Assembly (NCBI GenBank): GCA_020436535.1
Contig: JAGQXQ010000005.1
Location: 973 to 37,028 of the forward strand
Reading direction: 5' to 3'
Length of the DNA: 36,056 nucleotides
DNA from: Phaeodactylibacter sp.
GTDB lineage: Bacteria; Bacteroidota; Bacteroidia; Chitinophagales; Saprospiraceae
The position numbers and the translations under genes were made by a program. Below, piece after piece: positions 1 to 36,056 of this stretch (position 1 is the first letter of the stretch; each line of letters begins with the position of its first letter). The notes below the pieces were generated by a model. It was not told the DNA's origin. It did no database searches and saw nothing but the letters and a program-made list of their open reading frames with translations.

Positions 1-1410
1 CAGCGTTTTATCGAAGGCCTGGGTGTGGAAGTAGAGGCAGTAGAGCAACTGACATCCTACCCTTCGATCCTGGATGGCAGAGTAAAAACCCTTCATCCCA
101 AGGTGTTTGGCGGCCTGCTGGCCCGCCGGGAAGAAGGCCATCTGGCCCAGTTGGAGCAGTACGATATTCCGGAGATCGACCTGGTCATTGTTGACCTCTA
201 TCCCTTTGAAGAAACGCTGGCCGCTACGGATGACGAAGCCGAGATCATCGAAAAGATCGACATCGGCGGGATTGCGCTGATCCGGGGCGCCGCTAAAAAT
301 TTCAACGATGTGGTGGTGGTTCCATCCAAGGCCGAATACGGCCTGTTGCTTCAATTGTTGCAGGAACAGGATGGAGTCAGCAGCCTGGCCGGCCGCAAAG
401 AGCTGGCCCGCCGTGCTTTCCTGGTTTCTTCTCATTATGATACGGCCATTTTCCACTATTTCAATGCCGGCAGGGTAGGGGACACCTTCAAGCAGAGCAT
501 CCCTGACAGCCAGGCCTTGCGATACGGAGAGAACCCTCATCAGGAAGGCGTTTTCTACGGCCGCCTGGAGGATATGTTCGAAAAGATCGGTGGCAAAGAG
601 CTGTCTTACAACAACCTGGTGGATATCGACGCCGCCGTAGGGATGATGCGGGAATTCAGGGAAGCGGCTCCGACTTTTGTAATTCTGAAGCATACCAATT
701 CCTGTGGAGTGGCTACCCGCTCCACCATCCTGCAGGCCTGGACAGACGCCCTGGCCGGCGATAATGTGTCGGCCTTTGGAGGTATTCTGATCAGCAATAC
801 CAGCATCGACCTGGCCACCGCCCGGGAGATCGACAAGATCTTTTACGAAGTGCTCATCGCACCTGCTTTCGATACCGGCGCGCTGGAGTTATTGGCCAAA
901 AAGAAAAAACGCATCCTGCTGCGGATCAAGGACTGGTATGTCAACCATCGCAGTTTCAAGAGCCTGCTCAATGGCGTCATTGAACAGGATACGGACCTGA
1001 AGATAGAAAGTGCGGATGAGCTGAAAACAGTGACCCAAAAGGCGCCGGCGCCGGAAGAGGTGGAAGATCTGCTCTTCGCCAACATTTGCGGTAAGCACCT
1101 CAAGTCGAATACAATTGTCCTGGCGAAAAACAAACAGCTCATCGGTATGGGCTGCGGGCAGACCTCCCGGGTGGATGCCCTGAAGCAAGCGATCCTGAAG
1201 GCGCGCCACTTCGGCTTTGACCTGGAGGGGGCGGTGATGGCTTCTGATGCCTTTTTCCCTTTCCCCGACTGTGTGGAGATCGCCCATGAGGCGGGGATCA
1301 CAGCAGTAGTACAACCGGGAGGGTCGATCAAAGACCAGGATAGCATCGACTTCTGTGATGAGCACGGGATGGCTATGGTGCTGACCGGGATACGCCATTT
1401 CAAACACTGA
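1..1410 (+). CDS. purH: Bifunctional AICAR formyltransferase / IMP cyclohydrolase, 5'-truncated by the window edge
   Basis: Catalyses the last two steps of de novo purine synthesis: formylation of AICAR with 10-formyl-THF and cyclisation to IMP, in the cytoplasm. The frame is open from base 1, so the start lies outside the window; about 469 residues are visible against the roughly 510-530 usual for PurH, so some 40-60 N-terminal residues are missing. The N-terminal MGS-like cyclohydrolase half shows LDGRVKTLHPKVFGGLL. The transformylase half shows RYGENPHQ, KHTNSCG and SAFGGI, and the protein ends in the typical DEHGMAMVLTGIRHFKH. KHTNSCG carries Ser where many homologues have Pro. The stop is 7 nt before coaX, so co-transcription is likely. 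The ATG at base 25 is internal and should not be taken as the start. Confidence 0.97.
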   Translation, partial: QRFIEGLGVEVEAVEQLTSYPSILDGRVKTLHPKVFGGLLARREEGHLAQLEQYDIPEIDLVIVDLYPFEETLAATDDEAEIIEKIDIGGIALIRGAAKNFNDVVVVPSKAEYGLLLQLLQEQDGVSSLAGRKELARRAFLVSSHYDTAIFHYFNAGRVGDTFKQSIPDSQALRYGENPHQEGVFYGRLEDMFEKIGGKELSYNNLVDIDAAVGMMREFREAAPTFVILKHTNSCGVATRSTILQAWTDALAGDNVSAFGGILISNTSIDLATAREIDKIFYEVLIAPAFDTGALELLAKKKKRILLRIKDWYVNHRSFKSLLNGVIEQDTDLKIESADELKTVTQKAPAPEEVEDLLFANICGKHLKSNTIVLAKNKQLIGMGCGQTSRVDALKQAILKARHFGFDLEGAVMASDAFFPFPDCVEIAHEAGITAVVQPGGSIKDQDSIDFCDEHGMAMVLTGIRHFKH

Positions 1411-1417
1411 TCGAGCT

Positions 1418-2152
1418 GTGAACCTGGTAATTGACATTGGCAATACGCGGGTAAAAGCCGGCGTTTTCAGGAATGGAGCGTTGCAATACCGGGAAACCCG
1501 GGAAAATTGGGAAATTGACGATATAATGGCCCTGGCAACCAACCATAATGTTGAAAATGTCATCTTATCTACTGTAGCGGCGGCGGTCGCTGTTCCGTTA
1601 GGGGAAGTTTTGGCGAGCCGTTTTTTCTTTCTGGAGTTGAATGCCGCCACTCCATTGCCGATAGCGAACCAGTACCGAACACCCGACACTTTAGGAAAAG
1701 ACCGCCTGGCTGCGGTGGTGGGCGCTTATTCGCTCTTCCCCGGGCAGGCCTGCCTGGTAGTGGATGCAGGCACCTGTATTACCTATGACCTGCTGAGCAG
1801 CGAAGGCGCCTACCTGGGAGGGAATATTGCTCCGGGCATAGCGATGCGCCTGAAAGCCATGCATGCCTTCACGGCCCGGCTGCCGCTGGTGGAGCAAGGG
1901 CCGATGGGAAACTGGGTGGGCGATAGCACCGAAACCGCTTTACGCAACGGCGGCCAGTTGGGGGCGCTACTGGAAGCGGAGGGCTATTTGAGCTACTGCC
2001 GCTCTCGTTTTGGCGCTCTGCGAGCCATTTTTACAGGTGGCGATGCGGATTTTTTTGTAAAAAACCTGAAAAGCGAGATATTTGTGAATCACAATTTAGT
2101 CCTTATAGGGCTGGATCAAATCTTAAACTATAATGTTAAGCGTTTGGAGTAG
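1418..2152 (+). CDS. coaX: Type III pantothenate kinase
   Basis: Phosphorylates pantothenate, the first step of coenzyme A synthesis, in the cytoplasm. The 244-residue length is normal for CoaX. The ASKHA-fold phosphate motif DIGNTRVK (residues 6-13), the LGKDRLAA segment (about 92-99) and VVDAGTCITYD (about 114-124, with the catalytic-type Asp116) are followed by GGNIAPG, all type III hallmarks. The start is GTG at 1418, which places MNLVIDIGNT at the N-terminus as in the family; no ATG lies upstream in frame after the purH stop. The gene follows purH by 7 nt and its last 20 nt overlap the next gene, so translation of the two is probably coupled. Confidence 0.96.
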   Translation: MNLVIDIGNTRVKAGVFRNGALQYRETRENWEIDDIMALATNHNVENVILSTVAAAVAVPLGEVLASRFFFLELNAATPLPIANQYRTPDTLGKDRLAAVVGAYSLFPGQACLVVDAGTCITYDLLSSEGAYLGGNIAPGIAMRLKAMHAFTARLPLVEQGPMGNWVGDSTETALRNGGQLGALLEAEGYLSYCRSRFGALRAIFTGGDADFFVKNLKSEIFVNHNLVLIGLDQILNYNVKRLE

Positions 2153-3485
2153 AATTGTTGGAACGGCAGCCCTCTGTTGCTGCACATGGGCTGTGTTTGC
2201 GCAAAACGCTACCATCACCCCTAAGATCAACTCTCCCTTTTCCCGTTTCGGGCTGGGCAATTTCGTGAGTCAATACTATGCCGGCCCGGGCGGTATGGGC
2301 GGCCTGAGCGCCGCTTTTCACGACCCCTATCACCTCAATACCATTAATCCTGCCTCGTTGGCCAGTTTGCAGTCCACTGCCTTTGAAGTCGGCCTGAACG
2401 CCCAATATTCCGGGCTGAAGAGCGACGGCGCTTCGGAGAGCATCTGGAGTGGCAACCTGAACTACATGGCGCTCGGATTCCCTTTGATCAACCCGATCAA
2501 TGAGGCGCTGGACCGCAAGCGCTCGAAATTTGGCTTGGGCATGGCCTTCGCGCTGCAGCCTTATACCGTGGTAGGCTACAACATCGAATCAACCTCTGAT
2601 CAGGAAGATCTGGGGCCGACCACCAACTTTCTTAAAGGCACAGGGGGGACCAACCGGTTGCTATGGAGCAATGCGGTGAAGTATAAAGGGTTCAGCGGAG
2701 GCGTTACTTTGGGCTACCTATTCGGGCAGCTAACCAACAGCCGGCGGGTAGAATTTGACAGCGTCGAACTGGCCTATGTCACCGAATTTCTCGATGAGGT
2801 CAGTATCAATGGCTTTTTTTGGGAGGCCGGCCTGCAGTACACCCATGAATTTAAGAAACTCAAGGCCACTGGCGAACTGGAGCCGTCCGGGCGCAGGCTT
2901 ATCATCGGGCTGAATGGCAATTCCTCAGATAATTTCAATACCAATACCAGCCGCTTTGCCGAGCGGTTCAACTCCAGCTATGGCGTTCAGGATACTATTT
3001 TCAATGAAACCGGCGTGAAGCAAAAAGGGACATTGCCGTCAGACCTGTCTATAGGTGTCATGTATGAGAATGTCAACGATTTTCGTTTTGGCGTGGAATA
3101 CGGTATCGAAAACTGGAGCGAATACGTCAATGAAGCCAAGCCGGATTCATCGCTTTTGGATACCTGGCGCATTAGAGCCGGGATGGAATGGATACCGGAT
3201 TATCAGTCATATAACAACTACTTCGAGCGGATGCGCTACCGCTTCGGGTTCTATTACGGGCTGGATCCCCGCAGCTTCGAAGGTGAACAGCTGAAAGAGT
3301 ATGGTGTGTCCCTGGGTTTTGGGTTTCCCATCATCATGAGCCGGCAACGCGTTTCCTTTGTCAACCTGTCGCTGGAAGCCGGCCAATTTGGCCTTTCTGA
3401 TACTTTACGCGAAACTTTCGTCAAAATGACATTAGGGTTTACACTCAACGATAACACTTGGTTTTTCAAACGAAAATTTAATTAA
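2133..3485 (+). CDS. Predicted outer-membrane beta-barrel protein next to coaX
   Basis: A 450-residue protein starting inside the 3' end of coaX (20-nt overlap). The first 23 residues form a signal peptide (hydrophobic stretch ending in AVFAQ, then NATITPK). The rest has the alternating aromatic/polar pattern, many Gly and Asn, and a C-terminal strand ending FFKRKFN after LNDNTWF, as expected of an outer-membrane barrel. SRFGLGNF near the mature N-terminus and the GFGFP-containing strand near the end resemble Bacteroidota FadL/PorV-like barrels. From general knowledge of Bacteroidota genomes, an outer-membrane protein and a TPR protein often follow coaX, sometimes with lptC; lptC is absent here. 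The substrate is unknown. Function is inference; surface location is well supported. Confidence 0.8.
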   Translation: MLSVWSRIVGTAALCCCTWAVFAQNATITPKINSPFSRFGLGNFVSQYYAGPGGMGGLSAAFHDPYHLNTINPASLASLQSTAFEVGLNAQYSGLKSDGASESIWSGNLNYMALGFPLINPINEALDRKRSKFGLGMAFALQPYTVVGYNIESTSDQEDLGPTTNFLKGTGGTNRLLWSNAVKYKGFSGGVTLGYLFGQLTNSRRVEFDSVELAYVTEFLDEVSINGFFWEAGLQYTHEFKKLKATGELEPSGRRLIIGLNGNSSDNFNTNTSRFAERFNSSYGVQDTIFNETGVKQKGTLPSDLSIGVMYENVNDFRFGVEYGIENWSEYVNEAKPDSSLLDTWRIRAGMEWIPDYQSYNNYFERMRYRFGFYYGLDPRSFEGEQLKEYGVSLGFGFPIIMSRQRVSFVNLSLEAGQFGLSDTLRETFVKMTLGFTLNDNTWFFKRKFN

Positions 3486-3487
3486 TT

Positions 3488-4891
3488 ATGAAGGTATTAC
3501 GCATTTCGTTTATAGCGCTCATGCTGTTGAGCTTCTTCTCTGCCTCACTTATGGCGCAGTGTGAGACGTGGAATAACTCCCCCAAAAAAGAAGAGGCGGA
3601 AAATGCTCACGTTTTATATCGGGGCATTGTAAAAGGAAAGGATGCTGCTGAACTCGAAAGCGTCAGCGCTGAAGAGTTTAAAATGGCTTATACCAACTGG
3701 AAAAAGGCCTATGACATTGCTCCTGCCGCCGACGGACAGCGCCCTTCTCACTATTCCGACGGCCGCAACCTGCTGAAGGTTAAGTACAAGCGCACCACGG
3801 ATGAAGCGGAGAAGAAGGAGATTGCCGCCAAAATACTGGAGCTATACGACCAACAGGCCCAATGTTATGAAAATGAAGCCTTTCTGATGGGCCGTAAAGC
3901 CTTCGATATGTTCTACATGCCGGAATACGGCTATCGGGAAGCTACCTATGAAGCCTTTAAAAAAGCGCTGGAGCTAGGCGGTAATGATGCTGAATACATC
4001 CTGCTGGAGCCGATGGCGCAGCTCCTGGTCTACTTCTATAAATCAAAAAAGATCGACCAGGCGGAAACGCAAAAAGTGTACAGCCAGTTGGAAGAGCTCG
4101 CTGACTACAACATTGAAAACAATGAACGCTTTGGTGCTTACTACAAGGATTCCAAAGCCCGTATGACCTCTCAATTCAAAGAAATCGAAGATGAAGTGTT
4201 CGACTGCGCCTACTTCAAGAAAAAGCTGTTGCCGGATTACGAAGCCAACAAGGACAGCCTGAATATCATCCAGTATGTCTATGTGAAATTGAGACAACAG
4301 GGCTGTGACAGCACCGAGGCAAAAATGGTGGAAATAAGAACCGCTTACGAAACCCTGGCCGCCAAGATCAATATCGAGCGGGAAAAGACACGCCGGGATT
4401 CAAACGCCTGTTATGACGCCAGCCAGCTGCAGCAGGAAGGCGATTACAGCCGCGCCTTGTCTCGTTATGAAGAGTGCCTGACGACCACCACAGAACCCGA
4501 AACGCGCGCTCAAGTCTATTACAGTATCGCCTCTATCAAGTTGTATCGCCAGAATAATGCCGGGGGTGCTATTTCGGCCGCCCGCCAGGCTGCCAGCCTC
4601 AAATCCGGTTGGGGCCGCCCCTACCTGCTCATCGGTGATGCCTACGCTAAAATGGGCCGCGGTTGTGATGACTGGAATTCCCGACTGGCAGTCATAGCTG
4701 CTATTGAGAAATATAGTTACGCCAAATCCATCGATGGAGATGTGGCCGACGACGCCAACAAACGGATCGGCCAGTATTCCGACGCTTTGCCTGCCCGCCA
4801 GGACGGTTTTATGCGCGGCCTGAAGGAAGGCCAGTCTGTACCCGTTGGTTGTGGTATCGGCGAGACGGTGAGGCTGCGGTTTAAGGATTAG
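3488..4891 (+). CDS. Secreted TPR-containing protein
   Basis: A 467-residue protein beginning 3 nt after the preceding outer-membrane protein, so in the same operon. The N-terminus MKVLRISFIALMLL with a cleavage site near SLMAQC is a signal peptide. The body is helical and charged; the clearest TPR-type pair is at about residues 318-390, where a YSRALSRYEECL helix is followed by YYSIASIKLYRQ and a YLLIGDAYAKMG helix. Several Cys are conserved-looking (QCE at the mature N-terminus, QCYE, DCAYF, GCDS, ECL, GCD, GCG), which could form disulfides in the periplasm. TPR proteins at this position are probably scaffolds in envelope assembly together with the barrel encoded just upstream. No enzymatic motif was seen. 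Confidence 0.8.
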   Translation: MKVLRISFIALMLLSFFSASLMAQCETWNNSPKKEEAENAHVLYRGIVKGKDAAELESVSAEEFKMAYTNWKKAYDIAPAADGQRPSHYSDGRNLLKVKYKRTTDEAEKKEIAAKILELYDQQAQCYENEAFLMGRKAFDMFYMPEYGYREATYEAFKKALELGGNDAEYILLEPMAQLLVYFYKSKKIDQAETQKVYSQLEELADYNIENNERFGAYYKDSKARMTSQFKEIEDEVFDCAYFKKKLLPDYEANKDSLNIIQYVYVKLRQQGCDSTEAKMVEIRTAYETLAAKINIEREKTRRDSNACYDASQLQQEGDYSRALSRYEECLTTTTEPETRAQVYYSIASIKLYRQNNAGGAISAARQAASLKSGWGRPYLLIGDAYAKMGRGCDDWNSRLAVIAAIEKYSYAKSIDGDVADDANKRIGQYSDALPARQDGFMRGLKEGQSVPVGCGIGETVRLRFKD

Positions 4892-4898
4892 GAGGTTT

Positions 4899-4957
4899 GG
4901 AGTTCGGATGTTCGGAGTTCGCAGGTCGAATCTCCGAACTCCGAACTTGCGAACTCC
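4899..4957. repeat. Inverted array of GTTCGGA-type heptads between convergent genes
   Basis: The left arm (4899-4924) and right arm (4932-4957) are 26 nt each and complementary at about 22 positions, with a short loop. Each arm is built from 7-8 nt units such as GTTCGGA and GTTCGCAG. It fills the 74-nt gap between the TPR gene stop and the nadE stop, so it could act as a two-way terminator, although no T-run follows the stem. The same kind of unit recurs at the right end of the window. Confidence 0.75.
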
Positions 4958-4965
4958 GTACTCTC

Positions 4966-6603
4966 CTACGCCAAATACTTCCCTACGATCGGCATCCGCC
5001 GGCCCATGCCGAAGGCTTTGTCCGATACCCGCAGTACCGGCGCCATCTGATGGCGTTTGAATTCATTGATGTTCACCAGGCGCAGTACTCGCCGCACTAG
5101 CTTCTCGTCATAGCCCATCTCGATGATATCCTGTGGGCTTTTCCGCTTTTCGATATAATGGAAAAGGATTTCGTCCAGCTCCTCGTAGGGGGGCAGGCTG
5201 TCGGTGTCTTTCTGATTGGGGCGCAGCTCGGCGGATGGCGGCTTGGTGATGGTGTTTTCGGGAATGACTTCTCCTTCCCGGTTGATGTAACGTGCCATTT
5301 CGAAGACTTCCGTCTTATAGAGGTCCCCGATGACGGACAGGCCGCCGCACATGTCACCGTAGAGGGTACCGTATCCGACCGCCGCCTCGCTCTTGTTGGA
5401 AGTGTTGAGCAGGATGTTGCCAAATTTATTGCTCATGGCCATCAGCAGGTTGCCGCGGGCACGGGCCTGCAGGTTCTCTTCGGCGATGTTGAACTCCTGG
5501 CCCCAGAATTGAGGCTTCAACGCCTCCATAAAAGCATTATAAATACCCTCGATGGGGATAATATCGTACTGCACGCCCAGGTTTTCGGCGAGCTGCCGGG
5601 CATCGTGGATGGAATGGCCGGAAGAGTACTGGGAAGGCATTAGCAATACCCGTACATTTTCCGGCCCCAGGGCGCGCACCGCCAGCACGGTGGCCAGAGC
5701 CGAGTCGATGCCGCCCGACAAGCCCAGGATGGCCCGCCGAAAGCCCAGCTTCCCGAAGTAATCGCGGATACCGGTGACCAGAGCGTCGTGCATCAGGCGC
5801 ATCTTCTCCTTGGGCTGTTCCTGGCTACGCCCTCCTTTTTGTACCTCCGCCAGGTCGTAGGTTCGAATGCATTCCTCGAAGTAGGGTAGTTCATCGAAGA
5901 CCTTCTCATCGGGAGAAACCACCAGAGAGCCCCCGTCAAAGATGAGCTCCGTCTGGGCGCCGCAGTGGTTGACGTAGAACATCGGAATACCATAGCGCAG
6001 CACGTTGGCCTGCACGATGCGAATGCGCGTCTTCGCCTGCGAATAGCTGAAGGGCGAAGCCGAGAGGTTGAGAATGAAATCCGGCCGCTGGGTGATCATC
6101 TCATCCATGGGGCAGACCGTGTAGAGCGGGTTTTCGTTGCCGATGTTCCAAATGTCTTCGCAGATGGTCAGGGCAATGCGTTTGCCCCGGTATTCCACCA
6201 CCCGCCATTCGGTTGCCGGCTCGAAGTAGCGGTATTCATCGAAGATGTCGTAGGTGGGCAGCAGGGTCTTGTATTGTACCTGTTGCACTCGGCCGTCCGC
6301 CAGAAAATAAGCGGCGTTGTAGTGGTCTTTGCCTTCCACCACCGGGTTTTTGGTAGGCGAGCCCACCACAATGGCGATGCCCTGGGCCGCTTTTGCCAGT
6401 TCCTGTACCGAGTGCTCCGCCAGCTCGATAAAGTCTTCGAACTCCAGAAAATCGCGGGGCGGATAGCCGACAGTGGCCAGCTCGGAGAAGCAGATAAGGC
6501 CGGCGCCCTGGCTTTTGGCTTCCTTTACAGCCCATAGCATCTTGCCGAGGTTGCCTTCGAAGTTGCCGATGTGGAAATTGAGTTGAGCGATGGCTATTTT
6601 CAT
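4966..6603 (-). CDS. nadE: Glutamine-hydrolysing NAD+ synthase
   Basis: Makes NAD+ from nicotinate adenine dinucleotide, ATP and glutamine-derived ammonia. The 545-residue protein has two domains. The N-terminal nitrilase-fold glutaminase (about 1-255) has the triad Glu41 (FSELATVGYPP), Lys112 (YKTLLPTYD) and Cys148 (LTICEDIW). The C-terminal synthetase has the ATP-pyrophosphatase loop LSGGIDSALAT (SGGIDS at 296-301) and the typical NTSNKSEAAVGYGTLYGDM segment followed by the DLYKTEVF motif. Length and order match the bacterial glutamine-dependent form. Start ATG at 6603; a good promoter lies just upstream. It is transcribed alone, convergent with the coaX operon. Confidence 0.97.
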   Translation of the reverse strand: MKIAIAQLNFHIGNFEGNLGKMLWAVKEAKSQGAGLICFSELATVGYPPRDFLEFEDFIELAEHSVQELAKAAQGIAIVVGSPTKNPVVEGKDHYNAAYFLADGRVQQVQYKTLLPTYDIFDEYRYFEPATEWRVVEYRGKRIALTICEDIWNIGNENPLYTVCPMDEMITQRPDFILNLSASPFSYSQAKTRIRIVQANVLRYGIPMFYVNHCGAQTELIFDGGSLVVSPDEKVFDELPYFEECIRTYDLAEVQKGGRSQEQPKEKMRLMHDALVTGIRDYFGKLGFRRAILGLSGGIDSALATVLAVRALGPENVRVLLMPSQYSSGHSIHDARQLAENLGVQYDIIPIEGIYNAFMEALKPQFWGQEFNIAEENLQARARGNLLMAMSNKFGNILLNTSNKSEAAVGYGTLYGDMCGGLSVIGDLYKTEVFEMARYINREGEVIPENTITKPPSAELRPNQKDTDSLPPYEELDEILFHYIEKRKSPQDIIEMGYDEKLVRRVLRLVNINEFKRHQMAPVLRVSDKAFGMGRRMPIVGKYLA

Positions 6604-6631
6604 GTGAGGTGGAAGTTCTGTTTTGAAGAGA

Positions 6632-6664
6632 CAAAGATAGGGATGGTTAGTTTAAAAGTCAAAC
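6632..6664 (-). promoter_or_regulatory. Bacteroidota-type promoter of nadE
   Basis: On the minus strand a TTTG (-33 element, plus-strand 6661-6664) is followed after 21 nt by TATCTTTG (-7 element, plus-strand 6632-6639). This fits the known Bacteroidota consensus TTTG-N19-21-TAnnTTTG. It sits 29-61 nt upstream of the nadE ATG. Confidence 0.7.
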
Positions 6665-6675
6665 TAAGTTTTGAG

Positions 6676-6733
6676 TGTTGAGGCAACACTTCCTGCCCAA
6701 CGGTGGCTTGAGGAAGGAAGTGTCGCCTCAACA
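6676..6733. repeat. 20-bp imperfect inverted repeat between nadE and the toxin-antitoxin pair
   Basis: Arms 6676-6695 and 6714-6733 match at 18 of 20 positions (outer sequence TGTTGAGGC), with an 18-nt spacer. It lies upstream of both divergent promoters. No T-run follows, so a terminator is unlikely; it could be a small mobile-element remnant or a structural repeat. Confidence 0.7.
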
Positions 6734-6744
6734 TGCCCTATATC

Positions 6745-6810
6745 TTGAATTTGAAAATGAAAACAATTATCTTTGAACCAAATATGGTTCGTAAATAATT
6801 ACCTTGGTTC
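6745..6810 (+). promoter_or_regulatory. Promoter and probable operator of the toxin-antitoxin operon
   Basis: TATCTTTG at 6768-6775 fits the Bacteroidota -7 element, with a TTG at 6745-6747 twenty nt upstream. Immediately downstream are GAACCA (6775-6780) and TGGTTC (6785-6790), a perfect 6-bp inverted repeat with a 4-nt spacer, and a third half-site TTGGTTC at 6804-6810. These flank the expected transcription start and end 3 nt before the antitoxin ATG. Binding of the ribbon-helix-helix antitoxin here, repressing its own operon, is inference from how such pairs usually work. Confidence 0.6.
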
Positions 6811-6813
6811 AAT

Positions 6814-7071
6814 ATGAAATCCATTACCATACACAACCTGGACAGCCGCCTGGCCACCCTGATAGAGCGGCGTGCCAAGGAGGAAGGCGTCAGTATGAAC
6901 AAGCTGATCAAAGGCTTGCTGGCGCAGGCTTTAGGTTTATCCACTCAACACAGGCAAGATAGAGAGGAAGAATTTAAGGATTTATTCGGCAGTTGGAGCC
7001 AAGCGGAGTTCGACGAGTTCGAAAAACAAACCGAAGATTTTCGAACCATACATCCGGATGACTGGGCATGA
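6814..7071 (+). CDS. Ribbon-helix-helix antitoxin (VapB/FitA-like)
   Basis: An 85-residue protein. Residues 1-42 (MKSITIHNLDSRLATLIERR, then a helix with EEGVSMNKLIKGLLAQAL) follow the ribbon-helix-helix plan: a short beta strand ending in NLD, then two helices. The acidic, aromatic C-terminus (LFGSWSQAEFDEFEKQTEDF) would wrap around and inhibit the toxin. The stop overlaps the toxin start (ATGA), the usual coupled arrangement. It should bind both its own operator and the PIN toxin encoded next. Family assignment is firm at the fold level; subfamily (VapB versus FitA/StbC-like) is uncertain. Confidence 0.85.
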   Translation: MKSITIHNLDSRLATLIERRAKEEGVSMNKLIKGLLAQALGLSTQHRQDREEEFKDLFGSWSQAEFDEFEKQTEDFRTIHPDDWA

Positions 7072-7466
7072 GTAAGATTCTTCTGGACACGAATGCTTAC
7101 AGCCGCTACCTCCTGGGAGACGAGGCTGTTCTGGGCCGCCTGGCCGGCGCCGATATCATTTACATGTCTGTTTTTGTTATAGGGGAGCTTTTTTATGGAT
7201 ATGCTCTGGGAACCAAAGAGGTTGAAAACCGTGAAAAGCTGAGCATTTTTCTGGAAAAGCCTGGCGTATTTCTGCTCGACGCCACCAAAGATACATCCGA
7301 GTTTTTTGCCTCTATAAAAAAGCAACTCAAAACGAACGGTACACTCATTCCCCTGAACGACGTCTGGATCGCCGCTCATACCATGGAAATGGGAGCAGAA
7401 CTGCTCACCTACGATAAGCACTTTCAACACATCCCCGGCCTGCGCCTGTGGAAAGAACGCTCCTGA
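7068..7466 (+). CDS. PIN-domain toxin ribonuclease (VapC-like)
   Basis: A 132-residue protein, normal size for VapC. The four acidic metal-binding residues of the PIN fold are visible: Asp7 in LLDTNA, Glu40 in VIGELFYG, Asp98 in LNDVWIAA and Asp116 in TYDKHFQ. The family is a Mg-dependent endoribonuclease that typically cuts tRNA or rRNA and stops translation until the antitoxin is restored. It starts in a 4-nt ATGA overlap with the antitoxin gene. All catalytic residues are present, so the module looks intact. The RNA target cannot be told from sequence. Confidence 0.92.
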   Translation: MSKILLDTNAYSRYLLGDEAVLGRLAGADIIYMSVFVIGELFYGYALGTKEVENREKLSIFLEKPGVFLLDATKDTSEFFASIKKQLKTNGTLIPLNDVWIAAHTMEMGAELLTYDKHFQHIPGLRLWKERS

Positions 7467-7495
7467 AATGCCCCGCCCCACCCACAATAATTTCT

Positions 7496-7503
7496 TATCT
7501 TTG
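7496..7503 (+). promoter_or_regulatory. Possible -7 element upstream of dnaX
   Basis: TATCTTTG fits TAnnTTTG and lies 137 nt before the dnaX start, just after the toxin gene. No clear TTTG was found 19-21 nt upstream, so this is a weak call. Confidence 0.35.
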
Positions 7504-7639
7504 GAAATAGAAATCATTTGCCAATATTTGGCAGAGGAAATCTTTTGCCACGAAAACACCAATACACGAAACCCCACAAAAAAATTAGTGCGGATTTAGA
7601 GCTTTCGTGCTTTTGCGGCAAAAACAACGGAGGTCCAGC

Positions 7640-9556
7640 ATGAGCAATTTCATAGTTTCGGCAAGAAAATACCGGCCCGTCCGGTTTGACGATGTAGTGG
7701 GGCAGGAGCATGTATCCCAAACGCTGAAGAACGCCCTGAAGAACGAGCACCTGGCGCACGCCTTCCTCTTCTGCGGTCCGCGTGGGGTAGGGAAGACGAC
7801 CTGTGCCCGCATCCTGGCCAAGGTGCTGAACTGCCAGAACGTTTCGGCCGATTTCGAACCCTGCAACGAATGCTCGTCCTGCCAGGCCTTCAACGCCAAC
7901 TCCTCTTTCAACATCACCGAGCTGGACGCCGCCTCCAACAACAGCGTGGAGCACATCCGCGCCCTGATCGAGCAGGTGCGCTTCCAGCCGCAGCAGGGCA
8001 AATACAAGGTATTTATCATCGACGAGGTACACATGCTCTCCCAGCAGGCCTTCAACGCCTTCCTGAAAACCCTGGAGGAGCCGCCGCCCTATGCCATCTT
8101 CATCCTGGCCACCACCGAGAAGCACAAGATCATCCCCACTATCCTGTCCCGCTGCCAGATCTTCGACTTCCGCCGCATACAGGTGCCGGAAATGGTATCC
8201 CACCTGCAGGCCATCTGCCAGCAGGAAAACATCGAGGCCGATAAGGACGCCTTGCACATCATCGGCCAAAAGGCCGACGGCGCCCTGCGCGATGCCCTGT
8301 CCATCTTCGACCGCATCGTTTCCTTCTCCGGTAACCGCATCAGCTATGAAGATGTGATCACCAACCTCAATGTGCTCGATTACGACTACTACTTCCAGGT
8401 GGTTGACGCTCTGCTGGTGGAGGACAGCTCCAAAATACTGCTGCTCTTCGACACCATCCTCCGCAACGGCTTTGAGCCCGATATATTTATGACCGGCCTG
8501 GCCGAGCACTTACGCAACCTGCTGGTTTGTAAGGACGAGGCCACCCTGCAATTGCTGGAAGTGAGCGAAGGACTGCGGGTGCGCTACCTCGAGCAGGCCC
8601 GCCTGACGCCTTCCAGCTTACTGCTAACCGCCCTCAACCTGGCCAATGATTGCGATATCAACTACAAACTGGCGCGCAACAAACGCCTGCACGTGGAGAT
8701 GGCCCTCATCAAAATGGCCTACATCCCCCGGGCTTTCCAGCTGGCAGAAAACGGCGCCGCAGCCTTCAGCCCGGAAAAAAAAACGGCTGAACTGAGCAAC
8801 GCCCTCCAGCCCGAAAGTCGGAAGTCGGAAGTCGGAAACCCAACAACCCCTGGCCCGAAGCTGGAGCCGGAGCCTTCCAATACAGAAATTTCCGAGCCAG
8901 GCCCGCCTATCGTCAACCGTCAACCTGAACCTGAACTTGAAACTCAGGAAGGCGGGAAGTCGGAAACCCATCCCGAGCCGGAATCTCCGGCGCCCGAACC
9001 GTCGGCCGTCGGCCACCAATCTCAGTCACCAGCCTCTGAGCAACAATCCCCGCCCGGTACTCAGTCTCTGCCTCAGAAGAAAAGCCTGAAAAAGGGAGGC
9101 GCCCAGGACATGCCCCGGCTGATGGCCCTGGAGGCTATGCTGGCGGAAGTAAAGGCCGAAGAGGCCGAACTGCTTACCCAGGAAGTGCAGGAAGTGACCC
9201 AGGAACGGGTGGAAGAGGCCTGGAATTTGTACATCGAATCTCAGGGCCAGGAGTCTGTAAAGGTGATCATGCGCAATTCCACATTGCAACTAAGCGGGCA
9301 GAATGTGGTTGTGACCGTCACTTCCGCTCTGGCCGAAAATACGATCCGCCAGGAAAATAACCTGATGGACTATATGCGGGAAGTGCTCACCGCCCCTGAA
9401 CTGACCATGACCCTCCAGGTCGATAAGAGCAAAGCCGTGGAGCCGCCCAAACGCAAACGTATCCTCAGCAGCAAAGATAAATACCTGGCTATGCGGGAAA
9501 CCAACCCCAATATTACAGAACTGCAAAAGCGGTTTGATTTGAGGCCGGATGAGTAG
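7640..9556 (+). CDS. dnaX: DNA polymerase III subunit gamma/tau
   Basis: The clamp-loader ATPase that loads the sliding clamp during replication. The start chosen is ATG 7640, giving 638 residues: a GGAGG sits 6 nt upstream and the protein then begins MSNFIVSARKYRPVRFDDVV as in the family; an upstream in-frame start at 7607 adds an unlikely Arg/Gln/Ser tail. Seen: Walker A GPRGVGKTT (46-54), zinc Cys 65, 75, 78 and 81, Walker B IIDEVH (126-131), SRC sensor (170-172). Residues of about 385-490 form a Pro/Glu/Ser-rich linker carrying heptanucleotide tandem repeats at the DNA level, followed by a C-terminal tau-like domain (about 495-638). A strong GGAGG ribosome site is unusual in this phylum. 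Confidence 0.96.
   Translation: MSNFIVSARKYRPVRFDDVVGQEHVSQTLKNALKNEHLAHAFLFCGPRGVGKTTCARILAKVLNCQNVSADFEPCNECSSCQAFNANSSFNITELDAASNNSVEHIRALIEQVRFQPQQGKYKVFIIDEVHMLSQQAFNAFLKTLEEPPPYAIFILATTEKHKIIPTILSRCQIFDFRRIQVPEMVSHLQAICQQENIEADKDALHIIGQKADGALRDALSIFDRIVSFSGNRISYEDVITNLNVLDYDYYFQVVDALLVEDSSKILLLFDTILRNGFEPDIFMTGLAEHLRNLLVCKDEATLQLLEVSEGLRVRYLEQARLTPSSLLLTALNLANDCDINYKLARNKRLHVEMALIKMAYIPRAFQLAENGAAAFSPEKKTAELSNALQPESRKSEVGNPTTPGPKLEPEPSNTEISEPGPPIVNRQPEPELETQEGGKSETHPEPESPAPEPSAVGHQSQSPASEQQSPPGTQSLPQKKSLKKGGAQDMPRLMALEAMLAEVKAEEAELLTQEVQEVTQERVEEAWNLYIESQGQESVKVIMRNSTLQLSGQNVVVTVTSALAENTIRQENNLMDYMREVLTAPELTMTLQVDKSKAVEPPKRKRILSSKDKYLAMRETNPNITELQKRFDLRPDE
8817..9014 (+). repeat. Heptanucleotide tandem repeats inside the dnaX linker
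   Basis: Three different 7-nt units are tandemly repeated in the coding strand: GTCGGAA three times at 8817-8837 (a further single copy at 8959-8965), GTCAACC twice at 8912-8925 and GTCGGCC twice at 9001-9014. All begin with GTC. They encode part of the disordered linker between the ATPase and the C-terminal domain; the reading frame stays open through them. Confidence 0.8.
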
Positions 9557-9875
9557 GGGATGCTTGTGTGTTGTATGGCTGGATTGTTGTATTGTTGGCG
9601 CACCAATGCCAAACCTCAGACTGTAGCCAATTACGAACCGCCAAAAGCCAACCGCCGCCCACACATTTGTGATAAAAAATTGATTTTCTTGTTAAGAACA
9701 AGACAGTTCATACTACTTAAATTTGTAGAACGAGAACCAATAATGCAATGGCGTGTTTTTGTAAAAACCGGAAATTTTCAAAACAGCGGATATAAGTCTA
9801 TGAACAGGGTGTTTTTAAGGCTCCCTCAAACCTTGAACCCCAAAACATCCCAACAAAACCCTAAAAGGTAAAGCC
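9557..9875. other. Intergenic region between dnaX and the Crp/Fnr gene
   Basis: 319 nt without a credible gene. The left part (9565-9660) is low-complexity, with repeated TTGTATTGTTG-like words and two AACCGCC words. The right part holds a 17-nt palindrome and a -7 element (separate entry). A 103-codon open frame here has no family features and runs through these elements, so it is not called. Confidence 0.6.
9687..9725 (+). promoter_or_regulatory. Palindrome plus -7 element upstream of the Crp/Fnr gene
   Basis: TCTTGTT-AAG-AACAAGA (9687-9703) is a perfect inverted repeat with 7-bp arms. TAAATTTG at 9718-9725 fits TAnnTTTG. The palindrome covers the region where a -33 element would be, the usual position for an operator. 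Binding by the Crp/Fnr protein itself is only a guess. The leader to the ATG would be about 145 nt. Confidence 0.5.
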
Positions 9876-10568
9876 ATGAGTGATCAATCCCTTTGGTATC
9901 TGGAAAATATCGATGTAACCGGCATCTTCTGCCCCAAGAAGGTCGGCAGGGGCGACATGGACCAACATGTCCATAAAAACTTCAAAAAAGGAGAATACAT
10001 CTACCTGCCCGACGAGCATGCCGACAAGATATACTTCCTGACCGAAGGCCGGGTCAAGATCGGCGCCTACGGCGATTCCGGCAAGGAGATTACCAAGGCG
10101 ATCCTCTCCGCCGGCGAGGTGTTCGGCGAGCTTTCCCTCATTGGGGAAGACAAGCGGCGCGACTTCGCCTACGCTATGGAAAAAACCGTCGCTTGTGTGA
10201 TGTCGGTGCCGGATATGAGATCCATGATGCGCGACCACAACGGCCTCAGCCTGTTCCTGATGAAGATCATGGGCTCGCGTATGCTGGAGATGGAGCAGCG
10301 ACTGGAATCACTCGTTTTTAAGGATAGCCGCACCCGGATCATCGAGTTCCTGCACGAGTTGGGAGAGAAGAAAGGGCAGCGCGTCGGCTACGAGATGCTC
10401 GTCCGAAAATTTATGACCCACCAGGAAATCGCCAACCTGACCGCTACCTCCCGGCAAACCGTCACCACCGTCCTCAACGAACTGCGCAACCGCAACCTGC
10501 TGACCTTCAACCGCAAGCGCCTGCTGATCCGGGATATGGAGAAGTTGGGGAAGGCGGCGAGGGAATAG
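9876..10568 (+). CDS. Crp/Fnr-family transcriptional regulator
   Basis: A 230-residue DNA-binding regulator. The N-terminal cyclic-nucleotide-binding-like beta roll covers about residues 30-130 (KKGEYIYLPDEHADKIYFL, then LSAGEVFGELSLIGED in the place of the phosphate-binding cassette). A dimerisation helix follows, then a winged helix-turn-helix at about 184-222 (THQEIANLTATSRQTVTTVL, recognition helix around SRQTVTTVLNEL). The cassette lacks the Arg-Ser-Ala pair of cAMP-binding Crp (it reads EDKRRDFAYA), so cAMP binding is doubtful. The four-Cys pattern of Fnr is absent. It stands alone between dnaX and a convergent gene. The signal is unknown. Confidence 0.93.
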   Translation: MSDQSLWYLENIDVTGIFCPKKVGRGDMDQHVHKNFKKGEYIYLPDEHADKIYFLTEGRVKIGAYGDSGKEITKAILSAGEVFGELSLIGEDKRRDFAYAMEKTVACVMSVPDMRSMMRDHNGLSLFLMKIMGSRMLEMEQRLESLVFKDSRTRIIEFLHELGEKKGQRVGYEMLVRKFMTHQEIANLTATSRQTVTTVLNELRNRNLLTFNRKRLLIRDMEKLGKAARE

Positions 10569-10651
10569 AAAGAAATATTCGCATTGCTATATGGTTTCAT
10601 CGTTATTGCAAAGCTCCTAATGGGTAGTACGCCCTTTCCCCGTCCCCCTCG

Positions 10652-12619
10652 TTACTTCACCAACTGCACATCTCCCGTAAATTTCCTTACAAACCCATCA
10701 AGAAAGCGCACCTCAACCACGTAAGTGTACACTGCAGGAGATAACGTTTTACCCTTAAATGTTCCGTCCCAGCCGGCGCGGTTATCGTTGGTAAAGGTGT
10801 TGGTGGCCTCAAATACCAGCGCTCCCCAGCGGGTGAAAACGCGGAATATGGGTATCTCCTCCGCTTGCCGGCTCTGGGGGAAAAAGGTATCATTGCGCCC
10901 GTCTCCATTCGGGCTGAAGGCATTGGGGAGGTATACCTCCCGGTCTTTCAACACCCGGATGGCGATGGAATCCAGGACGGTGCAGCCGTTGGCGTCCGTT
11001 AAAGCCAGGTAATAATAAGCGTCGTCGAAGGGCCGCAGGCGGGGGCTGGCGCAGCCGGTGCAGGACAAGGCGCCCAGGGTATCGCCCAGCCATTGGTAGC
11101 TGAACGGAGGGCTGCCTAAGATATCGGGCTGAAGGGCCAGGCTGTCGCCCAGCAGAATCTCTCTATTTGCCCCGAGGTCGAGGCTTAAGGCAGCTTCTGT
11201 AATGGCAACGGATGTGGAAACTTCATCGCAGCTGCTGCTGAGGGTAACGGAATAAACGCCTCCCTGCGTCACCGTTAGCTCGGGGGCAGTGGAACCATCG
11301 CTCCACAGGAAGTCGCCGCCGGCAACGGTTGGCGCCAGGGTGATGGCCTCACCCGGGCAAAGGGCTTCCGGGAATTGCCCCAGGTTGATGGACAGGGAGT
11401 CGATGAAAACGTTGGTAGAGTCGTTTTGTGTCGCCGTAGCGGGATTATCTGATACGGCAACGGTACCCAGCCCCTCCGGGAGTCCGCTGAGCGTCGCCTG
11501 ATTTTTGTATACTCCGAAAGCATTGTCGGGAACCGTGACGGTAACCGCCAGAATGCTGCGGCCTTCCGGAAGATCGATACCCTCTATTCTCAAACGGGTG
11601 GTTCCAACGCCACCGGCGGTGATCGTCCCGCCCACCGGATTATCGATGGCGGAGATGAGGAAGCCTTCGGGAAATACATCTTCGAAGGTTAGATCCACCT
11701 GCACCCGGCCGGAAGCATTGGCCAGTTCGAAGTAGTACGTCAGCTCACTACAGGGAATCGCCTGCACCGGTTCCACCCGCTTCTTCATCTGCACCGTGTA
11801 GGGGCAGGAGCAGCCGTCGCTGCGTTGGGCGGCCGGGCCGGTGGCTTCGATGATGACTTCACCGGTGGTTTTGTCGATCGAAAAAAAGCTGTTCTGGCTG
11901 CCTGTGCCAGGGGAACTGCCGTATCCGAAGAGGTTGCCAAAGGCGTCAAAGAAGATGGAACCGAGGGTTCCTCCTGTATTGTCAGCTGCAAAAGGTGTAA
12001 GGATCTGCCCCGCTTCGGTGTCGATGATCACCAGCCTTTGGTTGAGGGCGTCCCAGCCGTAGAGGGTTGCTTCATCGGTTGGGTCAAAGGCAATATCATA
12101 GACGGCGGAATTGTTGCCGGGGAAATTGACCGTTCTCGCCGGATGGTTCGCCGTTTCCAGGTCGACAAAAATAATGGCCTCGGTGGAACCGTTGAAGCCG
12201 CCGCTGACCGAGAGCAGCACCAGATACTTCCCATCCGGACTGACGTCACCCGCCGGGTAGCTCGCGCTGGATGGCATGCCTTCAGGCAGTCCCAGGGAAA
12301 AAGCGGCCCCATTACTATCGATGCGGTACAAGCCGCCGGTCTCCGAATTGACGGCGTAGATGAAGTTGTCAGTCGAGCGGTAGCCCAGCCCGTTGAGGAC
12401 GAAGCCCACCGGGCCGGCGGGCAGCCCGTTGAAAGTGACGTTGCCGGTGGCCTGGCTGACCTGCACCTCGTAAACGGTGCTGGAACTCTGCGGGGCGATA
12501 GCCAGGTAGAAGCTGCCCCGGCAGGTGAAAGGTTGCTGGGCGGTGAGGGAAGGACAGGCAAGTGCCCAGAAGGACAGGAAAGCGAGATGGTATGCTGGGT
12601 GTTTCATCTTGAATTTCAT
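10652..12619 (-). CDS. T9SS-secreted protein with beta-propeller-like N-terminus and CHU_C sorting domain
   Basis: About 655 residues from the ATG at 12619 (ATG 12607 is also possible; the longer start at 12658 adds a non-signal leader). The first ~28 residues are a signal peptide ending PSLTAQQ. Residues of about 30-270 resemble a DUF6923-like propeller region (YAVNSETGGLYRID, GDVSPDGKYLVLLS). Then comes a DUF11-like domain (about 278-400), Ig-like stretches, and a gliding-motility-associated C-terminal domain at about 558-655 with VYLPNAFSPNGDGRNDTFF, FTRWG and FTGDVQLVK. This domain directs export through the type IX system and surface attachment. It is single and convergent to the Crp/Fnr gene. 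Role beyond surface location is unknown. Confidence 0.88.
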   Translation of the reverse strand: MKFKMKHPAYHLAFLSFWALACPSLTAQQPFTCRGSFYLAIAPQSSSTVYEVQVSQATGNVTFNGLPAGPVGFVLNGLGYRSTDNFIYAVNSETGGLYRIDSNGAAFSLGLPEGMPSSASYPAGDVSPDGKYLVLLSVSGGFNGSTEAIIFVDLETANHPARTVNFPGNNSAVYDIAFDPTDEATLYGWDALNQRLVIIDTEAGQILTPFAADNTGGTLGSIFFDAFGNLFGYGSSPGTGSQNSFFSIDKTTGEVIIEATGPAAQRSDGCSCPYTVQMKKRVEPVQAIPCSELTYYFELANASGRVQVDLTFEDVFPEGFLISAIDNPVGGTITAGGVGTTRLRIEGIDLPEGRSILAVTVTVPDNAFGVYKNQATLSGLPEGLGTVAVSDNPATATQNDSTNVFIDSLSINLGQFPEALCPGEAITLAPTVAGGDFLWSDGSTAPELTVTQGGVYSVTLSSSCDEVSTSVAITEAALSLDLGANREILLGDSLALQPDILGSPPFSYQWLGDTLGALSCTGCASPRLRPFDDAYYYLALTDANGCTVLDSIAIRVLKDREVYLPNAFSPNGDGRNDTFFPQSRQAEEIPIFRVFTRWGALVFEATNTFTNDNRAGWDGTFKGKTLSPAVYTYVVEVRFLDGFVRKFTGDVQLVK

Positions 12620-12636
12620 AGCTTTCAGAAAAAAAA

Positions 12637-12659
12637 TTTGAGGTTTCCAAAACCTCAAA
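12637..12659. repeat. Perfect palindrome with AGGTTT-N3-AAACCT core
   Basis: TTTGAGGTTT-CCA-AAACCTCAAA, 10-bp arms with a 3-nt loop, 18 nt before the start of the T9SS protein. It shares its core with the longer palindrome at 21306-21338. Confidence 0.75.
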
Positions 12660-13251
12660 GGTTTGGAGTTTCCGGCCGGGAAATGGCCGCTATGAATTTA
12701 AACTTTTTTAATGGTAGCCTCCTGGTGCGGGCTTGCTTTTTTTTGGTAATGCGGCTTGCTTTTGTGCTTCTCTGCCCGTGATCTCAGGGCGGTTGGGCAA
12801 GGCAGGGGCATTGATTATAAGCAGATGGAAGTAAAAAGAACAGCATTAAAAAACAACTCAGCAAGGTTTGTTTAAGAATAGAGGGCAGGTTTTGTAAACG
12901 CACACACATTTAGCACAGAAGCTGCTGAGAAACCTAAGCTCGATGTGGAATTAGAAGTGGTAAAAAGCAGAGAAGGGCATTTGGCTAAAGATCGCACGTT
13001 TTGCATAGAAAAAAGGTTTTTAGGATGGAAAAAGAAGCAACAAGGTAAGCGAAAAACATTACATTCTCACTTTTAACACATTGTCTGTAATCACATTGTT
13101 GTTCCTGGCCGGGCTTCCAATTACTTAAAACTAATACTCAGGCTTGCGTTTTGGCTATGGCTGGCGGCAGCAGGCATAGTCCGAAAAGGGAAAAGGCCAA
13201 TCCAAAAACGATCACAAATTCGTATCTTCCCGGCGGACAAAATCAGGAACC
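12660..13251. other. Intergenic region without a recognised gene
   Basis: About 590 nt between divergent genes (T9SS protein and helicase-nuclease). It is more AT-rich than the surrounding coding DNA. No open frame with family features, no strong hairpin and no complete TTTG/TAnnTTTG promoter was found, though both flanking genes must be transcribed from here. A 63-codon frame at 13151-13342 overlaps the helicase start and is not called. Confidence 0.6.
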
Positions 13252-16200
13252 ATGCCCGAGGCGCCGCCCAGCCGACACCAGTACAACGAAGCCTTTCTGG
13301 ATGCCCTCGCCCAGCTCAACCCGCAGCAGCGCGAAGCGGTAGAGCACATCGAAGGCCCGGTGCTCGCTCTGGCCGGGCCCGGTACGGGGAAAACCCACAT
13401 CCTCTCCGCCCGCATCGGCCGCATCCTGATGGAAACGGACGCCCAGGCTCAGAACATCCTCTGCCTTACCTTCACCGACGCAGGCGTCAACGCCATGCGG
13501 CAGCGCTTGCTCGAATTCATCGGCCCGGAGGCCCACCGGGTTCACATATATACCTTCCATTCTTTTTGCAACAGCATCATACAGGATAACCTGGAGCTCT
13601 TCGGCCGGCAGGACATGGAGCCCGTCAGCGAGTTGGAGCAGGTAGAACTCATCCGCAGCCTGCTGGACGAGCTAGATGTTCACCATCCACTGCGCCGTGG
13701 CCGCCCCGACCCCTACTTCTACGAAGGCCACCTGCGGGGCCTCTTCCAGCGGATGAAAGCCGAGGACTGGACGGTGGAACTGATCGATGAAAAGATCGAT
13801 GAATACCTGGAAAGCCTGCCGAATCGGGAGGAGTTTATTTACAAGGTCAACCGGGGCAAAATTCGCAAGGGCAGCCTCAAGCAGTCGAAGATCGAAGAAG
13901 CCCAAAACCGAATGGAACTGCTGCGTGCCGCCGCCGCGCTTTTCCCCCGTTACCAACAAGCCATATACCAGGCGCGCCGCTACGACTACGACGATATGAT
14001 CCTGTGGGTACTGCGCGCCTTCGAGGAGCAGGAGAACTTGCTGCGTGCCTATCAGGAACAATACCTCTACTTTCTGGTCGATGAATACCAGGATACCAAC
14101 AGCGCTCAGAATGAGATCATCCACCAGTTGATCGCCTTTTGGGAACAGCCCAATATCTTTATTGTGGGCGACGATGACCAGTCGATTTACGAGTTTCAGG
14201 GCGCCCGCCTGAAGAACCTGACCGATTTTTACCATCAGTTTCAGCCGGACATCAAGTTGGTCCTGCTTCAGCACAACTACCGCTCTTCTCAGCACATTCT
14301 GGATGCCTCCCGGGAGGTGATCCGGCACAACGAGCTACGCATCGTTAATAAACTTCAGGATCTGGGTATCGAAAAACTGCTGATCGCTAAAAATGGAGAT
14401 TTTGCCAGCACGCCCCTCCGCCCACAGGTGGTGGCCTATCCCAACCGCCTGCACGAGGAGACGGATATCGTTCAGCAAATAAGTAGTTTGTACGAAGAAG
14501 GAGTCCCGCTTCGGGAAGTGGCGGTCATCTACGCCAAGCACCGGCAGGCAGAGCAACTGGTGGAGTTGCTGGAAAAGTCAGGTATTCCCTACAATACCCG
14601 CCGGAAGATCAATACGCTGGACCTGCCGCTGATCCGCAACCTGCGGCAGATGCTGGAGTACTTCGCGGCGGAATTCCAACAGCCGAACAGCGGCGAATAC
14701 CTGCTCTTTCAGATCCTCCATTTTACCTTTTTCGAGTTGCACCCCGACGACCTTGCCCGCCTGAGCCTCCACCAGGCCCGCTTCGATTGGAGCCAGCGCC
14801 CGCCCTGGCGGGAGCTGCTGGCCGATGAGCCGGGTTTGGATAAGATAGGGCTGAAGGACAAGCTCGCTCTGCAGCGATTTACCGATTTTCACAACCATAT
14901 CCTGCGGGAGTACAGCAGCCTGAGCGCGCCCGCTTTTGTAGAACGCCTGATCAACCGCAGTGGCCTGCTCAAGTACGTGCTGGAGCACGAACGGAAAACG
15001 CTCCTGCTGCAGGCCCTGAAGGCCTTCGTTGATTTCGTCAAGGCCGAGGCTGCCCGCAGCCCCCGCCTCACCGTTGGCCGCCTGCTCGACCTGTTCCGCA
15101 ATATGGACGCCAACCGCATCGCCCTGGAGGCGAGTAGTTCGCTCCAGGTGGAAGCGGGAGTCAACCTGCTCACTGCTCACAGCGCCAAGGGGCTGGAGTT
15201 TCGCTATGTCTACCTGATCGACTGCGGGCCACACTGGGAGCCGCGCACCCGGGCCAGCGCTTTCCAGTTCACCCTCCCTGACACCCTGACTTTCTCCGGG
15301 GAGGAGGACGCTCTGGAAGCCCGCCGCCGCCTCTTCTACGTAGCCATGACCCGCGCCAAGGAACGCCTCCATATTTCTTACAGTGAAGCAGACGACAAGG
15401 GCAAGCCCCAGCAGCGCGCCATTTTCATAGAGGAGATCCTCAAGAGCAGCGGGCTGGAAGTGCAGCAACGCGCCCTGCCCGCCGCCGCTCTGCTGGAGGC
15501 CGAAACGTTGCGCTTGCTCGAGCAGGAAACGCCCCAGGTGGAACCCTTGGATGAAGAAACCGTCAGCGGCCTGCTGGAAGGCTTCCAGCTCAGCGTATCG
15601 GCCATGAACCGCTACCTGATGTGCCCGTTGGGTTTTTATTACGAAAATGTGCTGAAAGCCCCTACGCTGATGCGGGAAGCCGCCCACTACGGCACCGCTA
15701 TGCACAACGCCTTGCAGCGCCTCTTCGAGCGCATGAAGGCCTCGAAGGACAAAGCCTTTGCCACGGAAGCCCAGTTCATCAAACTATTCGACCAGGAAAT
15801 GGAGCGTCGCCAGGGCTTCTTTTCCCGTAAGGAATACCTTCGCCGCCTGGAAATGGGCCGCCGCAACCTGTCGGAATACTATAAACTCCATATCCGCACC
15901 TGGGAAAAGAACGTGCAGTTGGAACACAAACCCCGCAACGTGGAAATGGACGGCGTGCCCATCACCGGCAGTATTGACCGCCTCATTCTGGACGGGCTGG
16001 CCGAAGCGCGGGTGGTCGACTACAAGACCGGCAGCCAGAACGACGCCAAAATGAGGCGCCCTACCGGCGCCAACCCTCATGGCGGCAGCTACTGGCGGCA
16101 GTTGGTGTTCTACAAGATCCTCTACGAGAGCCAGCCCGCCAACACCCGCACCGTCAAAAGCGGTGTGATCTCCTACCTGGAACCGGACACTCGGGGCGAG

Positions 16201-16401
16201 TTTCAGGAAAAGGAGCTGATCTATACGCCCAAAGACGTGGAAGTAGTAAGCGGGCTTATCCAGGAGGTGTACGGCAAGATCATGGCCCACGACTTCTACA
16301 CCGGCTGCGGGGAGCCCAACTGCCCCTGGTGCAATTTCCTGCGGCACAATGTGGTGGTGGATACCTTCTCGGAGCGGGAAGTGGAGGAGTTGGATGATTG
16401 A
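13252..16401 (+). CDS. UvrD/Rep-type helicase fused to a RecB-like iron-sulfur nuclease
   Basis: A 1049-residue DNA-repair protein. Helicase motifs in order: GPGTGKT (Walker A, Lys47), LTFTDAGVNAMRQRL, TFHSFCN, DEYQDT (from 277), GDDDQSIYEFQGA, QHNYRSS, TAHSAKGLEF, and FYVAMTRAKERL (motif VI). From about residue 780 a PD-(D/E)XK nuclease follows: SVSAMNRYLMCPLGFYYE, HYGTAMHNALQRLFE, then GSIDRLI and VVDYKTG with the catalytic Asp and Lys. Cys791 plus Cys1019, Cys1024 and Cys1027 (CGEPNCPWC) match the four-Cys cluster of AddB/Cas4-type Fe-S nucleases. It likely unwinds and resects DNA ends in one chain. No addA/recC partner is adjacent. Gene symbol left open because it is neither canonical UvrD nor AddAB. 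Confidence 0.93.
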   Translation: MPEAPPSRHQYNEAFLDALAQLNPQQREAVEHIEGPVLALAGPGTGKTHILSARIGRILMETDAQAQNILCLTFTDAGVNAMRQRLLEFIGPEAHRVHIYTFHSFCNSIIQDNLELFGRQDMEPVSELEQVELIRSLLDELDVHHPLRRGRPDPYFYEGHLRGLFQRMKAEDWTVELIDEKIDEYLESLPNREEFIYKVNRGKIRKGSLKQSKIEEAQNRMELLRAAAALFPRYQQAIYQARRYDYDDMILWVLRAFEEQENLLRAYQEQYLYFLVDEYQDTNSAQNEIIHQLIAFWEQPNIFIVGDDDQSIYEFQGARLKNLTDFYHQFQPDIKLVLLQHNYRSSQHILDASREVIRHNELRIVNKLQDLGIEKLLIAKNGDFASTPLRPQVVAYPNRLHEETDIVQQISSLYEEGVPLREVAVIYAKHRQAEQLVELLEKSGIPYNTRRKINTLDLPLIRNLRQMLEYFAAEFQQPNSGEYLLFQILHFTFFELHPDDLARLSLHQARFDWSQRPPWRELLADEPGLDKIGLKDKLALQRFTDFHNHILREYSSLSAPAFVERLINRSGLLKYVLEHERKTLLLQALKAFVDFVKAEAARSPRLTVGRLLDLFRNMDANRIALEASSSLQVEAGVNLLTAHSAKGLEFRYVYLIDCGPHWEPRTRASAFQFTLPDTLTFSGEEDALEARRRLFYVAMTRAKERLHISYSEADDKGKPQQRAIFIEEILKSSGLEVQQRALPAAALLEAETLRLLEQETPQVEPLDEETVSGLLEGFQLSVSAMNRYLMCPLGFYYENVLKAPTLMREAAHYGTAMHNALQRLFERMKASKDKAFATEAQFIKLFDQEMERRQGFFSRKEYLRRLEMGRRNLSEYYKLHIRTWEKNVQLEHKPRNVEMDGVPITGSIDRLILDGLAEARVVDYKTGSQNDAKMRRPTGANPHGGSYWRQLVFYKILYESQPANTRTVKSGVISYLEPDTRGEFQEKELIYTPKDVEVVSGLIQEVYGKIMAHDFYTGCGEPNCPWCNFLRHNVVVDTFSEREVEELDD

Positions 16402-16414
16402 GGGGGCGTTCGTC

Positions 16415-16692
16415 AAGTGGCCACTTTGAGTTGAATGTTGTCAACTTTGGGAGTGACGTCGACTGGCCACTCCAGCATAACCTGCTTTGACGCTCGCCTG
16501 TCGACTATCGCGAATAGGCCTTCTCGCTTTAAGGCTCTACAGCACTCGGCCATGTATTATTATCGGTGAAGGTTGACGAGCGCTTTATGGCGCGGCCGGT
16601 GGCGCTGCGGTGACGTGAGCTGACAACTTCGAGTTGTCTGCTCACTTATAGCCCAGGGAAGCAAGTCAGCAGACAACTCGAAGTTGTCAGCT
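16415..16692. repeat. Nested palindromes in the intergenic region after the helicase-nuclease
   Basis: The 445 nt between the helicase-nuclease and the peptidase hold no gene. Two 25-nt arms (16618-16642 and 16668-16692) form a perfect inverted repeat with a 25-nt spacer. Each arm is itself centred on GACAACT-TCG-AGTTGTC, a 17-nt palindrome, so the sequence can fold as one long stem or two small ones. AAGTGGCCACTT (16415-16426) is another perfect palindrome, and ACTGGCCACT recurs at 16463-16472. The segment ACATTCAAC appears at both ends in opposite orientations. No transposase is present. Confidence 0.8.
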
Positions 16693-16846
16693 GACATTCA
16701 ACACCAAAAGCGCAGCCCTGCCAAAAAACCAGCAGGTTGAAACAACGTAAAGGCCCGCAAATTTTTTTTTGTGAAAATGAGCTATTCTCCAATTGATGTT
16801 TGTCGTAACTTCGAAGCCCATTGCTCACTCCCTAAACCGTAGAACC

Positions 16847-18973
16847 ATGCTCCGACTATTTCCCTTATTCTTACTTCTGATCCTTATAGGCTGCCGCCAG
16901 GAAGCCACCACCGATAACACCGCCGCCGGGCCGCCCGTCGCCAAAAAGGAAGCCCACGTCTTCGACGAGTTCGGCGCTGCCCGCGAAGATCCCTACTACT
17001 GGCTCAACGACCCCACCGGCCCGGAGGTGATTCAACACCTGGAGGCGGAGAACGCTTATTGTGAACAACAGTTGGCGCACACCCAATCCTTGCAGGATAA
17101 GCTGTACGAAGAGCTGGTGGCCCGCATCGAACAGAAATACGAATCGCTGCCTACCAAACAGAATGGTTACTGGTACTACGTACGTTATGAAGAGGGCGAC
17201 GAGTACCCCTACTACTGCCGGAAGAAAGACAACATGGACGCCCCGGAAGAGGTGCTGCTCAATGTCAACCAGATGGCGGAAGGCCACAAGATTTACCGCC
17301 TGTTTCAGTACTTTATCAGCCCGGATAACCGGACGGTTGCCTTTCTGGTGGACACTTCCGGCGACCGACGCAATACCCTCTACTTCAAAGACCTGGCCAC
17401 CGGCGAACTGCTGCCCGATCAGGTGCCCGACTGCTCCTACGGCGGCGCCTGGGCCAACGACAACCGGCATTTTTTTTATACCCTCAACGATAAGACCGTG
17501 CGGGGGTACCGCGTGATGCGCCATCAGCTGGGCGCTGAAGGGCAGGATGCAGAAGTGTACAGTGAGCCCGACAGCACCTTCTCTGCCTTTGTCACCCGCT
17601 CCTGGGACGATCGCTATATTTTTACCGGCTCGGGCAGTACGACCTCCAGTGAAATCTGGTTTCTGGATGCCGATCAGCCGGAAGGACAATTGAAAGTGAT
17701 CCAGCCCCGCCAAAAGAACCTGGAATATCAGGTGGAATCGTACACCGGCCAGGAGTTTCACATTTACAATAATCACCAGGCGCAGAACTTCAAGGTTTCA
17801 ACGGCGCCCGTAGGATCGCCCGGCCTGGCCAACTGGAAGGATGTCGTGCCTCACAACCCGGACGTTTACATCAATGGCTTTACCGTGCGGGATAAATACC
17901 TGGTCGTGCAGGAACGAGCGAAAGCGCTGGATAAGATTCGTGTTATCGACCGGCAGAGCGGAGAGAGTTACTACGTGGATTTTGGCGAGGAGGTGTACAC
18001 CGCCGGTATGTATGACCCCAATGATGAGTTCAGCTCAGACAGCATTCGTTACAACTACCAGTCGCTGACCACGCCCCGGTCTACTTTCGGGTATAGCCTT
18101 TCTAATAAGGAGAAAAAGCTGCTCCAACAGCAAAAAGTGGGCGGCGGCTTCGACGGTTCACTATACGAGACGAAGCGACTCTGGGCCACCGCTCAGGACG
18201 GTACGCAGGTGCCAATGTCCATCGTCTACCACAAAGAGCTGTTCAAAAAGGATGGCAGCAACCCCTGCTTGCTCTATTCCTATGGCTCCTACGGTTCCAG
18301 CTCCATGCCCTATTTCAACAGCAGCGTCATCAGCCTGCTGGACCGTGGCTTCGTCTACGCCATCGCCCACATCCGGGGCGGGCAGGAGATGGGCCGGCAG
18401 TGGTATGAAGATGGCAAGCTGATGAACAAGAAGAATACCTTCACCGACTTCATTGACTGCGGGCAATACCTGGTGGATAACCAGTACACCTCCACAGAAG
18501 GGCTTTTCGCCATGGGCGGCAGCGCCGGCGGCATGCTGATGGGCGCCGTTACTAATATGCGCCCGGATCTGTTCAAAGGCATCATCGCCCGGGTGCCCTG
18601 GATGGACGTCATCAGCGACATGCGCAACCCGGACCTGCCCCTGACCACCCTGGAATACGAAGAATGGGGCGATCCCTACCAAAAAGAAGCCTACGACTAT
18701 ATGCTCAGCTGGTCACCCTATGATAATGTGAAACCGGCCGACTTTCCCGCTATTCTGGCTACCGGCGGCCTCAACGACACGCAGGTGCTCTACCACAACC
18801 CCGCCAAGTGGGTGCAGAAGATCCGCGAGAACAATACGGGTACGGAGCCGGTGTTGTTTAAGTGCAACATGGGCGCCGGCCATGGCGGAGAGTCCGGCCG
18901 CTTTGCCCGCCAGAAGGAGACGGCGATGATCTATGCGTTTATGGTGGATCAGGTGGGGGAGTTGGTGGATTAA
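16847..18973 (+). CDS. Prolyl oligopeptidase-family (S9) serine peptidase, lipoprotein
   Basis: About 708 residues from ATG 16847; the upstream in-frame start at 16793 is rejected because it would bury the lipoprotein signal. MLRLFPLFLLLILIGC ends in a lipobox with Cys16, so the mature protein is lipid-anchored, probably at the outer membrane or periplasm. Residues of about 45-430 form the seven-bladed propeller and the rest an alpha/beta hydrolase with Ser559 (GGSAGG), Asp644 (GLNDTQV) and His679 (GAGHGG). The YGSYGSS segment and the IAHIRGG motif are typical of oligopeptidase B (PtrB)-like S9A enzymes. It cleaves short peptides, after Pro or basic residues. Its TAA overlaps the stop of the convergent broken gene. 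Confidence 0.94.
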   Translation: MLRLFPLFLLLILIGCRQEATTDNTAAGPPVAKKEAHVFDEFGAAREDPYYWLNDPTGPEVIQHLEAENAYCEQQLAHTQSLQDKLYEELVARIEQKYESLPTKQNGYWYYVRYEEGDEYPYYCRKKDNMDAPEEVLLNVNQMAEGHKIYRLFQYFISPDNRTVAFLVDTSGDRRNTLYFKDLATGELLPDQVPDCSYGGAWANDNRHFFYTLNDKTVRGYRVMRHQLGAEGQDAEVYSEPDSTFSAFVTRSWDDRYIFTGSGSTTSSEIWFLDADQPEGQLKVIQPRQKNLEYQVESYTGQEFHIYNNHQAQNFKVSTAPVGSPGLANWKDVVPHNPDVYINGFTVRDKYLVVQERAKALDKIRVIDRQSGESYYVDFGEEVYTAGMYDPNDEFSSDSIRYNYQSLTTPRSTFGYSLSNKEKKLLQQQKVGGGFDGSLYETKRLWATAQDGTQVPMSIVYHKELFKKDGSNPCLLYSYGSYGSSSMPYFNSSVISLLDRGFVYAIAHIRGGQEMGRQWYEDGKLMNKKNTFTDFIDCGQYLVDNQYTSTEGLFAMGGSAGGMLMGAVTNMRPDLFKGIIARVPWMDVISDMRNPDLPLTTLEYEEWGDPYQKEAYDYMLSWSPYDNVKPADFPAILATGGLNDTQVLYHNPAKWVQKIRENNTGTEPVLFKCNMGAGHGGESGRFARQKETAMIYAFMVDQVGELVD

Positions 18974-19722
18974 TTGGGGGGCGTTTTCACCAATTTCATC
19001 GTGTACAACTTGCCATTATTCTTTTGCAGGCGGATGATGCAGGGCCCATCCGGCAAAGCGCTGGTATCCAGCCGATAGACGGCCTCCGTAATGGTTCTTT
19101 GCTCCAGCACTCTGCCCAGCATATCGGAAATGATAATCGCCCCCTGGCCATTTTCAATGGTGAGGAATGTGGAAAAAGGATTGGGGTGGCCCCGTGCATC
19201 CCTGCCTGCTCCGTTGAAGTAAATACTTCGTATTTCGGAGTAGGCCGGGCTGCCGTCGTAATCCTCCTGCTTCAAGCGATAATAATTAACTCCCGTATTG
19301 GGATTATCATCTGTAAAATGGTAGTCAACGGTTCTGTAAGAATCTCCCTGTCCAGAGACAAAACCTAATGATGGCCAGTCTTTTCCGTCCTTGCTGCGCT
19401 GGATGTAAAACCCGTAATTGTTTTGCTCCGTGGATGTCTGCCAGTGGAGGCGCACCCTGTCGCCTTCCCGAAAAGCATTAAACTGGACCAGCGTTACCGG
19501 AAGGGCGGCGGCATCCGTTCCTTCGTAAAAGTAGACCGAACCGGCGTCGCTCAAGGTATTATTCCCGTTCTGATCTTCATCCTCAAAGAATGCCCCTACG
19601 ATGATGTTGCTGCCGTGCATACCGACGCTTCTGCCAAAATGATCTCCTCCGGAGGCATCCACCGCGCTGATCTTTTGCCTGCTCTGGATAAGTGCCCACA
19701 GCAGCGATACTCTGGTAGTCGA
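18970..19722 (-). pseudogene. C-terminal fragment of an FG-GAP repeat protein with a T9SS type A tail
   Basis: The frame runs from a stop at 19723-19725 to 18970 with no in-frame ATG; the only usable start is GTG 19662. It carries a single FG-GAP repeat (DHFGRSVGMHGSNIIVGAFF, then NTLSDAGSVYFYEG), where such proteins normally carry many, then an Ig/fibronectin-like segment (LPVTLVQFNAFREGDRVRLH) and a T9SS type A tail (GHPNPFSTFLTIEN to YTMKLVK). No signal peptide is left. Homology seems to reach upstream to about 19690 (SRQKISA precedes the repeat). The natural reading is loss of the 5' part by a rearrangement at about 19.67-19.72 kb. A real short GTG-started gene is possible but could not be secreted. 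Confidence 0.75.
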
Positions 19723-20533
19723 TCATTCGTTTCAGCAAATTGATATATTAAGCGTAGGTAGCCTTTACAGCACAGCAGATGCGGATAGGAATATAGGAGA
19801 GGTACAACAACTGCCTCTGTCCGACTGGACGCCTTTATCTACGACGGGTACCGTGCTGTACAGCCTAGATCAGGTGTACTGGGTGAAGAGCACATTGAAA
19901 AATGAGGCCCAACAAATACAGTCTGTCTATGTAGAAGTCGGCAATAAGAGGATCAATGAGCTTCAGTTTTTTGTGCGGAGAGATACCGGCTTGTTCACCT
20001 CCGAAGTGACCGGCGACTATCATCCGTTCTATCGAAGGATGATCCAACACCCTTCCATGATATGCCCTGTAGAGCTGGGCGCTGGAGAAACGGTGACTGT
20101 TTATATCAACTACATCAAAACGGGAGAGACCATCAGCCTGGACACCAAGCTGTGGGAAAAAAAGCACTTCGAGCGAATAAGCCGCCGCGATAGCTTTTTG
20201 ATAGCCATGTTTTTTGGGTTTACGCTTTGTATACTCCTGTGGCCGGTTTTCATCGCGCTTTTCCTGAGCGCGCCCCTATTCAGGTACTTCGTCATTTACA
20301 TTTTCGCCTGCATCGCCATGGCGGTCATTTGTCACTGGCAGGAGGAGGAGCACCGCATACGCCTGAAGTACGAAGATGATGGCATCGGATTTGATACAAC
20401 GGCGCCGGCCTCCGGCATCGGCTTCAAAAACATTCAGGCCCGCGCCAGTCTGCTAAATGGCGGGTTTCGCTTCTGGTCGAACGGGCAGGGCAGCCGTTTC
20501 TCCTTTTGGGTAGAACGGTCAGGAGCTGTTTGA
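19664..20533 (+). pseudogene. Internally deleted 7TMR-DISM sensor histidine kinase
   Basis: The frame is open from after a stop at 19640-19642 to 20533 but has no ATG before the first sensor residues; a GTG lies at 19853. The stretch from 19664 reads ALIFCLLWISAHSSDTLVVD, like the end of a signal peptide. A 7TMR-DISM extracellular domain follows (SLYSTADADRN..., LPLSDWTPL, YWVKSTLKN), then one or two membrane helices (FFGFTLCILLWPVFIALFL, FRYFVIYIFACIAMAVI). At about 20340 the protein jumps straight to the last part of a kinase ATPase domain (RLKYEDDGIGFD, then GIGFKNIQARASLLNGGF). Remaining membrane helices, the phosphorylatable His region and the N box are missing, probably 300-400 residues. 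It cannot be a working kinase. Confidence 0.8.
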
Positions 20534-20611
20534 ATTTGGCTTTTCGTAGCGAAAGGGGCAGGTTCCCAAGATACCCTTTTGCAACCGGAAGTGTTACATT
20601 CAAACCGCTTC

Positions 20612-21241
20612 TCATAAGCCGTGCACCAGCTTGATCAACTCCTGAGCCGAGTGCACCCCCAGCTTTTTGAACAGGCTCTTTCGGTGCGATTGTACGGTAT
20701 GCTTGCTGATAAACAACTCCCCGGCTATGCTTTGGTTATTTTTACCCTCCGCAATGAGCGCCATCACCTGTGCTTCCCGCCGCGAAAGCTTCGCCTTTTT
20801 AATAAAATCATCCTCCAGTTTGTACTTGCGCTTCTTTTTAGCCTTGCCCATTGCCACCCCTTTGCCGACAAAGGTTTCTCCTTTGAGGATAGCCTGCAGC
20901 GCATCGAGCAGCCCCTGGCTATCGGTATCTTTCAGGATGTAGCCATCTACCCCCTTGGCAAAGGCTTTTTTGACCAGGGAAGGCATATTGTAGGAAGAAA
21001 AGATAAGAATTTTCAGGCTCGGGTATAGTGACTTGATCTGGTGTATGTGCTCCACCGCATTCACCCCATTCAGGTTGATATCCAGGATTAGTATATCCGG
21101 CCTGCTCTTGAGCTTTTGCCACAGCTCATCAAAGGAGTGGGCCAGTTGTATGACTTCGAAGCGCGGATGGCCCTCCAGGGAGCGGGCCAGGCTTTCTGCC
21201 ATCATGGGGTGGTCGTCGGTGATGATTATTTTCTTAGCCAT
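20612..21241 (-). CDS. NarL/FixJ-type response regulator
   Basis: 209 residues from ATG 21241; a TTG four codons upstream is an unlikely start. The receiver domain has the acidic pair Asp9/Asp10 (IITDDHP), phospho-acceptor Asp54 (LILDINLNG), Ser82 (LIFSSY) and Lys104 (YILKD). The C-terminal GerE helix-turn-helix is at about 150-205 (LSRREAQVMALIAEGKNN, SIAGELFISKHTVQSHRKSL). All key residues are intact. It runs convergent to the broken sensor kinase, whose HATPase type is the kind that usually pairs with this class of regulator; pairing is inference. If so, it is now an orphan or served by another kinase. Confidence 0.94.
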   Translation of the reverse strand: MAKKIIITDDHPMMAESLARSLEGHPRFEVIQLAHSFDELWQKLKSRPDILILDINLNGVNAVEHIHQIKSLYPSLKILIFSSYNMPSLVKKAFAKGVDGYILKDTDSQGLLDALQAILKGETFVGKGVAMGKAKKKRKYKLEDDFIKKAKLSRREAQVMALIAEGKNNQSIAGELFISKHTVQSHRKSLFKKLGVHSAQELIKLVHGL

Positions 21242-21305
21242 GCATCGTTTCAATTAGGTGCCGGAGGCCGGTTGCTGCATGTGTTTGTGGAACGAAATAT
21301 AGTTA

Positions 21306-21338
21306 AGACTTGCCAGGTTTTCGAAACCTGGCAAGTCT
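21306..21338. repeat. 33-nt perfect palindrome with AGGTTT-N3-AAACCT core
   Basis: 15-bp perfect arms (21306-21320 and 21324-21338) around a TCG loop. It lies between the dienelactone-hydrolase-like gene and the response regulator, both on the minus strand, 11 nt after the upstream stop. After the stem the minus strand continues TTAACTATATTT, a poor T-run, so it may stop transcription weakly but looks more like a dispersed palindromic repeat. Confidence 0.8.
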
Positions 21339-21348
21339 GGAGTAGTTT

Positions 21349-22200
21349 TTACAAATGCTCCTTCAGGAAGCCCCACGCTTCCTGATTGGCCTGCTGGGCA
21401 GCTTCGTCGTTATAAGCCGGGCTACTCGGGTTGGCAAAGGCATGATTCGCATCGTAGATGTGCGTTTCAATCTCCTTGCCGGTAGCTTTGGCCAGGTTTT
21501 CAAACTTTTGGGCTACTTCCGGGGTGATCCACTCATCCTGCTTGGCGAAGATGCCGAGGATGGGCGCTTTTAGTGGAGCCAGCGCTTTGGCGTCCTGCAC
21601 CGGCATGCCGTAGTACATCACGCAGGCCACGCCCTGATCGCCCGCCATGATAGAGGACTTCAACGACCAGCCACCGCCAAAGCACCAACCGATGGTGGCG
21701 ATGCGGGCGTCTTTGCCTGCCTTGTTGAGGGCGCCCTGGATGATGGCCCGGGCCCGCTCTTCCTTGATGGATTGCATGAACTCTCCCGCCTTATCCGGAT
21801 CGGTGGCTACCTTGCCGTCGTACAGGTCGAGGGCCATGACGTTGGTGTTGCCCAGGTAACCGAACAGGCGCTCCGCTTCGGCTTTGATGTGGTCGTTCAG
21901 CCCCCACCATTCGTGGATGACGAAGAGGTAGTTGTTCGTCGGTTCTTTCGCCATGAGAGCGTAGGCGCTGCCTTTTTTCCCGTCGGGCGTGTCGAACTCG
22001 ATCATCTGGCCAATGCCTTCGAACTTGAGTTCGGCCGGCGTCTCGTGGGCGTCCTTAAACTTTTCATCATCGGCAAACTGGGCCATGTCGCTGCTGTCGG
22101 CAGCTTCGCCTTCGGCCTGCTCTCCGCTCTTGCCGCTGTTCTGGCAGGAGGTGAACACCAGCCCAAGGGCCATGGTAAATAGAATCAGATGTCTTAACAT
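21349..22200 (-). CDS. Dienelactone hydrolase-family lipoprotein
   Basis: 283 residues. MLRHLILFTMALGLVFTSC is a lipoprotein signal with Cys19 as the lipid anchor, then a Gly/Ser/Glu-rich tether. The alpha/beta hydrolase domain (about 60-283) shows HEWWGLN (Glu97), the nucleophile Cys173 in GWCFGGG, Asp222 in AKQDEWI and His253 in YDANHAF. A Cys nucleophile is characteristic of dienelactone hydrolase rather than the Ser of most esterases. Export to the envelope differs from the cytoplasmic classical enzyme, so the physiological substrate is unknown; a real role in dienelactone breakdown is doubtful. Downstream lies the response regulator, after a palindrome. Confidence 0.92.
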   Translation of the reverse strand: MLRHLILFTMALGLVFTSCQNSGKSGEQAEGEAADSSDMAQFADDEKFKDAHETPAELKFEGIGQMIEFDTPDGKKGSAYALMAKEPTNNYLFVIHEWWGLNDHIKAEAERLFGYLGNTNVMALDLYDGKVATDPDKAGEFMQSIKEERARAIIQGALNKAGKDARIATIGWCFGGGWSLKSSIMAGDQGVACVMYYGMPVQDAKALAPLKAPILGIFAKQDEWITPEVAQKFENLAKATGKEIETHIYDANHAFANPSSPAYNDEAAQQANQEAWGFLKEHL

Positions 22201-22304
22201 AGTGGATTTTTTGTATTTGGATTGAATTGTAATGTATAGCTTAAATAGAGCAGCCTGGCTATTTGTTTATAAAAGGAGGCTGGAATAAGTCTGAGATTTT
22301 GCTT

Positions 22305-22312
22305 TACCTTTG
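22305..22312 (+). promoter_or_regulatory. Possible -7 element of the 2-oxoacid dehydrogenase gene
   Basis: TACCTTTG fits TAnnTTTG and lies about 110 nt before the ATG. A matching TTTG at 19-21 nt upstream is not obvious, so the promoter is only tentative. Confidence 0.4.
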
Positions 22313-22420
22313 TGGGCCGGAAACGGAAAGTGTGTAAATGAGGCCCAGGGCACTCCGGCTTGTTGCTACCCCGCCTGTCATCTTTCAGCGCGGCAAAAGC
22401 CGGGGCAAAAAAATTATACC

Positions 22421-24424
22421 ATGACCGAAAAAACAATAAAACCAATCATTCAATACGATCGCGGCCGGTTGTCTGACGAAAAGTTACTGGACCTGTACCG
22501 CCGTTTGCTAACACCCCGGCTGATCGAGGAGAAGATGCTCATCCTGTTGCGGCAGGGCAAGATCAGCAAGTGGTTTTCCGGCATCGGGCAGGAGGCCATC
22601 TCAGTAGGCTGCGCCAGCGCTTTGCTGGAAGACGAGCTGATCTTCACCATGCACCGCAACCTGGGCGTGTTCACCGTCCGAGAAATGCCTTTGGAGCGCC
22701 TTTTCGCCCAGTGGCAAGGGAAGGCTTCGGGTTTTACCAAGGGTCGCGACCGCTCCTTCCACTTCGGCGCCATGGACTATGGCATCGTGGGCATGATCTC
22801 TCACCTGGGGCCGCAACTGTCGCTGGCGGCCGGCGTGGCGCTGGCGCATAAGCTGGCGGGGGAAGGCAGCGTTTCTCTGGTCTTTACCGGCGACGGGGCC
22901 ACCAGCCAGGGCGAGTTTCACGAGGCGCTCAACACGGCGGCGGTCTGGGGGCTCCCCGTATTGTTTGTCATTGAGGACAATGGCTACGGCCTATCTACCC
23001 CTTCCCGCGAACAATATGTCTGCAGCGACCTGTCTGACCGGGCCAAAGGCTACGGCATGCGCTCGGTGACCATCGACGGCAACAACATTCTGGAGGTTTA
23101 TCAAACCATTCGGAAGTTGGCCGAAGAGGTGCGCGAAAAACCGGCGCCGGTATTTGTACAATGTAAGACCTTCCGTATGCGCGGCCACGAGGAGGCCTCC
23201 GGTATTAAATACGTGCCCAGGGAACTGCTTAACCACTGGGCTGCCAGAGATCCGATAGGGAATTACGAAAAATACCTGTTGCAGGAAGGCTTGCTGGATG
23301 AAAAGCAGATAAAGGATATCCGGCAGGACATTAAAAAAGACATCAATAAAGGCCTGGAGGCCGCCTACGCCGAAGGGCCCATCCAATCGAACCCCGAGCA
23401 GGAAGTGGCCGATGTATACACGCCGTTTCAGAGCCGGACAGTGGCCCCGAAAGGCAATAAAAAAACAGGCCGCCGCTTCATCGATGCCATTTCCGATGGC
23501 CTTCGGCAGGCGATGGAAAAGCACGACAACCTGGTGTTGATGGGGCAGGACATTGCCGATTACGGCGGCGTGTTCAAGATCACGGATAACTTTGTTGTGC
23601 AGTTTGGCAAGGAGCGGGTGCGCAATACACCTTTGTGCGAGAGCGCCATCGTCGGCATTGGGCTGGGCCTGAGCCTTAAAGGCTACAAGGCCATGGTGGA
23701 AATGCAGTTTGCCGATTTCGTCACCTGCGGCTTCAACCAGATCGTCAACAACCTGGCCAAACAGCACTATCGTTGGGGGCAGAACGCCGATGTGGTGATT
23801 CGCATGCCAACAGGCGCGGGGGTAGCTGCCGGGCCTTTTCACTCCCAAAGTAATGAGGCCTGGTTCTTCCATACTCCAGGACTGAAGGTGGTTTATCCGT
23901 CGAACCCCGAAGACGCCAAGGGCTTGCTACTGGCTAGTTTCGAAGACCCCAACCCGGTTTTGTATTTTGAACACAAAGCTCTTTACCGCAGCCTCTCCGC
24001 TGCAGTACCCGACGATTATTACACCGTGGAGATCGGTAAGGCGCGCCTGGCCCGGGAGGGCGTGGAAGTGTCCGTGATCACTTACGGCATGGGGGTCCAC
24101 TGGGCGGCCGAGGTGTGCGATGAGATGGGCGTAGATGCCGATATTCTCGACCTGCGTACCCTGCTGCCGCTGGATTATGACGCCATCGCTGAAACTGTGA
24201 AAAAGACCAACCGGGTGGTTATCCTGCATGAAGATACCCTCATCGGGGGCATTGGCGGGGAGATCGCCGCCTATATTTCCGAGCACCTCTTCGAATACCT
24301 CGACGCACCGGTACTACGGGCCGCCAGCCTGGATACGCCGGTGCCGTTTTCCGCCGGGCTGGAGGCACAGTTTTTACCGAAGGGCAGGTTTCGGGAGCAG
24401 TTGGAGCGATTGTTAGCTTATTAG
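22421..24424 (+). CDS. 2-oxoacid dehydrogenase E1 component, alpha and beta subunits fused
   Basis: 667 residues from ATG 22421; an upstream in-frame start at 22310 adds a Cys-rich, family-unlike leader and coincides with a probable promoter. Residues of about 15-325 are the alpha half: thiamine-diphosphate motif GDGATSQGEFHEA (from 157) and EDNGYGLSTP. A linker leads to the beta half from about 345 (VLMGQDIADYGGVFKITDNF, RVRNTPLCESAIVGIGLGLS, then the FADFV segment) and a transketolase C-terminal domain (VSVITYGMGVHWA, LHEDTLIGGIGGEIAAYI). It decarboxylates a 2-oxoacid and passes the acyl group to E2. Fused forms are common in Bacteroidota; branched-chain keto acid is the best guess, pyruvate possible. 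No E2 or E3 gene is adjacent. Confidence 0.95.
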   Translation: MTEKTIKPIIQYDRGRLSDEKLLDLYRRLLTPRLIEEKMLILLRQGKISKWFSGIGQEAISVGCASALLEDELIFTMHRNLGVFTVREMPLERLFAQWQGKASGFTKGRDRSFHFGAMDYGIVGMISHLGPQLSLAAGVALAHKLAGEGSVSLVFTGDGATSQGEFHEALNTAAVWGLPVLFVIEDNGYGLSTPSREQYVCSDLSDRAKGYGMRSVTIDGNNILEVYQTIRKLAEEVREKPAPVFVQCKTFRMRGHEEASGIKYVPRELLNHWAARDPIGNYEKYLLQEGLLDEKQIKDIRQDIKKDINKGLEAAYAEGPIQSNPEQEVADVYTPFQSRTVAPKGNKKTGRRFIDAISDGLRQAMEKHDNLVLMGQDIADYGGVFKITDNFVVQFGKERVRNTPLCESAIVGIGLGLSLKGYKAMVEMQFADFVTCGFNQIVNNLAKQHYRWGQNADVVIRMPTGAGVAAGPFHSQSNEAWFFHTPGLKVVYPSNPEDAKGLLLASFEDPNPVLYFEHKALYRSLSAAVPDDYYTVEIGKARLAREGVEVSVITYGMGVHWAAEVCDEMGVDADILDLRTLLPLDYDAIAETVKKTNRVVILHEDTLIGGIGGEIAAYISEHLFEYLDAPVLRAASLDTPVPFSAGLEAQFLPKGRFREQLERLLAY

Positions 24425-24487
24425 TTTTGGCTGCTCAAATTTAGCTTCGGGAAACGTTACAATCAGTTTTTTTAATATCAAGGGTTT

Positions 24488-25336
24488 ATGAACGGTACGA
24501 AAATTCAGGATGTCGAAGCCTATTACGAAGGAACCCGCTGGGATTACCGCTGGGTTTGGGGCGTGCGTCATACTTACTCCTTGCATTTTGGGTATTACGA
24601 TGAAACAGCCACCCACCATAAAGCTGCGGTTGCCAATATGAACCGGGTGATGGCGGATCTGGTGGAGATCGGGCCGGAGGATAAGGTACTGGATGCGGGG
24701 TGTGGCGTGGGCGGATCCGGCATCTGGTTGGCGGAAAACCGCCAGTGTTCGGTCGTCGGCATCACTCCGGTGGCAGGGCAGGTAAGGGATGCCCGGAAAA
24801 ATGCCGCAAAGCATAAAATAGAAGACAAGGCGTCCTTTATAGAGGCCGATTATTGTAATGTCCCTTTTGATGATCAATCATTTGACGTGGCCTGGGCGCT
24901 GGAAAGTGTTTGCCACGCTTCCCAAAAGCTGGATTTTTACAAAGAAGCTTATCGTTTGCTCAAACCGGGGGGGCGCCTGGTCATCGGAGATACGTTTCGC
25001 CTGGGCCGCCCTTTTTCTTCCGAAGATGAGGCCCTGATTCAACAATGGTTGCGCTGCTGGGCCATTCCCGATCTCGACTCGCCGGCAGAACACCGGCAAC
25101 ACGCACAGGCAGCCGGTTTTCGGGATTTCGAATTTCGGGATATCTCTAAACATACCCTGCAGTCGATCCGCAATATTCGGGAACACGGCGATAAGTGGTT
25201 GTGGGCGGCCCGGCTGCTGAATAAAATAGGAATTGTCTCGGATGTGCAGGTCAGCAACGTATTGGGGACGATCTATCAGTATGACGCTTTCCAAAAGGAA
25301 CTTTGGTGTTATGGGTTGCTGGTAGCCCGAAAGTAG
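24488..25336 (+). CDS. Class I SAM-dependent methyltransferase (tocopherol/sterol-type)
   Basis: 282 residues. SAM-binding motif I is VLDAGCGVGGSGIWLA (about 66-81), followed by VVGITPV (motif for the ribose-binding acid region, here Thr/Pro), EADYCNVPFDDQSFDVAWAL and the post-III segment LLKPGGRLVIGDTFR. The N-terminal YYEGTRWDYRWVWG and LHFGYYDE stretches are typical of small-molecule methyltransferases related to gamma-tocopherol, MPBQ and sterol C-24 enzymes. The acceptor is unknown; a lipid or quinone is the likely class. It lies 63 nt after the E1 gene on the same strand, close enough for co-transcription, though no functional link is evident. Confidence 0.88.
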   Translation: MNGTKIQDVEAYYEGTRWDYRWVWGVRHTYSLHFGYYDETATHHKAAVANMNRVMADLVEIGPEDKVLDAGCGVGGSGIWLAENRQCSVVGITPVAGQVRDARKNAAKHKIEDKASFIEADYCNVPFDDQSFDVAWALESVCHASQKLDFYKEAYRLLKPGGRLVIGDTFRLGRPFSSEDEALIQQWLRCWAIPDLDSPAEHRQHAQAAGFRDFEFRDISKHTLQSIRNIREHGDKWLWAARLLNKIGIVSDVQVSNVLGTIYQYDAFQKELWCYGLLVARK

Positions 25337-25692
25337 AAAAGGAAAGGGGTAACGATCGAATGGTATCTGAGAAAGGCCCAATGGGCTCGTTTCGGCAGAT
25401 AGCAAAGGCCATCACCTCAATGATTCCAAGCGCACTTTGTCAATTTTAACATACCAATTGAGCCGGTATATAATTTTACACCATCCCATTTCGTTCCTTA
25501 CCTTCGATAGCTTTGCCCATATTATAAAAGGCTCCAAAACCAGATTTAACCCAAGATTATCTGAATGATTGGGGAAGGTGTTGTACAAAAGTTCAAAACT
25601 TTCCTCTTTGTGGTATAATAGTAGCGATGTGATCTCTATTTTTGCCACCTTTTAACATCCCAATTATCGATCGTTTATCTCAATCCGGAAAG
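25337..25692. other. AT-rich intergenic region before the giant adhesin gene
   Basis: 356 nt, clearly lower in GC than both flanks. TATTTTTG at 25637-25644 fits the -7 element and lies 49 nt before the adhesin ATG; the nearest TTTG (25607-25610) is 26 nt upstream, longer than ideal. A TATAAT also occurs at 25614-25619. A 78-codon minus-strand frame (25412-25648, GTG start) has no family features and is not called. Confidence 0.5.
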
Positions 25693-28600
25693 ATGATAAG
25701 ACACTCTATTCTCTTTGCCCTTTTGTTCGTAGCCAGCCTGCAGCTGGGGGCACAAACACCCAGGAACATAACAATTCGCGGTGAATCCGGCGCTTTGCGC
25801 GTGGTGCCCTGCACGGATAATGATGCTGGAACCATCACATTTGATGTGGGCAACTTCGCGGGGCAGAGCAATGATATCAGCCTGGATACCATTTATCTCT
25901 GCTTGGGGGATTCCCTGCCCATCATCCACAATGGAGACTTTACCCTCAATGGAGATCCCAATCCGGCGACACCTGCCGGTATTGGTTATGCTTTTTACGA
26001 TTGCCGTCCTACGGTGGATGGGCCGGATATCACCACGATCCGAACGGATCCGTGCCTGAACCAAACCGACCCGCTCGTCTTCATGGGCGCCAACTTTACC
26101 CAAGACCAGGGTATCTGGGTGGCGGTAGAGGAAATCAACGGTAACCTCCAACTTGCCAACACCGGCTTCCACCAGGAGGCCTTCAATATGGGTAACCCTG
26201 CTCCTGTTCAGTTGTGGTTTGCCCCCATCACTATAGACAACTTCGCCATCCTGCAGTACGAAAACGGCGGCCCCTGTGTAAGCGCCAGCATCAGCGAAGC
26301 CTTCTCCGTCGTCTACCTGGAAGCCGTACAAGTAACAGAGGCCCTCCCCAACTTCGGCCCCGGCATGCAGGGCGCTTTCTCGGTAGAAGGCGGCCTGCCC
26401 GAATTTCAAACCAGCACGTCCTATGCACCCATCACGATCAGCCACCTGGGGGGCGACGTGCTGGCGGGCGCCGTGCAAACCGTCAATCCCGGCCATGGCG
26501 ATACCGTTCAGTTCACGGTGCCGCGCCCGGGAGATTATGAGGTTGTGGTGGAAGATGGTAAGAGCTGCGCCGCAATTGACACCATCGTGATGCCGGTGAT
26601 CTTCAGCGCGGGGGCGGCCAACGGCGCTCCCGGCGATACCGTCTGCGTCGAGATTCGGGTGGACAATCTGGTGGATGTGACCAATGCCCAGTTTACGCTG
26701 AACTGGGATCCTGCCATCCTGGAATTTGTGGAAGTGAATAACCTGAACACGATGCTGCCGGCCCTGGATGACGGCGCCTTCAATATGAACCCTGCCGTTA
26801 CCGATTTGGGGCGGCTGCCCTTTGCCTGGGCCGATTTCCTGGGCACCAGCAATACCCTGCCCGATGGATCGGTATTATTCGAAGTTTGTTTTGAAGTGAT
26901 CGGCGGCCTGGGGCAGAACAGTGACATCACTTTTGGCGATATGCCAACCCCCATACAAGTGGGCAATACCAACAATATACCCAGTATGTATCCCTTTGAA
27001 ACCTCACCGGGCCGGGTAAATGTAACTAACTCCGTATTGCTGACAGAGGCCGTACAAGACAGCGTGAGCTGCAACGGCTTGTCCGACGGCGCCTTTACTG
27101 TCACGGTTTCCGGAGGCATGGGGCCTTATAATTTTACCTGGAACACCTTTCCCGTATCCGGGCCGGAGAATGGCCCCATCGTTATTGCCACATCTGGTGG
27201 CTCCGCTACTGTTGGCGGCCGTTCTGCCGGGGAATACCGGATCATTGTTGCGGATTCCGATATGCCGGCCAATATAGATACCATACTGGTTGAAGTCTTT
27301 CAGGGCGCATCCCTGGGGGTTAACCTTTTGCCCACTGCGCCTACCTGCTTTGCTCAGAGTGATGGATCGGTGACCGCTCAGGTCACGCTGGGCGGTGTGG
27401 TACAACCTAACCCTGGCTCCAATTTCACCTTCACTTGGGCCAACACCCCAAACAATATACAGACTCTGTCTAATGTGCCTTCCGGTTTCTATGGAGTTAC
27501 GATTACCGATGTGGCAGGTTGTCAGGCCTCGGCAAGTACGACCCTTTCTCAGCCTGCACCCTTACAAATTCTGGCCAATAATACCTTCATCACGGATGCA
27601 ACCTGCACCGGCGCCATGGACGGCTCCATTTTGGTAGGGGCCACAGGCGGCACCTCTGCTTCGGGCAACTATACCTATAACTGGAGTGGAGGCCTGGGCA
27701 CGGTAACGGCCAATACTTCCCAGGTCAGCAACCTGGACCCGGGGATGTTTACCGTGACGGTGACCGATGACAACAATTGTACACTCGAAGAAAGCTATCC
27801 GGTAACTGCCGCCAAGATCTTGTCGGCCAACCTGATTAACCTGATGGATATCACCTGTAATGGAGCGGATGACGGCAGTATTGAAGTCAGTGGCACCACG
27901 ACCGGCCAACCTCCCTTTGGGCCTTTTACTTATACGTGGGCAACGGTTCCTCCTTCGGGGCCTACCTTTACCGGTGCGCAGGTTACCGGCCTGGGCCCTG
28001 CCCAATACGCCGTGACCGTTACAGACTCTGACCCTGCAGGATGTGCGGTTTCCGATACCTTCACCATAGTCGAGCCGGCGCCGCTGGCCATTCAGCAGAT
28101 CGAGTTGCTCAATGAAAGCTGTGATAACGGCGGTAACGATGGCAGCGTCACTATAGGGGTGACGGGTGGTACCGCTCCGTACGCTTACAGCTGGTCGGAC
28201 GGCCAGTTGGATTCCATTGCCATCAACCTTTCCGCCGGCATGTTTACGGTCGATGTTACGGACGCCAACAACTGCACCGCCAACCAAACCTTTAACATTA
28301 CTGCTCCGACCCCTCCGCAGGTGACCCAGTTGGACAATGATACGCTGGCCTGCTTTGACGACACCAACGGCTCCCTCTCGGTACTGGCAACACCAGGTGG
28401 GGCCCCTATCCAAAGTTATAACTGGAGCAACAGCGCAACCGGCCAGACGATCACCAACCTGTCGCCAGGTTCCTATTTTGTGACCATTACCGCCAATGAC
28501 GGCTGTTTCATAGTTGATACTGCCCTGGTTGTCGCCCCGGCGCCTTTAGCGCTGGACAGTATCGTCGCCGCTTCGCCCAATTGCCCGGGCGATGATAATG

Positions 28601-30357
28601 GAACACTGGCCGTTTATGCCAGCGGCGGCACCCTGCCGTACACCTATATCTGGAGCAATCAGCCCACCAACGATACGCTGCAATTCAACCTTTATCCGGG
28701 GTTGACCGCCGGTAATTATCCGGTGACGGTGGTAGATGCCAACGGTTGTACGCCCCTGAATGCCCTGGGCACAGTTGTTGACCCTCCCAGTATTGTGGTA
28801 GATTTCAGCAACATCACCGAAGTGAGCTGTTTTGAAGGAGTTTGCGATGGCGGCGCCACCGCTACGGCTATGTACAGCGATGGCTCTACTGATGTCTTCG
28901 GCTTTTCGTGGGAATCCAACGAGACGGATATGGGGGTGATGTCTTCTTCTGCCAGCGCTCTTTGTAAGGACTGGCAGACGTTGGTGGTGACCGATGCGAA
29001 CGGCTGTTTCGGCCTGGATTCTGTTCTGATTCCCAGCCCACCGGAGATCAATATTTCTTCCAGCCTCTCCAATGTGAGCTGTAATGGGTTCAATGATGGT
29101 ATGGTTACTGCTATTCCATCCGGAGGAACGCCCGGTTATTCCTATCTCTGGCAACAAACCGGCGAAATAACGGAAACCATCAGCGGCCTGGCGGCTGGGA
29201 CTTACAATGTAGTGGTGACGGATGCAAATGGTTGTCAGGAGCCGCTGGAAGTAGATATCACCGAACCGGATCCACTTATTATCTCGGTCAATACTGACGA
29301 GACCCAGGATGTGTCCTGTTTCGGCGAAGAAGATGGCGTATTGGTCGTTACCTACAACTCCAACGATATGGTCAATGAGGTAGGGGCGAACCCATACAGC
29401 TGGTCTTCTAATGTCCCACTGGGTTCTACTTCTCCGCTGGGGGTAGCCACTAACCTGCCTGCCGGCACCTATGGCGTGACCATAACGGATGTTGAGGGTT
29501 GCCAGGATTCACTGTCTTATACCCTGATGGAACCGACGGCGATCATGGCTACCATTCCGGACCCGGAAGACCCACCCTGCTTCAATTCAACCACTAAGGT
29601 AAATATCGACACCGTGTACGGAGGCGCCGGCGCTTCTCTGGCCGATTATCAGTATATGGTGGATGGTAACGGCATATTGCTGCCCATCGATGTACCGGCA
29701 GACATCTTTGGTGATGGCGCCCACGATGTAGAGATCTTTGATCTCAATGGTTGCTCGGCCGCCTTCCAGGTAGAGATCGACCAGCCGGAAGAAATACTGG
29801 TCACTTTCCCCGAAGACCCCTTTGTGGTGGAACTCGGGGACACCGCCCGGCAGTTACAGCCTCTCATTACGCCCTTATCTACCCAGATCGACTCCTTCAT
29901 CTGGTCGCCCGCAGATTACCTGTCCGACCCCACGGTGCGCAACCCATTCGTCCGCCCGCTGGAATCCCTGGAGTACGAACTGACCGTGGTGGATATTAAC
30001 GGCTGTGAGGGCTTTGGCAGCGTATTCGTGGAACTGGACGCCAACCGCAATATTTACATTCCCAACGTCTTTTCTCCCAATGGAGATGGGGTGAACGATG
30101 AATTCCGCGTCTACCCCTGCATTGGGGTAACCAATATCGCTTCGGTGAATATCTTCAACCGTTGGGGAGACCAGGTCTACCAGAATACCGGTCAGGACGT
30201 GAGCAATGGCCTCTACTGTATCGGTGGCCTGCCTCTGTGGGACGGCCGGTTCAAGGGTAGCGAAATGAAACCCGATGTTTATGTCTATATCGTCGAGGTG
30301 GAGTTCCTGGATAACATCAAACTGGTTTACCGGGGCGATGTCACCATCCTGCGATAG
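25693..30357 (+). CDS. Giant T9SS-secreted adhesin with cohesin-like domain, SprB-type repeats and CHU_C tail
   Basis: 1554 residues from ATG 25693 (GGAAAG just upstream); a TTG at 25642 is rejected since it sits on the promoter and precedes the signal peptide. MIRHSILFALLFVASLQLGAQ is the signal. A cohesin-like domain spans about 302-441 (GDTVCVEIRVDNLVDVTNAQ, FTLNWDPAILEF, LPDGSVLFEVCFEVIGG). From about 451 there are roughly 11 SprB-like repeats with the SCNGxxDGxhxVxxxGGxxPYxYxW plan (VSCNGLSDGAF, ITCNGADDGSI, VSCNGFNDGMV, VSCFGEEDGVL). The CHU_C domain is at about 1453-1554 (IYIPNVFSPNGDGVNDEF, FNRWGDQVY, YRGDVTILR). It is exported by the type IX system to the surface. SprB is a gliding adhesin in Flavobacterium; adhesion is the likely role here. 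A strong terminator follows. Confidence 0.93.
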   Translation: MIRHSILFALLFVASLQLGAQTPRNITIRGESGALRVVPCTDNDAGTITFDVGNFAGQSNDISLDTIYLCLGDSLPIIHNGDFTLNGDPNPATPAGIGYAFYDCRPTVDGPDITTIRTDPCLNQTDPLVFMGANFTQDQGIWVAVEEINGNLQLANTGFHQEAFNMGNPAPVQLWFAPITIDNFAILQYENGGPCVSASISEAFSVVYLEAVQVTEALPNFGPGMQGAFSVEGGLPEFQTSTSYAPITISHLGGDVLAGAVQTVNPGHGDTVQFTVPRPGDYEVVVEDGKSCAAIDTIVMPVIFSAGAANGAPGDTVCVEIRVDNLVDVTNAQFTLNWDPAILEFVEVNNLNTMLPALDDGAFNMNPAVTDLGRLPFAWADFLGTSNTLPDGSVLFEVCFEVIGGLGQNSDITFGDMPTPIQVGNTNNIPSMYPFETSPGRVNVTNSVLLTEAVQDSVSCNGLSDGAFTVTVSGGMGPYNFTWNTFPVSGPENGPIVIATSGGSATVGGRSAGEYRIIVADSDMPANIDTILVEVFQGASLGVNLLPTAPTCFAQSDGSVTAQVTLGGVVQPNPGSNFTFTWANTPNNIQTLSNVPSGFYGVTITDVAGCQASASTTLSQPAPLQILANNTFITDATCTGAMDGSILVGATGGTSASGNYTYNWSGGLGTVTANTSQVSNLDPGMFTVTVTDDNNCTLEESYPVTAAKILSANLINLMDITCNGADDGSIEVSGTTTGQPPFGPFTYTWATVPPSGPTFTGAQVTGLGPAQYAVTVTDSDPAGCAVSDTFTIVEPAPLAIQQIELLNESCDNGGNDGSVTIGVTGGTAPYAYSWSDGQLDSIAINLSAGMFTVDVTDANNCTANQTFNITAPTPPQVTQLDNDTLACFDDTNGSLSVLATPGGAPIQSYNWSNSATGQTITNLSPGSYFVTITANDGCFIVDTALVVAPAPLALDSIVAASPNCPGDDNGTLAVYASGGTLPYTYIWSNQPTNDTLQFNLYPGLTAGNYPVTVVDANGCTPLNALGTVVDPPSIVVDFSNITEVSCFEGVCDGGATATAMYSDGSTDVFGFSWESNETDMGVMSSSASALCKDWQTLVVTDANGCFGLDSVLIPSPPEINISSSLSNVSCNGFNDGMVTAIPSGGTPGYSYLWQQTGEITETISGLAAGTYNVVVTDANGCQEPLEVDITEPDPLIISVNTDETQDVSCFGEEDGVLVVTYNSNDMVNEVGANPYSWSSNVPLGSTSPLGVATNLPAGTYGVTITDVEGCQDSLSYTLMEPTAIMATIPDPEDPPCFNSTTKVNIDTVYGGAGASLADYQYMVDGNGILLPIDVPADIFGDGAHDVEIFDLNGCSAAFQVEIDQPEEILVTFPEDPFVVELGDTARQLQPLITPLSTQIDSFIWSPADYLSDPTVRNPFVRPLESLEYELTVVDINGCEGFGSVFVELDANRNIYIPNVFSPNGDGVNDEFRVYPCIGVTNIASVNIFNRWGDQVYQNTGQDVSNGLYCIGGLPLWDGRFKGSEMKPDVYVYIVEVEFLDNIKLVYRGDVTILR

Positions 30358-30370
30358 TCCGTTTTTCAAC

Positions 30371-30414
30371 AAAAAAGCCGCCTGCTGGAATCCTTCCCGG
30401 CAGGCGGCTTTTTT
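30371..30414. terminator. Strong rho-independent terminator after the adhesin gene
   Basis: 15-bp perfect stem (30371-30385 with 30400-30414) reading AAAAAAGCCGCCTGC and its complement, 14-nt loop, with T-runs on both strands. A second copy of the right arm (GGCGGCTTTTTT, 30427-30438) follows, so the left arm has an alternative partner. Confidence 0.92.
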
Positions 30415-30679
30415 GTTGGCTAAAAAGGCGGCTTTTTTGAACCCTTTACCGCATTGCCCCGTACAAACAACCGATATCTGTCCTACTTGCTTCAAAATGG
30501 CAGGATAAGAGGGCGGATTGGCAGAATACTGAGGAAATAAGTGGTTATATTTGCAGGGTTGAAACTTTAAAAGTAGCCTCCCTGATCTTCCCCCCTGATC
30601 CAATCGCTTCAAATTTAAAGAGCTTTCTAAGAGCAGCATTTAGCTACATACCTATTTGAGATTTCATTAAGAACTATTG

Positions 30680-30760
30680 TCCGTTAGGCTCGCCTTAACG
30701 GAAACAGGCAGGATATTGTCCTGCCTGTAGTAAGCTTCCCACCGTCGGTGCGGAGGCTTA
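30680..30760 (+). other. Three back-to-back hairpins upstream of the curlin-like gene
   Basis: Hairpin 1: TCCGTTA (30680-30686) with TAACGGA (30696-30702), further paired by GGC/GCC with a bulge. Hairpin 2: ACAGGCAGGA (30704-30713) with TCCTGCCTGT (30719-30728), perfect, TATTG loop. Hairpin 3: 30731-30744 with 30746-30760, pairing TAAGCTTCC and CACCG with their partners (one G-U pair, one bulged C). No T-run follows any of them. They lie 86-166 nt before the start codon. The rest of this 488-nt gap shows no gene; TATCTGTG at 30769-30776 is a near match to a -7 element. Confidence 0.65.
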
Positions 30761-30845
30761 AAGGTTTTTATCTGTGCTCTGGCGCAGGCAAACCCAACAT
30801 TTATTCAACTAACTAACATTTATAATCCAAAACATTTTTTAGAAC

Positions 30846-32861
30846 ATGAAGAAAATTATTTTACTATTTACTGCCTTGTTCTTCGTCGTTGGCGTCACCA
30901 TGGCCCAAACGGAGAACAAGTCGGGCGTAACGGTCTCCAACGACAGCGACGGCAACAAAGTTGTGGTTAAGCAAGACCAGACGGACGATGAAAAGAACGT
31001 CTCGGATGTTACGATTACCGACGATTCTGATGACAACACCGTTAATGTCGGACAGGAAGGAGAAAATCTGAAGAGCGGTGTCGACATCTCAACCAACTCC
31101 TCGGACAACGATGTTGTCGTTGAGCAGAGCGATGAAGACAACCGTTCGAAGGTTGATATCTCCAATAGTTCCAATAGCAACGACGTGCTCGTTGATCAGG
31201 ATGGGGAAGGCCAGGGGTCAAAAGTCAACATCAACAACGGATCTACCTTTAATACGGTCGATGTGGACCAGGATGGCGAAGGCCAGTCTTCCGAGGTTGA
31301 TATTTACAATGGTTCCAGCTTCAACGAAGTTTATATTGACCAGGACGGTTATGACAACGATTCCAAGGTCGATGTATACAATGGTTCCAGTTTCAATGAG
31401 GTCTATGTGGACCAGTACGGAGATGACAACGATTCCGATGTTTCCATCAGCGATGTTTCCTCGGACAACGATGTTGAAGTCGATCAGGATGGAGACGGTA
31501 ATGATTCAGATGTAGCTATTAATAGTGGTTCCAGCGACAACGACGTTAAAGTTGGTCAGGATGGAGACGACAACAACTCGGATGTTACCATCAACAGTGG
31601 CTCCGGCGACAACAACGTTGATGTCAATCAGGACGGAGGCAACAATACCTCCGATGTAGCCATTTACAATGGTTCTGACGACAACGACGTGGAAGCAGAC
31701 CAGGACGGAGGCGACAACACTTCCAATGTTGCGATCTACAACAGCTCTGATGACAACGACGTTAATGTGGACCAGGATGGAGACGACAACGCATCAGGTG
31801 TAGCGATCAATAGTAGTTCTAACGACAACGATGTTGAGGTAGACCAGGACGGAGACGACAACACTTCCGATGTTGCAATCAGTGATGGTTCTGATGACAA
31901 CGACGTTGAAGTATATCAAGACGGAGACGACAACGAATCCGATGTTTCGGTTTACAATGGTTCCAGCGACAACGACGTTGATGTTGACCAGAATGGCGAT
32001 GACAACGAATCTGATGTCGCGGTTTACAATTCTTCTAATAACAACGATGTGGATGTGGACCAGTACGGAGATGACAACACTTCCGATATTGCGGTTAGCA
32101 ATGGTTCCAGCAGCAACGATGTGGATGTGGACCAGTACGGAGATGACAACACCTCCGATGTTGCGATTAGCAATGGTTCCAGCAGCAACGAGGTGGATGT
32201 CGACCAAAACGGAGACGATAACACTTCCGATGTTGCGATTAGCAACGGTTCCAGCAGCAACGAGGTGGATGTTGACCAGAACGGAGACGACAACACTTCC
32301 GATGTTGCGATCTACAATAGTTCCGCTAGCAATGAAGTTGATGTTCTCCAGGAAGGTGAAGACAATGAATCCTATGTTAGTGTCTACGGTGGTTCTTCTT
32401 TCAACGAAGTATTCATTGAGCAGTACGGAGAAGATCACGATTCGGATGTTGATATCTACAATGGCTCCAGCTACAATGAGGTATTTGTGGATCAGAGAGG
32501 AGACAACCAGGATTCTGATGTCAGCATCGGGAACAGTTCTTCAGATAACTTTGTTTCCATCTTCCAGGAAGATAAGGACAACTACTCTGACGTAGCCATC
32601 ACGAACGGTTCTGACAACAACACGGTTAACGTTTTCCAGGATGGGCAGGACCAGGAATCTGAAGTTTACATCAGCGATGGTTCCGATGATAACCAGGTTA
32701 CCATCGACCAGGATGGCAAGGGCCACTACTCAAACGTAGACATTTTTAACAATAGCTACAATAACACGATTTCTGTTCAGCAGGATGGCAGCGACAGCGC
32801 CAGCTACATCACGGTGGACAATATGTCGGATAACAACACGATCAGCATAATTCAGAAGTAA
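30846..32861 (+). CDS. Highly acidic curlin-like repeat protein
   Basis: 671 residues: a signal peptide (MKKIILLFTALFFVVGVTMA, cleavage before QTENK), then about 27 tandem units of exactly 24 residues to the C-terminus, ending TISIIQK. A typical unit reads NDVEVDQDGDDNTSDVAI then about six residues such as SNGSSS. Each has two short alternating strands (VxVxQ and SDVxIx) and the curlin signature QxGxxN, as in CsgA/CsgB repeats (QYGGGN). It differs from CsgA in size (CsgA is about 150 residues with five units) and in extreme Asp content. The turn DxDQDGDDN resembles calcium-binding DxDxDG loops. A beta-solenoid extracellular fibre or matrix protein is inferred. No T9SS tail and no csgE/F/G is seen. 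A terminator follows. Confidence 0.85.
   Translation: MKKIILLFTALFFVVGVTMAQTENKSGVTVSNDSDGNKVVVKQDQTDDEKNVSDVTITDDSDDNTVNVGQEGENLKSGVDISTNSSDNDVVVEQSDEDNRSKVDISNSSNSNDVLVDQDGEGQGSKVNINNGSTFNTVDVDQDGEGQSSEVDIYNGSSFNEVYIDQDGYDNDSKVDVYNGSSFNEVYVDQYGDDNDSDVSISDVSSDNDVEVDQDGDGNDSDVAINSGSSDNDVKVGQDGDDNNSDVTINSGSGDNNVDVNQDGGNNTSDVAIYNGSDDNDVEADQDGGDNTSNVAIYNSSDDNDVNVDQDGDDNASGVAINSSSNDNDVEVDQDGDDNTSDVAISDGSDDNDVEVYQDGDDNESDVSVYNGSSDNDVDVDQNGDDNESDVAVYNSSNNNDVDVDQYGDDNTSDIAVSNGSSSNDVDVDQYGDDNTSDVAISNGSSSNEVDVDQNGDDNTSDVAISNGSSSNEVDVDQNGDDNTSDVAIYNSSASNEVDVLQEGEDNESYVSVYGGSSFNEVFIEQYGEDHDSDVDIYNGSSYNEVFVDQRGDNQDSDVSIGNSSSDNFVSIFQEDKDNYSDVAITNGSDNNTVNVFQDGQDQESEVYISDGSDDNQVTIDQDGKGHYSNVDIFNNSYNNTISVQQDGSDSASYITVDNMSDNNTISIIQK
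32046..32333 (+). repeat. Four near-identical 72-bp tandem units in the curlin-like gene
   Basis: Units beginning at 32046, 32118, 32190 and 32262 have an exact 72-bp period and are nearly identical, including synonymous positions (shared GGTTCCAGCAGCAAC and ACTTCCGATGTTGCG). Other units of the gene keep the period but differ more in DNA. Confidence 0.85.
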
Positions 32862-32886
32862 GCCTAGCTTTTTTGATTTTTGCGAT

Positions 32887-32929
32887 GAAAAAGCCGCCTG
32901 CCGGGAGAAATCCCGGGGGCGGCTTTTTC
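32887..32929. terminator. Rho-independent terminator after the curlin-like gene
   Basis: GAAAAAGCCGCC (32887-32898) pairs with GGCGGCTTTTTC (32918-32929); CCGGGA/TCCCGG extends the stem around a GAAA-type loop. It begins 26 nt after the stop and shares the AAAAAGCCGCC core with the terminator at 30371-30414. Confidence 0.9.
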
Positions 32930-32963
32930 TTTGGGGTTTTCAGCAGGGAAGATTTACCAGGGC

Positions 32964-33132
32964 AATGAACTGATTTAAACTTATTCTCTGGACTGCAAAC
33001 GAAAGCCTTGAATCTTCTGGACTTCAGCTTTTCCTCGCCCCGTACTTTTCAAGTACGAAACACGAAAAGAGCTTCGCCAGAAAATCCAATACTTTGCTTT
33101 CGTCATCAGACAATAAGTTTAAACCAGTTCAA
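32964..33132. repeat. About 170-nt imperfect palindrome, candidate MITE or structured RNA
   Basis: The outer arms AATGAACTGATTTAAACTTA (from 32964) and, reversed at 33113-33132, ATTGAACTGGTTTAAACTTA pair with two mismatches. Further in, ACGAAAGC (32999-33006) pairs with GCTTTCGT (33096-33103) and TCTTCTGG (33013-33020) with CCAGAAAA (33077-33084), allowing a G-U or mismatch. The centre is a perfect hairpin CGTACTT-TTC-AAGTACG (33041-33057). The whole element lies between the curlin-like terminator and the PBP gene and contains no credible coding frame. Confidence 0.75.
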
Positions 33133-33148
33133 TACGTTAAAATGCCTC

Positions 33149-33200
33149 CTAAAACAGTTTCTAAAACAAATTTGTTTTAATTTAGCCGTTACTAAAACAA
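33149..33200. promoter_or_regulatory. Three CTAAAACA direct repeats and an 18-bp palindrome upstream of the PBP gene
   Basis: CTAAAACA occurs at 33149, 33161 and 33192, each followed within a few bases by a T-rich stretch. The middle copy is part of TAAAACAAA-TTTGTTTTA (33162-33179), a perfect palindrome. The cluster lies 98-149 nt before the PBP start. An operator function is inferred only from position and symmetry. Confidence 0.45.
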
Positions 33201-33223
33201 TTTGAAGTTTGTAATAATCCGCA

Positions 33224-33256
33224 ACCCTTCTACGTTAGAAAGGGTCTTTATTTTCT
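33224..33256 (+). terminator. Terminator-like hairpin just upstream of the PBP gene
   Basis: ACCCTTCTA (33224-33232) pairs with TAGAAAGGGT (33236-33245) with one bulged T, followed by CTTTATTTTCT. It sits 42 nt before the PBP ATG on the same strand, so it could end read-through from upstream or act as an attenuator in the leader. Confidence 0.45.
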
Positions 33257-33297
33257 ATAAAAGAGGAATCTATATTTTTTAACACGACCAGTTTGAA

Positions 33298-35898
33298 ATG
33301 AAGGGCCAACAGGAACCACAATTTCCCCAAAATATATGGGTGCAACTCCAACAGCGCCTCCAAGCCCTGCAAGAAAAAGCACGGAGCGTCTACACCCGTT
33401 ATCCCAAGCTCTCCATTGGGGGGGTAGTGATCGGGGGGCTGGGCCTGCTGGGTTTTTTCACCCTTATGTTCACCTGCGTGCTGGTTTACTTCGGCGCATT
33501 AGGCCCTTTGCCGGGCTACCCGGAGTTGCGGGACATTCAGAATTACAACGCCTCCGAGGCCTATTCCGAGGATGGTGTGCTGCTCGGCAAATACTTCATT
33601 GAAAACCGCATCAATGCTGACCTGGAGGAGATCTCCCCCAATATCATCAACGCCCTGGTTGCTACCGAAGACGCCCGCTTTTTCGAACACAGCGGCGTTG
33701 ACCTGCGTGCCGCAATGCGGGTGATGGTGAAGTCTATATTACTTTCTGATGATTCTTCCGGCGGCGGCAGCACGCTGAGCCAGCAACTGGCTAAAAACCT
33801 TTATCCACGGCGCGATTACCTTACCCTTGATATGCTGGTGAACAAGATCCGGGAGATGTTCATTGCCCGTCGCCTGGAGAAGATCTACACAAAAGAAGAA
33901 CTCCTTCGGCTCTACCTGAATACCGTATCTTTCAGTGAGAACATATTCGGCATCAAAGTTGCCTCACAGCGGTTTTTTGATAAATCCCCCGGCGAGCTCA
34001 ATGTAGAAGAGGCGGCGGTGCTGATCGGCATGCTCAAAGCCACCACTTACTACAGCCCGGTGCGCCATCCTGAACGCGCCACGGAGCGCCGCAATGTGGT
34101 GCTAAAGCAAATGTCGCGATACGGCCACCTAACGGAGCTGGAATACGATTCTTTAAAAGCCCTGCCGCTGAATGTCAAGTACTATAAAGAGGGCAATAAC
34201 CAGGGCCTGGCCACTTACTTTCGCGAGCACTTGCGCCAGGAGGTGGAGGAAATCCTGGAAGATTACACTAAGCCTGATGGTACGCCTTACAACCTCTACA
34301 CCGATGGCCTGCGCATCTACACCACCCTCGATGCCCGTCTGCAACGCTACGCTGAGGAAGCGGTGCAGGAGCATATGGCCTGGCTGCAGGAAGCCTTTAA
34401 CAAGGAGTGGAAAAAGGGCCAGCCATGGGGACGGAACTCCTTGCTGGAAAGGGCCGTCGAGCAGTCGGAACGCTATCAGCTCCTGAAACAAAAAGGAGTC
34501 CCACAGGAGGAGATCGAAGCGATTTTCGCCACCCCCTTGCCCATGACGGTTTTCAGTTGGAATGGAGGAGAGGAGGAACGGGAAATGTCTCCTCTGGATT
34601 CCATCAAATACTACCTCACCATCCTCAATACCGGCTTTTTGGCGATGGACCCCTCCACCGGGCAGGTCAAGGCCTGGGTGGGCGGCATCGACCACAAGTA
34701 CTTCAAATACGACCACGTTATTCAATCCCGCCGGCAGGTGGGGTCTACTTTCAAACCCATCGTTTACGCTACTGCCCTGCAGAGTGGGATGTTGCCCTGC
34801 GAGTATACCTACAACCGGCAGGTGACTTATGCCCAGTACGAAAACTGGGCGCCGCGCAATTCTGATGGGGTGTACGGCGGCGTGTACAGCATGGAAGGAG
34901 CACTGGCGAAATCTATCAATTCTGTTACGGTAGAGATCCTGATGCGCACGGGGATCGACTCGGTGCGCCAACTGGCGGAAGCCATGGGTATTGACGGCTA
35001 CATTCCGAAAACCCCTTCAGTCGCTTTGGGCACGGCAGAAGTGACCCTGGCGGACATGGTGCAGGTGTACGGCACCTTTGCCAACCGCGGTGTGCGCCCG
35101 GAGATGCACTACCTGGACCGCATCGAGACGGCCGAAGGGGATACGGTGGTTATCTTTGACCGGCCCGACCCCCGCCGCTTCCCGGCGGTGCTCACAGAAG
35201 CCCATGCAGACATGATGATCCGGATGCTGGAATCCGTAGTCGATAGTGGCACGGCGCGCAGCCTGCGCTACCAGTATGGCCTGTACAACGACCTGGCGGG
35301 CAAGACCGGGACCACTCAAAACCAGTCGGACGGTTGGTTCATCGGCTTCAACCCCAAACTGGTGGCCGGTGTCTGGGTAGGAGCCGACATGCCACAGATT
35401 CACTTCCGGTCTTTGCGGCTGGGCCAGGGCTCCACCTCGGCGTTGCCCATATTCGGCAAATTCATGCGCAGCGTCTACCGCGATCCTGAGTTCAAATCGA
35501 TCCGCTATGCCCGCTTTACTGAACCGGCAGATACCATTCAGGCCCTGATGGCCTGTCCACCCTACCTGGAAGAGATGCCCATCCTCGCTGGCTTTCAGGA
35601 TGGTTACTTCTACTTCCCCGATGAGCGCAGCCTCCTGGAACGGCTACTCAACGAACCTTATACCGACGAGCAGGGCCGGGTGATCAATGTGCCGCCACGC
35701 CGCACCTATGAGACGGACGAGGAGTACATCCTTCGCCTGCGCGAATATCAGGAACGCCTGCAGCGCCGCGACGAACGGCGGGAAAAACGCAAGCAGTTCT
35801 GGGGCAAGCTGCTATTCGGTAAAGGGGAAGAAGAACAACCGGAGGAAGAGCAAAATTCGAGCGGCTATCATTATTTTGAGAAGAGCGATGGGGGGTAG
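33298..35898 (+). CDS. Class A penicillin-binding protein (glycosyltransferase/transpeptidase)
   Basis: 866 residues; polymerises and cross-links peptidoglycan. A short cytoplasmic N-terminus is followed by a membrane helix at about 37-62. The GT51 domain (about 85-260) has the catalytic Glu124 in ATEDARFFEHSGVD, GGGSTLSQQLAKNLYPRRD, and RLEKIYTKEELLRLYLNTV. The transpeptidase domain has Ser483 in GSTFKPIVYA (SxxK), SIN at 539-541 (SxN) and KTGT at 669-672, followed by SDGWFIGF. This is the PBP1a-type (mrcA/ponA) plan used in Bacteroidota. The C-terminus is a charged Arg/Glu-rich tail (about 800-866) with no domain recognised. The hairpin and repeat cluster upstream may influence its expression. 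Confidence 0.95.
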   Translation: MKGQQEPQFPQNIWVQLQQRLQALQEKARSVYTRYPKLSIGGVVIGGLGLLGFFTLMFTCVLVYFGALGPLPGYPELRDIQNYNASEAYSEDGVLLGKYFIENRINADLEEISPNIINALVATEDARFFEHSGVDLRAAMRVMVKSILLSDDSSGGGSTLSQQLAKNLYPRRDYLTLDMLVNKIREMFIARRLEKIYTKEELLRLYLNTVSFSENIFGIKVASQRFFDKSPGELNVEEAAVLIGMLKATTYYSPVRHPERATERRNVVLKQMSRYGHLTELEYDSLKALPLNVKYYKEGNNQGLATYFREHLRQEVEEILEDYTKPDGTPYNLYTDGLRIYTTLDARLQRYAEEAVQEHMAWLQEAFNKEWKKGQPWGRNSLLERAVEQSERYQLLKQKGVPQEEIEAIFATPLPMTVFSWNGGEEEREMSPLDSIKYYLTILNTGFLAMDPSTGQVKAWVGGIDHKYFKYDHVIQSRRQVGSTFKPIVYATALQSGMLPCEYTYNRQVTYAQYENWAPRNSDGVYGGVYSMEGALAKSINSVTVEILMRTGIDSVRQLAEAMGIDGYIPKTPSVALGTAEVTLADMVQVYGTFANRGVRPEMHYLDRIETAEGDTVVIFDRPDPRRFPAVLTEAHADMMIRMLESVVDSGTARSLRYQYGLYNDLAGKTGTTQNQSDGWFIGFNPKLVAGVWVGADMPQIHFRSLRLGQGSTSALPIFGKFMRSVYRDPEFKSIRYARFTEPADTIQALMACPPYLEEMPILAGFQDGYFYFPDERSLLERLLNEPYTDEQGRVINVPPRRTYETDEEYILRLREYQERLQRRDERREKRKQFWGKLLFGKGEEEQPEEEQNSSGYHYFEKSDGG

Positions 35899-35905
35899 TT
35901 TTGTT

Positions 35906-35970
35906 GTTCGCTGTTCGCTGTTCGCTGTTCGCTGTTCGCTGTTCGCAGGTTCGCAGTTCGCAGGTTCGCC
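35906..35970. repeat. GTTCGCT heptanucleotide tandem repeat
   Basis: Five perfect GTTCGCT copies (35906-35940) are followed by variants GTTCGCA and GGTTCGCA to 35970, then a GAATTCCGAACTCCGAC stretch on the other strand sense. It begins 8 nt after the PBP stop. The remainder to 36056 shows no gene; the window ends there. Confidence 0.88.
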
Positions 35971-36056
35971 CTGCCGAATTCCGAACTCCGACGGTTCTTT
36001 CGCGTAACGGTAAAACGGATTCGCGGCCTGATACCTTTGCCAGCCTGCTGAGCCTG

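Follow-up and report, generated by a model that had tools for sequence, protein, structure and literature searches.

We find that a gene in a 36,056-nucleotide stretch of Phaeodactylibacter sp. DNA (the window) encodes a protein that, judged by its sequence, is a true member of the curlin (CsgA) family, unusually long and strongly negative. It is very probably a long CsgA-type subunit that is exported and becomes part of an amyloid fibre of the curli type in the biofilm matrix. Direct support comes from family membership, the repeat architecture, the presence of secretion genes, close paralogues linked to an operon and orthology by synteny. A preliminary description had proposed a curli-like solenoid or fibre subunit; the case is stronger than was stated there, as the protein belongs to the curlin family proper and a secretion system is encoded in the same genome. 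The Pfam model Curlin_rpt (PF07012) matches in 15 stretches with E=5.9e-43 and 144.9 bits against a cut-off of 20.7. This was half of a proposed profile search; for the other half, no TSP3 profile was listed at E up to 10. The sole phmmer match in the PDB is the curlin 8c50 (E=1.8e-26), which we take to be R15.5, a CsgA homologue of Pontibacter korlensis (A0A0E3UX01), an identity that fits the match. Similarly, a profile of 15 paralogues from the genus matches E. coli CsgA (8enq/8enr) with E=5.4e-6. The NCBIfam equivalog for E. coli-type CsgA (NF007470) scored 101.2 bits, below its cut-off of 160, as expected of a non-enteric curlin. A Pfam match to Ribosomal_S19 (E=6.8e-9) was set aside as spurious: no stretch passes alone, and it covers some 17 residues in a chain of low complexity.

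The reading frame is intact and encodes a putative signal peptide and, after it, 27 tandem units (Table 1). The predicted signal peptide, MKKIILLFTALFFVVGVTMA^Q, shows by eye typical n, h and c regions and a TMA^Q cleavage site, and is conserved in the paralogues. The gene stands alone, outside the csg operon; on one side lies the gene for a T9SS-type protein with SprB repeats, on the other a PBP1A gene. The first of these, directly upstream (window 25642-30357, +), encodes a 1571-aa surface protein that combines SprB repeats with a cohesin-like domain and the CHU_C type B sorting domain of type IX secretion; a short tandem TGTTCGC array (window 35905-35969) follows the PBP1A gene. The leader copy in the window differs from the common form by a missing base, and a genome motif scan did not pick it up. 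As the motif has a single exact match in the genome, we do not claim it as a regulatory element.

Table 1. Features of the curlin gene and its surroundings, in window coordinates.
Feature	Position	Strand	Basis
Acidic CsgA-type curlin gene (671 aa)	30846..32861	+	ORF, Pfam, PDB match
Predicted Sec-type signal peptide, ~20 aa, ...TMA^Q	30846..30905	+	Read by eye; N-terminus common to paralogues
Curlin repeats 1-2, arc between them 3 residues longer (QTDDEKN)	30906..31055	+	Conserved in paralogues
25 repeats, each exactly 24 residues	31056..32855	+	Repeat spacing, alignment
Terminal N..I.I.Q-K strand	32835..32858	+	Chain closes on whole repeat, as do paralogues ending Q-K
5' leader, ACATTT(Y)ATAATC-like	30790..30845	+	Similar to most paralogues' leaders, including congener operon copy; similarity only
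Inverted repeat aaaaagccgcctgccggg..cccgggggcggcttttt then T-run, probable intrinsic terminator	32887..32931	+	By eye; absent from consensus scan list

The preliminary description had counted about 27 units of exactly 24 residues. There are indeed 27, and the step from one anchor glutamine to the next is 24 residues in all but one of the 26 intervals, which agrees with the 23 ± 5 aa in tandem by which curlins are recognized (PMC10192328); the first interval is 27, a longer arc that is also present in the paralogues. Self-identity at a lag of 24 is 0.598, whereas 1000 shuffles reach at most 0.159. The kernel of the 24-residue repeats reads S-x-V-x-I-x-[N/D/S]-x-S-x-x-N-x-V-x-V-x-Q-x-G-x-x-[NQH]-x. 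In the curlin frame of PMC10192328, the columns that point inward are S1, V3, I5, N7, S9, N12, V14, V16, Q18 and G20. S1, S9, N12 and Q18 are invariant over all 27 repeats, positions 3, 5, 14 and 16 are valine or isoleucine (with one alanine), and G20 is found in 23 of the 26 repeats that have that position. The QxGxxN signature, said earlier to mark each unit, is complete in only 15 repeats (shuffle maximum 4), and it is its glutamine, Gln18, that is universal.

Curlins require at least one motif with the kernel N-x-hydrophobic-x-hydrophobic-x-Q followed by x-G-x-x, and the window protein has such a motif, with N12 and Q18 in every repeat. The canonical Gln7 and Gly9 of the other motif are missing: position 7 is N, D, S, T or G and never Q, while position 9 is always serine. 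In a published degenerate class of curlins, the double-Gln kernel is not obligatory (PMC10192328). This asymmetric kernel, with Ser9 and no Gln7, was missed by the preliminary description and is the feature that does differ.

The acidity that had been pointed out is borne out, as the mature chain contains 165 D+E and 14 K+R, for a net charge of -151 and a pI of 4.05. The acidic residues lie at outward strand positions 2, 13, 15 and 17 and at positions 19, 21 and 22 of arc 2, and stacked Asp/Glu columns run for up to 12 repeats. Comparing repeat with repeat, the median dN/dS is 0.32, which fits purifying selection on the protein. The central repeats (about 31488-32351) show the greatest DNA similarity to one another, reaching 0.92, and repeats 1, 2, 24, 26 and 27 best match their counterparts in the orthologue of a congener (G001). 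Thus, length probably changes by central tandem duplication, and the central repeats are likely a recent expansion of this kind.

Structure prediction of several units had been proposed as a check. An AF2 model of five repeats, for which the alignment consisted only of other repeats of the same protein, has two strands per repeat (pLDDT 71, pTM 0.62), and the whole mature chain, predicted alone, shows 54 strands in 27 repeats (pLDDT 66). These models are of medium confidence and are consistent with, but not proof of, a curlin solenoid. The best VIA match of the five-repeat model is the CsgA fibril 8enq (Z 15.6, rmsd 8.4, 105 residues), with the next row at 8.9. Foldseek gave no match at E<=0.001 for either model, and so the claim about the fold rests on the sequence together with the VIA row. 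8c50 is absent from the rows of both programs, which does not count against a curlin fold.

Does the organism have the means to secrete a curlin? Another contig of the same genome carries a curli operon (PF03783, 2.2e-62; PF10614, 5.4e-36; PF10627, 1.2e-10), so that csgG, csgE and csgF, the mark of a type VIII system, are all present. The operon holds CsgE, CsgF, CsgG, a CsgB-like protein, an unnamed 137-aa protein and, upstream, an acidic curlin with 24-residue repeats (L010, at least 279 aa, its 5' end cut by the contig). The window gene is not inside the operon; acidic paralogues adjoin the operon genes. A subunit gene in the csg operon is usual, not obligatory, and extra copies elsewhere have been published. 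Four further acidic paralogues lie on two more contigs, and the genome has six acidic curlins in all, with six and three in two congeners. The congener G002 has a complete curli operon that starts with an acidic curlin. In G001, a gene for a 573-aa protein of 23 units sits beside a PBP1A that is 87% identical to the one in the window, and by this shared neighbour we regard it as the orthologue.

The curli loci have other features of note. The unnamed protein of about 137 aa lies between the csgB-like gene and csgE (L010:4649-5062, 3544-4335 (-); L040:7444-9112 (+)), and is similar by eye to the N-terminal half of the long CsgE (NNSVSN..GG pattern). It is possibly a CsgC/CsgH-like chaperone, and the long CsgE possibly its fusion to CsgE. 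CsgG (L010:1587-2975 (-), 462 aa) has a C-terminal extension that is weakly outer-membrane beta-barrel-like (PF13505, E=0.096); the CsgG of Carboxylicivirga is comparably long. Finally, two related proteins of about 470 aa and unassigned family (RDIRELRKFVRSPYFNQRED...; L011:1274-2677 and 9204-10625 (+)) are each encoded 5' of acidic curlin genes, a pairing that suggests block duplication.

With the window protein as query, matches at E<=1e-10 among 41 genomes are confined to the genus, and a 192-aa piece searched at 1e-12 against 296 genomes of the phylum found no match outside its own genome. The 15-row profile, searched against 395 genomes of the class, found one additional strong match, in a genome of another genus of the same family (G234); this curlin lies in a curli operon, has the same kernel and contains 19% D/E. 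In other genera of the family, curlins carry canonical double-Gln repeats and their acid fractions are 0.05-0.175, compared to 0.20-0.29 in this genus. In 14 further proteins, S9 is present at 0.90 of 137 repeats, and glutamine is not among the common residues at position 7. A scan of contigs for a named relative returned only the ordinary curli locus of Carboxylicivirga marina. The G234 curlin (L051:1501-2415 (-)) scores only 7.4 bits with PF07012, below the cut-off of 20.7, showing that the Pfam model can miss the Ser9/no-Gln7 variant; curli operons may thus be under-counted in the family.

Among the closest counterparts are the acidic curlins linked to operons in the genus and in G234 (L010, L040 and L051), which share the acidity and the kernel S-x-V-x-I-x3-S-x2-N-x-V-x-V-x-Q and lie beside csgB-like and csgE genes. 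They are shorter than the window protein (at least 279, 335 and 305 aa, respectively), and the G234 curlin differs in its irregular arcs. R15.5 likewise is a curlin solenoid of many repeats; D/E make up about 20% of it, K/R are essentially absent, and it has the same N-D-x-D-x-D-Q-D-G surface strand (PMC10192328). However, R15.5 is centrosymmetric, Gln and Asn occurring in each of its motifs, and it closes on a half repeat and uses a 2-fold screw. The window protein instead consists of 27 whole repeats of 24 aa, has Gln in one motif only, and carries Ser9 in place of Gly9. E. coli CsgA (8enq/8enr), the top structural row, shares the serine at position 1, the QxGxxN arc, N12 and Q18, but has 5 repeats of 22-23 aa with Gln in both motifs; its N22 targeting segment was not recognized in the window protein.

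These comparisons bear on the suggestion that this might be an undescribed kind of protein, and on the statement that CsgA is not this acidic. Neither its length nor its acidity is new: published curlins have 4-62 repeats averaging 23 ± 5 aa, and R15.5 has 20% D/E and a pI of 2.98 (PMC10192328). Curlins with up to 22 repeats had been reported in 2012 (PMC3521004). Our search for literature on acidic or calcium-linked curlins yielded nothing beyond the Sleutel paper. What is unusual is the asymmetric kernel, Ser9 for Gly9 together with the lack of Gln7, across the genus and in one operon-linked curlin of another genus. We found no description of this distinct kernel, although it may fall within the degenerate class of the literature, which is a broad one.

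The Asp-rich turns had been read as calcium-loop-like, raising the alternative of a matrix protein whose turns bind metal and which folds only on extracellular Ca2+, like RTX, dockerin or TSP3 proteins. The net charge of -151 and the long Asp/Glu columns would suit such a protein. However, DxDxDG occurs only twice (shuffled mean 0.53, maximum 4), which is not above composition, compared to six in the aligned segment of 8c50; Pfam scans at E up to 10 list no EF-hand, dockerin, TSP3 or RTX family; and the curlin frame puts the acidic residues at strand positions that face outward. Moreover, R15.5, the nearest solved relative, which carries the same DxDxDQDG surface, forms fibrils in 10 mM EDTA and at pH 9, and Ca2+ only raised its aggregation or encrustation (PMC10192328). 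As R15.5 fibrillises in EDTA, calcium-dependent folding of the window protein is unlikely. The motif counts, the profiles and the EDTA result led us to reject the calcium-loop reading, and a calcium-dependent matrix protein strikes us as very improbable. By analogy with R15.5, Ca2+ would be expected to act on the bundling of fibres, as a cross-linker, and not on folding.

Somewhat less remote is the idea of a specialised mineral- or cation-templating curli: by binding Ca2+, the persistent Asp/Glu lattice would cross-link fibres into sheets or seed calcium phosphate or carbonate, and the genus would have expanded its paralogues to that end. The number of acidic curlins in this genome and in the two congeners would fit, as would the non-alternating acidic face predicted from the whole-repeat ending, and R15.5 fibres became encrusted and mineral-like with 30 mM Ca2+ and trace phosphate in vitro (PMC10192328). 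Yet that encrustation was seen at high Ca2+, and a negative surface alone would give solubility; we consider templating possible but unlikely. Another view would make the gene an orphan csgA copy that is dead or can be dispensed with, as its place on a different contig from csgEFG might suggest. But the frame of 671 codons is intact, the dN/dS of ~0.32 between repeats is purifying, the core columns are invariant and another species has a syntenic orthologue, leaving this view hardly any credence.

We therefore return to the curlin subunit, against which stand the location of the gene outside the csg operon and the absence of the Gln7 ladder of the canonical double-Gln zipper. In curli biogenesis, subunits are exported by Sec, pass unfolded through CsgG with CsgE and CsgF, and fold and polymerise at the surface. 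We infer the same secretion, folding and polymerisation here: Sec would export the protein, which would cross the outer membrane unfolded via the CsgG, CsgE and CsgF encoded in its own genome, fold outside the cell into a 27-rung two-sheet beta-solenoid of ~13 nm (27 x 4.8 angstrom), and stack end to end with itself or the five acidic paralogues to give the fibre. As the chain leaves no repeat incomplete, subunits should be able to stack head to tail without a screw axis, and the Asp/Glu-rich face (positions 13, 15 and 17, plus 19, 21 and 22 of the arc) should then stay on one side of the fibre. This acidic face would most likely keep fibres hydrated and dispersed, and divalent cations may bridge them.

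A bolder model, which we offer as doubtful, is that this curlin lineage has exchanged one Gln ladder for a serine/asparagine arc (S1-N7-S9) and one face for a continuous carboxylate lattice. Its fibres would be two-faced, divalent cations would set their bundling or mineral coating, and up to six subunits of different lengths would be co-expressed. 

The length-graded acidic subunits make a useful set for materials work. For the curli core itself, which appears to tolerate having one of its glutamine ladders missing throughout 27 successive repeats, the protein would be a natural experiment on which ladder the amyloid requires.
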